DNA of 64,000 nucleotides, from NCBI RefSeq assembly GCF_016592595.1, contig NZ_AP012977.1:62001-126000 (forward strand), read 5' to 3'. The DNA comes from Abyssogena phaseoliformis symbiont OG214 (GTDB taxonomy: Bacteria; Pseudomonadota; Gammaproteobacteria; PS1; Pseudothioglobaceae). The position numbers and the translations under genes are program-made. Under the pieces are notes generated by a model. The model had not been told where the DNA came from. It saw nothing but the letters and a program-made list of their open reading frames with translations, and did no database searches. Position 1 is the first letter of the stretch. Every line of letters begins with the position of its first letter. Below are positions 1 to 64,000 of the stretch, in pieces.

Positions 1-1247
1 ACCGTTATAAATCCTGCTGATATTACTTGTTGAAGGATGAAAAATTTGGAATAAAAACCAACCAATGGTGGCACACCTGCCATAGACAGCATGATAATTA
101 GCATCATCAGTGCAAACCATGGGGAATGTTTACTAAGCCCCTTAAAGTCAGAAATTTGATCAACTTCAAAGCCTTGCTTGTTAAGCAGGATAATCATGCC
201 AAACGCCGCTAAACTCATCAGCACATAAACCAACATATAAAACGTGGCCGCACCATAACCCGTTAGCGTTCCAGTGACAAAACCAAGCATGATAAAACCA
301 ACGTGCGAAATGGTTGAATAAGCCAACATGCGTTTGATGTTGGTTTGCATGAGTGCAACAACAGAGCCTAGTGCAATGGATAAAATAGACAATACCATGA
401 ATAAATCTGACCAATAGGCATGCATACTGCCCAAGCCATCAACCAAGATGCGCACCAACATCGCAACTGCTGCAATTTTAGGCACGGTTGCGATAAACAG
501 TGTGACTGAAGTTGGCGCGCCTTGATAAACATCAGGCACCCACATATGAAAAGGCACAGCGCCTAATTTAAAAGCAATACCAATAACCAAGAACACTAAG
601 CCAAAATTAATAATCAGTGTTTCTCTTGGGGCAAGGCTAGCATTGGATGTAAAACTAGCAATGTCGCTAATATTAAGACTGCCACTAATGCCATAAATCA
701 TACTCATGCCATATAACAACAAACCTGATGCAATTGCGCCTAGGACGAAGTATTTAAGTGCTGCCTCAATGGCATCTGCCCTTTCGTGTGCAATAGCAAT
801 AAGTGCATACAGTGACAAAGATAAGATTTCTAGGCCTAGATATAAGGTTAGTAGACTGTAGCCCGATATCATCACCATCATGCCTAGTACTGACAACAAA
901 ACTAAAACAAAATACTCCCCCCTAAAAAGGGAATGCGCTCTTAAATAATGACGCGAGTAAACCATGGCAACTATGGTAGCACCCATCATAAATACTTTAA
1001 ACACGGATGCCATGTTGTCCAACATGAACGAGCTGCTAAAAATGATTGTTTGAGGGCGGTTAATTAAATTAAATGCCAGTAGTCCAGTGATTAATAAACT
1101 GAGTTGGGTTAAATAATAGGTAACTTGCTTAAAACGCTTGTCTAAGAACAAATTTAGCAATAAAATGACCACAATCGCACTGAGTAAAAAAATCTCTGGT
1201 AGAGCAATCCATAAAGATGATGCGTAAAATTCGATGATATTATTCAT
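1..1247 (-). CDS. nuoN: NADH-quinone oxidoreductase subunit N (3' end outside window)
   Basis: This is an antiporter-like membrane subunit of proton-pumping complex I. The frame is open for about 415 codons from the ATG at 1247 to the window edge, so the stop lies outside; the family is usually about 480 residues. The translation is almost wholly hydrophobic and carries the proton-antiporter family stretch with PFHMWVPDVYQGAPT, plus the later KRMLAYSTISHVGF motif. It starts 3 bp after the nuoM stop and is the last gene of the nuo operon. Product assignment is secure; only the C-terminus is unseen. Confidence 0.96.
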   Translation of the reverse strand, partial: MNNIIEFYASSLWIALPEIFLLSAIVVILLLNLFLDKRFKQVTYYLTQLSLLITGLLAFNLINRPQTIIFSSSFMLDNMASVFKVFMMGATIVAMVYSRHYLRAHSLFRGEYFVLVLLSVLGMMVMISGYSLLTLYLGLEILSLSLYALIAIAHERADAIEAALKYFVLGAIASGLLLYGMSMIYGISGSLNISDIASFTSNASLAPRETLIINFGLVFLVIGIAFKLGAVPFHMWVPDVYQGAPTSVTLFIATVPKIAAVAMLVRILVDGLGSMHAYWSDLFMVLSILSIALGSVVALMQTNIKRMLAYSTISHVGFIMLGFVTGTLTGYGAATFYMLVYVLMSLAAFGMIILLNKQGFEVDQISDFKGLSKHSPWFALMMLIIMLSMAGVPPLVGFYSKFFILQQVISAGFIT

Positions 1248-1250
1248 AAG

Positions 1251-2756
1251 TTAAAGTTTAGACGTTAAGGCTTGATGTAATAAATGTTCAATTGAGGTGT
1301 GCATTAACTCAATCACTGGTTGTGGATACAAGCCCATAGCCAATACTGCCACTGCCAAAATAGCAAGGATTGAAAATTCACGAGCATTAATATCTTTTAG
1401 GGTTGTTACAGCAGGATTGGTAACAGCGCCCCAAAACACTCGTTTTACCATCCATAATGTATACGCTGCACCTACAATAAGTGTGCTTGCGGCTAATACG
1501 CCGTACCAGATATTTGCTTGAATGGCGCCTAGGATGACCATAAACTCTCCCACAAAACCTGAGGTGCCCGGCAGGCCTGCATTGGCCATTGCAAACAACA
1601 CAGCAAAGCCTGTGAATTTGGGCATAGAATTAATAACACCACCATAAGTTGATATTTCTCTTGAATGCAAGCGATCATATAACACGCCTACCACTAAGAA
1701 CATAGCGGCTGAGATAAAACCATGTGAAATCATTTGTACCATGGCACCTTCAAGACCCAATAACGCACCTTCTATTGCATCTGGATCGTAAGCTAAAAAT
1801 AAGGTGAATACACCCAATGTTACAAAACCCATGTGTGAAATTGAGGAATAGGCGATGAGCTTTTTCATATCGCGTTGCACCAGTGCAACAAAACCAATAT
1901 AAACAATGGCAATGAGGGATAACACAGCGATGATTTCTGAAAATTCTAATGAGGCATCAGGTGTGATGGGTAGTGAAAAACGGAAAAAACCATAGCCACC
2001 CATTTTTAGCATGATTGCTGCTAGAATAACAGAGCCACCTGTTGGCGCTTGTACGTGTGCATCTGGTAGCCAAGTGTGCATGGGAAACATGGGCACTTTA
2101 ACCGCAAATGCCATAAAAAATGCCCAGAAAATATAGCTCTGCTCCGCTAAACTTAATTCCAAATTGTGCATATCAAGGATTGAAAATGAGCCGCCTTTGT
2201 TATACATATAGATGAGCGACACCAGCATAAATACCGAACCTAAAAAGGTGTACAAGAAAAACTTAATAGAGGCATACACGCGATTGTTCCCGCCCCAAAT
2301 ACCAATAATCAGCAACATAGGGATTAATGACGCTTCCCAAAATGTATAAAATAGAATGGCATCTAATGAGGAAAACACGCCAATAATCAAACCCTCCATC
2401 ATCAAAAAAGCTGCCATATAATGGGCGCACCTTTTGGTGATTACCTCCCAACCTGCCACAATCACCAAAATTGTTGAGAAGGTTGTCAGAATAATCAGCG
2501 GCATAGAAATACCATCTACACCAATATGATAATGAATGTTAAATTGTGATATCCAAGAGGCTTTTTCAACAAACTGCATCAAATGTGTTGATGAATCAAA
2601 ACCTGTGTAAAGGCTTAGTGACATCATAAAAACAAGTATTGAAATGATGACACTCACCCAACGGGCTGTATTGGCACGATTATTGCTAATAAAAATCACT
2701 AATACGCCAGAAAAAATCGGCAACCAAATTAGTAAACTAAGTAGCGAATTTTCCAT
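1251..2756 (-). CDS. nuoM: NADH-quinone oxidoreductase subunit M
   Basis: This is one of the three Mrp-antiporter-like proton channels of the complex I membrane arm. At 501 residues it has normal family length. The conserved channel glutamate lies in FWEASLIPM (Glu141), and the channel lysines are at Lys220 (before the MFPMHTWLPDAH motif) and Lys251. It begins 2 bp after the nuoL stop and ends 3 bp before nuoN, which indicates co-translation within the operon. No lesions were seen. Confidence 0.97.
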   Translation of the reverse strand: MENSLLSLLIWLPIFSGVLVIFISNNRANTARWVSVIISILVFMMSLSLYTGFDSSTHLMQFVEKASWISQFNIHYHIGVDGISMPLIILTTFSTILVIVAGWEVITKRCAHYMAAFLMMEGLIIGVFSSLDAILFYTFWEASLIPMLLIIGIWGGNNRVYASIKFFLYTFLGSVFMLVSLIYMYNKGGSFSILDMHNLELSLAEQSYIFWAFFMAFAVKVPMFPMHTWLPDAHVQAPTGGSVILAAIMLKMGGYGFFRFSLPITPDASLEFSEIIAVLSLIAIVYIGFVALVQRDMKKLIAYSSISHMGFVTLGVFTLFLAYDPDAIEGALLGLEGAMVQMISHGFISAAMFLVVGVLYDRLHSREISTYGGVINSMPKFTGFAVLFAMANAGLPGTSGFVGEFMVILGAIQANIWYGVLAASTLIVGAAYTLWMVKRVFWGAVTNPAVTTLKDINAREFSILAILAVAVLAMGLYPQPVIELMHTSIEHLLHQALTSKL

Positions 2757-2758
2757 AA

Positions 2759-4720
2759 TTAAAGCTCAAGTAATGGGTTATCGCCTGCAAATAGCACCCA
2801 AGTTAAAATAATTAATAAACTAAAAATCATAAAAAAAGCGTAGTGATAAACATAACCTGTTTGAATGGGGCGTACAATTTTGCCAACCAAGCCAATGAGT
2901 TTTGCGCTACCATTAACCAGTATCTTGTCAATCAAGCCAGCGTCAGACACCTTGTATAAAAGGCTGCCTAGTTTCTTAACACCGCTGACAAAAACAATAT
3001 CGTTAAAACGATCAAAACCGTACAAGGATTTAAGCACGTAGTTGGTACGGCGGCATTTATTTTGTATCCAATCAGCCCATTGTGTTCTATAAATTGAAAA
3101 AACCCAGGCGGTGGCAATACCACCTACCATCATCCAAAATGGCAAGGTTTGTATTGCGTGGGGGATCATTGAAGCTGCGTCACGGAATTCGCGATTTAAC
3201 TCAGCCATAGAGGCGTGACTTGAGGCAATAGTAATTGCATTATCTAGCCAGCCATTAAACAACATAGGTTCAATCGTTAAATATCCAATCACTAAGGACG
3301 GAATGGCCAAAGCAATGAGTGGAAATGTCATTGAAGGTGCGGATTCATGTAGGTGTTTAGCGGTATGTTTATCCACCCTAAACTCGCCATGAAACACCAA
3401 AAAGAACATTCTTAGTGAATAAAAGGCAGTAATGAACACCCCTGCCACTACTGCAACATAAACCCAACCTGCATATGGTAATGATGAAAAGTGCACGGCT
3501 TCAATAATCATGTCTTTTGAGTAAAAGCCTGCAAAACCTGGAAAGCCGATTAGAGCCAACGTGCCAATCAGCGCAGTCCAATAAGTAATTGGCATTTTTT
3601 TGCGCAATCCGCCCATCTTGCGAATGTCTTGCTGATGATGCATGGCAACAATGACTGAACCTGCGCCTAAAAATAATAATGCTTTAAAAAATGCATGTGT
3701 CATTAGGTGAAAAATTGCCACTGAGTACGCACTCACACCTAATGCAACTGTCATATAGCCTAATTGTGACAAAGTTGAATAAGCCACCACTTTTTTAATA
3801 TCATTTTGCACAATGCCGAGCAACCCCATAAACAAAGCAGTAATCGCACCTACAATCATAACGACCGTTAGAGCGACATCACTTAGTTCAAACATGGGCG
3901 ACATGCGCGATACCATAAAGATACCTGCCGTTACCATGGTTGCTGCGTGAATTAGGGCTGAAATTGGCGTAGGACCTTCCATTGATCCTGGTAGCCAAAC
4001 ATGTAGTGGCACTTGTGCAGATTTACCCATTGCACCAATAAATAATAACAGGCAAATAATAGTAATAAGGTCTAAGCCCCAAAGCTGTTGGTTCATTGTT
4101 TTATCAAGACTTGAAAACACTTCCATATAATCTAATGAGCCACTAAATGCCAATACCAAGCCAATACCTAGTAAAAAGCCAAAATCACCCACACGATTAA
4201 CCAAGAAGGCTTTAAGGTTTGCTTGTACTGCGCTTTCTTTATGATGCCAAAAACCAATTAATAAATATGAAACCAATCCAACCGCTTCCCAGCCAAAGAA
4301 AAGCTGCATAAAGTTATTGCTCATTACCAACATAAACATTGAGAACGTGAACAGCGAAATATAACTAAAAAACTTCGTATAACCTGCATCGTCATGCATA
4401 TAGCCAATGGTATAAATATGCACCATAAGTGAAACAAAGGACACCACCACCAACATCACGGATGTTAAATTATCAATTAAAAAGCCAACACTGACGTTTA
4501 GATTATTAATTTGCATCCAAGTGTAGAGATTTTGATTAAAAACTTCGCCCTGCTCTAAAACGTGATAATTAAACACATACAAAGACAATACAGTTGAAAT
4601 CAATACGCCTAAAATAGTCAGTACATGTGTGGCTGTTTTGCCAAACACGGTGCCAAAAAATCCTGCAAGGATTGCGCCTACTAAGGGTGAGAGTGCAATT
4701 GTTAAATAAATATTTTCCAT
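2759..4720 (-). CDS. nuoL: NADH-quinone oxidoreductase subunit L
   Basis: This is the distal proton-channel subunit of complex I, which in this family carries the long lateral amphipathic helix at the C-terminus. It has 653 residues, normal for NuoL. The antiporter-type glutamate is at Glu145 in FFGWEAVGL, followed by the motif VPLHVWLPGSMEGPTP. The C-terminal 130 residues have a long polar/amphipathic stretch followed by a final membrane segment. Its start lies 3 bp from the stop of a broken DUF2442 gene that has come between nuoK and nuoL; otherwise the operon order is canonical. Confidence 0.97.
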   Translation of the reverse strand: MENIYLTIALSPLVGAILAGFFGTVFGKTATHVLTILGVLISTVLSLYVFNYHVLEQGEVFNQNLYTWMQINNLNVSVGFLIDNLTSVMLVVVSFVSLMVHIYTIGYMHDDAGYTKFFSYISLFTFSMFMLVMSNNFMQLFFGWEAVGLVSYLLIGFWHHKESAVQANLKAFLVNRVGDFGFLLGIGLVLAFSGSLDYMEVFSSLDKTMNQQLWGLDLITIICLLLFIGAMGKSAQVPLHVWLPGSMEGPTPISALIHAATMVTAGIFMVSRMSPMFELSDVALTVVMIVGAITALFMGLLGIVQNDIKKVVAYSTLSQLGYMTVALGVSAYSVAIFHLMTHAFFKALLFLGAGSVIVAMHHQQDIRKMGGLRKKMPITYWTALIGTLALIGFPGFAGFYSKDMIIEAVHFSSLPYAGWVYVAVVAGVFITAFYSLRMFFLVFHGEFRVDKHTAKHLHESAPSMTFPLIALAIPSLVIGYLTIEPMLFNGWLDNAITIASSHASMAELNREFRDAASMIPHAIQTLPFWMMVGGIATAWVFSIYRTQWADWIQNKCRRTNYVLKSLYGFDRFNDIVFVSGVKKLGSLLYKVSDAGLIDKILVNGSAKLIGLVGKIVRPIQTGYVYHYAFFMIFSLLIILTWVLFAGDNPLLEL

Positions 4721-4723
4721 GCT

Positions 4724-4942
4724 TTATTGATTGTTAATATCGTAAATAATCGTATTAGAGCTAAAATCTTGTCCATTTTTCCATTCTATGCCATACACAG
4801 TACTAAAATAGTCTTTATTTTTAAGCTATTTAAATGCATGCCCATTTAAATAGGGCTTTACATCAAAAACACCATTGATGGTTTGCATTTGGATTTTAAT
4901 ACAATAGTTATCTAACGGTTTTATGTTTAATATTTGTTCCAT
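4724..4942 (-). pseudogene. DUF2442-type small protein, interrupted by an in-frame stop
   Basis: Reading from an ATG at 4942 gives 38 residues, then a TAG at 4828-4826, then 33 more residues in the same frame to a stop at 4724. The total of 73 codons matches the size of DUF2442 proteins. The pattern 'D-V-K-P-Y-L-N-G' followed by 'YFSTVYGIEWKNGQDFS' and a terminal 'IIYDI' resembles DUF2442. DUF2442 genes commonly sit directly after DUF4160 genes, which is the arrangement here. Family assignment is by eye. A single stop suggests recent loss, or a shortened product of 38 residues may still be made. Confidence 0.68.
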
Positions 4943-4996
4943 TTTTTATCTAAGTGGTTTAATTTTAAAGACGTCATCACCTTTGGATGCTAAATT

Positions 4997-5215
4997 CTAA
5001 TCTGCTATTAATTCTTCTTGATGAATTTCCATCCAAGCTTGAACCAATTTTATCTTTTTATTAGGAATTGGGCCACTTAAAATTTCCCCAGTTTCAATCT
5101 CAAAACTGGCCTCAAATTCACCGTATTCTGCATGAATATGAGCAACACTATGTTTGCCTTTATCGTAAAAATATAGGCGAATGATAATTCCATAAAACAT
5201 TGATATTACTGGCAT
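4997..5215 (-). CDS. DUF4160 family protein inserted in the nuo operon
   Basis: This 72-residue protein begins MPVISMFYGIIIRLYFYD and carries HIHAEYGEFEASFEIETGE and a terminal 'VQAWMEIHQEELIAD', the pattern of DUF4160. It starts 2 bp after the nuoK stop on the same strand, so it is transcribed with complex I. DUF4160/DUF2442 pairs have been suspected to act as toxin-antitoxin-like or regulatory modules, but I know of no proven biochemistry. It has nothing visible in common with complex I subunits, so it is best read as a captured accessory gene. The frame is intact. Confidence 0.78.
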   Translation of the reverse strand: MPVISMFYGIIIRLYFYDKGKHSVAHIHAEYGEFEASFEIETGEILSGPIPNKKIKLVQAWMEIHQEELIAD

Positions 5216-5217
5216 GT

Positions 5218-5523
5218 CTACCCTTTTAAACTGTTAGTAACATCAACACTAATAGAGCCACGGTTTCTGAATAATAAGGTCAAAATCGATAAACCAATGG
5301 CAACCTCAGCTGCTGCTACCGTCAAAATAAAAAACACAAAGATTTGCCCCGCCTCATTGCCTAAGAAATGTGAAAAGGCAACAAAATTGGTATTAACAGC
5401 AACCAAAATTAACTCTACACACATTAACAGTGTGATGATATTAGTACGATTAACAAAAATACCCACCAAGCCAATGCAAAAAATAATACTGCTTAGTATT
5501 AAATAATCACTCAAACTGACCAT
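5218..5523 (-). CDS. nuoK: NADH-quinone oxidoreductase subunit K
   Basis: This small membrane subunit of complex I lies next to NuoJ in the quinone-to-antiporter connection. It has 101 residues with three hydrophobic segments. The two functionally important membrane glutamates of the family are present at Glu37 (MCVELIL) and Glu73 (AAAEVAIGL). It directly abuts nuoJ. The next gene downstream should be nuoL but is a DUF4160 gene. Confidence 0.97.
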
Positions 5524-6135
5524 TTATTTATTCTCCTTACTAGGCGAGGTGATTGAAACAAGCCTTACCCTATCTTTGGCCTGAACATTCACTTGCTCAG
5601 AAATAGATTGTTTTTTACGACTGGTTTTATTTCTGTGTACCAAGGTAATAGCGGCAATGATTGCAATCAATAACAACACTGCGGCAAGCTCAAATGGATA
5701 AACATAGGTGGTATAAAGCTGCATTGCCAATACCGTAATATTGCTATAATCCGCATTGTGACGCACTGGACTACTGAACACGTCTAGCCCAAATTGATTA
5801 GCGCCTAGCACCAAACTCATCTCAGCAACAATAATAGCGGCAACAATAAGCCCCAACGGTAAATAGCCTGTAAATTTTGCCCTGAGTGTTGATTTATCGA
5901 TATTAAGCATTTTAATTACGAATAAAAACAACACCATGACCGCACCAACATAAACCAAAATCAAAGTAATGGCTAAAAATTCAGCCTCCAGTAAAATCCA
6001 AATACTGGCGGCACTAAAAAATGCCAGCACCAAAAATAAAACTGCCTTTGCTGCATTACGTGAAAAAATCATCGCCAAGGAACTGGCGATAAACCAAAAT
6101 GAAAGAATATAAAATATTATTTGTTCGGAGTTCAT
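5524..6135 (-). CDS. nuoJ: NADH-quinone oxidoreductase subunit J
   Basis: This is a membrane subunit of complex I. It has 203 residues with five predicted membrane spans, and contains LVYVGAVMVLFLFVIKML, the family motif in the third span. The C-terminal 30 residues are charged and cytoplasmic-looking (HRNKTSRKKQ), a common variable tail. There is no gap to nuoK and 9 bp to nuoI. Confidence 0.96.
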   Translation of the reverse strand: MNSEQIIFYILSFWFIASSLAMIFSRNAAKAVLFLVLAFFSAASIWILLEAEFLAITLILVYVGAVMVLFLFVIKMLNIDKSTLRAKFTGYLPLGLIVAAIIVAEMSLVLGANQFGLDVFSSPVRHNADYSNITVLAMQLYTTYVYPFELAAVLLLIAIIAAITLVHRNKTSRKKQSISEQVNVQAKDRVRLVSITSPSKENK

Positions 6136-6144
6136 ACTCTACCT

Positions 6145-6636
6145 TTATTTATACTTAGCGTCTTCAAGCCTAGCTTGGCTAATGGCTTGTTCATTTTGAT
6201 CACCTACTTCCAAAAGACGCTCCTTAGTCATAATACTACCTTGTCTTGACTCAAATGCATAATCAAAAATTTGTGTCTCAACAATCGCATCAACAGGACA
6301 AGCTTCTTCGCAAAATCCGCAAAAAATGCACTTAAATAAATCAATATCATACACAGTAGTGCGACGTGTGCCATCATCACGCATTTCAGATTCAATGGTA
6401 ATGGCATTCGCCGGACAAACAGCTTCGCACAATTTACAAGCAATGCAACGCTCTTCGCCATTTGGGTAACGACGTAGTGCATGTAAGCCCCTAAAACGTG
6501 GCGATATCGGCGTTCTTTCTTCTGGGAATTGGACGGTAATTTTTTTATTAAAAAGTTCTTTTGCCGTAATTTTCAGCCCAGTGCGTAACTCGCTTAGGGT
6601 GAAATCTTTAACCAATTTACTTATTTTTTTAATCAT
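6145..6636 (-). CDS. nuoI: NADH-quinone oxidoreductase subunit I
   Basis: This is the ferredoxin-like subunit that carries two [4Fe-4S] clusters of the complex I electron path. The 163 residues include [12 protein letters not shown] at 64-75 and [12 protein letters not shown] at 103-114, each with full CxxCxxCxxxCP ligation. The length and the proteobacterial N-terminal extension are normal. It lies 13 bp after nuoH. Confidence 0.98.
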
Positions 6637-6649
6637 AAGATGTGCTTAT

Positions 6650-7723
6650 TTAAAACCATGGTCCTAATTTTAATTGGGTCATTAACGCCACAACAAATAT
6701 CCAAATAATGGTGATTGGTAAAAACACTTTCCAAGACAAGTGCATAATTTGGTCGTATCTAAAGCGTGGAAAAGTGGCGCGCACCCATAGGTATAAAAAC
6801 ATAAAAAAGGTCGTTTTTACCAAAAGCCACATAATACCTGGCACCCAAGCAAATGCGCTTTCAAGATAAGGAATGGCTTCAAAAGGAGAATGCCAGCCAC
6901 CAAAGAACATCACTACAGCAAGTACCGCCATTAAAATCATATTGGCATATTCTGCTAAGAAAAAGACTGCAAACGTCATGCCTGAGTATTCAACATGCGT
7001 GCCACCAACAATTTCTGACTCACCTTCCACAACATCAAAAGGTGCGCGATTGGTTTCTACAAGGGCTGAGATAAAAAAGATAATCATCATTGGAAATAAG
7101 GGGATAAAGTACCAATGAACAATGCCGCCTTGTTGTGCTTGAACAATGGTGTTTAAGTTGACACTGCCAGCAATCATCACAACTGTTACCAATGCAAAAC
7201 CAATGACAATTTCATATGAGACCAACAAAGATGCACTTCTAAGTGCACCTAATAGTGGGTATTTGGAATTAGACGCCCAGCCTGCCAAAATAATGCCGTA
7301 AACCCCAATAGAGCCAATCGCCAAAACATACAACAAGCTAATATCTAGATTAGTAACATAAATACCTTCATCAAATGGAATCACTGCCCATACTGCAATG
7401 GCAGGTGCGATTGCCAACACAGGCGCTAATAAAAATAGATAAATATTTGCCTTAGTCGGAAAAATTATTTCCTTGGTCATTAGCTTTAAAGCATCAGCAA
7501 TGGGCTGCAACCAGCCTTTTGGACCAACACGATTAGGCCCGATACGTAATTGCATATAGCCAATCACTTTGCGTTCAGCGTAAGTGAAATAAGCCACCAC
7601 TAACATCAGCGGCATCACCAAAGCAATTGCCTTAATCAAAATAATCAAAATACTAGCTACTGTGCCATCAAGCCAAGGAATAAGCGTATGTAGCATTTGT
7701 ACAAATGCTTGCCAAAGTTCCAT
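6650..7723 (-). CDS. nuoH: NADH-quinone oxidoreductase subunit H
   Basis: This membrane subunit forms much of the quinone-binding cavity at the junction of the arms of complex I. It has 357 residues with about eight or nine hydrophobic spans. It contains [19 protein letters not shown] and [19 protein letters not shown], the two signature loops of the NuoH/ND1 family. The start codon overlaps the nuoG stop by one base. No lesions were seen. Confidence 0.98.
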
Positions 7724-9978
7724 TACGCTTGCTCCTGAGTGTTAGTTGCATGATTGGCATTAATAAATACACAATCATCTGCCACTGCACTAGTAATCAT
7801 CATGGGCACCCCTAAATATTTATCATTGGCTGATAAACCTAATGTTTCAGCACTTGCTGGGTTCATGCAAGCGCTGTTCATTTGTCCGATTTTGGTTTTT
7901 TGCAATGCACTACTATGTCTTAATACAACATCAATGCTGTAAGGTGAACTCTGCCAAATTGTGCTAATGCCATTATGCTTACTGGTAAGATTGATATGCT
8001 CATCATGGATATGTTTTGTATGTGGTTGATGAGATATTTCAGCCACAATCTGAGTAGGGTTTGTATAATGAAAGCCTGGCAATTCTAATAAATCAGCCAT
8101 GACTTTTAAGACTTTCCAAGCAGGTTTAACTTCATCTGGCGCTTTAACTGCTGCTGTGTAGGATTGTATATCGTTGTTAATATTAAGCTGCGTTCCTGAG
8201 GTTTCATAAATACTGGCAATCGGAAAAATAACATTTGAATAGCCAGCAACGACGTCGTCTTTAAAACTATTTAAAGAAATTACAAAAGTATTCTCTTTTG
8301 TGAAGGCTTTAACAGCTGCGTCTAAATCATGAAAATCGTACTGCGGATAAATGTCTAATAAAATAAAGCCGCGCATATCAGACGCAAGCATTGTATTAAC
8401 ATCCATGCCAGAGTTTTGCGGCACAAACCCAACCAAATTAGCCGCTATAGTGTTTGCTGTTATACTTAAATTAAGAGTTTTACTATTGGTATTGTGAGCA
8501 ATTTGGGTGATTAAACTAGCAATGGTTGAGGCGTCTTCATTATTGACAATATGTTCGCCTAAAATAATAACCGAACTGCTAGAATTTAATAACTTAGAGG
8601 CTATATTGTTAGCCACTTCATCAACCTCAATAGCTGCCAAATAGCCAGGTAACTCTTGGACATTGCTGGTCATGATTGACTTAAGCACACCTGCTAATGT
8701 CAATGCTATTTTGTTTGGCGCGGTAATATTTTCAGTATTAAGCGGGTAGTTAAAATCAAACGCCATTACATTTAATGCATCAATGTCGGCACCTTTTTTT
8801 GTGGCTTTGCGCAAACGATGATTAATCATGGGTTGTTCTAATCGAATATTAGCACCGACAATAAGGGCGTAATCTATCTTTTCTAATGCATCCAATTTAA
8901 TGTTTGAATCAAGTGCAATAGTGTTGTTTAAGTTTTTAACATTTAAACGATGGTCGATATTGTCACAACCAACTTCTGTTAGGATTTTTTTCAATAAAAA
9001 AAGCTCTTCCATGGTCGCTGTACTTGATGCTAAACCACCTAATTGATTGGCTTTTTGATGCTTTAAAACATGACTATTAAGCCCTTTTACAGCATAATCC
9101 AATGCCACTTTCCAGCTTACTTGCTCCCATTGTCCTTGGACTTTAATTTGAGGTTCTAATAATCTATTTTTATGTGCTAAGCCTTCATACGAAAAGCGAT
9201 CACGATCAGAAATCCAAGTTTCATTAACCCAATCATTATCGGCAGACACAACCCGTTTAACCTTGCCTTTGTAAGTTTGTACAAAAAGATTTGAACCCAC
9301 TAAATCATGTCTTGCAATGTTAGGCATTGAATTCATCTGCCACGACCTTAGTTCATATCTAAACGGCTTAGAAGTGAGTGCACCGACTGGACAAATATCA
9401 ATCATATTGCCTGACAATTCAGATTGAACGCCTTCTCTCAAAAACGGCTCAATCTTTAAATGCTCGCCTCGTCCAGTACCACCCAACTCCATTGTGCCAG
9501 CAATTTCTAAACCAAAACGCACGCAACGCGTGCAATGAATACAACGTGTCATATCTGTTTGAATGAGTGCACCAATATCACTATCTGGTACGATACGCTT
9601 GCCTTCTGAAAAACGAGAAACATCTGAACCATATTCAACAGCCACATCTTGCAACTCACATTCACCACCTTGATCACAAATTGGGCAATCAAGCGGGTGG
9701 TTAATGAGTAAAAATTCCATCACTGCCTTTTGACTGGCTTTGGCTTTGTTATTTTGTGTATGGACTTTCATGCCCTCATTTACAGGCGTAGAACACGCAG
9801 GCTGAGGTTTGGGCGCGCCTTCCACATCCACCAAACACATCCGACAAGAGGCGGCTACTGAGAGTTTTTTATGATAGCAAAATCTTGGCACACTAATGCC
9901 TTCTCTATCAGTGACTGAGATTAGCATTTCACCTGTTTTGGCGCTAACTATTTTGCCATCAATTTCAATATCAGTCAT
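7723..9978 (-). CDS. nuoG: NADH-quinone oxidoreductase subunit G
   Basis: This is the largest peripheral-arm subunit of complex I. The N-terminal 220 residues hold the iron-sulfur ligands: [15 protein letters not shown] then CSTP for [2Fe-2S], [11 protein letters not shown], and the paired motif CIHCTRC with [10 protein letters not shown] for the [4Fe-4S] clusters. The remaining molybdopterin-oxidoreductase-like domain is divergent, as is usual. At 751 residues it is a medium-length NuoG, lacking the long C-terminus seen in E. coli (about 900). It overlaps nuoH by one base and lies 4 bp from nuoF. Confidence 0.97.
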
Positions 9979-9982
9979 CGAA

Positions 9983-11251
9983 TTATCTCTTCACCATTGA
10001 TTTGCCATGCTTAATATAATGTTCGAATTCTGCTTTAAAATTACGCAAAAAACTTTCCACTGGCATTGCTGCAGCGTCGCCCAGTGCGCAAATAGTATTG
10101 CCCATAATTTTATCTTGTACCCCTAATAATAAGTCAATATCGCCCTGTTTACCATTGCCATCAATAATGCGTTTTAATACGCGATATAGCCAGCCTGTAC
10201 CTTCACGACAAGGGGTGCATTGTCCACAAGACTCATCGTAATAAAAATGCGCCAATCTTGTTAATGTTTCTACCATACAGGTTGACTCATCCATAATAAT
10301 GACTGAGCCTGCACCAAGCATTGAGCCAGCACGCTCAATGCCATCATAATCCATGGTCATGTTCATGGCAACTTCTGCGGTGAGTACTGGCGTTGATGAA
10401 CCGCCTGGAATCACGGCTTTTAACTTAGCACCATCACGCACGCCACCTGCCATCTTGAGTAAATCTTTAAAAGGTGTGCCCATAGGCACTTCAAAATTTG
10501 CCGGGCTTTTAACATGGCCTGAGACTGAAAATAACTTACAACCACCAGAGTTTTCAACCCCAATATCTGCAAACCACTGTCCGCCACGGCTTAGAATTTC
10601 AGGCACACTTGCAAAACTCTCGGTATTGTTAATCGTAGTGGGTTTGCCAAACAATCCTACATTAGCAGGGAATGGTGGCTTAAACCTAGGCTGACCCTTC
10701 TTACCTTCAATAGATTCTAACAAAGCAGTTTCTTCGCCACAAATATAAGCGCCTGCGCCTAGGTGCGTGTATAAATCAAAATTAACTGAACTGTTGTTAA
10801 TATTTTGACCCAGTAATTCTGCCTCATAAGCCTCTTTTAATGCATCTTCAAAGCAATAAAACGGCTCCATAAATTCACCGCGGATATAATTATATCCAAC
10901 ACTGGCATTCATGACAAAGCCACCAATTGCCATGCCTTCAATCACGGCATGTGGATTAAACCTTAAAATATCTCTGTCTTTACAAGTGCCCGGCTCACCC
11001 TCGTCTGAATTACAAATCACGTATTTTTGCCCATCAGAATGGCGTGGCATAAAGCTCCACTTAAGTCCAGTGGGAAACCCAGCACCACCACGACCACGCA
11101 AGCCTGAGACTTTAAGCTCATCAATAATGTATTCAGGTGTTAGTTCGCCTTTTAGGATTTTGCGCCAAACTGAATAGCCGCCGCTGGCTTCATAAGTCTT
11201 GAGCGAGTAGCATTCGTTTTTGGTCAAATTTTTAAAGCAAACTTCGTTCAT
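9983..11251 (-). CDS. nuoF: NADH-quinone oxidoreductase subunit F (NADH/FMN site)
   Basis: This subunit binds NADH and FMN and begins the electron path of complex I. It has 422 residues. The glycine-rich nucleotide loop GRGGAGFPTGLKW starts near residue 53, GAGAYICGEETAL follows, and the [4Fe-4S] ligands CGQCTPCREG lie near residue 345, with the fourth Cys in NTICALGDAA. Its ATG overlaps the nuoE stop by 4 bp. Confidence 0.98.
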   Translation of the reverse strand: MNEVCFKNLTKNECYSLKTYEASGGYSVWRKILKGELTPEYIIDELKVSGLRGRGGAGFPTGLKWSFMPRHSDGQKYVICNSDEGEPGTCKDRDILRFNPHAVIEGMAIGGFVMNASVGYNYIRGEFMEPFYCFEDALKEAYEAELLGQNINNSSVNFDLYTHLGAGAYICGEETALLESIEGKKGQPRFKPPFPANVGLFGKPTTINNTESFASVPEILSRGGQWFADIGVENSGGCKLFSVSGHVKSPANFEVPMGTPFKDLLKMAGGVRDGAKLKAVIPGGSSTPVLTAEVAMNMTMDYDGIERAGSMLGAGSVIIMDESTCMVETLTRLAHFYYDESCGQCTPCREGTGWLYRVLKRIIDGNGKQGDIDLLLGVQDKIMGNTICALGDAAAMPVESFLRNFKAEFEHYIKHGKSMVKR

Positions 11252-11721
11252 TTGAGATTGTCCACAATTTGATCAATCTTATCAGTGGTAAGGTTTTCAA
11301 AATATTCATCATTGATCTGAAACATTGGCGCACCCACGCAAGCACCTAGGCATTCAACTTTCTTAACACTAATCAAACCATCCGCAGTTATTTCACCCGT
11401 TTTAACGCCTAATTTATTTTCCAGATGTTTAATTAAATCATCAGCACCATTCAACATACATGAGATATTATGGCAAAAACGAATCACATGTTTACCGACT
11501 TTTTTATGATTGTAATTTTCATAAAAAGTCGCCACTTCTTGAGCGGCAATGCCTGGCATATCTAAATAATCAGCCACTGCTTGAATGGTATCAGCACTCA
11601 ATCTATTTTCATTTTCTGCTTGAACAATTTTTAAGGCTTGCATAACGGCGGAGCTTTGTCTGTCTTTTGGATATTTTGAAATCCAGACATCAATTTGTTT
11701 TTTTGCTTTATTTGAAATCAT
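11248..11721 (-). CDS. nuoE: NADH-quinone oxidoreductase subunit E
   Basis: This is the [2Fe-2S] thioredoxin-like subunit of complex I. It has 157 residues with the four cluster ligands Cys83 and Cys88 (CHNISC), Cys124 and Cys128 (CLGAC). An unusual gap of about 190 bp, filled by a palindromic repeat, separates it from nuoD. All other nuo junctions except the DUF4160 site are 13 bp or less. Confidence 0.97.
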   Translation of the reverse strand: MISNKAKKQIDVWISKYPKDRQSSAVMQALKIVQAENENRLSADTIQAVADYLDMPGIAAQEVATFYENYNHKKVGKHVIRFCHNISCMLNGADDLIKHLENKLGVKTGEITADGLISVKKVECLGACVGAPMFQINDEYFENLTTDKIDQIVDNLK

Positions 11722-11814
11722 AATTAGTTTAATTTGAATTCATTTAAAAAAGATGACTGAATATTTTTCAAATTTAATACATTTATCATAAGAGGTAAGT
11801 ATTTTGCTTTTTTG

Positions 11815-11902
11815 CAAGGCATACGAAAGAAAACACGAAGAAGTATAGCTGGTACATGTGACCAAGTGTTTTCTGAGTATAACGCCACGGAAAGGAAAAA
11901 GA
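11815..11902. repeat. Imperfect palindromic intergenic repeat between nuoD and nuoE
   Basis: The gap between nuoD and nuoE holds a long imperfect hairpin. Its strongest part is a perfect 9-bp inverted repeat, AGAAAACAC at 11828-11836 and GTGTTTTCT at 11866-11874. A smaller TGGT/ACCA stem lies inside, and the flanks also pair partly (GGCATAC against GTATAACGCC). The arrangement, with 'GCAAGGC' before and 'AACGCC...GGAAAGG...GACGAAGCC' after, looks like a dispersed palindromic intergenic repeat. I see no second copy in this window. Function is unknown; it might tune nuoD-E readthrough or mRNA stability. Confidence 0.55.
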
Positions 11903-11911
11903 CGAAGCCTC

Positions 11912-13165
11912 TCATCGGTCTATTTCACCAAATACAACATCTTGTGTGCCAATAATAGTCACAACATCTGACAACATATGCCCTCTTACCATTTCATTCA
12001 TAGCAGCTAAGTGCGCAAAACCAGGTGCTCTAATTTTGACTCTGTAAGGCTTATTGGCGCCATCAGAAATCAAATACACACCAAACTCGCCCTTGGGATG
12101 TTCAACAGCACGATACACTTCACCTTCTGGCAAACAGTAACCTTCAGTAAACAATTTAAAGTGATGAATTAAAGACTCCATGTCATCTTTCATATCAATA
12201 CGTTTTGGGGGCGATACCTTGTGATCACCACTCATGACTGCACCCGGGTTTTCTTGTAGCCACTTAACACATTGTTTAATAATATGGTTTGATTGGCGCA
12301 TTTCTTCCATGCGTACTAAATAACGATCATAACTATCACCTGTTACGCCCACTGGAATATCAAACTCTAATTGGTCATAAACCGCATAAGGTTGGTTTTT
12401 TCTCAAATCCCACGCCACGCCAGAACCCCTAAGCATAGGGCCTGTAAACCCTAGTTGTTTGGCACGATTGGCAGAAACAATGCCAATATTTACCAAGCGT
12501 TGTTTCCAAATACGATTGTCTGTTAATAAGTCATCATACTGTTTGATGCTTTTAGGGAATTGCCCAACAAAATTAGCAATAAAATCTAACAATGAGCCTT
12601 GACGATTTTCATTCATGGCTTTTAATTCTTTATCCGTACGAAAACCTGATGCTAAATATTGTGGCATCTTATCTGGCAAATCTCGATAAACACCGCCTGG
12701 GCGGTAATAAGTTGCATGCATGCGTGAGCCTGATACTGCCTCATAACAATCAATTAATTTTTCACGCTCACGAAATGCGTATAAGAAAATACTCATCGCA
12801 CCCACATCAAGTCCGTGTGTGCCTAACCACATTAAATGATTAAGAATTCGAGTAATTTCGTCAAACATCACCCGAATGTACTGAGCACGCTCAGGCACTT
12901 TGATGCCTAACATGGTTTCAATTGCCATAACATAAGCATGTTCGTTGCACATCATTGAAACATAATCAAGCCTGTCCATATAACCAATTGATTGATTGTA
13001 TGGCTTTGATTCTACTAATTTTTCTGTACCACGATGCAACAAGCCAATATGCGGGTCAGCACGCTCAATCACCTCGCCATCAATTTCTAAAATAAGGCGC
13101 AAAACACCGTGTGCTGCAGGATGTTGAGGGCCAAAATTAAGGGTATAGTTGCGAATTTCAGCCAT
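11912..13165 (-). CDS. nuoD: NADH-quinone oxidoreductase subunit D
   Basis: This is the 49-kDa-type subunit of complex I that forms the quinone site together with NuoB and NuoH. It has 417 residues, includes [15 protein letters not shown] at the N-terminus (quinone-site histidines) and ends in VVFGEIDR, the standard NuoD terminus. It is a separate gene and not a NuoCD fusion as in enterobacteria. It starts 1 bp after the nuoC stop. Confidence 0.98.
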
Positions 13166-13166
13166 T

Positions 13167-13781
13167 TTATTTTCTGATTACCCTTGGTACATTAATATTT
13201 GGCTCAATACTCACTTTTTCATAAACCACTCGACCTAAGTTTTCATCATAACGCATTTCAACTTCGCCAATCATGGGGAAATCTTTTCTAAGTGGATGAC
13301 CTTTGAAACCATAATCAGTCAAAATCCGGCGTAAATCTGTGTGATTTTCAAACAAAATGCCCATTAAATCAAAAGCCTCACGCTCATACCAATCAGCAGA
13401 TGCCCAAATATCGGTGACTGACTTAATAATAGGTTCGGACTCATCAACAAATGATTTCACTCTAATGCGTTTGTTTTTACTCACGGATAACAAGTGATAC
13501 ACCACAGCAAAACGTTGCTCATGTCTGTCTTTTGAACCTTGATGATTGCGCCCCCTGGAAAAACCAGAAGCGCTGGCATTGCCATTCCAATCTGATTGTC
13601 CATAAGTTAAATAATCAACGCCGCATAAATCTATTAATGTGTCAAAAGAGAAAAAATCTCTTAATTTCAGACAGGTTTTAATAATATCCTGAGAATCAAC
13701 TGTTAAAGTCAACTCGCCGAAAGCTTCCACCAAATGGTGCTCGCTAAAAACCTCAATTAATGATGCTTTTAAATCTTGCAT
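13167..13781 (-). CDS. nuoC: NADH-quinone oxidoreductase subunit C
   Basis: This is the 30-kDa-type hydrophilic subunit of complex I. It has 204 residues and the family signature near the C-terminus: [17 protein letters not shown] followed by [19 protein letters not shown]. Its ATG overlaps the nuoB stop by one base. No cofactor is expected. Confidence 0.97.
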
Positions 13782-14260
13782 TAGGTTCTTGCAATGGTGT
13801 TAGTACGACGAATTTTATCTTGCAGTTGCATAATACCATATAGCAATGCTTCTGCCGTTGGCGGACAACCGGGCACATAAATATCAACGGGAACAATACG
13901 ATCACAACCCCTAACGACTGCATAAGAGTAATGATAATAACCACCGCCATTTGCACACGAACCCATAGAAATTACCCATCTTGGTTCAGGCATTTGGTCA
14001 TAAACTTTGCGCAAAGCTGGCGCCATTTTGTTGGTGAGTGTGCCCGCTACAATCATTAAATCTGATTGGCGTGGCGTGGGTCTAAAAACAATACCAAAAC
14101 GGTCTAAATCATAGCGAGAAGAGCCTGCTTCCATCATCTCTACTGCACAACATGCTAAGCCAAAAGTCATCGGCCAAAGTGAACCTGTTCTTGCCCAGTT
14201 AATAACGCTGTCAAGTGATGTGGTTACAAAACCTTGTTTCATTAAGCCTTCAATTGCCAT
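13781..14260 (-). CDS. nuoB: NADH-quinone oxidoreductase subunit B
   Basis: This subunit binds the terminal N2 [4Fe-4S] cluster that reduces quinone. It has 159 residues, and all ligand motifs are visible: the adjacent cysteines in [20 protein letters not shown], and [13 protein letters not shown]. It is 3 bp after nuoA and overlaps nuoC. Confidence 0.98.
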
Positions 14261-14263
14261 TAG

Positions 14264-14620
14264 CTATTCCCATTCAAGTGCGCCGTTTTTCCACTCAAAA
14301 ATAAAGCCCACGATCAGTAAAAATAAGAAAATACTAATCGCGATAAAGCCAAACCAACCAAGTTGGGACTGGACTACCGCCCACGGAAAAACAAAGGCAA
14401 CTTCTAAGTCAAACAAGATAAATAAAATAGCCACTAGATAGTAACGTACATTGAAATACATACGCGAATCATCAAAGGCAGGAAAGCCACACTCAAATTG
14501 AGTATTTTTTTCTTCATATGGTTTGCTTGGCCCTAGTAAATAACCAATTAACATTGGTCCAACACCAAACGCAAGCCCTAAGAAAATAAAAACAATGATA
14601 GGTAAATAGTTTTCTAACAC
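14264..14620 (-). CDS. nuoA: NADH-quinone oxidoreductase subunit A
   Basis: This is the first gene of the nuo operon, encoding a 118-residue membrane subunit (ND3-like) with three hydrophobic spans. The conserved loop contains YECGFPAFD-like sequence (FECGFPAFDDSRMYFNVRYY), followed by FILFDLEVAFVFPWA. The 109 bp between its start and the tldD stop are AT-rich and are the likely place for the operon promoter, though no convincing -35/-10 pair could be fixed by eye. Confidence 0.97.
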   Translation of the reverse strand: MLENYLPIIVFIFLGLAFGVGPMLIGYLLGPSKPYEEKNTQFECGFPAFDDSRMYFNVRYYLVAILFILFDLEVAFVFPWAVVQSQLGWFGFIAISIFLFLLIVGFIFEWKNGALEWE

Positions 14621-14729
14621 CTAATTTCTTCCAACCCCTCAAAAAATAGAATTCTGAATATTATATCTAATTTAATCAATCATTTCACCTATAACCAACA
14701 AATACATCTAGAAGCTCATAGAGGCTCAA

Positions 14730-16154
14730 TTACGCATTAACCTCAGTACCACCCACGGTTAGTTGGTCTATTTTTAAACTGGGTTGACCAACACCTACGG
14801 GCACACTTTGACCATCTTTACCACACACGCCAACGCCATTATCAAGTTTCAAATCATTGGCTACCATGGATATTTTCTTTAACACCTCATCACCAGAACC
14901 TATTAGTGTCAAACCTTTAACAGGGTGCATAATTTTTCCATTTTTAATAAGATAGGCCTCGTTAGCACTAAAAACAAACTTGCCTGAAGTAATGTCAACT
15001 TGGCCACCACCAAAATTAAGCGCATAAATACCATTATCAACAGAAGCGATCATATCCTCTAAAGAATCCTGTCCGTTTAGCATATAAGTGTTGGTCATTC
15101 TGGGCATGGGAATATGAGCATAAGATTCGCGCCTGCCATTACCTGTTGACACTGTATCCATTAACTTGGCATTCATTTTGTCAAATAGATAGCCTTTTAA
15201 AATGCCGTTTTCAATCAACAACGTATTTTGTGTTGGCGTGCCTTCATCATCAATTGTCAAACTGCCACGCCTATTTTCTAAGGTGCCATTATCAACAATG
15301 GTGCATTTATCACTGGCTACTTGCTCGCCAATTCTGTTGGTGAATACGGATGATTTTTTACGATTAAAATCACCTTCCAAGCCATGACCAATGGCCTCGT
15401 GTAATAATACCCCTGGCCAGCCAGAACCCAATATGACCGGCATATTTCCAGCAGGTGCGTTTTTTGACTCCAGCGCTACTAACGCCTGTCTAATGGCTTC
15501 ATTAACATAAATTTCATCCAAAGCATGGGCAATAAAATATCGATAATCATACCGACCACCACCACCACTTGAAGCGGACTCAGTTCTACCATTGTGTTCA
15601 ACAATAACACTCACACTAACACGTACCATCGGGCGATAATCTTTTTCAAATACGCCATCAGTTGAAGCGATTAACACTTCGCTAAACCCACCAGAAATTG
15701 AAGCACTGACTTGCTTAACTTTAGGCTCTTTTCTAGCAAGCATATCAATTCTATTTAGAAAATCAACCTTTTCTTGCGAAGAAAAACTACTGAGTGGGTT
15801 CGAGCCGTTATATCTAGCAACTTGTGGAACGGATTGAAAGACCTGAATTTTTCCCATGCCAGTTTGAGTCGATATTCCCTTGGCAAAATCAATGGCTTTT
15901 TCAATCGCCTTGAGGTTTAAATCATCTGAATAAGCGAAGCCAGTTTGGTCAGAACTCACAGCTCTAGCACCCACGCCATGATTAATGTGATAAGTACCAG
16001 ATTTAACAATACTTTCTTCTAAAAACCAGGATTCGATTACCGAATGCTGGAAATACAAGTCTGCATAATCAGTACCCTTAATTGCCAAAGAAGACAATAA
16101 AGTGGTTATTTTTTCTTGGTTTAGATGATGATTATCTAGTAGTTGTTCAATCAT
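14730..16154 (-). CDS. tldD: Metalloprotease TldD
   Basis: TldD forms a heterodimeric zinc protease with TldE/PmbA that degrades unfolded peptides and matures peptides such as microcin B17 and PQQ precursors in other bacteria. This protein has 474 residues, the normal length. The zinc motif HEAIGHGLE is at about 252-260. A glycine-rich stretch (SSGGGGRYDYRYF) and the C-terminal GKDGQSVPVGVGQPSL are typical of the family. The ATG overlaps the end of the upstream YhdP-like gene by 4 bp, a pairing known in other gammaproteobacteria. tldE is not in the window. Confidence 0.95.
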   Translation of the reverse strand: MIEQLLDNHHLNQEKITTLLSSLAIKGTDYADLYFQHSVIESWFLEESIVKSGTYHINHGVGARAVSSDQTGFAYSDDLNLKAIEKAIDFAKGISTQTGMGKIQVFQSVPQVARYNGSNPLSSFSSQEKVDFLNRIDMLARKEPKVKQVSASISGGFSEVLIASTDGVFEKDYRPMVRVSVSVIVEHNGRTESASSGGGGRYDYRYFIAHALDEIYVNEAIRQALVALESKNAPAGNMPVILGSGWPGVLLHEAIGHGLEGDFNRKKSSVFTNRIGEQVASDKCTIVDNGTLENRRGSLTIDDEGTPTQNTLLIENGILKGYLFDKMNAKLMDTVSTGNGRRESYAHIPMPRMTNTYMLNGQDSLEDMIASVDNGIYALNFGGGQVDITSGKFVFSANEAYLIKNGKIMHPVKGLTLIGSGDEVLKKISMVANDLKLDNGVGVCGKDGQSVPVGVGQPSLKIDQLTVGGTEVNA

Positions 16155-18619
16155 AATACGGTTGATACATTTTCAATAATAGGCTCATGCCATGGACCTG
16201 TTATTTTATATTTAAATTCAACAACTTTATTAACAATCTTATTAATCAACTTACCTTTAAATAACATTTTATCCGCCAGCCAAACCCCCAAACCTGCCAA
16301 GCCACCACCAGCCAAATAAGTGGCAATCGGCACAGCATCACTAATGGCGGGTAATACTTTTGCTTCTAAATGATAGTCTTGTTTAACGATATCACTTGAG
16401 CCTGTTAAGTTAATCGTGCTTGAGCTTGAGTCAAGTTTAAAATGGCTAATGGTTGCCATAGAATTATGAATAGAAATTTGTGCATCAATCGTATCATAAG
16501 CAAACCCCTTGCTAACCAAATCAGTAACATTTAATTCTAAACGCTTGGCAATAGATTTAATATTAAGCAGTGATAAAACTCGACCAATATTAGGGTCTTT
16601 GTCGGTAAATACACCTTCTTTAACTTTCATTTTAATCAAACCACTGGTGTCTTTAAAACTCATGTTCCATGGCGCGCAATTGCAAAATAGACGCACGTCA
16701 AACTCAAATTGACCACCACGAACTTTCTCTTTGATGTTTAATTTGTCAAGAAATTCACTCAATTTACTACCTTTTGCTTTGGCAGTGAGTATGGTTCTAC
16801 CATCAACCCAAGCACCATCAAAACTAAGGTTTTGACTACCCACACCTATACCTAAAAATTCTAAATTAATGATTTTAAGTACCTTATCTCGCGACTCAAG
16901 TATGGCACTAAAATCAGGCAGCTTGCTTTCACCCACTTGCATGCCCTGTACACTTAAATGCATACTGGGGAAATCCTTTGTCTGAATATCCCAGTTGCCT
17001 TTTATTTTGTCTAATGCTGTTACTTGGAGGTTTATCAGTTTCACTTCAGGTAAAGTACCCTCATTTAGTATAATTTTTATATCAGTTTTTAACGTATCGG
17101 ACTTAACATTTGCTTGCCATGATTGATCCAAATATTTAGCCAAATAAAACTCAAAATTATCACTACTGTTGGTAAGCCCTACTTCAAATAACGCATTTGA
17201 AGTGCTATTTTGATGATTAGAATTGATGCGAATATTAAATGATTCACCTCGAATATTGCCCACGCCTTTTGAAGTAATTTGATTATTATGTAATGCCAAT
17301 TGTGCATCATAGTTCTTAACCACAACTGCATCACTTAATGTTGTCAAACGATTGTTTTGAATACTCAAATCAATATCCAATACTGGCTCTGTTTCATCCA
17401 GTGGTATGATTAAATCTACATTGCCTGAAATCTTACCCGATAAACTAAATTGCCCGAGCACATCATTCACATTATCATTCAATGGTGCATCTTTTAAAAA
17501 CTGAGTTAATATCTCACTTCGAGTGTTAATTTTACCAACGATGCTAATCTCTGACTTGTCTTTACTCATGTCCAGCATTTGAACTTTCATACCTTGCAAA
17601 GGCATGTCGTTTAACGTAGTATGATTAACCATAACTGTGATTTTTCTACCATCAATAGCAATATCTGCATCTAATTTTTTAAGACTTTGCCAATCAGTAT
17701 TAAACAGTAATTCGGTATTGCTTAAGTGTGCATCAAATTTTATCTTTGCTGGCAGTTGTGTTGAAAGATTTTTCTTGATATTGATATTGATATTATCCAA
17801 TTCACCTGCTTGAAATGCATGCTTAATCCATTGATGAGTGGCCTCACCTATCAATGCTATAGGTAAATAATCACTAATATTAATCACATTCATGCGCTGG
17901 ATAAGGCCACTAAATTGGATAAAATCAGCACCTTGCTGGTTATACAGTTTAAGGCTTGACAATAGTTCAAAATCATTGCCATTTAAAGTAATTGGCAATG
18001 TTAAAAAGCCATTTTGATTAGTCTTAGTGCCAGATAAGGCAATCGTAATGTTAAGGTGTTTAGTACCAATACTCTGATTAGGTATTGTTAACAAGAATTG
18101 CATCCCATCTCTTTTAAGCGTCAATGGTGCAATTTCAACTGTATCTTTAATAAAAGTTTTATTAATATGCAAAGATTCAAAAAAAGACAGTTCTTCTAAC
18201 ATATCAAGTGAGGCCATATTTTTAATGTCGTCTATACTAAAGTCATCAGGATTAGAATAAAGCATCAAGGTGTCAATATAAATTTGGCTAGGATGATGAA
18301 TATCATCAAATAAACTTAACAGATCGATATGCCAAGATAAGTTTTTAATCATAGCCATTTTCTGAGCCTCACTAGACGCAATGGAAATATCATGCACTTT
18401 TAAAGTAATGCCTTTATTTTTAAAATTAAAGGTGATTTTATACAGCTGAACATCAAGCCCAGTTAAGCTTAATAATTGAGTCTCAATCGGTGCTTTGAGT
18501 AACATTGGAAAAGTGACAAAAAATCCCACTACTAATACAACAATGAGCGCAAATATAACACTAACCCAAGTGCTTATTTTTAATACTTTAATACCACTTA
18601 AGCGTGTTTTTTTAATCAT
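16151..18619 (-). CDS. yhdP: YhdP/AsmA-like envelope protein (DUF3971)
   Basis: This is a large AsmA-family protein. YhdP proteins are anchored in the inner membrane, span the periplasm and are implicated in phospholipid transport to the outer membrane. The frame is open from 18712, but I choose the ATG at 18619 (822 residues): it is followed at once by the expected basic stretch and signal anchor, and the upstream part would run into the divergent cytochrome promoter. One membrane segment lies within residues 15-45, followed by long beta-rich sequence and a C-terminal AsmA_2-like region ('GVWLADKMLFKG' and 'YKITGPW'). It is clearly shorter than E. coli YhdP (about 1,270), either a short variant or internally reduced. 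Confidence 0.82.
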   Translation of the reverse strand: MIKKTRLSGIKVLKISTWVSVIFALIVVLVVGFFVTFPMLLKAPIETQLLSLTGLDVQLYKITFNFKNKGITLKVHDISIASSEAQKMAMIKNLSWHIDLLSLFDDIHHPSQIYIDTLMLYSNPDDFSIDDIKNMASLDMLEELSFFESLHINKTFIKDTVEIAPLTLKRDGMQFLLTIPNQSIGTKHLNITIALSGTKTNQNGFLTLPITLNGNDFELLSSLKLYNQQGADFIQFSGLIQRMNVINISDYLPIALIGEATHQWIKHAFQAGELDNININIKKNLSTQLPAKIKFDAHLSNTELLFNTDWQSLKKLDADIAIDGRKITVMVNHTTLNDMPLQGMKVQMLDMSKDKSEISIVGKINTRSEILTQFLKDAPLNDNVNDVLGQFSLSGKISGNVDLIIPLDETEPVLDIDLSIQNNRLTTLSDAVVVKNYDAQLALHNNQITSKGVGNIRGESFNIRINSNHQNSTSNALFEVGLTNSSDNFEFYLAKYLDQSWQANVKSDTLKTDIKIILNEGTLPEVKLINLQVTALDKIKGNWDIQTKDFPSMHLSVQGMQVGESKLPDFSAILESRDKVLKIINLEFLGIGVGSQNLSFDGAWVDGRTILTAKAKGSKLSEFLDKLNIKEKVRGGQFEFDVRLFCNCAPWNMSFKDTSGLIKMKVKEGVFTDKDPNIGRVLSLLNIKSIAKRLELNVTDLVSKGFAYDTIDAQISIHNSMATISHFKLDSSSSTINLTGSSDIVKQDYHLEAKVLPAISDAVPIATYLAGGGLAGLGVWLADKMLFKGKLINKIVNKVVEFKYKITGPWHEPIIENVSTVL

Positions 18620-18741
18620 TTTTTGATACTTATTACTGACTTGGCAGTATAATGTTTTCCTTCGGAAATTATAACTTATTTTTACGAACGGGCTATCTAT
18701 CGATATTGACACAAAGCTATATTAAAAAAAGGAAAAATACT

Positions 18742-19179
18742 ATGTACTTTAAAAATTCAGTGGCGGCTATTATTATTATTATTATTATTATTATTGGCGT
18801 TGATGCGTTTTTTAGTCGTTTAATTAAAATTAACTCTGTTGACACTTCAACACTTGAAGACAGAATTAGACCACTAGGCCAAGTATATTTAGAAGGTGAT
18901 ATTGATGTTAACGTCATTAAAGCACCTGTAGCAGTTACTACAAAATCTCGCAGTGGCGAAGAGGTTTATACTTCTGTATGTGCTAGTTGCCATAGTATTG
19001 GTGTTGCTGGTGCGCCTAAGTTTGGTGTTAAGGTTGACTGGGCACCAAGGATTAAACGCGGTATGGCAGATTTAGTCAAAGTGACAATCTCAGGCGTAGG
19101 TGCAATGCCGCCAAAAGGCACCTGTATGACTTGTTCAGATGACGAACTAAAAGCAGCCATTGAACATATGACAAAATAA
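18742..19179 (+). CDS. Membrane-anchored cytochrome c5-type protein
   Basis: This is a class I monoheme cytochrome c, probably an electron carrier in the periplasm. I choose the ATG at 18742 because a GGAAAA ribosome-site-like sequence precedes it and an N-terminal anchor follows. The 145 residues contain one heme site, CASCH, then GAPKFG and the C-terminal cytochrome c5 pattern MPPKGTCMTCSDDEL with an axial Met and an extra cysteine pair. The membrane segment is built on nine isoleucines in a row encoded by an ATT repeat. It is divergent from the YhdP-like gene. Confidence 0.88.
   Translation: MYFKNSVAAIIIIIIIIIGVDAFFSRLIKINSVDTSTLEDRIRPLGQVYLEGDIDVNVIKAPVAVTTKSRSGEEVYTSVCASCHSIGVAGAPKFGVKVDWAPRIKRGMADLVKVTISGVGAMPPKGTCMTCSDDELKAAIEHMTK
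18769..18795 (+). repeat. (ATT)9 trinucleotide repeat inside the cytochrome c5 signal anchor
   Basis: Nine exact ATT units encode nine consecutive isoleucines in the membrane anchor of the cytochrome c5-type protein. Because the unit is three bases, slippage would change anchor length without breaking the frame. Confidence 0.95.
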
Positions 19180-19203
19180 AATCTGCCAATCTCACCCAAA
19201 GGG

Positions 19204-19689
19204 CTAGGCGGATATAAAAATACTCTGCCCTTTGTTTTTCTCTACTTTGTCAAAATCAAACACTTGCCCATTCATGGCAATATAAACACCGCACTTTTTG
19301 GTTTGTACTGCACTTAAAGCCACGCCTAAATTAAACAAGGCATCAGAGCTTTTGATAGAATAAGGCATCATAGCACCAAATAAAACAATGGTTTTATTGT
19401 TAATTTCTTTACCCAATAGTTTTGCAGTTTTAGCCATGGTGTCAGTACCATGAGTAATTAAAACATGGCTTGTATCACTTGCCTGACACTTTCGCAAAAT
19501 CAATGCTCGATCAGCACCACTCATATCCAAACTGTCCTTTAAGAATAGCACTTCAGATAAAGTATCAACCATCGACCTAGACTGATTAAGCATATCAATA
19601 AGATGAGTTTGTTTAAACACTAACCGACCAGTCAACTCGTTATAAACCTTGTCAATTGTGCCGCCAGTGATTAGTAGCTTAATATTCAT
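19204..19689 (-). CDS. Short asparaginase-domain protein
   Basis: The 161 residues correspond to the N-terminal domain of type I/II L-asparaginases. Both catalytic threonine motifs are present: LLITGGTID at the start and LITHGTDTM near residue 80, followed by VLFGAMMPY. Full asparaginases are about 330 residues, so the C-terminal domain is absent, but a short single-domain form is annotated in other proteobacteria, so this need not be a fragment. Substrate is unproven. It converges on the cytochrome c5 gene with 24 bp between the stops. Confidence 0.82.
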   Translation of the reverse strand: MNIKLLITGGTIDKVYNELTGRLVFKQTHLIDMLNQSRSMVDTLSEVLFLKDSLDMSGADRALILRKCQASDTSHVLITHGTDTMAKTAKLLGKEINNKTIVLFGAMMPYSIKSSDALFNLGVALSAVQTKKCGVYIAMNGQVFDFDKVEKNKGQSIFISA

Positions 19690-19741
19690 TAGGTAATCAT
19701 ACCGTGTTTAAATGCAAAATTTGATAAAATATATTGTGTAG

Positions 19742-19767
19742 TATTTTACTACAATTGTAGTAAAATA
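19742..19767. promoter_or_regulatory. 26-bp perfect palindrome, likely operator of the ParD-like/RelE-like module
   Basis: A perfect inverted repeat with no loop, centred on CAATTG and containing TACTACAATTGTAGTA, sits 35 bp upstream of the antitoxin ATG. Antitoxins of this type repress their own operon by binding such palindromes, so this is the likely autoregulatory site. It also overlaps the AT-rich region expected to hold the promoter. Confidence 0.72.
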
Positions 19768-19802
19768 AATTTATATTATTAACCAAGCGACAGAGGAAAA
19801 CA

Positions 19803-20012
19803 ATGAGTATATCAATCAGAGTCAATGAAAATTTGTACAATCAAGCCAAAATTCAGGCCAAAGCAGAATTAAGAACAGTGCCTAACCAAATTGAATATTG
19901 GGCAAGAGTTGGACATACTGCAATAGACAATCCCGACCTGCCAATTGACATGGTTGAAAAATTACTAATTGCAAAACGTGAAGCCAATCAATCTTTTGAA
20001 TTTATTGACTGA
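19803..20012 (+). CDS. ParD-like antitoxin
   Basis: The 69-residue protein begins MSISIRVNENLYNQAKIQAK, then PNQIEYWARVGHTAIDNPDLP, the pattern of the ParD_like family (ribbon-helix-helix antitoxins). A purine-rich AGAGGAAA ribosome site precedes the ATG. The stop overlaps the start of the toxin gene (TGATG), which couples translation. A perfect palindrome upstream is the probable binding site. The frame is intact. Confidence 0.82.
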   Translation: MSISIRVNENLYNQAKIQAKAELRTVPNQIEYWARVGHTAIDNPDLPIDMVEKLLIAKREANQSFEFID

Positions 20013-20278
20013 TGAATATTGAACAAAAATCTTCTTTTAAAAAGATTTACAAAAAATTACATGAAAACCAGCGCGAAAAGATTAATGAGGCAATTCACGC
20101 CATTATTAAAAACCCGCTTTTAGGTCAAGAAAAACAAGGTGATTTGTTAGGCGTATTTGTTTATAAATTTGATTGTATCAATCAACAATATTTACTAGCC
20201 TACCAATGGAGCAAAGATTATCGTTTATTGTTACTTATTGGTGTGCATGAAAATTTTTATAAAAAGCTAAGGCATTAA
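20012..20278 (+). CDS. RelE/ParE-superfamily toxin
   Basis: This 88-residue basic protein has the RelE/ParE layout: an N-terminal helical hairpin (SSFKKIYKKLHENQREKINEAI), the 'NPLLGQEKQGDLLGVFVYKF' strand region, and a C-terminal 'YRLLLLIGVHENFYKKL' strand-helix. Members either cleave mRNA at the ribosome or poison gyrase; which one applies here cannot be told from sequence alone. It follows its ParD-like antitoxin in one operon and appears intact. Confidence 0.8.
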   Translation: MNIEQKSSFKKIYKKLHENQREKINEAIHAIIKNPLLGQEKQGDLLGVFVYKFDCINQQYLLAYQWSKDYRLLLLIGVHENFYKKLRH

Positions 20279-20341
20279 ATTTCTGATTCTTTTTTGAAAA
20301 TTGTCCATAAAACATTGCTTTGAAAATGAAAACGATTATAT

Positions 20342-20976
20342 TTAAACTCTCTTGCCAAAAATATCTGTGCCAACACGCACAAAAGTAGCACCATTGGCAA
20401 TGGCTGATTCTAAATCATGACTCATGCCCATTGATAAAACATCTAAGTTGGGATGTTGCTTAATAATGCCTGCCATTCTTGTAAAACTTTGTGCTGAATT
20501 AAAAGAGTTTGGTATACACATAAAACCTCTTAAAGTGAGATTTTTTAGACTTTCAAAATGAGTCATTAGTTCATTAATTTGCTCAATCAATACACCTGAT
20601 TTAGTGGGTTCATTATCAATATTAATCTGCAAAAGTACCTTTAATTTAGGTAAGTTTTTTGGGCGTTGATCGTTGAGTCTTCGGGCAATTTTTAATCGGT
20701 CTATACTGTGTACCCAGTCAAAATTTTGGGCAATTTTTAAGGTTTTATTTGACTGAATAGGGCCAATAAAATGCCAAATTAAGTTTTGACCCTTTAAGTG
20801 ATTAATTTTTATCAACGCGTCTTGTAAATAGTTTTCAGCAAAATGTTGCTGATCTGCATCAATGGCTTGTTGTAACTCATCTACCGATCTAGTTTTGCTC
20901 ACTGCAATCAAAGTAACGGATTGAGTGTGATTGACGCTGTTAATCCTTGCTTGAACTTTTACTAAGTTATCTTTAA

Positions 20977-20980
<4 letters not shown>
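20342..20980 (-). CDS. yggS: YggS/PROSC-family PLP homeostasis protein
   Basis: This is a single-domain fold-type III PLP-binding protein that buffers pyridoxal phosphate and affects amino-acid pools. It has 212 residues, slightly short of the usual 230. The PLP lysine is in LIAVSKTRSVDEL, followed by HFAENYLQDALIK, WHFIGPIQSNK and the C-terminal 'LSMGMSHDLESAIANGATFVRVG' block that cups the phosphate. It overlaps pyrK by 4 bp. Confidence 0.95.
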
Positions 20981-22714
<1,734 letters not shown>

Positions 22715-22755
22715 TTAAAACACTATTTTACTTAATGTTTATACAATTAATTTGA

Positions 22756-22833
22756 TTATTTCTTTGACAACCAAAACCACCAAATAATGCCAAAAATTAA
22801 CATCAATCCTGCTATATTCACAAATATTATCAT
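22756..22833 (-). pseudogene. N-terminal fragment of a cupredoxin-type protein after the copper ATPase
   Basis: An ATG at 22833 overlaps the ATPase stop (ATGA) and opens a 25-residue membrane segment ending in IIWWFWLSKK before a TAA. This resembles the N-terminal anchor of small cupredoxin-domain proteins encoded after CopA-type ATPases in sulfur oxidisers. The copper-binding domain is missing. The match rests on the short anchor and position, so it is tentative. Confidence 0.4.
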
Positions 22834-23817
22834 GAATCAGCACCAATTTTGATACGCCTTAACCTGTTAACATTACTCACTACAGTAAGTAATAACATTG
22901 CCATTGCCGTGCCTGCAATCATTGGATTAAGTAATATACCAAATAATGGATACAAAATACCAGCAGCCACTGGAATACCTGAAGTATTTTAAATAAAGGC
23001 GCTAAATAAATTTTGTTTAATATTCCTTGTGGTCATTTTAGAAATATAAATCACATCTACCATAGCAGACAAAGATCTGCGCATTAAGACCGCATCAGCA
23101 CTTTCAATAGCAACATCTGTGGCCTGTGCCAATTGCAAAACCAACATCAGCTATAGCCAATACTGGTGCATCATTAATGCCATCTCCAACCATACCCACA
23201 ACACCACCATTGATTTTTAATTGTTTTATTTTTTCGGCTTTTTCATTGGACATTACCTCAGCAATAACATCGGTGATATTAACTGAATTGGCGACAGCTT
23301 GTGCTGTGGCTTTATTATCACCCGTTAGTAGTATCACTTTTAATCCAGCCTTTTGCATTTGTTTGACAGCTACTGAAGAATTTGCTTTGGTTGGGTCTGC
23401 AAATACCGCAGCCTTGCCATTAATGGCTAAATAAATAGGCGTTTTAGCCTCTTGAGAACGCAGGGCTGATTCCGCTCGCAGTTCATCAATATTAATATTA
23501 TATTTATGCATTAAGCGATTATTACCAAATAAAACTATTTGATTGTCTACTTCTGCTTTAACCCCTTGCCCTGTCATTAAGTCAAATTTCTTACCTTCTT
23601 TTTTTCTACTAGGTGTATATTTCAGTTCAGTAGTACTAATATTGAATTCAGAAAATATGTCCCTCATTTCTTTGCAATCATTCAACATGATAATCATCTT
23701 ACCTTTAATTGTCCGTGCAAACTTATGACCTTCTATTCTGTCACCAAATAAGTGCTTTTGCAAATAAAAAAACCGAACAGAACGATGAATATCAGTCGAC
23801 GCTTTCCTCCTATCCAT
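22830..23817 (-). pseudogene. Copper-type P-type ATPase (CopA-like) remnant, broken
   Basis: The nucleotide-binding and phosphorylation-domain end of a P1B ATPase is readable: SMTGQGVKAEV-like sequence (DLMTGQGVKAEV), LLTGDNKATAQAVA and MVGDGINDAPVLA. After FAIGTG one extra base (G on the plus strand at about 23121) shifts the frame; the correct continuation TDVAIESADAVLMR follows in the other frame, is broken by a TAA at 22991-22989 inside the AFIxNTxGIP motif, and ends with the last membrane segment. The DKTGT site, the six upstream membrane helices and any metal-binding domain are absent. The first 70 codons (23817 to about 23600) have no similarity I recognise and may come from a rearrangement. 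Confidence 0.85.
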
Positions 23818-23984
23818 AGGATGATTGGTTTATGCATTATCTTTACTCCTATATAATGACACACCTCTGTGATCGCAGGGGCGGGTCTTGGTCATAATTG
23901 CATAAGAGTGATTATACGGTTTTGGCGTTTGATTGTTGTTTCAGCAACAGTCATTCACCCGTCTTAATAGAATTTATTCAAATA

Positions 23985-24781
23985 CTACCATTCAGTAAGC
24001 ATAGAATCTTCAAACTCTACATCTTTTAAATATTTCTTATATTCTTTATCAGTCATGTTTTTAAGATGTTCCGATGGTTGATTTTTAACGTCTCTTGCTG
24101 AAAAATTATTTAAAACAAAAAAATCTTTGCCAACATTGTAATCCCAGCCAGTGTCAATGCCCACTGGCACTTTGCCGTAGACTTCACCAGTTTGCGTGTT
24201 GATGCGTTCGGTTTTTTCAATTTTTGGATGTTTACTGATGCCTGATTTTTTGGCTTGTGATTTGTTGAGTGTGCGTACGGTGCAACGACCCCCAGCCGTT
24301 CGGTGGATAGTGTGTATCCTAAAATTTATCATCAGCCTTGAGGCTGTGTACCATCCCATTCTTGATGTTGCTCGCGTGCGCGTTCATCGTCAACAGTTAC
24401 ATACTGCAGATATGGCCTGTCTTTTTTTGTTTCTTGAATTTTGTGCCACTTACCTGCGGCGTGGGCGGTGCGTAAATTAGTGTCGTAAATAACACAAGTG
24501 CGCCAACCGCGTTTACCTTTGTAGTTCCAGCCGTGCTTTTTAACCAATTTGTCAAAATCTTTTCGAAACTCGGTAATTGTTGTGCCGTTATCAATTGCCG
24601 CTTACACTGCAGTGCGTAAATCATTCAGCAAGTCTTGCTTGAGAGCGCCCGAAACAGTGAATGCTTTAATATGTGACGCACCAAGCAACTCGTCCCAGTG
24701 TTTCGTTGATACGCTAGCTTTTTTGCGCAGAAACTCAATTGCTTCTTTATATACCAACCCACCATAAATTACTTCAAACAT
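23985..24781 (-). pseudogene. Mu gpF-like minor head/morphogenesis protein, broken
   Basis: From an ATG at 24781 the translation runs through 'HWDELLGASHIKAFTVSG', then a TAA near 24604, then the typical gpF core 'WRTCVIYDTNLRTAHAAG', 'KKDRPYLQY' and 'HQEWDG'. Beyond this the frame shifts: DTHYPPNGWG is readable in another frame after a TAG in place of the Trp of 'FWD', then a further shift leads into 'RCTVRTLNKSQ' and 'GIDTGWDYNVGKD', which closes the gene at 23985. At least two stops and two frameshifts make it dead. It lies opposite in direction to the tail genes that follow. Confidence 0.85.
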
Positions 24782-24789
24782 CTTTACGA

Positions 24790-24811
24790 CCCTTAATAAG
24801 TTGATTAAGGG
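24790..24811. repeat. Short perfect inverted repeat between divergent phage remnants
   Basis: CCCTTAAT at 24790-24797 and ATTAAGGG at 24804-24811 flank a 6-base loop, exactly between the start of the gpF remnant and the start of the gp36 remnant. It could be a leftover operator or terminator stem, or mark the rearrangement that inverted gpF. Confidence 0.5.
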
Positions 24812-24818
24812 TGGTTAA

Positions 24819-25090
24819 ATGCATTGCTTCAGCCCAAGACAAGGATGACTAAATACGTTGATGCGTTAGATAGGTCTGATGATAATAATCTGAACAGTGC
24901 ATGTCTGTTGGCAGTGGCTAAGTTTGCTGATGTTTTTGAGTTTGATAATTCAGACCAAGCGGCGGCTGTTGATGTAGTAGCGTTGATTAATGTGCATTTA
25001 AAAGATGCTTATAGTGAGATTAACAGTTATTTAAACGCTCGTTATCAGTTGCCCGTGTTTGGCTCAAAAGTGTCAGTAGCGGCAAAGTGA
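24819..25090 (+). pseudogene. Mu gp36-like (DUF1320) head protein fragment
   Basis: An ATG at 24819 reads 8 codons to a stop; the shifted frame then gives 'MTKYVDALDRSDDNNLNSACLL'-type sequence and 'VDVVALINVHLKDAYSEINSYLNARYQLPV', the helix-rich core of DUF1320 proteins, which function at the head-tail junction of Mu-like phages. The family is about 140 residues; the rest (25091-25165) is scrambled and unreadable as the normal C-terminus. Broken by an early frameshift and loss of the end. Confidence 0.62.
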
Positions 25091-25165
25091 TACTGGCAAG
25101 CTAATGGTGTAAATCAACGCAATAGTAGGCATTGGTTTTGCCGCAGGTACAAAAAGTTGACATTG

Positions 25166-25626
25166 AGGGTTAACTAATCGGCTGGCATACATATTGGGCT
25201 TAACCAAGGCGATTTAAAGTCAATACAGACAAAACTAAATACGCTTGCACATTTGCCTGATAATCTCAGACCAGTGCTGAGTGAAGTCGGTGATTATTTA
25301 GTATCTGAGACCACACAAAGATTTAGAGACTCAATCTCACCTAAGGGCGAAAACTGGCAAAGCGGAAAAGTAATTGCTAAGCAACACATTAGCAGTGCTT
25401 AATGGCTCGTCGTTAAGTCTAAAAGCTTTGCCAATTCGTCAGCTGTCTTTTGAGCAAATTTTAACCAGACAATTGGAAAAAGGCAACTTGAGTGCTTGGG
25501 TGATTCGTTGGCAGCATGATTTAAAGTACTCACACCTGTTGATGATAGCATTGCACCTGAGCAAGTGCTAGTTAGTCGTGAGCCAAATACTGGACATATG
25601 TATATTGATGATTACAAGGTGTTGTA
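25166..25626 (+). pseudogene. Virion morphogenesis (gpG/tail-S-like) fragment and unidentified phage debris
   Basis: The first 70 codons read GLNQGDLKSIQTKLNTL, then LSEVGDYLVSETTQRF and ISPKGENWQ, the N-terminal pattern of Mu gpG-like virion morphogenesis proteins. The frame then breaks. The remainder up to the gpV start includes short frames ending in 'SREPNTGHMYIDDYKVL' that I cannot assign; they may be the end of another head or joining protein fused by deletion. No start codon is visible for the gpG part. Confidence 0.5.
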
Positions 25627-25940
25627 ATGGATGATTTAAAACAAAGAAAAGACATACAAGCCTTAGCAAATCAAGTACGTAATTTAGCACAAGTTAGCAT
25701 TATTACTGAAATTGATTTTGCAAATGTAAAAGCCAGGGTTGAATTTGACACTGATTTTGTCAGCGACTGGTTGCCATGGACTGAGACACTTGCGGGCAAT
25801 ACACATACTTGGACACCCCCACAGGTTGGTGATCAAGCGATTGTGTTGGCGCACTCAACATACACGCAACGGGCAATATGGTTATTAGTTTAGATACTGA
25901 TATTACAATCAACGCACCGCATGTGGGAGTGAACGACTGA
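25627..25940 (+). pseudogene. Baseplate spike protein gpV, internally deleted
   Basis: The 88-residue frame has the gpV N-terminal OB-fold pattern: 'NLAQVSIITEIDFANVKARV', 'WLPWTETLAGNTHTWTPP' and 'VGDQAIVLA'. It should continue for another 100 residues. Instead the frame breaks, and the neighbouring frame supplies 'GALNIHATGNMVISLDTDI' and ends at 25940, overlapping the PAAR gene. The middle of the gene was probably deleted, joining N- and C-terminal parts out of frame. gpV is the central spike that carries the PAAR tip. Confidence 0.75.
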
Positions 25941-26221
25941 TGACTGCTGCAGTAGGCAGACTGGATGATAATTGTACTGGACACAGTTGCCCAAGTGTTG
26001 CTGGTTCAAATAATGTTACTGTCAATAGCATCAAGGTGCTCAGGGTCGATGATGGGTATGCATCTCATACTTGTTCAGCAATACCTGAGACACACGGTGG
26101 TTCTCAGGCAGTAGGTTCATCCAGTGTTACGGTTAACGGAAAGCCATTGGCTCGTGGTGGTGGTGTGAGCTGTGGCGGAACGCTCGCGCAAGGTTCAAAC
26201 ACTGTTACAGTAGGAGGTTAA
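25940..26221 (+). CDS. PAAR-domain spike tip protein
   Basis: The 93-residue protein has three glycine-rich repeats with the PAAR pattern: 'DNCTGHSCPSVAGSNNVTVN', 'ASHTCSAIPETHGGSQAVGS' and 'VSCGGTLAQGSNTVTVGG'. His and Cys residues sit where the single metal ion is held. PAAR proteins cap the contractile-tail spike. Its ATG overlaps the gpV stop and it ends 1 bp before gpW. Intact, in contrast to its neighbours on both ends of the cluster. Confidence 0.85.
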   Translation: MTAAVGRLDDNCTGHSCPSVAGSNNVTVNSIKVLRVDDGYASHTCSAIPETHGGSQAVGSSSVTVNGKPLARGGGVSCGGTLAQGSNTVTVGG

Positions 26222-26557
26222 ATGCAGAGGCTTAATCGACAAACAGGGCAAACAATAGCGGGTGTTGATTGGCTTGAGCAGCAGATTGCTGATATTTTGA
26301 CGACATCAAAAACTACCCGCACCATGCGCGCAGAATATAGTTCTAATTTGATTGATTTTTTAGACCGTAATATTGATGAGGATTTTGGTGTTGAGATTGT
26401 GACTGAGGTGAATTCTGCGTTGTCAGTATTATCTGATGTATTTAGACTTACAAGCGTTAATATGTTGCAAACAGGTGAGAAAATTCAATTAGAAATTATA
26501 GGTAAATATTTGGAAACTGGCGAAGAGATTAAGCTTAATTCAGTATTTGTTGCTTAA
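26222..26557 (+). CDS. Baseplate wedge protein gpW (gp25-like)
   Basis: This 111-residue protein has the gp25/gpW signature: MRAEYSSNLIDFLDRNIDED in place of the usual RPxYGSxLxxLLD pattern, followed by a short alpha-beta tail with 'TGEKIQLEIIGKYLETGEEI'. It builds the inner baseplate wedge that links to the sheath. It lies between the PAAR and gpJ genes, as in P2 order (V-W-J-I). The frame is intact. Confidence 0.82.
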   Translation: MQRLNRQTGQTIAGVDWLEQQIADILTTSKTTRTMRAEYSSNLIDFLDRNIDEDFGVEIVTEVNSALSVLSDVFRLTSVNMLQTGEKIQLEIIGKYLETGEEIKLNSVFVA

Positions 26558-26574
26558 TATAAGAAGGAGTAAGA

Positions 26575-27427
26575 ATGACAAAGCTAACAAAAGCACAATC
26601 AGTAGAGACATTATCATTTGAAGTTATTTTGCAAGCTCAAAAAGACTGGCTGATTAGTCGTGATGCTAATCTTGCCGATGTGCTTAATATTGAGTCTGAG
26701 ACAATCGCCAAAATGCTTGAAAATTTTTGCGTATCGCGAGCTTTATTTGCGTCAAAGAATTAATGACAGCATTAAAGCCACTATGGTTTCAACAGCAACA
26801 GGTTCTGATTTGGATAATTTACTGCTACTATTTGGCGTTAAGCGTTTAACTATTACACCAGTTAGTGACACACCGCCAGTAGAAGCAGTGATGGAGGCTG
26901 ATGATAATTATCGTAGGCGAGGTTTATTAGTGCTTGAGCCATTCTCAACCGCAGGCCCAAAACTTGGTTATGAATATCATGGGTTGGGTGTTGTCGGTGT
27001 GCATGACATCGTTGTATCAGGCACAAGCACAAGCAACGGCGTAGTTGACATTAAAGTGATGAGTGCCACAAGTCAGGCAAGCGAGACTTTGTTAGATAAA
27101 GTAAGAGGCGCATTAAATGATGAAAAAATTAGACCTATGGCAACACAGCTCATTGTTGAAAGTGCTACTGCAGTTGATTATCAAATACAAGCAACATTAG
27201 CGCTTAATAACACGCCTGAGTCTGCACTATCACTTGGTGCTGCTATCAAAGCTGTTGATGAGTACGTTGCTTTAAGGTTTAAAATCGGCAAAAATACCCA
27301 TTTGTCGGGTATTTATACAGCATTGCAACAACCAGGTGTTGAAGGTATTGAATTAATATTGCCTGCTTCTAATGTATCTGTAAATAATACTCAATTTGCA
27401 AATAATACAGCAATAAGTATTTCTTAA
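26575..27427 (+). pseudogene. Baseplate protein gpJ, single-base frameshift
   Basis: The gene starts at 26575 behind a GAAGGAG ribosome site. It is open for about 52 codons, then a run of five Ts (26724-26728) shifts the frame. Removing one T restores 'MLENFAYRELYLRQRIND' and a continuous reading to 27427. The rest has the gpJ pattern, e.g. 'ATGSDLDNLLLLFGVKR' and 'DDNYRRRGLLVLEPFSTAGP', then 'GVEGIELILP' near the end. Total length would be about 283 residues, near normal. Only this one lesion was seen. Confidence 0.85.
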
Positions 27428-27463
27428 AACCACCCCTTTTAACTAACCATATCTGTAGCGATA

Positions 27464-29014
27464 ATGTCGCATATGGATAGTTTATTACCACCAAATGCAA
27501 CTGCACTTGAGCTCAATATTGATGCTCGATTAAGTGCGTTGTCCATTAATATAAAACATAATAAAAACCCTGGTTTAATTGATGTGTTTTTGCTGGATTT
27601 ATTGGCGCAAGAACTTAGTGTTGATTATTGGAGTAGTAATTGGGGTGAAGCAAAGAAGCGTGCAACTATTAAAGCAAGCGTTGAAATTCACCGCCACAAA
27701 GGCACACTATACGCTGTAAGAACTGCAATTGAGCAAATCACCCAAGACTATCAAATTATCGAATGGTTTGTAGACTCTGCTCTACCGCAGGCCTTGCCTG
27801 CTGTGCTTGCGACAGGCTCAGGCGCTCCAAACACTGTAGAAGTTGTTTTATCAGTTAACACTTCTGCATCGGCAACTAAAGAAGTCTTAGCAGTAATTGA
27901 CAACGCTAAACCGCTGCATGTACATGCAGCGGTTTCAATCTCACAATCTGTAGATGCGGAATTAGCACTTATTGCAGCAGGTTATTTTGAGACGCATTTA
28001 ATGCTTGAAGGAATTGCCAAAGTTGGCTTTGGCAATACAGGATACACGCCGAGCGTAAACACTATTTCTTTGCAATCTGAACAAATTAAACTAGCACCTA
28101 GTTCTGCAATCGCTAAAGACAATAAAATTACATTAATTAACCAATTATCAGGTAGCCAAGAATTTAGTATTCGTGAAATTGCCATCTGCTTAGATGATGA
28201 CACGCTGTTATGCCTTTGGTCATCTGTAACACAAGTAGCAGGCGAAAAAGTCGCTAACACTATTTTTAAAATTACCATTGTTTTAGAGCTTAGCGGTGTT
28301 GATGCTAGTAATGTGAGTTTTACAATTAATGACTTTGCTCATGCTGAACTTCACACGTATATTAATGATACCAACGGTCATGGCGTGGATGACCACAAGA
28401 ACGATAAAAATAATCCACACAAAGTCACCGCTAAACAACTGGGTGCAGTTACACACCCAGAACTTGATACTTACAAGCTTCAAGTTGATCAAGCGCTCAA
28501 TAATCTAAATCAATTAGTATTAAGCATCACCGCTAACACGGTAGCAGGCGTTGATTTTGGCGTTGTATCAAACATTGCTGCAAATAGCACAGATAATGTC
28601 GGCGTTGTACTTGTACTTGTACTTGCAGACCATTCTGATAATTTTGACAAACACACAACGAATACCATTATTTTACACCCCGAAGTTGCAGATAAGGATT
28701 ATGTTATTACTAATACCAGGACGCAACTCAGTGCAAGTAAGGCTTATAAAGCCAAAGCATTTGTTGAGCATAAGAATAGCAAGGGTAGTAAATTACCAAA
28801 AATTTATTATTCCAATTTTGTTAACTTTACCGGCTCTGTTAATCGCAACTGGATAGTCAGTGGTGCATCAAATTTAGGAGCTGCTAAAGTGATGGTTACA
28901 AATTGGTGCACAGGCGACACAATTACATTCTCTTGGCAGTCTGCTTATCATATTGGAACAGGCAATGGTTCAGCAATTAAGTATAGAACCGAAACTAGAA
29001 CGGAGACTTGCTAA
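27464..29014 (+). CDS. gpI-type baseplate protein fused to a tail-fibre region
   Basis: The first 170 residues match phage tail protein I: MDSLLPPNATALELNIDARL, then LDLLAQELSVDYWS and KGTLYAVRTAIEQI. From about residue 190 the sequence changes to a beta-rich fibre type, with the tail-fibre motif VDDHKNDKNNPHKVTAKQLG near 310 and a small C-terminal domain containing two cysteines (NWCTGDT and the terminal TC). P2-type phages encode I and H separately, so this 516-residue open frame joins the two. It ends overlapping the next ORF. Intact, and the longest open gene of the phage remnant. Confidence 0.8.
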   Translation: MSHMDSLLPPNATALELNIDARLSALSINIKHNKNPGLIDVFLLDLLAQELSVDYWSSNWGEAKKRATIKASVEIHRHKGTLYAVRTAIEQITQDYQIIEWFVDSALPQALPAVLATGSGAPNTVEVVLSVNTSASATKEVLAVIDNAKPLHVHAAVSISQSVDAELALIAAGYFETHLMLEGIAKVGFGNTGYTPSVNTISLQSEQIKLAPSSAIAKDNKITLINQLSGSQEFSIREIAICLDDDTLLCLWSSVTQVAGEKVANTIFKITIVLELSGVDASNVSFTINDFAHAELHTYINDTNGHGVDDHKNDKNNPHKVTAKQLGAVTHPELDTYKLQVDQALNNLNQLVLSITANTVAGVDFGVVSNIAANSTDNVGVVLVLVLADHSDNFDKHTTNTIILHPEVADKDYVITNTRTQLSASKAYKAKAFVEHKNSKGSKLPKIYYSNFVNFTGSVNRNWIVSGASNLGAAKVMVTNWCTGDTITFSWQSAYHIGTGNGSAIKYRTETRTETC

Positions 29015-29145
29015 TGGAAAAGAATCGTAGATTCATTGTCTTTAATAAAATCTCAAAAGTATTTTGTGGAATGCTTGATGCATACGAGCATGACACATTG
29101 CCTGTTAGCGATTATTATAAGCAATTCAAAACGTTTATTGCATAA
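29014..29145 (+). CDS. Small phage ORF after the fibre gene, possibly a fragment
   Basis: The ATG overlaps the gpI-fibre stop (TAATG) and gives 43 residues, beginning MEKNRRFIVFNKISKV and containing 'MLDAYEHDTLPVSDYYKQF'. This looks like the start of a small tail protein that normally continues, and the sequence after the stop ('EITVKQTEGGVHEIIGPRQ' in another frame) may be its lost second half. No family recognised. Confidence 0.4.
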   Translation: MEKNRRFIVFNKISKVFCGMLDAYEHDTLPVSDYYKQFKTFIA

Positions 29146-29204
29146 ACATGATCAATTAACGATAGATACAAACAAGCCTATAAAGACAGTCCTAATCATC
29201 AATA

Positions 29205-29828
29205 CATGTCAAAATAAGAGCAAGATGAAATCACTGTCAAACAGACGGAAGGCGGCGTTCATGAAATTATTGGTCCAAGACAGGTAAAAGCGCCGCGATT
29301 AAGGTTATTAAAGAATTGCTAACTAACAAGCGGGCAAAGACTATCTTAACTACAGTTGGCTTCACGCAGATGAAAGTATCTTACGGCCATAAATGCAAAA
29401 CTGGTGCGCATGGGGCGTTGATAATTTGTCTAATTATCAGTATTTGCGCAAAGATAGATATTAATGCTAACCTTAATAAAGCCTGCGCTGAATTACTGCC
29501 TAGAGTGCTGTTTGATAACTACTTACAAATACACATATTACATCTACTAAAAAGTAGATTGCTGGACAAACAAACCACTTGGCAACAAGCCGACAATAAC
29601 AATCATCTGCATGATTTGACGTCATCAATTACTAGCTTTCTTACTATTGCACTGCGTACTAATCAACTCTTTATTATTAATGATAAAAAATACACACTCA
29701 ATATTGGTGATTGCGTAGTGTTTGATCCCGAACACCCGCATGAGATTAAGCCTGTAAGAAAAGACGAGACTTATTTGGTAGTAATACTGAACAAAACCAT
29801 TGCTAAGGAGTTTGTAGATGAGCATTAA
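29205..29828 (+). pseudogene. Unidentified degraded phage cargo gene(s)
   Basis: An open frame runs from 29316 to 29828 (170 residues), but its first third is low-quality and reads better in other frames. The last 100 residues look genuine: 'ACAELLPRVLFDNYLQIHI' and 'FIINDKKYTLNIGDCVVFDP' followed by HPHEIKP, a cupin-like or dioxygenase-like beta pattern. The stop overlaps the next gene. I cannot name a family. The region before it contains pieces in at least two frames, so this is treated as broken. Confidence 0.4.
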
Positions 29829-30281
29829 AGCTTACCAATTGATTAGCAAAGACGAAGCAAGCGCATTGCTTGCATTGGTTAAAGCGCAAGATAAAGCACG
29901 CTGGGTTGAGCATGAAATGAACTTTGCCTTAAATAGTGAGATGGGTGATTATCACGCACTGTTTGATAACTGCATGAGTAAAGAGTTGTGCAATGCGTTA
30001 ATCAGCATTGCACCGAACCAATCTCCACTAAGGTTGTTAATCATTATCGTGTGAATGGTTTTATTCCAATGTACATTGATGCAGGCGCAGGTCTTGGTTG
30101 CGAGGTGCTGTGCTTAACAGAACACAACGGACAAGGTCTTGATTTTATTGATGAAAACGAGCGAGAAGTATTTATTCAAGATGTGGCTGGACAATGTAAT
30201 AAATTTGAAAAATTAAACACGATTCATGGCGTGAAAAAAGTGGACAAAGAGCGCTATAGCGTTATATTTATTTACAGATAA
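29818..30281 (+). pseudogene. 2OG-Fe(II) oxygenase-like phage gene, frameshifted
   Basis: The first 66 codons (MSIKAYQLISKDEASALLAL to 'LCNALISIAP') continue after a one-base shift near 30018 as 'EPISTKVVNHYRVNGFIPMY', then 'EHNGQGLDFIDENEREVFIQ', ending 'TIHGVKKVDKERYSVIFIYR'. The layout (FIPMxxD, a later H-G-V-x-x-V, then R) resembles small phage 2-oxoglutarate oxygenases. The usual HxD iron motif would be at 'MYIDAG', where Tyr replaces His, so activity is doubtful even without the frameshift. Family call is tentative. Confidence 0.45.
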
Positions 30282-30313
30282 TTATGATTAAAACATTTTA
30301 AAAAAACGACAAT

Positions 30314-31304
30314 ATGCTTACTGCTGAACACATCAATAGATTAACGAATGAAATAACTGATGTGATTGAGCAAGCAGGTACTACACCAAACACTAACAAC
30401 CAATTGTCAAGTGCAATTAGAAATATTGCTGTTCAACACACAACTGGGGTTGATAACAACTTAACAAGCACGGCGACAGACAGAGTGTTGAGCAGTAAGC
30501 AAGGCAAGGCACTCAAAGGTTTAATTGATAATATCAACACATTGCTCACTTCTAGCGATGTGTCACTTGATTCTATACAAGAGCTGGTTGATTTTATCAA
30601 AGCAAATAGAACAACGCTTAATGCTTTAGGTATCCCAAGCATCTCTGGATTGCAAACAGCACTAAATAACAAAGTTGATGATAATCAAGTGCTAACAAAT
30701 GTACCAGTCAATGCTAAGTTTACTGATACAACATATTCAGTGGCTGATGGTGGTCTAACTGAGCGTAACTTTACAGGTTCGTTAAAAAACAAATTGGACG
30801 GTATGGAGGCTAATGCTAATAATAATCCAACTTGTTATTGGAACACAGCTGGTACTTACACAGTAACCTTATCGGCAGGAAAATATTTCATGCCCTGTGG
30901 AGGAGGCAGTGGTGGAAGGTCGCCATCATATTCAGGTTCATCAGGTGGCACTTCATCAATAGGCTCTTATATAACAGCAACAGCAACAGGAGGAGGAGGT
31001 GGCTACACTTCAAGGCGGAGCTCTAATTATCCTATTTCTGGCGCATCAGCTGGAGGTGCTGGTGGTAGGTCAGCAACATCAACAACGGATGTTGCACTAT
31101 TAATTATGTTTGGTTATGGATATAGGTGTAGTTCATCAGGAATTACTAGTAATGGGGAAACATATTGCCCAACTATTAGTTGAAATCCCTGTCACTTTAA
31201 TAGTGGATCCTAGTGGAACAAAAGGTGGTCACAACGATTTTCCAAATGGAACGTATTCATCAGGTGGTGGTGGCTATACATACATATCAAAACTAGCAGA
31301 CTAA
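30314..31304 (+). pseudogene. Glycine-rich tail fibre protein, frameshifted near the C-terminus
   Basis: The first 200 residues are helix- and repeat-rich fibre sequence ('GVDNNLTSTATDRVLSSKQG' and 'FTDTTYSVADGGLTERNF', common in phage fibres). A glycine/serine-rich tip follows. The first frame ends at 31183, but the neighbouring frame continues to 31304 with 'NGTYSSGGGGYTYISKLAD', which is the plausible true C-terminus. At least one frameshift lies between about 31080 and 31180. Glycine-rich tips of this kind bind the receptor in other fibres. Confidence 0.65.
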
Positions 31305-31306
31305 TC

Positions 31307-31786
31307 ATGAAAAAAGCTCTAATTAACAACAATAAAGTAATTCAAATATCAGACGAGTTTGAAGTTGCCGATGATTTTTTCTGGGCAAAATTGGCAGGTG
31401 GTGTAAGTGTTGGCGATACCGTCGGTGATGCTTATCCGAGCAAATACAAAATTGATGATAACAAACTAATTGTCACTAAAGCAACCAAGACACAACCGCA
31501 AGCAGAAATAGATAAAAATATTACCGACAAACTTAATGATTTCTCGAATCAACTAAAAACTGAAACAGAAAAAGAAGTTAAAAAGCACAAATTTTAGGAT
31601 ATTAACTCTATAAGGCTTTATGCGCTTAATAGTAACTTTATTTTAAACAATGTAGCAGTTAAGTTATCAAAATGGGAAGACGAGCAAATAAAGAATTTCA
31701 TTAGCAAGGAAAATCAAGTTACAGATGGTGAATTAGACATAGATGATTTATCATTTGATAAAGCGTTTACTAGTTTTAAGTTGTAA
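31307..31786 (+). pseudogene. Unidentified phage protein after the fibre gene, interrupted by TAG
   Basis: Starting 2 bp after the fibre stop, the frame gives 96 residues (MKKALINNNKVIQISDEFEV and 'VSVGDTVGDAYPSKYKID'), then a TAG at 31595-31597. The same frame continues for 62 more codons, ending 'DKAFTSFKL' at 31786. A protein of about 159 residues with one stop is the simplest reading. Its position after a fibre gene suggests a fibre-assembly or small structural role, which is inferred from position only. Confidence 0.5.
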
Positions 31787-31810
31787 AAAATTAATAATAA
31801 AAGGAGCAAT

Positions 31811-32880
31811 ATGCCATACAATCATGGAATAAGGTCTAAACAAGACTAAAATGATACAAGAGCCATTAAAGATGTGCCAATTAGTTTAATCTGCATTATT
31901 GGAACAGCAGCAGATGCAACAGATAAATACCCATTAGACACGCCTGTGTTAATTAGTGTTGCATCTAATGCGGCGTATGCTGCTTTAGGCACTGCAGGCA
32001 CTTTGCAAAAAGCATTAGATGACGTGCGTGACCAAATTGGTGCGAATGTGGTAATTATTCGTATTGAGCACAGTGGTACAGCCGATGAACTGACATCACG
32101 AATGACAGAAAAAGTACAGTTGCTGCGAGGTGTTGAGTCGGTGGTGGGTGAGAAGTCAAAAGTGTTAATTACGCCAGGCTTTACTACTATCCAAAAAATA
32201 AAAGCTAATCCTGTGATGGCTGAGGTGCTAAGCGTTGCAGATGGACTGCGTGCGATGGTCATTGCTGATGGCACGAATATTAACAATACTGATGCTATTC
32301 AAGCGCGCTCGCATTACGGTTCTAAACGCTTAGTAATTGTTGACCCTGGCGTTAAAGTTTGGGATACAGTAACTAATGATTATGCCTTAGCTCGCATTGC
32401 GGGGGTCTGTTTACTAAAAATGATGCTGAGCGTAGTACATTTCACAGCCTAAGCAACATGAATATTAAAGGTATTAGTGGTACTAGTCGTCCGATTCAGT
32501 ATGCTACTAGTGGTGTTAATTCTGAGCATAATTTACTCAATAAAAATCAAATCAGAACAATTGTGAACAGCGGCGGGTATCGTTATCTTGGTACTGATAC
32601 TTGCGATGTGACTGACAGTAATAATCGCTTCATCAGTGCGGTGCGTGATGGTGATGCAATTGATGATGCGGTAGAGGCTGGTATTCAATGAGCACTAGAC
32701 CGCAATATTACTAAGCCATTCCTTGAAGATGTAACAGCGACAATTCAAGGTTTCATAGACAACAAAATTGCACAAGGTCAAGTTTATTTTAATAATGACT
32801 ATGCCATCCCGACACCTGCGGTGGATACTGTTGTTACGTGTAAGGTCAATTACGGCCTTAGTAAAGGTATTTTTAACTAA
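31811..32880 (+). pseudogene. Contractile tail sheath protein (gpFI-like), broken
   Basis: A GGAGC ribosome site and ATG at 31811 begin 'MPYNHGIRSKQD', then TAA at codon 13, then the same frame reads 'VPISLICIIGTAADA', 'RDQIGANVVIIRIEHS' and 'SHYGSKRLVIVDPGVKVWD', the P2 gpFI sheath pattern. A frameshift near 32403 moves to 'FTKNDAERSTFHSLSNMN' and 'INTGGYRYLGTDTC'-like sequence (NSGGYRYLGTDTC). A TGA at 32689-32691 follows, then the C-terminal 'DRNITKPFLEDVTATIQ' part to 32880. Three lesions rule out a working sheath. Confidence 0.85.
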
Positions 32881-32897
32881 AAAGGAATCAAGTTGTC

Positions 32898-33588
32898 ATG
32901 AGTAGGCAACAATTAGATTGTCAACTGTTGTTGATGAGGCAAATTTTGCAAAAGCTAAAGATTTTGCTCGTGAATATTCACAGACACACTTGTGACTAAT
33001 GAAACCAGAATGGTGAATATTCAGTATGCGCTTAACTCGGCTGGGGGTTAGGTGCACAAGCGTCTATGATAGGCACTGAGATTGTTGAAAAAGTAGCTAA
33101 AGTGACTAACGGCTCAGCTGAAGGCGTGGGTAAAGTGGTGGGTGTTGTGTTTAATAATATGGCAAGCACAATTGAGGGTAATACTAAACAAAAATTAACA
33201 CGAATTGGAGACTTATTAATTATAAGACGCAGCTGAAGTTTCAAATACGCGATTTTGGACAGTTGGGTGAGTCATTTGCTAGGGTGCTAAGGGCGCACTG
33301 TTAAGTATAAAGTTGCACTTGATCAGAACAGCAACTGTATTAGGTCAGCTCAATACATCTGGCATTCAAGGCTCTTTGGCGGGTACTTCATTCAACGCTA
33401 TTTTAAGACAAATGGGCAGGTCTACTGAAGCGCTCGATTTTGAAATTGAGCGTGATGCAAATGGCAACATGGATATGATTAAAACCATTGAAAAAACCAA
33501 AACAGTTATACCAAAAATTAAACCAAAGGCAGTCGCTGAGAATTTTAAAAAACAAGTTAAGACCACTGGCGATTACAATAGCGACTAA
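32898..33588 (+). pseudogene. Tail tape-measure protein (gpT-like) fragments
   Basis: The tail tube gene expected after the sheath is absent. From the ATG at 32898, fragments in several frames match the conserved core of TP901-type tape-measure proteins: 'STVVDEANFAKAKDFARE', 'VTNGSAEGVGKVVGVVFNNM', 'IRDFGQLGESFARV', and finally 'GIQGSLAGTSFNAILRQMGR' with 'ERDANGNMDMIKTIEK'. A full tape measure is several hundred residues and has membrane segments not seen here. Many indels and large deletions are evident. Confidence 0.72.
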
Positions 33589-33590
33589 AT

Positions 33591-33858
33591 TGTGGTAGAC
33601 GACAGAAAGTATGAATCATATAATGATGACGGGTGTATTAACGGGTATTTCAACACGCTTGCAAGCTGAGGGCGTGCAAAGAATGGGTTATGTGGCTCCC
33701 ACTTGTTGCTATATGTAAAAAAAGGCTGGGCACATGCCGATAACTTAGCACAAAGACTGTGGTGTGTTGATGAAGTCAAGCAACTAAAACCTTATCAATT
33801 GACAGCGGTTATTAATGAATTTCGAGCTCAAAACAAAGACGCAGGTGTACCGTTATGA
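33591..33858 (+). pseudogene. Possible GemA/gp16-like (DUF1018) fragment
   Basis: Broken frames before gpD end with 'KKGWAHADNLAQRLWCVDEV' followed by 'KQLKPYQLTAVINEF', a pattern like the C-terminus of Mu GemA/gp16-type proteins. In Mu these lie in the early region, so finding one between tape measure and gpD would indicate rearrangement; an alternative is an unrecognised gpU/X. The stop overlaps the gpD ATG (ATGA). Confidence 0.35.
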
Positions 33859-34802
33859 AGCCGAATTTCAAACTACTAGCTGACAATCAAGACATTACTG
33901 ATGCTATTAGGTCAAGATTTGTATCATTGACGCTGTCTAACGATGGTATTAAAAATGACACACTAAGTATTGTCATTGACGATAGAGGTAACGAGGTGGT
34001 GCTCCCACGCACAGACGTTGAGATTGAGTGCTGGTTAGGTTATGGTGATGATCTGTACAACAAAGGTAGCTTTGAAGTTGATGAGGTGATTACATCGGGC
34101 ATATCAGTATTATTGCAAAAGGCTCTAGGATTAACAAGTCACTCAAATCAATCACGCACGCACGCGAACATACAATAACACAACACTAAGTGATTTAATC
34201 AACACTATCGTCAAGCGTAATGTGCTAGATTCTAAAGTTAGCGAATTCTTAACAGACATGCCCATTAATCAATTAAATCAAAACAACGAAACTGACTTAA
34301 ACTTGCTCACTAGATTGAGTGGCAATTACGATGCAAAATTTAAGTCTATCAGCTCTACTTTGCTAGGCTATTCAAAAGATGATTTTAAAAAAGTAAGCGG
34401 TGAAGCACTGAAGCCTATTTTCATAAGTAAAGGTGATTGCTCTCGTTGGAACTTTAGTCAAACTGACAGACCCAAATATGATGCAGTTATTACTAAGTGA
34501 CGGGATAACGAGACTGGAGAGACTAAATAAGTACAATTAGCTCAGGTGAGAACATCTACTCGCTTAAAACAATCTTTGCATCGCGAGAGGAGGCAAATGA
34601 CAAGGCGACAACTAAATATAACGACTTAATGCATGGACGCATTAGCGGTAGTTTGACAACCGTTGGCAATCCAAAAATAGCCAGTGAGTTTGAGATTCAA
34701 TTGATTGGCTTTAGATTTAATGATTTTAAGTGCGAAAGCTGCGCACATGTGCTTGACGAACAAGGTTATAAAACATCGATTAAATTGCTTAATAAGAAAT
34801 GA
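33855..34802 (+). pseudogene. Late control/baseplate hub protein gpD, broken
   Basis: The start is clear: MKPNFKLLADNQDITDAI, then 'IVIDDRGNEVVLPRTDVE' and 'WLGYGDDLYNKGSFEVDEV', the gpD hub pattern. A frameshift near 34135 leads to 'TYNNTTLSDLINTIVKR' and 'NNETDLNLLTRLSGNYDA', a stop follows at 34498-34500, and the last part 'SSGENIYSLKTIFASREEA' to 'EQGYKTSIKLLNKK' closes the gene at 34802. Length would be near normal (about 315 residues) without the lesions. It is the last phage gene, as in P2 order. Confidence 0.85.
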
Positions 34803-34869
34803 TTAATCATTGATTAAGTACAAATTAAAATTACTTTATTTTATGTATCATTTTTTTTATTTTTTTATT

Positions 34870-34914
34870 TTTTTGATAGACAAGTAGTTTTGTTGATAAT
34901 TTTTGATAGACAAG
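34870..34914 (+). repeat. Two 15-bp direct repeats 30 bp apart at the phage/mpl boundary
   Basis: TTTTTGATAGACAAG occurs at 34870-34884 and again at 34900-34914, in the AT-rich 170 bp between the end of gpD and the truncated mpl. They could be remnants of an attachment or integrase-binding site, or simple duplication. No gene is visible in 34803-34976. Confidence 0.5.
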
Positions 34915-34976
34915 GAAGATAGTTAAAAATAATTTTGCAAAACAAACTTAAAACTTTTGTAAAATCAAACGCGGCT

Positions 34977-36134
34977 TACACTAATCACAATGCTTGGCCG
35001 CAGTATTAAGATTTGATTGGCATTTTTAAGCCCATCCACTAAAGTTTGCTGATGCACACCAGACTGCATGGTATTAGACCTTAGCTCCAAAATAAGCAAT
35101 AATAGGCTCATCAGTCACTTTTACACGTAAACCCTCAATCGTTGTTTTAATGGCACTAGGATGATGGGCAAAGTCATCATACAAAGTAATGGATTCGGTT
35201 TGGTGCTTGACCTCCAAGCAACGCTTCACCCCTTTAAAATTACTTAATGCCTCGTAAGCTACATCAACTGGCATGCCAACGTGGTGTGCACTATAAATAG
35301 CGTACAATCCATTTTCCATATTATGCTCGCCCAATAAATGCCATGATTCCTGGGGACTGCCTTCAACGTTAAATTTTGCGCCTGTTTTTGTACTTGTTAG
35401 CATTTGAGTTGCCAAGGCTTGTTCCTCAGACCAGATACCTTGTTTTAGCACCGCCTTAATATTTGCATTATTTTGTGGATAAATAACCAAGCCATTACTA
35501 GGTATGGTGCGAATCAAATAGTGGAATTGTTTTTGAATGTCTTTGAGTGAGTCAAAAATATCTGCGTGGTCAAATTCTAAATTATTAATCACTAATATTT
35601 TTGGGTGATAATGAACAAACTTAGAGTGTTTGTCAAAAAAAGCTGTATCGTACTCATCAGCCTCAATCACAAAAAAGTTAGCATCAGTTAAACGAGATGA
35701 CACGCCAAAATTTTGTGCAACACCGCCAATTAAAAAACTAGGGTTGTAACCAGCAAATTCAAGTATCCAAGCCAACATACTAGCCGTGGTAGTTTTTCCA
35801 TGAGTGTCTGACACGCCCCAGCATCCATTTATCATGCAATACGTTTTTACTTAGCCACTGCGGCGCCTGAGGTATACGAATATTTCTGGGTGAGGATTTC
35901 CTCCACGCACGCATTGCCACGAGACAGGGCATTGCCAATAATAAATAAAGCAGCCCTGGGTTAATCTTTAATTTTGTAGTTTTGCGTATAATTAATATTT
36001 TGCTCGTCAAGCTGGGTGCTCATTGGCGGATATACACCTTGATCCATTCCAGTAACTTGATGTCCCATTTGTTTGGCAATCAAAGTAAGTGAGCCCATAA
36101 ACGTACCAGCAATACCAAGAATATGAATGTACAT
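34977..36134 (-). pseudogene. mpl: mpl (murein tripeptide ligase), broken and C-terminally truncated
   Basis: Mpl joins recycled tripeptide to UDP-MurNAc. From the ATG at 36134 the reading is [20 protein letters not shown], then a TAA after 'NYKIKD', with the same frame continuing 'ALFIIGNALSRGNACVEEIL'. A shift follows to 'PQWLSKNVLHDKWMLG', then another before 'VSDTHGKTTTASMLAWILE' (ATP loop) and 'FVIEADEYDTAFFDKHSKF', the Mpl signature. Near 35090 another shift is needed to read 'LRSNTMQSGVHQQTLVDGL'. The sequence stops matching at about 34977, some 70-90 residues short of a normal Mpl end, beside the phage remnant. The ATG overlaps the msrB stop. Confidence 0.88.
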
Positions 36135-36499
36135 TATGAGGGTTTAAAATCAAGTGAAGCAGAGTTAATGCAATAGCGGCTGCCACTTGAGGTAAGACCA
36201 TCAGGGAAAACATGCCCAAGGTGAGCATTACAATTAGCACATCTTGTTTCAACTCGGCTCATGCCGTGTGAATTATCAGTGATTAATTTAATATTATCAG
36301 CGTTTGAAACATCAGAAAAACTAGGCCAGCCCGTGCCTGAATCAAACTTAGCATTAGATGAAAATAAAACCTGATTGCAACACACACAAAGATAATCCCC
36401 TTGGTCATGATGGTTGCAATATTTGCCAATAAACGGTGTTTCAGTACCTGCTTGTTGCGTGATTCTAAACTGTTCTGGGGTTAGTTTATTTAAATCCAT
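36134..36499 (-). CDS. msrB: Peptide-methionine (R)-S-oxide reductase
   Basis: MsrB repairs oxidised methionine in proteins. It has 121 residues. Two zinc-binding CxxC pairs (CVCC and CANC), [26 protein letters not shown] and the catalytic cysteine in [10 protein letters not shown] are all present. The start lies divergent from cca with 42 bp between. It runs directly into mpl with a TAATG overlap, so mpl shared its transcript. Confidence 0.96.
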
Positions 36500-36541
36500 T
36501 CGTGTATTATATGAGAATTAATAAAAATTTTCCCATTGAGT

Positions 36542-37630
36542 ATGAAAGTTTATTTAGCTGGTGGTGCAGTACGTGACTGCTTGTTGGGTATTGCAGATGA
36601 CAACACTGAAAAAGATTGGGTTGTGGTTGGTTCATCCAGTGCTGAAATGTTGGATTTAGGTTATCGGCAAGTTGGTAAAGATTTTCCTGTTTTTCTACAT
36701 CCTGGCACGCAAGAAGAATATGCACTTGCTCGATTAGAGCGAAAAATTGGCAAAGGTTACAAGGGCTTTGAATTTGATACCTCAAAAATAGTAACACTTG
36801 AACAGGACTTATCTCGCCGTGACTTAACCATTAATGCAATGGCACAAAAAGCAGGCGAGCTATTTGACCCATTTAACGGCCAAGAAGATTTAAACAATGG
36901 CATTTTACGCCATGTATCTGATGCCTTTAGCGAAGACCCAGTGCGGGTATTGCGCGTGGCTCGATTTGCAGCACGCTTTAAAAAGTTTGGCTTTAAAGTA
37001 GCACACCAAACCCACCAATTAATGAGCCAAATGGTTATCTCAGGTGAGGTTGATACCCTCACCCCTGAACGTGTGTTTAAAGAACTCAACAAAGCTTTAT
37101 CGTACGAAACGCCATCAGCATTTTTTAAAGTATTAACCGTTTGTGGCGGCTATCAAAAAGTTTTCCCCAGTCTTGATAATCAAGCACACCAAAATCATAG
37201 TAATTCATTTGAGTTTTTAGATAATCTTAATACTAATAAGGCGCATATTAAATTCTCCATTTGGCTTAAAGATGAGAACAGACATAATATTAAAGTCTTA
37301 TGCAACACCATTAAATGCCCTAAACAATATCAGCAACTATCCGAACTTACCAGTCAGTTTTACCAATTTTCACAGGATTTCACCAATCAATCAAGCAATG
37401 AAATATTTGATTTTTTTACCAAAACTGATGCCCTTAGGCGCAAAGATAGATTTGAAGATTTACTCACTACATTTCAACTATTAGCGATTGATATTGCACC
37501 CATCAAACATCTAAGAGATTCACTTAAAGATATTGATATATCTAAACTAGATAAGTCAGATATTGGTAAAGCCATTCAAATAGAGAGAAAATTAATCATT
37601 GACTTGTTCCTTAAAACAGCAAAGAAGTAG
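36542..37630 (+). CDS. cca: CCA-adding tRNA nucleotidyltransferase
   Basis: This enzyme adds or repairs the 3' CCA of tRNA. The frame extends to a TTG at 36536, but the ATG at 36542 begins the conserved [16 protein letters not shown], so it is preferred (362 residues). The catalytic acidic pair lies in EKDWVVVG, followed by [10 protein letters not shown] and the ATP/CTP-selecting region '[15 protein letters not shown]'. Its length is near that of E. coli Cca without a complete C-terminal HD domain. Intact between broken neighbours. Confidence 0.93.
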
Positions 37631-37633
37631 CAT

Positions 37634-37861
37634 CAAAAAAAACTAAATTAGTAATCAGAAATTTAAGAAAAATTGATCAACGCTATAGGCAAAAAATAGA
37701 ACAAGCAATTATTGATTTACCAAAGGGCGATGTTAAAAAAATACAAAATCAAAATAATGGTTATAGATTAAGGGTTGGCAGATATCGAGTGTTATTTAGT
37801 ATAGTACAGTATGCACATCATTATTCACACCATTAAACCCAGAGGCGATGCTTATAAATAA
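37634..37861 (+). pseudogene. RelE-type toxin remnant
   Basis: No start codon is visible, but the frame reads VIRNLRKIDQRYRQKIEQAI, 'DVKKIQNQNNGYRLRVGRYR' and 'VLFSIV', the RelE/ParE core, and after a frameshift near 37808 ends 'IIIHTIKPRGDAYK' at 37861. The pattern matches toxins that precede an XRE-type antitoxin. Loss of the start plus a frameshift make it dead. Confidence 0.72.
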
Positions 37862-37870
37862 GGGGACATT

Positions 37871-38226
37871 ATGCAAACATTGACACTAGATAATAACAGC
37901 ACTGAATACGCCATCATCCCTATGGATGAATATAAATTAATGACACGCCAACTTGAGCAATACAAGATTTAGCTGATGTGGTACAAATCAAACAAGCCAT
38001 TAAAAATGGGTGAAGAGGAACTTATACTAAATGACGTGGCTATGCAACTAGCCAATACGGACAAACTCATTAAAGTGTGGTGAGGATATCGTAAGATTAA
38101 TTTGACTCAACTTAGCGACAAAACTCATATTAACACCAACGCTACTACGCATTGAAAATAATTTAAAAGAGCCAAGTGTGGAGCAATTGCAGGCGCACTT
38201 AATCTTGATATAAGCGATCTGGTTTA
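37871..38226 (+). pseudogene. Antitoxin (XRE-type HTH) remnant paired with the RelE remnant
   Basis: From ATG at 37871: MQTLTLDNNSTEYAIIPMDE, a broken middle ('MTRQLEQYK' then stop), then pieces in other frames such as 'NDVAMQLANTDKLIKVW', 'YRKINLTQLSDKTHINT' and 'EQLQ...ALNLDISDLV', the helix-turn-helix layout of a HigA/XRE-like antitoxin. The toxin-first order fits HigBA-type modules. Several stops and frameshifts are present. Confidence 0.62.
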
Positions 38227-38250
38227 ATCGTTGATATTTACAAAATTAGA

Positions 38251-39112
38251 TTAATTGCTCAGTTGTGTTGCATAAAAGGCAATACCTCCTTTATTCAATT
38301 TTATTAAGTAATTAATACTTGTATCTCCGCATTCCCTACATTTAGCCAAACGATTTAATCTTTTCTTTACAAAGGCTATTCGGTTAGGGTTTGCAAGTAA
38401 GCAAGTTACTCTTTCACCTAAATAGTTTAATTCTTCTTCTGTGATTTTATAATGCCTAGAATAGCGTGCTTTAACATAGGCTTGTTTGAGTAGTTGAAAG
38501 CAGCGGCGTTTAAGCCTATACTGTCTTGTGGAAAAATATCAATTAATGACTCATCTTGATGAACGGCCATTGAGCCAAGTTGTTGTAAGTTATGGGTATA
38601 AGGTTTGTATTGGGTCAGTACTAAAGGAAAGACAAGAATAATAGTGTTCAGTTGCTTGGTAAAGTATAAAGACTGCTTTTTTGTAATACTGTTTATCATT
38701 TTTATAAAACACAACTCCTTGGTTTTATAATATCAGTAAAGAAGTATTGCTCTTCTTTAAGTGCGCTATTTACCTCATCTGAAGTATGCACAATTAAATT
38801 GCACTCTAGCTTAAAAGCGGTGGCAAAAAAAATTCTAACCTTATCCTCAATCGTATCCCACAAATCATACTTTGTGCCTAAGTCAAATTGATTAACAATC
38901 ACTAAAAATATCATAATCACTAATATAACCAGTATGTGGCTTATTTACCCGTTGCCGTGTGAGCCGTAAAGAATAACCTTAACTAACTTACCTATTTTTC
39001 TCTTGCCTGAAGTGTGCTTCACAACCCCATCAAACTCCTCACGAATCACTTGGACAATTTACCTTACTTGGGTTGCTTGTTGCTGGGTAAATGGCTTAAA
39101 GAGTCTTTCATT
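38251..39112 (-). pseudogene. Nucleotidyltransferase-HEPN domain protein, broken
   Basis: Reading from an ATG at 39112: 'MKDSLSHLPSNKQ', broken, then 'VQVIREEFDGVVKHTSGKRK', 'LVKVILYGSHGNG' (nucleotidyltransferase loop, usually GSHARG), 'VIVNQFDLGTKYDLWDTIED', 'LECNLIVHTSDEVNSALKEE' and 'YFFTDII'. After further shifts comes the HEPN part 'LTQYKPYTHNLQQLGSMA' and 'DIFPQDS', ending 'RHYKITEEELNYLGERVTCL' before the stop at 38251. This layout is known from proteins joining a MNT-type nucleotidyltransferase and a HEPN domain, related to MNT-HEPN toxin-antitoxin systems. Stops, shifts and an internal deletion are present. Confidence 0.7.
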
Positions 39113-39364
39113 TGGTTTGCTTGAAAATGCTCGTTGATAGGTGTTGGTATGGATTATACAGACACAACGATAAGCACAAGGCAAGAGGATAAACTTTGGA
39201 TTTTTTATTCTTTATTTGAGTACTGAGGCATAAGGCTTTGCTGAGTGTTTTTAATTAATATTTGCGTCCTTCATTTTGTGCCATTTTTTACTGGGCTTTA
39301 TTTAATTCACACTGATCTTTTTATATTTATATACGCCTTAACAAAGGTTTTTGTTTGGGTAAAG

Positions 39365-39796
39365 TTAATTGGCCTTGTTATGCGTTGCCTTGTTTGCAAT
39401 TGAAGCATCAAATTTTGCTTTATTTATTACGAACCGCTCATGCTGCCCTTTGGAGATTAAATCTATTTCATCATGCGCTTCTACAGAAAATAATAATTTT
39501 CTTCCATCAACTTTGATTAATTCAACTGTAGCTGTAACTTCAAGACCTGTCGGGGTTGCAGCATCGTGGCTGACATTAATATGAATGCCAACAGTCTGCC
39601 CTTTGGCCAATCAAGGCGAGGATTAATTGCTTTTATACATACCCACTCTAACAAATTCAACCAAGAATCCAGTCGCAAACACCTCAGGCATCACAACAAA
39701 TTCTTCTGACTCTGGGTAGAGGGCTGGAACTGTCTTTGAATTTGGTACAACAAACTTATGTTCGTATCTAATGCCTGGTTTCAATGTGTCTTTCAA
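39365..39796 (-). pseudogene. Thioesterase-family (hot-dog fold) protein, single frameshift
   Basis: A TTG start at 39796 behind an AGGAGA ribosome site gives 'LKDTLKPGIRYEHKFVVPNS', 'PALYPESEEFVVMPEVFATG', then one frameshift near 39650 ('LLEWVCIKAINPRLDWPKG' in the second frame) leads to GQTVGIHINVSHDAATPTG and 'ELIKVDGRKLLFSVEAHDE', the pattern of small acyl-CoA thioesterases of the fluoroacetyl-CoA type. The total of about 143 residues is normal. The substrate is unknown. Confidence 0.68.
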
Positions 39797-40056
39797 TTAT
39801 TTCTCCTATTGCACATAACGGACCTGCCTCCTTGTTCCAATTAGATATTTCTATCAATTTAGTTTCAAGATTATTTTTTGCCTGCAGCAACTCTTGATTT
39901 TTAGACTGGAGCGTAAACAGCGTTCCTTGGAGTGATAAGATGGAATTATTTAATTCAGCAGCCTTTGCTTTTACCTCAGAGTCTACTTTACCTGAGACAA
40001 TAAGATTGGTTAACTCACAGTGCTGTGATCGTACTTAATGCTGCTGTTACATCCAT
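39768..40056 (-). pseudogene. Small coiled-coil protein, frameshifted
   Basis: From ATG 40056 (after GAGAGGAAGAAA) the frame reads MDVTAALSTITAL and then a stop; the next frame continues 'LTNLIVSGKVDSEVKAKAAE' and 'LQSKNQELLQAKNNLETKLI', a heptad-rich coiled coil. Similar short helical proteins occur in prophages and plasmids, but no function is known to me. Its end overlaps the start of the thioesterase gene. Confidence 0.45.
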
Positions 40057-40297
40057 TTTCTTCCTCTCATCTAACCATTATTAGAAGATATGTTTCCTTA
40101 TATTGCGATATCAAAATAAAGCTATGTAAAAAATGATGTTTCCAGCTGTTTTTAAAAATAAAGGGCTTAGATAACTTTTTACTTAATATGTGATATTAAG
40201 AATATAAAACATATTTGCACAACTCAATTTAGACTTCACGTATTGTAACAGATGGATCTTGTTATTTGGTGAGCGCATGATTTAAGAGATTGAGTGA

Positions 40298-42778
40298 TTA
40301 TTTTTCAACACGACAAATCAAATCAAACTCACAATAATCACAGGCATTTTTGTTAGGTAAGACAGCAGCAATACCGTTTTGAAAATCAAGACTGGCGGTG
40401 TTTAGAGTGTGTTGCCAGATTTTAAGTTGCTCGTCCCAGTCTTGGTATTTGCCTTTATATTTGGATTGTTTGGGTAAAGAGTCTGGGTCTTTTGAGAGTC
40501 CTTTGAAGTTGATTTTGTTTGAGGCTAGTTCAATAAAAGCAGCACCTTGAACGTTGTTGGTGAGGGCGTAAATGGGGAGTTGTGGCTCACTGATGGTACT
40601 GCCACACCAGCTGGTGATTGAGGTGGTGCCTGTTTTGTAATCAAAGATTATTTTGTCGCCATTACTCATTTGGTCGAGTCTATCTAGTCGAGTTTTAAAT
40701 TCTAAATTGGCAATATTGGCGGTGATGTTTTGTTCGGTTGCCAGTATGCAAAAATCTTCTCTTTGTTTGTCGGCTTCAATGAAGGCGTGAATAAGGCGAG
40801 AGAGCCTGAGTTTCTCTATTTTTTTAAAACCTGAGTTTGGATAGCGTTTAAGGGCGGCGTTTATTTTGTTAAGAATAAGGCCATCAAGTTCTTTAGTATT
40901 AAGGGCTAGAAGTTGTTCTTTTGAGGTAATTTCTTGATAAATATATTGCAAGGCGTTGTGGATAATACTACCTTGTTCTAATCGGTTTATACCGATGTGT
41001 GGCACATCAAAACTTGGGGTATTGAGCCGGTGTGCAAAGCCTTTAAAAGCGCAAGCCATTTGGTCTTTTAAAATGCGAACACCTGATTTGATTTGGGGTT
41101 TTTCTAAATGGGTTGTGTGAGTGTCAACAATAGACTCTAGTGCAATGGGCGATATTTTTTGAATATGGCTTGTGTTAATGGCTGGGTCAAACTCTACCAG
41201 TGGTGAGGGTAATTGCTCGCTTTCAAGGTGTGTTAGTGCATAGGAAAAAACGACTTTGTCGGCAAGTGAGCTTAAACTTTCCAATGTGTTTTTAGCGTCA
41301 GTTGCAATCAGTTCGTAATCTGTACGTGGGATTTGGTGTGTTATGCTGATGTCATGTGCAATAAAACGAGTTGAGTTGAGTCGCGCGGGTAGGAATTGGT
41401 TAGTCATACCCAATACCCAAGCCTCGTTAAAATATAAGCCTTGTGCTTCTAAAGCGCCCAGAATTTGGATGTTGGTTTTGCTTGCTTGTGCTTGGAAAAT
41501 AACTTGCGTGGTTAAACTGTTTAACTGTTTGATGGCAGATTGAGTGCTAACTTTGTCAAAATAAAGTGAGAGCCGATTAAGCCCTAAACTGGTTTGTAAG
41601 TATTTTTTAAATAGTTGATATTCGGTACTGCTTAGGTTCCTATCAGTAGCAAAACCCCAAGTTTCAAGTGTGCTATTAAAGTTTAAAAGATGGGATTCAA
41701 GTGTGTTATTGGTTGGTTTTTCACGCTTAATATTATTGATAATGGCTTCTAATATCGGGCATTTTGACAAAGCCTTGTCAATTTTATCCAAGCTAAATTC
41801 ATCAACAGATAAAAACAAAACCCGGTTCATTAACAAACTTCTGGCTGATCTTTCTTGTTGGTAGCCAGAGACATAAACGCAAGTGGCAATTTGGTTGAAT
41901 AATGCGCTTTGTATTTTGTTGCGTTGTAGTTGCGTGGATAGTGTCAAAATTGATAATAAATCTTGAATAAGAGGGTATTGATTTAAGCGCAGCCCTAAGG
42001 ATATATTGTAGGATTTTTGCCCAATTTCAGTAAGCAAATCATCAAACACTTGATCAAAAATAGAACTCAACTGATGTTGTATATCATTAAGTTGTGGGCT
42101 AACGATGACGACTGATTTATCAGGATTATTATCAAAGTGTGCTTTTGCCCATTGAGCGGCTTTGAGGATTTCGCTTGTGGCGGTATCAAAAGTGAGGGCT
42201 GATATATGGTGAGTGTTGTTAGCGTTAATTTGTTGATATCCAATTGTATCGAACAAAAGTTGTTGTTGCGGGGTTAGAGTTTTAAAGCCATATATATGAG
42301 GTTTGGTGATTGATATATTGGCTTTAATAATTAAACTTGGCAGATCGTGTAAATCAATCAAACCTAAGGTTGATTTGGTGTTTTTATAGGCATTAATCCA
42401 AGTACTGAACAATTCAGATGAGCGTATTTTTGAGCAAGTTAACTCGTTCAAATCAATTAAATGATTGGCACAATAATCATTATTTTTAACCACTTCATCC
42501 AATAGGCGTTGGTCTGTGCTTTGCCTTAGTTTTTGCATGGATTGCTTGATAAGGTGTCTTGATTCAATTTGGTCAATAAAGCGTAAGTTTGAATTAGGGC
42601 TAATCTGGTACCAAATGTGGCGCAAATATTGCTCCCAAGATAAGGCCTTTGGCAGTTGGATATTGCTGTGTTGAATGGAGAAGGTTTTTTTAAAAGCCAG
42701 TACTTGCCGATTATTAGCTAAAACGATGGTGTCTTTAGCGTTAAACTTGGTTAACTCGGCATTAATCAACATAGCCAA
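40298..42778 (-). CDS. PD-(D/E)XK nuclease-type DNA repair protein (AddB-like)
   Basis: This 826-residue protein resembles the proteobacterial 'probable DNA repair protein' family, with an inactivated helicase-like N-terminus and a C-terminal PD-(D/E)XK nuclease. The nuclease part shows '[19 protein letters not shown]', '[11 protein letters not shown]' and '[10 protein letters not shown]' (catalytic D and K). The C-terminal [10 protein letters not shown] with an upstream Cys is consistent with a [4Fe-4S] clamp as in AddB. No Walker A motif is obvious near the start, in line with a dead helicase. It overlaps engB by 17 bp. Confidence 0.78.
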
Positions 42779-43361
42779 AAAAGGTGTCTAATCGAGTCCA
42801 CAATATTTCTAAGCCCTGTTTTTTTAGGCTGGAGAATAACTGCACGTCAACATAAGGATATTTTTTAATTTGATTACGGACTTTAAGGTAGGTATTGTTG
42901 GAGGCACCTTTTTTGAGTTTGTCAGATTTGGTGAGTATGATTTGTGTGGGTAAATTAATACTATGGCACCAGTCAAGCATCATTTGGTCAAAAGGTTTGA
43001 GTGGATGGCGAACATCCATAACCAGTACTGTGCCGCGAAGGCAATCGCGCTTGTTAAAGTATTCATTCATATCTTCGTGCCATTTAGCTTTGACACGTTC
43101 TGGCACTTTGGCATAGCCATAGCCAGGAAAATCAACCAGACGACGGTCTTTGTCAAGTTCAAAGAAAACCAAATGTTGAGTTCTACCAGGCGTGCGCGAT
43201 ACTTTGGCAAGTTTGTTTTGTAGTGTGAGTGTATTAATGGCACTTGACTTGCCCGCATTTGACCGACCAGCAAAAATAACCTCATATCCCTCGTCTGGTG
43301 GACAGCCTTTTAAAGAGGGGCAAGAAAGCAGAAATTTGGCTTGGTGGTAGTGTTTGCGCAT
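42762..43361 (-). CDS. engB: Ribosome-biogenesis GTPase EngB/YihA
   Basis: This small essential GTPase acts in 50S subunit assembly. It has 199 residues with all G motifs: [14 protein letters not shown] (G1), a switch Thr in [19 protein letters not shown] (G3), [10 protein letters not shown] (G4) and the SS of 'LFSSLKKQG' (G5). It reads divergently from the cytochrome c cluster. Confidence 0.96.
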
Positions 43362-43436
43362 TGTTAAAAACGGTGTATAATCGAAAACTCGTGGTCATTT
43401 ATTGACCATTAATTTTAATGATAAGGAGAGAGAGTA

Positions 43437-43727
43437 ATGAAGAGAATTTTATTAGTGGCAACTGTCGCTACATTTACAATGGGTTTTGCTCAAGCAGATG
43501 GCGCAGCAGATTATGCTGGCGGTGGTTGTGCTAGTTGTCATGGTGCCATAGGTGTATCAGCCATTCCAACTTATCCTAACCTTGCTGGACAAAATGCGGC
43601 TTATACGGTTAAGCAATTAAAAGATTTTCAAACAGGTGCACGTAAAGATCCAACCATGAATGCAATGGCGGCAATAATTGCTGGCAAAGAACAATCAATT
43701 GCTGATTTCTTGGCAGCTCAAAAATAA
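43437..43727 (+). CDS. Periplasmic monoheme cytochrome c (first of three)
   Basis: The 96-residue precursor has a signal peptide (MKRILLVATVATFTMGFAQA) and one heme motif, CASCHG. The distal Met ligand is in PTMNAMAA. The pattern 'YPNLAGQNAAYTVKQLKDFQ' is that of class I cytochromes related to one half of cytochrome c4. It is preceded by AAGGAGAGAGA and followed by a clear terminator, so it may be transcribed alone at a high level. Electron partner unknown; a terminal oxidase or sulfur oxidation link is inferred. Confidence 0.9.
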   Translation: MKRILLVATVATFTMGFAQADGAADYAGGGCASCHGAIGVSAIPTYPNLAGQNAAYTVKQLKDFQTGARKDPTMNAMAAIIAGKEQSIADFLAAQK

Positions 43728-43744
43728 TCCTTGTTTTTGAGCTG

Positions 43745-43775
43745 AAAAATCCCTAATAAATTAGGGATTTTTTTT
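43745..43775 (+). terminator. Rho-independent terminator after the first cytochrome c
   Basis: AAAAATCCCTAA pairs with TTAGGGATTTTT across a 4-base loop and is followed by more Ts, 18 bp after the cytochrome stop. Confidence 0.88.
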
Positions 43776-43787
43776 AACAACATAATA

Positions 43788-44081
43788 ATGAGAAAAATAC
43801 TACACTACACATTAGCCATGATGGCGCTAAGTACTACTTTAGGCGTACAAGCCTCTGGTAAATCTGTGTATGATTCATTGGGTTGCTCGTCTTGTCATGG
43901 TATTGATGGCAAACCCGCCACACCTGCCTATCCCGCTTTAGCTGGTAAAGACGTGACGTGGTTTGTTAAGCAGTTAAAAGATTTCCAATCTAGCGTGCGC
44001 AAAGACCCAACTATGAATGCAATGGCGCCCATGGTTGTTGGTTATGAACAAGCAATTGCTGATTATTTATCCAAGCAATAA
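43788..44081 (+). CDS. Periplasmic monoheme cytochrome c (second of three)
   Basis: This is a close paralogue of the preceding cytochrome: 97 residues, signal peptide (MRKILHYTLAMMALSTTLGV), heme motif CSSCHG and the same 'RKDPTMNAMAPMV' Met-ligand stretch. No ribosome site is strong before the ATG. It lies after the terminator of its paralogue and before the diheme cytochrome. The tandem arrangement suggests duplication of one half of a c4-type protein, which is an inference. Confidence 0.9.
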   Translation: MRKILHYTLAMMALSTTLGVQASGKSVYDSLGCSSCHGIDGKPATPAYPALAGKDVTWFVKQLKDFQSSVRKDPTMNAMAPMVVGYEQAIADYLSKQ

Positions 44082-44167
44082 AAAAACTACCCTTCATTCC
44101 ACTATTTTAATAGACCAGGGTTAATGTATAATGTTGGCTTATTTTTTTTCAAAAAAACGTATATATT

Positions 44168-44809
44168 ATGAATAAATTAGCCTCAATTTTTATTATTGCA
44201 ATCGCTTTTACTTCAATTAATGTTTTTGCATCTGGCAATGTTGCCAAAGGCAAGGTTACTGCGGCAACTTGTGTTGCTTGTCATGGTATTCAGGGTAATT
44301 CAGTAGTGGTTACATTCCCTAAATTAGCCGGGCAGGGCGAAGGTTATTTACTAAAACAGTTGCAAGATTTTAAATCAAACGCTCGTCAAGATGCTATTAT
44401 GAAAGGCACTGTTGCATCATTAACTGAGAGCAATATGGCGAATTTAGCCGCTTATTTTTCCAAGCAAACCATCACTCAAGGTGTTGCCAGTAAAAGTGCC
44501 AATATTGCTTTGGGCGAGCAGCTTTATAGAGGTGGCAATAAGGACAAAGGCGTAACGGCTTGTATTGCCTGTCACGGCCCTACAGGGGCTGGTATTCCTT
44601 CTGCTAAGTTTCCAGCTTTAGCCTCTCAGCATGCGACTTATATAACCAAACAACTCATCGATTTTCGCCAAGATGCGCATAATACACAAGTGGGCGCTAG
44701 TGCGGCTGAGCGTAATAATGACTATGAAGGCATGATGAGAAACATCACCAAACATTTAAGCAATAAAGAGATTGAGGCGGTTTCTCAATATATTGCCGGG
44801 TTGCATTAA
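44168..44809 (+). CDS. Diheme cytochrome c4
   Basis: The 213-residue precursor has a signal peptide and two cytochrome domains with heme motifs CVACHG near residue 36 and CIACHG near 136. Each half has the 'FPKLAGQ' or 'FPALASQ' and KQLxDF pattern, and Met ligands follow. Cytochrome c4 passes electrons between the bc1 complex or other donors and terminal oxidases. It ends before a hairpin terminator. Confidence 0.93.
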   Translation: MNKLASIFIIAIAFTSINVFASGNVAKGKVTAATCVACHGIQGNSVVVTFPKLAGQGEGYLLKQLQDFKSNARQDAIMKGTVASLTESNMANLAAYFSKQTITQGVASKSANIALGEQLYRGGNKDKGVTACIACHGPTGAGIPSAKFPALASQHATYITKQLIDFRQDAHNTQVGASAAERNNDYEGMMRNITKHLSNKEIEAVSQYIAGLH

Positions 44810-44824
44810 ATTAAAAGATGGGTC

Positions 44825-44840
44825 AAGGCTGAACAGCCTT
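44825..44840 (+). repeat. Short perfect inverted repeat after cytochrome c4
   Basis: AAGGCTG and CAGCCTT are separated by two bases, directly before the main terminator. Without a T-run, it is probably an RNA 3'-end stem. Confidence 0.5.
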
Positions 44841-44848
44841 AATATAAG

Positions 44849-44872
44849 AGGCAGCTATACTGCCTTTTTTAT
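44849..44872 (+). terminator. Rho-independent terminator between cytochrome c4 and tig
   Basis: AGGCAG and CTGCCT pair around a 5-base loop, followed by TTTTTATT. It separates the cytochrome cluster from the trigger factor gene. Confidence 0.82.
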
Positions 44873-44928
44873 TACCCGTGTTTTAGGTATAATTGGTTTT
44901 TTCAAGTATAAAAACGGATTTGAACACA

Positions 44929-46218
44929 ATGAAGACTTCACTAGAAACATTAAAAGGTCTAGCCAGATCATTAACAGTAGACCTGCCTATTAAAACTTTT
45001 AACCAAAAAACGGATAAAATTTTACAAAAAATGGCATCGCAAGTGAATATTGACGGCTTTAGAAAAGGCAAAGTTCCCGTTTCTGTTGTGCGTAAGCGCT
45101 TTGGCGGTAATGCCAGTTCAGATGCTATTAATGAGATTGTGAATGAAACCTTAACTGATGCATTGACACAAGTCAAAGCAACTCCTGTTGCACAACCAGT
45201 TATTAGCAAAGTTGACTCAGAAGATGAGAGGAATCTTTCTTATACGGTGGAGTTTGAAGTATTTCCTGAGATTGAAGTGGCTGATTTTTCAAAGCTTACT
45301 ATTGGGCAAACTAAAGTAGAGATTACTAAAGCTGACGAGCAAAAAACACTGGATGGATTAAAAGAGCAATTGACTGAATATAAAGCCGTTAAACGCAATT
45401 CTAAAACGGGCGATAGATTATCGATTGACTTTAAAGGCTTGATTGATGGAGAAACCTTTGAAGGTGGCGAAGCTAAAGACTTCAAAATAGTACTTGGCAA
45501 AGGCTCAATGATTAAAGGCTTTGAAGAAGGTTTAATGGACGCAACTCCTAACAGCGCACTGGCATTGGATTTGACATTTCCTAAAGATTATCATATGGAC
45601 AAATTAGCAGGTAAAGCCGTTACTTTTGAGATCAATATTAATGAAGTGGCCTCACCCAAAAAGCTAAAATTAGACGCAGCATTTGCCGAAAAATTCGGCG
45701 AAAAGGATATAGATGCTTTAAAAGTTAGTATGAAAGCGCAAATGAAGATTGAAATTGATGGCCGTATTGGCCATTTAAATAAAAATGCTATTTTTGACGT
45801 ACTTTCTGAAGCCAATCAATTTGATGTACCACAGTCTAGCATCGATAATGAGGCGCAAAACTTACTTAAAGAGATGAAAGAGCGTATGCAACAGCAAGGC
45901 TTGCCAGCACAAGACGAGATGCCTGCTTCTGCCTTTAATGATGAAGCACAACGTCGTGTTAAATTAGGTTTATTGGTTAATCAAATTTCTAGTGATAACA
46001 AATTAAGTGCCAGCATGGAACAAATTGATGCAAAACTACAAGAAATGTCTCAGGCGTATGGTGAAGATGCTCAGAAAATGATTGATTTTTACAACCAAGA
46101 TCCTGCAAGAAAATCAAGTATTGAGTTATTAGTGGTCGAAAAAATGGTTCAAGATTTAATCTTGGATAAAGCCAAAGTGGCTTTCAAGCAGAAAAAATTT
46201 CAAGAAATTACACAGTAG
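44929..46218 (+). CDS. tig: Trigger factor
   Basis: This ribosome-bound chaperone and prolyl isomerase folds nascent chains. The frame opens earlier, but the ATG at 44929 gives the expected N-terminus, with the ribosome-docking motif 'GFRKGKVP' near residue 45 and the FKBP-type domain 'GDRLSIDFKGLIDGETFEGG' near 160. The 429 residues end with a long helical C-terminal domain. First gene of the tig-clpP-clpX-hflX-lon block, a common gammaproteobacterial order. Confidence 0.96.
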   Translation: MKTSLETLKGLARSLTVDLPIKTFNQKTDKILQKMASQVNIDGFRKGKVPVSVVRKRFGGNASSDAINEIVNETLTDALTQVKATPVAQPVISKVDSEDERNLSYTVEFEVFPEIEVADFSKLTIGQTKVEITKADEQKTLDGLKEQLTEYKAVKRNSKTGDRLSIDFKGLIDGETFEGGEAKDFKIVLGKGSMIKGFEEGLMDATPNSALALDLTFPKDYHMDKLAGKAVTFEININEVASPKKLKLDAAFAEKFGEKDIDALKVSMKAQMKIEIDGRIGHLNKNAIFDVLSEANQFDVPQSSIDNEAQNLLKEMKERMQQQGLPAQDEMPASAFNDEAQRRVKLGLLVNQISSDNKLSASMEQIDAKLQEMSQAYGEDAQKMIDFYNQDPARKSSIELLVVEKMVQDLILDKAKVAFKQKKFQEITQ

Positions 46219-46222
46219 CTAA

Positions 46223-46819
46223 ATGGACATTAAAAATTTAAACCAAATCCCAATGGTGGTGGAACAATCTGCCCGAGGTGAAAGAGCTTATGATATTTAT
46301 TCGCGTCTTTTAAAAGAACGTATTATTTTTTTGGTGGGCCCCGTTGAAGATTACATGGCAAATGTGGTTGTGGCGCAATTACTTTTTTCAGAATCTGAAA
46401 ATCCTAATAAAGACATTCACTTATATATTAACTCTCCTGGTGGGTCGGTTTCTGCTGGTTTGGCGATTTATGACACCATGCAATTTATCAAGCCTGATGT
46501 GTCTACCTTGTGTATTGGTCAGGCAGCAAGTATGGGTGCTTTGTTATTAACAGCAGGGGCTAAAGGCAAACGTTTTGCACTGCCTAATGTTCGGTGTATG
46601 ATTCATCAGCCTTTGGGCGGGTTTTCTGGTCAGGCGAGTGATATTGATATCCACGCACAAGAAATTTTAAAAGTGAGGGAAAAACTCAATCAAATTTTAA
46701 AGCTTCATACGGGTCAAACGATTAAAACCATCCAAAAGGACACCGATAGAGATAATTTTATGTCAGCAGATGAGGCCGCTAAATACGGCTTAATTGACAA
46801 AGTATTGGCAAAACGTTAA
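46223..46819 (+). CDS. clpP: ATP-dependent Clp protease proteolytic subunit
   Basis: This is the serine protease chamber of ClpXP. It has 198 residues with the catalytic triad Ser103 (AASMGALLL), His128 (CMIHQPLGG) and Asp177 ([11 protein letters not shown]). A short propeptide is likely. It starts 4 bp after tig and ends just before clpX. Confidence 0.98.
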
Positions 46820-46823
46820 ATTT

Positions 46824-48089
46824 ATGAAAGATGATAATCAAGAATTGGTTTGTTCATTTTGTGGCAAGGGTAAATCTGAGGTTGAACGTTTAATTAAAGG
46901 CCCTGGTGTTTATATTTGTAATGAATGCATTGAATCGTGCCATGGTTTAATTGAAGAGCAGGCGTCACAAGAGGGGGTTAATGAGTTTAAGGATTGGGAT
47001 TACACACCCAAACAATTAAACAACTTTTTAAATGATTATGTGATTGGGCAAGACCATACCAAGAAAGTACTGTCTGTTGCAGTTTACAATCATTACAAAC
47101 GCCTTCAAAGTGACTATGTATCTAATAAAGTAGAACTAGATAAATCCAATATTTTAATGATTGGTCCTACAGGCTCAGGCAAAACATTATTAGCACAAAC
47201 ATTAGCACGTATCTTAGATGTTCCTTTCACAGTGGCTGATGCAACGACATTAACTGAAGCGGGTTATGTGGGTGATGACGTTGAAAATGTGATTAAAAAT
47301 TTATTATCAAAATGTGATTTTGACCCAAAACGTGCTCAACGCGGTATTATTTTTATTGATGAAATTGATAAAATTTCTCGTCGTTCTGACTCACCTTCTA
47401 TTACTCGTGACGTCTCAGGCGAGGGTGTACAGCAAGCCATGCTTAAGTTGATTGAAGGCACTGTGGCAAGTGTGCCACCTCAAGGTGGGCGCAAGCATCC
47501 TAATCAAGAAACCATTGATGTGGACACTTCAAAGATTTTATTTATTTGTGGTGGTGCTTTTGATGGTTTGGATAAAATTATTAACAGACGTGTTGAAAAA
47601 GTAACAGGCATTGGTTTTGCTGCGAACGTAAAAGACCAAAAAGAAGAAAAAACATTGAGCGATTTATTTGCACTGATTCAACCAGAAGATTTAATTAAAT
47701 TTGGCTTAATCCCAGAGCTTGTTGGTCGTTTGCCAGTACAAACAGCACTAAGTGAATTAGACGAAACTGCCTTGGTGCAAATTTTAACGCAGCCTAAAAA
47801 TTCAGTGACTAAGCAGTTTCAAGAAATATTTTCCATGGAAGGTGTTAAACTTATTTTTAGAAAGCCATCCTTACTTGCCATTGCAAAATTGGCCGTTAAA
47901 CGTAAAACAGGCGCTAGAGGCTTGCGTTCTATTTTAGAAGATTTGTTATTAGATACAATGTTTGAATTGCCATCTCTTAAAGATGTCACAGAAGTGATTA
48001 TTGACAAAGCAGTGGTGGAGAAGAAAAAAGCACCACTGATTGTTTATCAATCTCAAAAACGCCCCAACAAGTCTAAAAAAGTTGGCTAA
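46824..48089 (+). CDS. clpX: ATP-dependent Clp protease ATPase subunit ClpX
   Basis: This is the AAA+ unfoldase of ClpXP. I choose the ATG at 46824 (421 residues) because it starts [16 protein letters not shown], the conserved zinc-binding domain, whose second pair is CNECIESC. It shows Walker [13 protein letters not shown], Walker B FIDEIDKI and sensor arginines in the '[10 protein letters not shown]' and '[12 protein letters not shown]' regions. It starts 4 bp after clpP. Confidence 0.98.
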
Positions 48090-48103
48090 CACGAAGGCTT
48101 TAA

Positions 48104-49432
48104 TTGGCATTATTTGAACAACAAAAAGACGTCGCCGTTGGCAAAGGCGAAAGAACACTTTTAGTGTATGTTGAATTACCAAGTAATAGACAATTGCACA
48201 ATGCCCAAGCTGAATTTAAAGAACTGGCTGAGTCATCAGGTTTGGATATCGTTAAAACCATTAAAGTAAGTCGCAACTCAGCCTTAGCTCGGTTTTTTAT
48301 TGGCACAGGCAAGGTTAAAGAAATTACAATAATGGTAGAGGATTTGTCATTGGATTTGGTGATTTTTTCTCCTGAATTATCACCCTCGCAAGAGCGCAAT
48401 TTAGAAAAATCTCTAAAGTGTCAAGTGATGGATAGAACGGGATTAATCTTAGATATCTTTGCTTTACGTGCCAGTTCTTTTGAAGGTAAGTTGCAAGTAG
48501 AGTTGGCGCAACTTAGGCACTTATCAACACGCTTAGTTCGTGGCTGGACACATCTTGAGCGTCAAAAAGGCGGCATTGGGCTACGTGGTCCTGGTGAAAC
48601 TCAGTTAGAAACCGATAAACGACTAATCGCTGTGCGCATTAAAAATATTACCAAGCGATTGGACAAAGTACACAAACAGCGTGATTTAGGCAGAAAATCA
48701 CGTACTAAAAATGAATTGCCTATGATTGCTTTAGCGGGCTATACCAATGCAGGCAAATCAACTTTGTTTAATGCTCTAACCAATGCACAAGTCTTTGCCA
48801 ATAATCAACTTTTTGCAACCCTTGATTCAACCATTAGACGTGTGATATTGCCTGCGTCTGGAGAGGCGGTGATTGCTGATACCGTAGGTTTTATTCAAGA
48901 TTTGCCTCATGGCCTTGTTGATGCGTTTAAGTCCACATTAGAGGAAACTAAGCGCGCTAATGTTTTATTGCACATTGTTGACGCGGCTGATGAATATAAT
49001 ATTGAGAAAATTGCTCAAGTTGAAGATATTATTTTTGAGATTGGTGCAAGCAACATCCCAAGTATATTGATGATGAACAAAATTGATTGTTTGGATAATT
49101 TTGTGCCACGTATGGATCGTGATGAACATGGACATATTTATCGAGTTTGGCTTTCAGCGCAAACAGGACAAGGCATCGATTTTCTTCATCAAGCTTTAGC
49201 CGAGCAGCTTAGTGGTATGATGACTCACGCAAAAATTCGCTTGGATGTTAATAGTGCCTATATTCGTAGTAACATTCATGATATTGGGCATATCCATCAT
49301 GAAAAAGTGGATGATTTTGGGGCTTGGGTACTTGAAATCTTTGTTACTAAGCACTATCTATCTAAATTACTAAACTTCAAAGGCGTTACATTGCTATGGG
49401 AACAGAGCTCACCAACGAACAAATTGATTTAA
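48104..49432 (+). CDS. hflX: GTPase HflX
   Basis: HflX is a ribosome-splitting GTPase used after stress. It has 442 residues, with the HflX-specific N-domain ('GTGKVKEI', 'ERNLEKSLKCQVMDRTGLIL', 'KGGIGLRGPGETQLETDKR') and G motifs GYTNAGKSTLFN, DTVGFIQDLP and MNKID. The best start is a TTG at 48104 behind GAAGG. Its 3' end overlaps the lon start by 37 bp. Confidence 0.93.
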   Translation: MALFEQQKDVAVGKGERTLLVYVELPSNRQLHNAQAEFKELAESSGLDIVKTIKVSRNSALARFFIGTGKVKEITIMVEDLSLDLVIFSPELSPSQERNLEKSLKCQVMDRTGLILDIFALRASSFEGKLQVELAQLRHLSTRLVRGWTHLERQKGGIGLRGPGETQLETDKRLIAVRIKNITKRLDKVHKQRDLGRKSRTKNELPMIALAGYTNAGKSTLFNALTNAQVFANNQLFATLDSTIRRVILPASGEAVIADTVGFIQDLPHGLVDAFKSTLEETKRANVLLHIVDAADEYNIEKIAQVEDIIFEIGASNIPSILMMNKIDCLDNFVPRMDRDEHGHIYRVWLSAQTGQGIDFLHQALAEQLSGMMTHAKIRLDVNSAYIRSNIHDIGHIHHEKVDDFGAWVLEIFVTKHYLSKLLNFKGVTLLWEQSSPTNKLI

Positions 49433-51732
49433 GTAAAGGTAATATTCCACTATTGCCTTTAAGAGATGTGGTGGTTTTTCCACATACCGTTATGCCATTA
49501 TTTGTTGGCAGAAAGACTTCTGTTAATGCAATAACGCAAGCAATGGGTACCAATAAATACATTTTTTTGGTGACTCAAAAAGATGATAGGGTAGAAGAGC
49601 CTTTGGGTGATGATTTGCATCAAGTGGGCACGTTAGCGACTATTTTGCAAATGTTAAAATTACCCGATGGTACCATCAAGGTTTTGGTGGAAGGAGTCAG
49701 GCGCGCTAAAGTTGAACAAATTGTACAAGTTGATGGTTTTTCTGAGGTGAGTTTAAGTGAATTTAGCTTAAAGTCAAATAACGATACTGAAATAAAAGCC
49801 ATGATGCGCTTGGCGCTAGACGGCTTTGAGAACTATATTAAGTTAAATAAAAGAGTGCCAGAAGAGGTACTCAAAGTGTTGCAAGAAGTGAGCGATGTTG
49901 AGCGTTTTAGTGATGTAATTATTGCCAATCTAAACCTTAAGGTGTCTGAGAAACAAGCCTTGTTAGGGGATGACAATGCTCAAGATAGGCTTAATAAAAT
50001 CTTATCAGTCATTCAAGGTGAGATTGATGTACTGGGCACTGAGAAGAAAATTCAATCACGCGTGCGTAAGCAAATGGAGTCTAATCAGCGTGATTATTAT
50101 TTGAATGAACAAATGAAGTCCATTCAAAAAGAGCTGGGCCAAGCTGAAGATGAAAATGAAATTGAGGAATTACAAGCCAGTATTAATAAGGCTAAGATGT
50201 CAAAAGAGGCCAAGGAAAAAGCACAAAGTGAGTTAAAGAAACTTTCACGCATGTCGTCACACTCATCTGATGCCTCTATTATTCGTACTTATATTGAAAA
50301 CTTGTGCGATACGCCATGGAAAAAGAAAACCGTTATTAACAAGGATCTTAATAAGGCGCAAAAAATTCTTGATGATGATCACTATGGCTTGGATAAAGTT
50401 AAAGAACGCATCTTAGAACATTTAGCAGTACAAACACGTGTGACTCATAATAAGGCTAATATTTTGTGCTTGGTAGGCCCTCCAGGCGTGGGTAAAACCT
50501 CTCTAGGTGAATCTATTGCTAGAGCAGTTAATCGTAAATATGTTCGCATGGCGCTTGGCGGTGTTCGAGATGAGGCAGAAATTCGTGGCCATAGGCGTAC
50601 TTATATTGGCGCTATGCCAGGTTCAATCATACAAAAAATGCAAAAAGTAAAGGTTAAGAATCCGCTTTTTTTGTTAGATGAAATTGAAAAAATGGCAAGT
50701 GACTATCGTGGCGACCCTTCTTCGGCGATGTTAGAGGTATTAGACCCAGAGCAAAATCACACCTTTAATGACCATTATTTAGAAGTCGATTATGACTTAT
50801 CACAAGTGATGTTTGTGGCAACTGCCAACTCACTTGATTTGCCACAGCCGCTTTTAGACAGAATGGAAATTATTGAACTGTCTGGCTATACCGAAGATGA
50901 AAAAGTTGAGATTGCCAAGCGCCATTTAATTAAAAAAGCAATGGATGGCAATGGCATTAAGGATAGTGAAATTAAGTTTCAAGATGGTGCTATTTTAGAT
51001 ATTATTCGTTATTACACGCGTGAAGCAGGTGTGCGTGGTTTGAGTAGGACGATTAGCACCATTTGTCGAAAGGTGGTTAAAGAAGTGGTGTTAAAAAAAC
51101 GCAAAACCAAAGCCAATATTGACGTTAAAAGCTTGGAAAAATATTTAGGCGTGAGGAGGTTTCGTTTTGGACTGGCTGAACAAAATAATCAAGTAGGCGA
51201 AGTAACAGGGCTTGCTTGGACTTCGGTGGGTGGGGACTTATTAACCATTGAGGCGACGGCTTATAAAGGCAAAGGCAAACTCAACTACACAGGCCAATTA
51301 GGCGATGTCATGCAAGAATCAATCCAAGCAGCAAAATCTGTGGTTAGAAGCAGGGCCAAGAAATTTGGTATTGATGAGAATTTTGACGAGAAACTGGATA
51401 TCCATATCCATGTGCCTGATGGCGCAACACCAAAAGATGGACCTAGTGCAGGTGCAGCGATGACTACGGCACTGGTATCAGTGCTCACAGGTAGAAAAGT
51501 TAAAGCCGATGTTGCTATGACAGGCGAGATTACCCTTCGAGGTGAAGTCACCCCAATTGGGGGACTGAAGGAGAAAATGTTAGCCGCACTACGTGGTGGC
51601 ATTAAAACGGTGATTATCCCTGATAATAATGAGCGTGAATTGTCCGAAGTACCTGAGAAAATCAAAGGTAACCTTAAGGTTATTCAAGTGAAGTGGATTG
51701 ATGAAGTGTTGGATATTGCTTTAGAAAAATAA
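49396..51732 (+). CDS. lon: ATP-dependent protease Lon
   Basis: Lon degrades misfolded and regulatory proteins. It has 778 residues: N-domain from IPLLPLRDVVVFPHTVMPLF, coiled coil near 190-300, Walker A GPPGVGKTSLGE, Walker B LFLLDEIEKM, and the protease domain with the catalytic Ser in DGPSAGAAMTTAL and Lys in 'GGLKEKMLAALRGGI'. Its start lies inside hflX. It ends at a strong convergent terminator. Lon is relevant here as the protease that normally degrades type II antitoxins. Confidence 0.98.
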   Translation: MGTELTNEQIDLSKGNIPLLPLRDVVVFPHTVMPLFVGRKTSVNAITQAMGTNKYIFLVTQKDDRVEEPLGDDLHQVGTLATILQMLKLPDGTIKVLVEGVRRAKVEQIVQVDGFSEVSLSEFSLKSNNDTEIKAMMRLALDGFENYIKLNKRVPEEVLKVLQEVSDVERFSDVIIANLNLKVSEKQALLGDDNAQDRLNKILSVIQGEIDVLGTEKKIQSRVRKQMESNQRDYYLNEQMKSIQKELGQAEDENEIEELQASINKAKMSKEAKEKAQSELKKLSRMSSHSSDASIIRTYIENLCDTPWKKKTVINKDLNKAQKILDDDHYGLDKVKERILEHLAVQTRVTHNKANILCLVGPPGVGKTSLGESIARAVNRKYVRMALGGVRDEAEIRGHRRTYIGAMPGSIIQKMQKVKVKNPLFLLDEIEKMASDYRGDPSSAMLEVLDPEQNHTFNDHYLEVDYDLSQVMFVATANSLDLPQPLLDRMEIIELSGYTEDEKVEIAKRHLIKKAMDGNGIKDSEIKFQDGAILDIIRYYTREAGVRGLSRTISTICRKVVKEVVLKKRKTKANIDVKSLEKYLGVRRFRFGLAEQNNQVGEVTGLAWTSVGGDLLTIEATAYKGKGKLNYTGQLGDVMQESIQAAKSVVRSRAKKFGIDENFDEKLDIHIHVPDGATPKDGPSAGAAMTTALVSVLTGRKVKADVAMTGEITLRGEVTPIGGLKEKMLAALRGGIKTVIIPDNNERELSEVPEKIKGNLKVIQVKWIDEVLDIALEK

Positions 51733-51734
51733 TA

Positions 51735-51783
51735 CTTAATCTATAAAAAAAGCACTCATTGAGTGCTTTTTTTATAGATTAAG
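51735..51783. terminator. 49-nt convergent (bidirectional) terminator between lon and the DsrE-like gene
   Basis: The sequence is a palindrome over its entire 49 bases except the centre: CTTAATCTATAAAAAAAGCA to TGCTTTTTTTATAGATTAAG, with a GC-containing inner stem GCACTCA/TGAGTGC and A/T tracts on both sides. It would act on both strands. The stop codon of the DsrE-like gene lies inside it. Confidence 0.93.
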
Positions 51784-52187
51784 TGCGAATGTAGGAATAG
51801 CCTTGTTGTTGCAATTCCCCAATACGAACCACGCCAGAGGGCACAATGTTAACCCCATCTGGTTAGGGTTGGAAATTTGCCTTTTTTGCGCTTAATGGCT
51901 TTCATAGTGTTGTGACAAGCACTAAAGGTAATGTTATTCATTGCCATGGATTCAACACGATCAGTGTTTTTATTGCTTTGGGTTAATAGGCTTAAACCAG
52001 GGCCATAAGCCACAATCTCAACATTGTCAATACCGTAGTGTTTTTGTAAATTGGCGGCGTTATTTAAAACAATTTTTTGTGTTCTAGCATCATCTGTGCT
52101 AATGTGAATCACATATTTCTGATTTGCTGCTTGAGCGTTTAGCGTTAATAGCATAAGTGTTACAATGCTGAGTAATATTTTTTTTAT
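51779..52187 (-). pseudogene. Periplasmic DsrE-family protein, start codon changed and frameshifted
   Basis: The protein has the DsrE pattern 'YVIHISTDDARTQKIVLNNA', 'VEIVAYGPGLSLL' and the conserved Cys in 'FSACHNTMKAIKRKKGK'. The signal peptide reads properly only if translation begins at an ATA (52187; xKKILLSIVTLMLLTLNAQA) behind GAGGGA; the first ATG (52154) would cut the signal peptide short. Near 51865 one extra base shifts the frame to an early stop; removing it gives 'TDGVNIVPSGVVRIGELQQQ' and the stop at 51779. A role in sulfur metabolism is typical of the family but not shown here. Confidence 0.78.
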
Positions 52188-52392
52188 TTTTCCCTCACTA
52201 TGGTTAAAAAATATCTTTTGGTAAAGAGTAAGTATTATTCTTACTTGAATTTACATTATAAGTAAAATACGCTTTAGTTGTGTCAGAAAGGATGTTATAT
52301 TTTTATTAAGGACACTCCTTGCTGAACCCGACATAAATTAGTATAGCCCACCACTAGTTTTAAAAAAATACTTTCAAACAAAGAAGTACCCA

Positions 52393-53824
52393 ATGTCACA
52401 AAATCTAGCAACAAGCACATTCAAAAATACTCCACCCCCAGTTCTTTAGTTTCTAAACCGCTTTTAAGTACCCCTCCCCCGAGTTCTCTCTAAGTTCTAA
52501 AACCTTCAAACCCAGTGCACTTACACTGACTATATTCACCTTCTTACTTGCTGTTGAAGCGTAAGCCGTTAATACCTTTGATAAATCTGCTTACTTAGAC
52601 TTAAACACCGAATACACCCACAATCTTAACAATCCAGCCATTGTTAAAAAAGACAACCAAGCCACCACCTTGCTCAAAGAAGTGACAGGCGCTGTCCGTG
52701 TAACGCCATAGGTTCTACAGACTCAGACAATGTTAACCAATTAGGCGACAAAATTACCACAGGATTAAGCAATCAATTAAAAAAATAAAGCCATTAGTAA
52801 AACCGAAGGTTTAATTAATGACAAAGCCAACCAGTTTTTTAATCAGTTTGGCTCTGGCCGTACTGAAATCAGTATTCATGGAGTTAACTCAAAAGAGTTA
52901 GATTACAGCATCAAAACGATTCAACCACCATCTGAGTTAAACGCAACAGCAAAGAACTCACTTTCTTCCAAGATCAAATCACCTCTCTGGTGACAACCAA
53001 GGAACGCACTATTTTTGGGATGCTAAAATCGGTAACAACATCAAAGGCAACATTCTCGGTATAGAGGTTGAACTCACGCCTTTAATCAGTTTTGAATTTG
53101 GACAAGAAGACACCACCACCACAAGCAGTAAAAGCTATGGCAAATTAAGTTTTAAGTTGTCATTTGATGACAAACAGCAACTCTCCAATTTTACCATTGC
53201 TGACACACCTTTTAAAGCCAGTAGTAAGATGAACTTAGGCGAATTTACTTGGGTAGAACATAGCAACAAAATTCGTACTGAAAAGGTAGATAGTAGTGGC
53301 AATGTTGTTGAAGGCATGGTCGCAAGGTGGTATTACCTACAGTATTGTCACCATTGGCAGCCAAACCTGGACTGTTGAAAACATGAGACACGCAGTCACT
53401 ACTGGCAACGCTTGGAGTTATGACGATGATGTTAATAACGATGCCAATAGCTATGGCAAATTGTACGATTGGGCAGGTGCTATGAATGGTTCAACTACAC
53501 CGGGAAGGAGTGCAAGGCATTTGTGTCACTGGTTGGCATATTCCTTCGGATGGCGATTGGACGACTTTAGAAGGTGCAGTGGGTAACCAACCCAGGCACG
53601 AAACTTCAGTCAGGAGGTGGTAGTGGATTTGAGGTGCGCTTAGCGGACGACCGAGACAAACTGGTGGCGGCTCTTTCAATCGAGACTCGGGTGCGTACTT
53701 GTGGAGCTCTACTGAGGTTGGGGCTAATGCTTAGTACCGTTATCTGTTTAGTAGCTTTGCCCAAGTGCTTCGTAATTTGGATAGTAAGGGTTTCGGCTTT
53801 AGTGTTCGGTGCCTAAAGGATTAA
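52393..53824 (+). pseudogene. Inverse autotransporter-type adhesin with FISUMP domain, heavily broken
   Basis: Pieces in all three frames align to one protein. First comes a leader ('LTLTIFTFLLAVEA'), then 'QFFNQFGSGRTEISIHGVNS' and 'LDYSIKTIQP', the intimin/invasin-like inverse-autotransporter beta-barrel pattern, with a deletion before 'GIEVELTPLISFEFGQED'. After 'ASSKMNLGEFTWVEHSNKIR' comes a FISUMP-type domain: 'YSIVTIGSQTWTVENMRH', 'YGKLYDWAGAMNG', 'GWHIPSDGDWTTLEGAVG' and 'DSGAYLWSSTEVGANA', ending 'NLDSKGFGFSVRCLKD'. More than five stops or shifts are visible. Such proteins act at host or cell contact. Confidence 0.72.
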
Positions 53825-53983
53825 AGGTATAACTAATGACGCTTAAATAGCAGAAACTAAGTGAGTTTATTCATGTGCTGTGAGCTACTTGCTTGGTCTT
53901 ATACAATGATGAAAAAGTAAAGATATAAACTAGGTTGATAATGTCTGCGAAGCAGAGTGATTTTTTTGTAAATTGAATTCGTT

Positions 53984-55233
53984 TTACGTTAGTTTTATGG
54001 TTTTGGCGTAATAAAAGCCATCAAAATTATTAGTGGGCAGTTGTTGCCTGCCTATTGTGGCATCAATACCCCAATCTAGTTTTATTTTTACCTCTTTGGC
54101 ATCATGATGAGTGTCTAAAAAATGGCTGATTTGTTGTTCATTTTCAGCCTTTAAGATTGAGCAGGTGGCATAGGTTTTCAAGAATATTTTTTTGTAGAGC
54201 AACTAAAGCGGTGATGTCTTTAGGTTTGCGCAGAAGTTTAATATCAGGATAACGCCTGTGGCTGAGCAAGGTGCGTCAAGTAAAATTTTGTCAAACAGTT
54301 ACCATCCCACCAATCTTGGTTCTGTGCACTGCCCAGTTTTGTTTGGATGTTTGTTATTTTAAGACGTTGTGCATTTTGGCTGACTTTTGTGAGTCGCTTA
54401 TCATTATTATCAAGCGCAATAACTTTTCATTGTGGTGCCAACCCGCATAGGTGTGTGGCTTTACCGCCTGGTACACTGCAAGTCTCTAAGATTAAGTCAG
54501 TATTTTTTAGGTTTAATAGTGGTGCAGATAATTGGGCTGATGCATCTTGGACGTAACAAGCCCTTTGTTCAAACTTTGTTAGGTTGAATACTGCAGTGGC
54601 TTTATCCAGCACTAAAGCTTGTGGTGTTGTGGTGAGTTTTTGAGACGAGATGTCTTCTTGTAGTTATTGTTGATAATGGTCTAAATTAAGCGAGACGTGC
54701 ACGCGAATGGTCATAGGTGCTTGGGTGTTGTTTTGTTTAAAAATTGTTTCAAAGTCATTTGGGTAATCGCGCTTAACTTTTTTAACTAACCAGCTTGGGT
54801 GTGAGTAATGCACTTGTTGTTGAAGTATTTTTTTGTCTCGGTCAACTTGCCTGAATGTGGCGTTCATTAAAGCTTTTGTTCTGAGTGTATTAACAACATT
54901 AACAGTTTTAAAAATACTGGTATGTGTAGCATTCTTTGAATAAAGTAGTTGGTAAGCACCCAAGAGCATTAGGCAGTGAATATCAAGGTCTTCTTTTTTG
55001 AGTGAATGTTTTAATTGTTTGGAGACAATATCGTTCAGTTGATGATAAAAGCGAATCGTACCAAAAACTAAAGATTTAATTAAGGCTATATCACTATCTT
55101 CTGAGTAGTTAAAAGCACTGAGCGATTTTTTGTTGATAATGACAGAATAAATCGCCTCCAGTGCAACAGTTCTAGTGGTGTTATTTGCCAATCGTTGCTT
55201 TAATTTTTTGTAATAAGATGGCAGGTGGTACAT
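53984..55233 (-). pseudogene. rsmB: rsmB (16S rRNA m5C967 methyltransferase), broken
   Basis: The NusB-like N-domain is readable: 'TTRTVALEAIYSVIINKKSL', 'LVFGTIRFYHQLNDIVSKQL', 'GAYQLLYSKNATHTS'. A TAA at 54666-54664 follows 'LNLDHYQQ'; the same frame continues 'FEQRACYVQDASAQL' and 'ETCSVPGGKATHL' (SAM site), then a stop after 'GLAPQ', a frameshift to 'LFDKILLDAPCSATGV' (the PCS catalytic motif), a deletion before 'YATCSILKAENEQQISHFLD', and an end at 53984. It overlaps the 3' end of dsbC. The exact start is uncertain (ATG 55233 or a TTG nearby). Confidence 0.85.
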
Positions 55234-55900
55234 AACCAGGTAAGTGCGTACCATCACTCAAGAAGATAGCAGGCGTGCCATTCACACCAAGTTGCTTAGA
55301 AATTGCCAATTGGTCAGCCACTGGGTTATTACAAGCTTTTGAGTTGGGCATAATATTATTTTTCTTATAATCATCCATCGCTTTAGCTGGATCATCAGCA
55401 CACCAAATTTTTTCCATTTTTCCTTGTGCTGTTGGATGCAAGGATGTAAGTGGCGAAGCGAGGTATTTAACGGTAATACCCAAATCATTCATCTGCCCTA
55501 TACCATAATGAAGTTTTTTACAAAATAGACAATCAACATCAGTAAATACATGAATGATGTATTTTTCATTTTTTGCTGGGTAAATGATTTTATCAGTATC
55601 ATTAATTGTGTTAATTAAGCTTTGTTTAATCAATTTAACCTTGCCACTCATTGGCATTAATTGTCTAGTGGTTAGATCAACAACATCGTTTTGGATTAAA
55701 TAACGGCCATCTTCAGATACTAAAAGAGAAGCAATAGGGTCATGGACAATGATTTCAAAAATACCGCCAAACGGCGTTTTGACAATATCTTGTTTGTCAA
55801 TTGCGCCAAAAAATGGATACAGACTATTGATGATTGTGTCTTTGTTTGCAAAAGCACTGTTAGCAAATAAGATAATTGTGATAAGTAGCAATTTAAACAT
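55181..55900 (-). CDS. dsbC: Thiol:disulfide interchange protein DsbC
   Basis: This periplasmic disulfide isomerase has an N-terminal dimerisation domain and a thioredoxin-like domain. The frame opens at 55996, but the ATG at 55900 begins a clean signal peptide (MFKLLLITIILFANSAFA). The active site is CLFCKKLH (usually CGYC), the cis-Pro loop is VNGTPAIFL, and two further cysteines match the structural disulfide. It has 239 residues. It is divergent from pepA with 83 bp between. Confidence 0.92.
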   Translation of the reverse strand: MFKLLLITIILFANSAFANKDTIINSLYPFFGAIDKQDIVKTPFGGIFEIIVHDPIASLLVSEDGRYLIQNDVVDLTTRQLMPMSGKVKLIKQSLINTINDTDKIIYPAKNEKYIIHVFTDVDCLFCKKLHYGIGQMNDLGITVKYLASPLTSLHPTAQGKMEKIWCADDPAKAMDDYKKNNIMPNSKACNNPVADQLAISKQLGVNGTPAIFLSDGTHLPGYVPPAILLQKIKATIGK

Positions 55901-55983
55901 AATGAATAATTGGTTAAATAAATCAATTAATTTTACCTTTTTGGGTAAAATACGAACATTATATTTTTTGATGAGGCAATGAG

Positions 55984-57414
55984 ATGGAATTTTCACTAAT
56001 TAATGAAACAATTCAGCATTTTGAGGGTGATGGCGTGGTTGTATTTTCTAATGCTGATACGGTTTTTGATGATGAAAATGTTCAAAAATTAATTGAACTT
56101 AATCATTTTGAGTCTAAATCTGGAAAGGTGCTGTTGTTAAGTTTGGCTGCTGGTTTTAAATCTAAACAGGTGATTGTTGCTGGGCTTGGTGATACACCTG
56201 TAGATGCCAAGGACTATGTTAAAGCGTTGAACGCTGTGAGTGTTGTACTTGCTGAGATTAAGGCTAAAAATTTAATGATTCAGAATATTGAAATTAAAGG
56301 TTTTGATGAATCGTGGGTGCATAAAACAACTGCTAAGGTAATGCGTAATGCAACTTATGAAGTTCAAAAAATAGGTGATGATAGTAAGCTAAATAGTAGC
56401 ATTGAGCACATTGCTGTTCAATCTAGTATAGACAATACACAGGCCTTAATGCAAGGTCAGGCAATTGCTGATGGTATGTCTTTAACACGCCATTTAGGGG
56501 ATTTACCACCCAATGTCTGTACACCTAGCTATTTGGCAGATACGGCCATGTCCTTAGCTGAAGAGTTTAACCTTGAATGTGAAGTCTTAGAAGAGGCGGA
56601 TATGGATAAACTTGGCATGGGGTCGTTATTATCAGTTTCTAAGGGCTCGATTGAGCTGCCAAAACTCATTAGTTTAAGTTATCAAGGTAATGGCAATGAA
56701 AAGCCGATTGTACTAGTGGGTAAAGGCGTTACTTTTGATAGTGGCGGTATCTCACTTAAACCTGGTGCAAGCATGGATGAGATGAAATATGACATGTGTG
56801 GCGCAGCTTGCGTATTAGGTACAATGCGCGCTATTGCACAAATTAAGCCAAACATTAATTTAGTTGTTGTGGTGCCAGCAGTTGAGAATATGCCAGCACA
56901 CAATGCCTCCAAACCTGGCGATGTGGTTAAGTCTATGTCAGGGCAAACGATTGAAATTTTGAACACAGATGCAGAAGGGCGCTTGATTTTGTGCGATGCA
57001 CTGACTTACGTTAAGAAGTTTGATCCAAAAGTGGTGATTGACGTTGCTACGCTTACAGGTGCGGTGATTATTGCATTAGGTAAGCATAATTCTGGGCTTA
57101 TGAGTAATGACCAAGATTTGGCTGTTGATATTATCAACGCTTCTAAAACTGCGCTTGATGGCGTGTGGCAACTACCCATTGAAGATGAGTATGATGAATT
57201 GCTGAAATCAAATTTTGCCGATATGGCAAATATTGGCGGGCGTGAAGCAGGCTCTATTACTGCCGGGTGTTTTTTATCCAGATTTACCCAAGATTATTGC
57301 TGGGCACATTTAGACATTGCAGGTACGGCGTGGCTAAGTGGTGATAAAAAAGGTGCAACAGGTCGTCCAGTATCGCTATTAACGCAATTTATTTTGGATA
57401 AAGCCAGTGTTTAG
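55984..57414 (+). CDS. pepA: Leucyl aminopeptidase (PepA)
   Basis: This is a di-metal aminopeptidase of family M17. It has 476 residues. The metal site shows GKGVTFDSGGISLKPGASM, the signature NTDAEGRLILCDAL, and 'ATLTGAVIIALG'. PepA also binds DNA in recombination and transcription in E. coli. A GAGATG start follows an AATG-rich leader. The gene converges on the XRE-type regulator. Confidence 0.97.
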   Translation: MEFSLINETIQHFEGDGVVVFSNADTVFDDENVQKLIELNHFESKSGKVLLLSLAAGFKSKQVIVAGLGDTPVDAKDYVKALNAVSVVLAEIKAKNLMIQNIEIKGFDESWVHKTTAKVMRNATYEVQKIGDDSKLNSSIEHIAVQSSIDNTQALMQGQAIADGMSLTRHLGDLPPNVCTPSYLADTAMSLAEEFNLECEVLEEADMDKLGMGSLLSVSKGSIELPKLISLSYQGNGNEKPIVLVGKGVTFDSGGISLKPGASMDEMKYDMCGAACVLGTMRAIAQIKPNINLVVVVPAVENMPAHNASKPGDVVKSMSGQTIEILNTDAEGRLILCDALTYVKKFDPKVVIDVATLTGAVIIALGKHNSGLMSNDQDLAVDIINASKTALDGVWQLPIEDEYDELLKSNFADMANIGGREAGSITAGCFLSRFTQDYCWAHLDIAGTAWLSGDKKGATGRPVSLLTQFILDKASV

Positions 57415-57456
57415 TACTTAAATTTTTACAAATGGTTGCTTATTGCAAGTGCTTTT

Positions 57457-57744
57457 TTAGTGTGTTTGTGTAAATATTTCTGGTTTTTGTTCAGTAATTC
57501 TGAGTAAGGATTTTGCAGACCCTGTTGGGTTTCTTTTTCCTTGCTCCCAATCTTGTATGGTGCGAACGCTAATGCCGATTAAATTAGCAAAGTTAAATTG
57601 AGATAGGTTTAGCTTTTTTCGAATAATATGCACAGGTGGCACCTTCTTAAACTCTCTAGTTTTAAGCGTCTTTTTTTCTTTGTTGAAATCTTTAATTTCT
57701 TTAATACCTTGCAAAATTTCTAAACCTAGATCACGATTTTTCAT
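57457..57744 (-). CDS. XRE-type helix-turn-helix antitoxin-like protein (HigA type)
   Basis: The 95-residue protein has a basic N-terminus and a C-terminal helix-turn-helix, 'IRKKLNLSQFNFANLIGISV' followed by 'RTIQDWEQGKRNPTGSAKSL', the pattern of antitoxins paired with HigB-like toxins. It lies 14 bp downstream of the toxin on the same strand (toxin first). The frame is intact, so a free antitoxin is probably still made. Confidence 0.85.
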   Translation of the reverse strand: MKNRDLGLEILQGIKEIKDFNKEKKTLKTREFKKVPPVHIIRKKLNLSQFNFANLIGISVRTIQDWEQGKRNPTGSAKSLLRITEQKPEIFTQTH

Positions 57745-57758
57745 TGTCTACCCCCTGT

Positions 57759-58048
57759 TTAATTTTTTTGAGCACGTCGGGCACTAATACTCGCTTGTCT
57801 ATTTTTAGCATACATTGTCAAAAGCCAAATTTGATAGTGAGTATCTTTAAAATAATAAATAACTCGAACACCGCCACTTTTACCTTTGTTACTCAATCCC
57901 CAGCGCAATTTTCGCACACCACCACTGCCAACGATTATTTTTCCATCTTTGGGATTTGGCATTAAATGTTTTTTAGTAGTTGATACTCATCAACATTTAG
58001 ATATTCTCTCAATAGTTTGCTAAATATTGTTGTTTCTATAAAAATCAT
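57759..58048 (-). pseudogene. HigB/RelE-like toxin with a one-base frameshift in an A-run
   Basis: From ATG 58048: MIFIETTIFSKLLREYLNVD, 'YQLLKN', then a stop. The run of six As in the gene (Ts at 57969-57974 on the plus strand) needs one more A to continue in frame as 'KKHLMPNPKDGKIIVGSGG', 'VRKLRWGLSNKGKSGGVRV' and 'IYYFKDTHYQIWLLTMYAK', a normal toxin of 97 residues. The downstream part is open from an internal ATG at 57962. Slippage in the A-run could restore some product. Confidence 0.82.
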
Positions 58049-58083
58049 TGGTTATATTATACGACAAAATTATTTTTTCTAAT

Positions 58084-59028
58084 TTAGTTTTGATGCTCAA
58101 GCCAAACATTGAGACCTTGGGCGCAAATTCCTAAATCACCCTTAAAGAGTTTGATTTGTTGTTGTTCATCAAGCGTTACACCTTGTTTACTAGCAAGTGC
58201 TAATAGATAATTAAGAAGGGCTTCTTTAATAGCTTTAACTCGATTAGGTTGTGTTTTTAAGGTGTTGGCAATATTAACAAATCCATTAATATGTTCAATG
58301 AGCATATTGGCTGAATCTTGGCTAAAATCAATACGGTTAAAGTGCGTTAAATAAGCGTATTTTGGCTTAAGACCCATGATCTGATTGATGGTTTTTTTCC
58401 ACACTTCTGGGTCAAATTGTATGGGAGTAGTGGGTGGGAAAATGAGTTTACTTTGGCTGGTGTCAAGTTCTCGATAACTCACACCAAGTGTATCACCAGA
58501 AAAAATGCCACGTGATTTTTCATCCCAAATACAGACGTGGTGGCGTGCATGTCCTGGTGTGTCGATAAATCTTAATATTCGCTTGCCTAGAGTTATTTCA
58601 TCACTATCTTTGGCAAAGATGATGCGTTGTTTTGATATGGGGATTAAATTGCCTAAAAATTGCTTAAAAAACAATTCGCCATAAACCTGCACAACACCTG
58701 CGCGTAATTTTGACGGGTCAATTAAATGCTTATAGCCATATTCGTGCACATAAACCATGGCATTAGGTAAATGCTTGATAAGTTCACCTGCACCACCTGC
58801 ATGGTCTAGGTGAATGTGGGTTAATAGAATATAGTCGACACTTTTACGGCTAATATTTTTTTCATCTAGTGTGGCTAAAAGGCTTGGCACTGAAAGATAG
58901 CAGCCTGTATCAATAAAAGCAGCCCGTCCATTGTCTTCGATTAAATAGCTAGCAACAAAGTCTTTGCGTATGTGTTGCGTGTCAATGCAAGTGACATTAA
59001 AATCTAATTCGTGATAAACGGGTTTCAT
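58084..59028 (-). CDS. Metallo-beta-lactamase-fold hydrolase
   Basis: The 314-residue protein has the MBL zinc motif THIHLDHAGG near residue 71, a second metal His in TPGHARHHVCIWD near 160, Asp in FSGDTLGV and a final His in 'YLTHFNRID'. The C-terminal 80 residues are helical and lack a known domain. The substrate cannot be told; the family includes thioesterases, lactonases and phosphodiesterases. It follows the DUF302 gene by 48 bp. Confidence 0.85.
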   Translation of the reverse strand: MKPVYHELDFNVTCIDTQHIRKDFVASYLIEDNGRAAFIDTGCYLSVPSLLATLDEKNISRKSVDYILLTHIHLDHAGGAGELIKHLPNAMVYVHEYGYKHLIDPSKLRAGVVQVYGELFFKQFLGNLIPISKQRIIFAKDSDEITLGKRILRFIDTPGHARHHVCIWDEKSRGIFSGDTLGVSYRELDTSQSKLIFPPTTPIQFDPEVWKKTINQIMGLKPKYAYLTHFNRIDFSQDSANMLIEHINGFVNIANTLKTQPNRVKAIKEALLNYLLALASKQGVTLDEQQQIKLFKGDLGICAQGLNVWLEHQN

Positions 59029-59076
59029 TTTTTATATGTTTAAGTCAGTTTAAGTTTTTATGTATTGCAATAGTTT

Positions 59077-59730
59077 TTAAAAATCCCCCTCTGCGCCGCC
59101 ATTTTGAATAGCATTCATGGTTTCTTGAACTGCTAGTGCTTTTTCAAGTAAGTACTTTGGTAGTGGCGCACCCCCATAAATCATGGCATTCATGTCTAGC
59201 GTATAGAGCCATCTTTGCCCAGACTTGTCTTCAATAAGTGCGATACGGCAAGGCAAGTAGGCTGAAAATGCATCTGAGTGATCAACCATAGTCATGGCTG
59301 TGCGCGGTGAACAATATTGGTAAATTTTTAAGAAACGTTGTCTTTTAAAATCTGGATGACCTTTGGTGACGCCCTCTGAATTGGTTTGAATTTCAACCAT
59401 TTCTGAAAGTGGCAGCATACCAACAGAGCGAACACTTTCAGCAGTTGCGATACTTTCCATCGCCTCTTCTACATCCTCATTTGAAACATCATCAGCTACT
59501 TTAACACGCACAACAGATGCCATGGTAATATCACCTGTATCTAATAAAGTATTTGCCATTGGCATATAGACTTTGGCCATCGAATCGGGGTGTAGTTTTG
59601 GTGAAATCATTTCACTAATAATCTTTCCAGTCACGCCATCATATTTAATTTGTAATGACACAGCATAATAAGTTGTAATAGCGCCGATGATAATTAATAG
59701 CCATTTGACTAGATTGACAATTCTGCTCAT
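59077..59730 (-). CDS. DUF302 membrane-anchored protein
   Basis: The 217-residue protein has an N-terminal membrane segment (LVKWLLIIIGAITTYYAVSL) and the DUF302 pattern 'VGMLPLSEMVEIQ', 'YQYCSPRTAMTMVDHSDAFS' and 'YLPCRIALIEDKSGQRWLYT', placing it in the periplasm. The two Cys residues (in YQYCSP and LPCRIAL) are at conserved positions. DUF302 proteins are common in sulfur oxidisers, but no biochemical role is established to my knowledge. Confidence 0.82.
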   Translation of the reverse strand: MSRIVNLVKWLLIIIGAITTYYAVSLQIKYDGVTGKIISEMISPKLHPDSMAKVYMPMANTLLDTGDITMASVVRVKVADDVSNEDVEEAMESIATAESVRSVGMLPLSEMVEIQTNSEGVTKGHPDFKRQRFLKIYQYCSPRTAMTMVDHSDAFSAYLPCRIALIEDKSGQRWLYTLDMNAMIYGGAPLPKYLLEKALAVQETMNAIQNGGAEGDF

Positions 59731-59804
59731 TTCTCTTTCCTATTGTTAAAATTAAAATATTTCTGCATTCTAGCAGGTTAAAATAAAATAGTGAATATAT
59801 CATT

Positions 59805-59840
59805 ATTTGCTAATTTAGCTAATTAGCTAAATTAGCAAAT
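59805..59840. repeat. 36-bp perfect palindrome between CBS gene and DUF302 gene
   Basis: The sequence reads the same on both strands over 36 bases: ATTTGCTAATTTAGCT, AATT, AGCTAAATTAGCAAAT. It ends 8 bp from the CBS stop. Eight Ts follow on the plus strand only, so a terminator for the minus-strand operon would lack a U-tract. It could be a terminator, processing stem or protein-binding site. Confidence 0.85.
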
Positions 59841-59848
59841 TTTTTTTA

Positions 59849-60253
59849 CTATACAACCCGTAAACCATTAAAGACAATACTGGTTAAACTAACCACGCCA
59901 ACAATTTTTCCATTATCTAAAACCGGGCAACGAGACAAGCCAAAATTTGTCAATAGTTTTGCGCAATAGCGAATGTCCATATCAGGTCGAACTGAGATGG
60001 CAGGTTTATTCATAATTTCATACACATTTACTCGGTCAAGGGCTCGGTCTTTGGCAATGACTTTAGAGGCAATGTCAGCAATCAGTACTACGCCGTATTC
60101 GTCATATTCATGAGATTTATCAACCAAAAGCATTTTAGTTTTCTTATATTGCATGTCATTAAGTGCATTTTGTACGGTGCATTTTGAATCAACAATATCG
60201 ACTTGTGTCCACATAACATCTTTTACTAGGGTTGGTGTTGTATTGTTAGTCAT
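59849..60253 (-). CDS. Two-CBS-domain protein
   Basis: The 134 residues form a CBS pair: 'VKDVMWTQVDIVDSKCTVQN', 'KMLLVDKSHEYDEYGVVLIA' and 'VYEIMNKPAISVRPDMDIRY' with 'LSRCPVLDNGKIVGVVSLTS'. CBS pairs bind adenosine nucleotides or SAM and regulate enzymes and transporters. Its start overlaps the stop of the PII-like gene, and it is the fourth gene of the DUF1538 operon, which suggests it senses energy state for the transporter. Confidence 0.9.
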   Translation of the reverse strand: MTNNTTPTLVKDVMWTQVDIVDSKCTVQNALNDMQYKKTKMLLVDKSHEYDEYGVVLIADIASKVIAKDRALDRVNVYEIMNKPAISVRPDMDIRYCAKLLTNFGLSRCPVLDNGKIVGVVSLTSIVFNGLRVV

Positions 60254-60603
60254 TATATTTTCTCCTCTATAGTGTGTTCTAGTGCATGAATTTGATGTAT
60301 GACACCAACAGCATCCTCGACATCGATTTGAAACGCAATCCCTTCCTGTGGGTTGGATTCAAAGTGACCTGTATCAGCAATTATTTCTAGTATATCCCTA
60401 GAAAGGTGCTGTTCTACGAGTAATAATAAGACGTCTCTAGGTGTTTCAATATTGAGTCCTAAAAATGTTTTGTTGTGCTTGAGACCCTCTCCTCGTGCTT
60501 GAGAAATAATGGTTGAGCCTGTGGCGCCTTTTGTTCTAGCAGCCTCAAGTATTTTGTCAGTTTTGTCAGAATCAACAAAAGCGATAATCAGTTTAAAGTG
60601 CAT
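60253..60603 (-). CDS. PII-like signalling protein
   Basis: The 116-residue protein has the ferredoxin-like PII layout: 'MHFKLIIAFVDSDKTDKILE', 'ARTKGATGSTIISQARGEG' and 'RDVLLLLVEQHLSRDILEII', with 'GIAFQIDVEDAVGV' near the end. The T-loop Tyr of classical GlnB is not seen. PII and PII-like proteins bind nucleotides and control transporters, often from the same operon. It lies 9 bp after a DUF1538 gene and 1 bp from the CBS gene. Confidence 0.88.
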   Translation of the reverse strand: MHFKLIIAFVDSDKTDKILEAARTKGATGSTIISQARGEGLKHNKTFLGLNIETPRDVLLLLVEQHLSRDILEIIADTGHFESNPQEGIAFQIDVEDAVGVIHQIHALEHTIEEKI

Positions 60604-60611
60604 AATCTCTC

Positions 60612-61352
60612 CTATTTTTTATCTTGTTTTAAAAATTTCATAATTTGTACGTAAGCCATTACACTCATAATGGGAAATAATGAGGCAAAGGCGATTAAAC
60701 CAAAACCATCAATGAGTGCAGAACGTCCATCAATTGTACTCGCAAGTCCAAGTCCAAGGGCTGCAACCAGTGGTACAGTTACGGTGGATGTGGTGACACC
60801 ACCAGAATCATAAGCAAGTGCAATAATATTTTTAGGTGCAAAATAGGTTTGTATCAGTACAATAACGTAGCCAGCAATAATAAAATAATGTAGTGGTAAT
60901 CCAGCTACAATGCGAAAACTGCCGATGGCAATACCCACAGCCACACCAACGGCAACTGTAATTCGTAAGGGCCATACTTTGATAAAACCACCAGAGACTT
61001 GATTGGCCTTAATGGCAACCGCTAATAAGGACGGTTCAGCAATGGTTGTGGCAAAACCAATGCTGGCTGCAAAGATATAAACCCAATAATAATCACCCCA
61101 GCCAAGTGTACCACTACCGATAAAACTACTTGATGTAAGCTGGTTTGCCATTAATTTTCCTAGGGGGAATAGTGCTTTTTCTAAGCCAACAATAAATAAA
61201 GTGAGTCCAATCCACACCAAAATAAACCCAATAATAATCTTCTTTAAATGTGGTATTTTTTGTCTAAGAATGATGATTTGAAAACCAAATAACACCACCG
61301 CAATAGGAGCCACATCCCAAAACATGCTGATAAAGTTATCCACTAGGCTCAT
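60612..61352 (-). CDS. DUF1538 membrane protein B (UmpB-like)
   Basis: The 246-residue membrane protein has about six or seven spans and the DUF1538 core '[20 protein letters not shown]', with '[20 protein letters not shown]'. It is a paralogue of the adjacent DUF1538 gene and overlaps it by 4 bp, so the pair likely forms a heteromer. From memory, a DUF1538 pair (UmpAB) has been reported as a Na+/H+ antiporter in Halomonas; transport of cations here is inferred from that only. Confidence 0.85.
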
Positions 61353-62080
61353 AGCAATATACCAAATAACATCACCGCAATAATGGGCAATAGTGAGGCA
61401 ATGGCAATCATGCCAAAGCCATCGGTTAACGGGTTTCTGCCACTAATTGAACTTGCCAAGCCAACGCCAAGTGCAGTGAGTAGCGGTACAGTAATGGTAC
61501 TAGTAGTCACACCACCCGAGTCATAAGCAATGCCAATGATAAAGTCTGGCGCAAAAAAAGTCGTAGCAATTACTAGGAGATAGCCGCCAATAATTAAGTA
61601 CTGTATTGGCCAACCTTTTAAAATTCTGAGTACGCCAATCACCACAGCTAGACCCACAGAGGTAGCCACAGTAAAGCGTAATGTTTGCGCATAACTATTG
61701 AGTTCTATTTGTGTATTGACAATGCCGCCCAGTTGAGCCACTTTAGCCGCTTCATTGGCCACCGCTATAAGAGCAGGTTCTGCTATTGTGGTGCCAAACC
61801 CTAAGGCAAAGGCAAATAAAAGCAACCAAAAAATTGACCCTTTTTTGACAAAACTGTAAGCCAGTGTTTCACCAATAGGAAACAGTCCTAGTTTGAGTCC
61901 GTAGACGAATAAAGTTAAACCCAATAAAACAAACCCTGTGCCAATTATAATATCCATTAAGTTAGGAATGCTTTGTTGAAGCACAACAATTTGGAAAAAA
62001 GCAATTACACCTATAATAGGGGCTAAATCTTTAGCACTGTCAGTTAGATTGTTAATAAACTGTCGAGCAGTTTTTTTCAT
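61349..62080 (-). CDS. DUF1538 membrane protein A (UmpA-like)
   Basis: The 243-residue membrane protein shares the '[20 protein letters not shown]' and '[20 protein letters not shown]' motifs with the next gene, at the same spacing. The two copies of the GGVTTST motif are the most conserved parts and are good candidates for the transport path. It is the first gene of the operon; the 124 bp to divergent pabC must hold both promoters. Confidence 0.85.
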
Positions 62081-62204
62081 GAATACTTTGGGCTTGCGTT
62101 ATTTTTTTTGATGAGGATATTGAGTTAAATGATGAAAATTTATTTTTAAGTGATTTTCATATCTCAAGATAGCAACCTTATACATTGAATTATAATGTTA
62201 TTTT

Positions 62205-63125
62205 ATGAATAGTGCCTTATTAATTAATGGGAAAAAACAAACCAAGCTCAATGTGCTTAATCGCCTTGTTCAATTTGGCGATGGTTTGTTTGAAACTTGT
62301 TTAATTGAAGATACTAGATTGTTATTTTGGTCCAAGCATTTTTCAAGGCTACAAAAAGGCTGTGATAAGTTAAAAATTCATCAAGTGAGTGAAGCTATTT
62401 GGCTTAAAGAAATTGCTAAAGCGCTTGGCATTTCCAAATTAGATCAGGCGGTGGTTAAAATCATACTTTCTCGTGGTGAGAGTACAAGAGGCTATGGCTA
62501 TGAGAAAAACATTAAGCCAACTCGTATTGTGATTGTTTCTCCTATGCCTGATTTGCCTTGGCAATATGAGTTGGGTGTGTGTTCTAGTGGCTACGTAAGT
62601 AATCAATTATTGTCTGAGATTAAGCATTGTAACCGCTTGGAGCAAATCCTTGCAAGGTCAGAATTGCAAGTGCAAGAGTGCATTATGTTGGATGAAAATT
62701 CTCAGGTCATTTCAGTGACTCAGGGTAATATTTTTGCCATTCGCAATCAGGTGATTTTTACACCCAGTTTGACTGATTGTGGTATTGAAGGCACTCGAAG
62801 ATCCGTGGTTTTTGATTTGGCACAAGCATTAGGTCTGCAACTTGAAACTTGTTCTTTGTCATTGACTGAACTACTTGAAGCGGATGAAGTATTTATTACT
62901 AATAGTGTGATGGGTATCAAGCCCGTGGCTAAAATTAATCAGCAACTATTTAGCCATCATCAAGTCACAAATCAATTAATCAGTGCTTTTGCTCGCTCTA
63001 AAAATAACCACTCATCATCAGTTTTGCTTAAATCAAAACGATCTTATTTGAAGCTTATTGTTGTATTTGTAGCAATTTTTTTGCTATTTTGGATGTATTG
63101 GGCAAATAATTTAGGTGTGTACTAA
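62205..63125 (+). CDS. pabC: Aminodeoxychorismate lyase domain with a C-terminal MltG-type membrane anchor
   Basis: The first 265 residues are a class IV PLP protein of the PabC type, which makes p-aminobenzoate for folate. It has QFGDGLFETCLIE, IILSRGESTRGYG, SEIKHCNRLEQILARSE (PLP Lys in the IKH stretch) and 'VTQGNIFAI'. The last 30 residues (SYLKLIVVFVAIFLLFWMYW) are the membrane anchor that begins MltG proteins. The frame ends at a TAA, but the same frame continues with MltG sequence, so this is the N-terminal part of a former PabC-MltG fusion. PabC activity may persist. Confidence 0.82.
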   Translation: MNSALLINGKKQTKLNVLNRLVQFGDGLFETCLIEDTRLLFWSKHFSRLQKGCDKLKIHQVSEAIWLKEIAKALGISKLDQAVVKIILSRGESTRGYGYEKNIKPTRIVIVSPMPDLPWQYELGVCSSGYVSNQLLSEIKHCNRLEQILARSELQVQECIMLDENSQVISVTQGNIFAIRNQVIFTPSLTDCGIEGTRRSVVFDLAQALGLQLETCSLSLTELLEADEVFITNSVMGIKPVAKINQQLFSHHQVTNQLISAFARSKNNHSSSVLLKSKRSYLKLIVVFVAIFLLFWMYWANNLGVY

Positions 63126-63986
63126 ATACCTTAAGGGACCAGCCTTTATTCAACTGCAAATAATCTAGAGCATCTGGGTTATATCAACTCTAGTATTTTT
63201 ATGCGGCTACTTGCCAAATCGTTCAATCTTGAGTTAAAAATTAAATCGGGTTATTATGATATTAATGCGGATATGAGCGTGATTAATTTGTTGAATCATT
63301 TTATATCTGCAAAAGTGGCGACCAGAAGTACCAGCTTAATTGAGGGCAATACTATTGATGACTATTATCAAAAGCTGGTTAATATGAGAGCGCTAAGATC
63401 TAGTTAAACTTTAACAGAAATCATGATTGAAATTAAGCATAGCCATCCGCATGATGGCTATTTTTGGCCAGATACTTATCAAATTAATTATGGTGATAGT
63501 ATGCTTAGTGTGTTTAAAAGAGCCCATCAGATAATGCGTCAAAAACTTGAACTTGCTTGGCGTAATAGGGCTGACGCTCTTCCCTTGGAAAATTCTAAAC
63601 AAGCGTTAGTACTTGCTTTTTTAATTGAAAAAGAAACGGCTAATGCACAAGAAAAACTCAAAATTGCAGGTGTATTCATTCGTCGCTTACAAAAAATCAT
63701 GCGCCTACAAACCGATCCAAGTGCGGTTTATGCACTGGGTGAACATTACCAAGAACCACTCAAAAAACGAGATTTAAAACTTAAAAGCCCTTACAATACC
63801 TATAGAAATAAAGGCTTGCTACCAGGGCCAATCTCCTCAGTAGGTGCGGATTCGTTATATGTAGCCAGGTACCCATACATGAGTGATGCGCTTTATTTTG
63901 TTGCTAAAAAGGACGGCACTCACGCTTTTGCAAATACCTATCAACAGCATAAAGACAATATCAACAAGTACCTAAAAAACCAATAA
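63126..63986 (+). pseudogene. mltG: mltG (endolytic murein transglycosylase) part of the fusion, interrupted by stops
   Basis: In the frame of pabC, after stops at 63123-63125 and 63132-63134, the reading continues 'LEHLGYINSSIFMRLLAKS' and 'LIEGNTIDDYYQKLVNM', then a stop at 63405-63407, then 'HPHDGYFWPDTYQINYGDS', 'ALVLAFLIEKETANAQEKLK' (catalytic Glu in EKET) and 'MRLQTDPSAVYALGEHYQ' with 'SPYNTYRNKGLLPGPISSVG', ending at 63986. These are the conserved MltG blocks in order with no frameshift. The last 187 codons are open and could be made only by re-initiation without a membrane anchor. Confidence 0.85.
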
Positions 63987-64000
63987 ATATCTATATAAAA

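Follow-up and report, generated by a model that had tools for sequence, protein, structure and literature searches.

The genes for aminodeoxychorismate lyase (pabC) and for the endolytic transglycosylase MltG (mltG, or yceG) are separate and adjacent in other Gammaproteobacteria, and this adjacency is given among the hints of a link between folate synthesis and the cell wall in a 2025 paper (PMC11898565). Both proteins are also described as parts of larger assemblies. Indeed, PabC lies within a longer polypeptide in PabA-PabB-PabC fusions (PMC1971073, PMC4921024), and MltG of Streptococcus pneumoniae carries an added N-terminal cytoplasmic part, an extra domain whose function is given as not known in PMC8135044. 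The same source describes MltG as non-essential in Escherichia coli, which provides a precedent for its loss.

Here, we describe a locus of the Abyssogena phaseoliformis symbiont OG214 contained in a window of 64,000 nucleotides (the whole stretch of DNA analysed, positions 62,001 to 126,000 of contig NZ_AP012977.1). The two families and their order are those of the separate pairs, with tmk next where seen. However, whereas a stop and a new start lie between the genes in 39 of the 39 pairs read in other Gammaproteobacteria, one frame runs through both in 35 of 83 genomes of the family Pseudothioglobaceae. Unlike the PabA-PabB-PabC fusions, which join steps of one cytoplasmic pathway, PabC-MltG would join two pathways across the membrane, and in contrast to pneumococcal MltG its cytoplasmic part represents an entire family of PLP enzymes from folate synthesis. 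No report of a PabC-MltG fusion was found in searches of open-licence PubMed Central papers, judged mostly from listings. PabC-MltG combines known families in a new architecture, which has been lost secondarily in OG214. We are highly confident that pabC and mltG became a single frame in this family, and that in OG214 the MltG half of the fusion has decayed and its PabC half has been kept.

The interrupted frame of OG214

Frame 1 of the forward strand, read from 62205, passes from PabC through a hydrophobic stretch into MltG sequence and ends at the stop 63984-63986, with internal TAA stops at 63123, 63132 and 63405. Its parts are as follows.

62205..63014, + strand: PabC (aminodeoxychorismate lyase) domain, codons 1-270; TIGR03461 238.0 bits; 0 of 55 family-invariant positions changed
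63015..63047, + strand: basic linker from PabC to the helix, from sequence and charge count; the model of an intact relative starts the helix at residue 281
63048..63104, + strand: predicted membrane helix, former MltG anchor, codons 282-300; 19-residue hydropathy 2.30 from residue 282
63104..63105, + strand: in-frame deletion of 15 nt near this site by comparison with the intact relative, from a 12-genome alignment; exact position aligner-dependent
63123..63125, + strand: first in-frame stop, TAA, closing a 306-codon PabC-helix frame
63126..63983, + strand: decayed body of MltG (endolytic transglycosylase), continuing the frame of PabC; YceG and TIGR00247 matches; 4 of 64 invariant positions changed
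63132..63134, + strand: second in-frame stop, TAA
63405..63407, + strand: third in-frame stop, TAA; in the alignment this codon is also a stop in genome G040
63984..63986, + strand: ancestral end of the fused frame

Pfam matches lie far above their cut-offs at both ends (Aminotran_4, 159.1 bits on 62205-63122; YceG, 180.9 bits on 63423-63983), and the middle piece at 63201-63404 scores 23.4 bits for YceG, under the cut-off of 32.4. Codons 308-593 hold two stops in the PabC frame versus 18 and 35 in the two other frames, so that the shared frame is not owing to chance. Frame reading, Pfam matches and stop counts thereby agree with the preliminary description, which had proposed an in-frame PabC-MltG interrupted by three stops. 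Its further statement that there is no indel holds for frameshifts, of which there are none, but one in-frame deletion of 15 nt is present at about codon 300 relative to the closest intact relative. Likewise, the statement that the MltG part lacks its own start codon holds for ATG, which is absent between PabC and the helix, but TTG occurs at 63024 and 63048, and the helix itself contains a TTG at 63081 and an ATG at 63093.

The PabC of OG214 scores well above the cut-off of the model for proteobacterial aminodeoxychorismate lyase (TIGR03461, 238.0 bits against 176.85) and, to judge from its substitutions, the domain is intact and under purifying selection. The MltG of OG214, in contrast, is not one open frame, its anchor and catalytic part being separated by three stops. 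The whole frame, with its three stops, is 86% identical to an intact fusion. PabC identity to the nearest named relatives, records of Ca. Ruthia, Ca. Ruthturnera and Ca. Vesicomyosocius, is 80-92%, and OG214 is placed in the vesicomyid clam symbiont clade.

The OG214 genome is a single contig of 1,542,177 bases. As read by eye from the sequence, tmk is the next gene, starting about 20 bases past 63986 and beyond the window. On the other side, the reverse strand at 59849-62080 carries two overlapping DUF1538 membrane-protein genes followed by P-II-like and CBS-domain genes, divergent from pabC; this looks like a regulated transporter cluster.

Distribution and ancestry of the fusion

The family sample comprised 83 genomes in 11 genera, and a search at order level comprised this same set. 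Of these genomes, 35 hold PabC, helix and MltG in one complete frame of about 600 codons, spread over genera g1 to g10 (10 of the 11 genera; three of these frames in g5). The closest intact copy is in the same genus as OG214: a 598-codon frame in Ca. Ruthturnera sp. Tsphm01 (CP125320.1; locus L005, genome G043). The uninterrupted frame that the preliminary description proposed looking for among relatives thus exists. The remaining genomes show several states:

— Partial fused frames were found in three genomes, broken further down in G003 and G077 and cut by a contig end in G082.

— Separate pabC and mltG genes occur in 23 genomes of genus g5, for which reason the fusion is not universal. In at least 22 of these rows (G033 among them), the two genes overlap, mltG starting in another frame 10 bases ahead of the pabC end.

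— Genus g8 has separate genes in four genomes, adjacent in G054 and G059 and on different contigs in G050 and G058, and no working MltG in two (G055 and G060). The adjacent pairs (loci L055 and L057) show TAATG or ATGA overlaps; MltG is gone in G055 (L106) and a remnant in G060 (L107).

— The frame is disrupted in 11 genomes of genus g1, that of OG214 (two re-split and nine broken), and five family genomes (G005, G022, G025, G069, G074) gave no good PabC match.

All 21 fused proteins that were scanned with Pfam exceed the cut-offs in both domains. In L005, the MltG part matches TIGR00247 over residues 286-597 (244.9 bits, cut-off 103.4), with the helix at 281-300 in the same frame. In all 38 fused sequences, partial ones included, the 20 residues preceding the helix are more positive than the 20 following it, and 19-residue hydropathy reaches at least 1.6 in 35, the remaining three ranging from 1.27 to 1.37. 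Given the hydrophobicity of the helix and the surplus of positive charge on its PabC side, the most probable topology of the intact protein is a cytoplasmic PabC and a periplasmic MltG. Codons 258-292 are devoid of ATG, GTG and TTG in eight of the 38 fused genes, and none of the 38 shows AGGA, GGAG or GAGG within 18 nt upstream of candidate starts; MltG thus appears to be without an independent start in the fused genes, for which the open frames predict a single polypeptide.

An AlphaFold2 model of L005 (21 sequences; mean pLDDT 80.2, pTM 0.47) predicts a helix at 281-300 between two halves whose relative placement is unreliable, and the MltG stretches 510-516 and 542-545 fall below 50 in pLDDT. 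All 50 matches listed in a structure search with this model are PabC-like aminotransferase folds; the MltG half was recognised from sequence matches (2r1f, 8yq7). The first of these PDB entries, 2r1f, is a solved structure of the MltG family and is labelled ‘Predicted aminodeoxychorismate lyase’, i.e. the activity of the adjacent or fused PabC.

Two trees were built, one on PabC (77 family rows and two outgroups, G033 left out) and one on PabC plus MltG (44 family rows and four outgroups). The second tree leaves out G003 and G077 and, owing to a motif filter, eight of 15 split genomes chosen for it, so that it contains three of the 23 split g5 genomes. In both, the split pairs of g1 and g8 are placed within fused clades. 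Relatives with separate genes, which the preliminary description had held to be contrary evidence, are present (23 genomes in g5, pairs in g8 and g1), but those of g1 and g8 are best read as re-splits, and the separate genes of g5 (three fused, 23 split genomes) may be either re-splits or the original state. The fusion was present in the ancestor of OG214's genus, and the single ancestral frame previously proposed is upheld. Genera g2 and g11, both fused, form the deepest family branches of the PabC-plus-MltG tree. This speaks for an origin of the fusion at the family's base or close to it, albeit with weak basal support and a long branch for G082.

Decay and re-splitting in the clam-symbiont genus

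All 12 genomes of g1 have an intact PabC, whereas the complete fusion persists in one (G043); it is re-split into two open genes in two genomes and broken in its MltG half in nine. When the 11 others are aligned to G043 as reference, the first 810 bases show neither indel nor stop. Beyond them, the lesions differ:

— In G036 and G041, one extra base near codon 271 splits the fusion, after which MltG has an open frame of 340 codons that includes a helix. These two loci (L020 and L021) hold a soluble PabC and an open MltG, with a TTG overlapping the pabC stop.

— In G039, the frame is shifted by one base. The extra bases of G036, G041 and G039 do not lie in long single-base runs at which slippage could rejoin the frames.

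— In G040, G044 and G037, large deletions cut the MltG part, and in G034, G035, G038 and G042 it is eroded, with a stop at reference codon 339 common to all four.

This pattern reads as about six inactivations (OG214, G039, G040, G044, G037 and the group of four) and one re-split. However, the stop at reference codon 406 is common to OG214 (63405-63407) and G040 (L017) and occurs in no other genome covering that codon, by convergence or exchange, so that the lesions of these two may not be fully independent.

Substitutions on the OG214 branch, scored at sites where G036 and G043 agree, differ between the two halves, with amino-acid to silent changes of 3 : 12 in PabC and 18 : 14 in MltG (Fisher p = 0.028); the linker and helix have four and none, too few to judge. 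The dN/dS of MltG on this branch is 0.33 and not 1, which suggests that its death was recent or partial. On the G036 branch, by contrast, the ratios are alike (MltG 6 : 14, PabC 7 : 14; p = 1.0), and after their common split G036 and G041 differ with a dN/dS of 0.13 in MltG and 0.28 in PabC. This purifying selection on MltG after the re-split indicates that MltG works unfused.

Invariant positions agree with this contrast. They were defined across 34 intact fusions of the 38 fused proteins (G043, G082, G003 and G077 not in the set), and OG214 has changed none of 55 in PabC and four of 64 in MltG, against one of 64 in the intact G043 and two of 64 in each of G036 and G041. K140 of PabC, which we take to be the PLP site, is invariant in all 38 fusions. 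In OG214, PabC is constrained while MltG degenerates.

In g1, FolP was found in 12 of 12 genomes and pabB-like matches, under the curated cut-off, in 12 of 12, and folate synthesis looks retained. Wall-synthesis families are also kept in all 12; the transpeptidase family PF00905 has one match in G034, G038 and G042 and a broken one in G035 (the four 1.0-Mb genomes), versus two in the larger genomes. Loss of the whole wall was considered as a cause of MltG loss and rejected, wall synthesis being trimmed and not gone. No FtsZ (PF00091) or tubulin match was found in any of the 12; since the intact G043 is among them, FtsZ loss does not track MltG loss. Reduced peptidoglycan pathways have been described in vesicomyid symbionts (PMC2642828), and their within-host populations are reported as nearly free of variation (PMC7473567), which fits fixed stops.

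Competing explanations and significance

We propose that pabC and mltG became one reading frame in this gammaproteobacterial family of marine sulfur bacteria. The fused protein would carry a PabC in the cytoplasm, where it makes para-aminobenzoate, and, beyond a basic linker and a single membrane helix, an MltG in the periplasm that cuts nascent glycan strands; joint expression and membrane placement in a fixed ratio would be its likeliest effect. PabC is a dimer. As a monomeric MltG has been reported (PMC11533991), a PabC dimer could perhaps also hold two MltG domains together. In OG214, the working product would be a PabC of 306 residues with a C-terminal helix. Presumably, a host-restricted cell can do without glycan trimming but still needs folate synthesis, which would explain the loss of MltG and the retention of PabC; as PabC lies 5', downstream lesions could end MltG without harming it.

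Why the two genes were joined at all is another matter. We give about even chances to a neutral merger, in which neighbouring frames were joined by chance and the link has no function beyond co-expression. At least two re-splits with both genes still open (G036/G041 and G054/G059) and the continued constraint on the re-split MltG of g1 (dN/dS 0.13 between G036 and G041) are consistent with it; persistence of the fusion through 10 of 11 genera, however, is long for a valueless link.

That PabC-MltG represents a selected transmembrane coupling of folate and wall, the dimer or substrate state of PabC setting the pairing or activity of the glycan-strand cutter, seems unlikely to us.

Quite unlikely too is selection on the truncated, membrane-tethered PabC itself, for example for para-aminobenzoate synthesis at the membrane. 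The tail of PabC is hydrophobic (1.92-2.73) in eight of the 11 disrupted g1 genomes, OG214 counted (it is cut short at residue 295 in G034), and a membrane-bound PabC is plausible in OG214 from the predicted helix. The helix is lost, however, in the three others (G036, G041 and G037), so that the tether is not constant across the clade and does not look required, and the few linker and helix changes on the OG214 branch lend it no constraint that could be judged.

Some MltG might still be made in OG214 by readthrough or re-entry into the frame, as the ATG at 63423 opens a 187-codon frame with the catalytic part. Yet this piece would have neither helix nor export signal, each of the three stops is a TAA and conserved MltG residues are changing, which makes such residual synthesis very improbable. 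It would be harder still to believe that the stops are sequencing or assembly errors in a whole fusion: the frame is otherwise open, but three stops occur together with a deletion, four changed invariant residues in MltG versus none in PabC and a shifted amino-acid to silent ratio, and eight further g1 genomes carry different lesions.

Ordinary neighbours do come close to such an arrangement outside the family. We searched the intact fusion against 369 genomes of the class (four in the family) and 398 of the phylum (one in the family), two overlapping samples. Among the matches listed, 20 of the 365 class genomes and 16 of the 397 phylum genomes beyond the family gave a full-length same-frame match. 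All of these contain one stop or more, and no fusion was found: the two genes are divided by a stop in every one of the 39 neighbouring pairs read (these 36 and G309, G251 and G422). Long open frames around mltG made G393, G422, G372, G445 and G376 candidates for further fusions. However, the frame of pabC differs from that of mltG in G393, G372 and G445, and in G422 the genes share a frame but have stops between them. In one family (f160), most of the genomes read have their stop at an identical PabC residue. Loss of a single stop would fuse such same-frame neighbours, and none of the 36 is fused. Common as same-frame pairs are, there is next to no chance that pabC and mltG were always separate in the OG214 lineage and share a frame by coincidence, since the stop of the 36 pairs precedes the helix (PabC residues 268-291, with a start nearby), whereas the first stop of OG214 follows it at codon 307, and intact fused frames in the same genus refute that reading.

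Folate and cell-wall genes were already known as neighbours; a fusion in 10 of 11 genera is a stronger hint of a link and a ready test case. If the coupling were true, folate supply and wall growth would be linked directly in one marine family, and its host-bound members would have ceased to need this link. In any case, the clam symbionts constitute natural experiments, in which the fusion whole, re-split or cut shows which half is needed and whether link or tether is of any importance.
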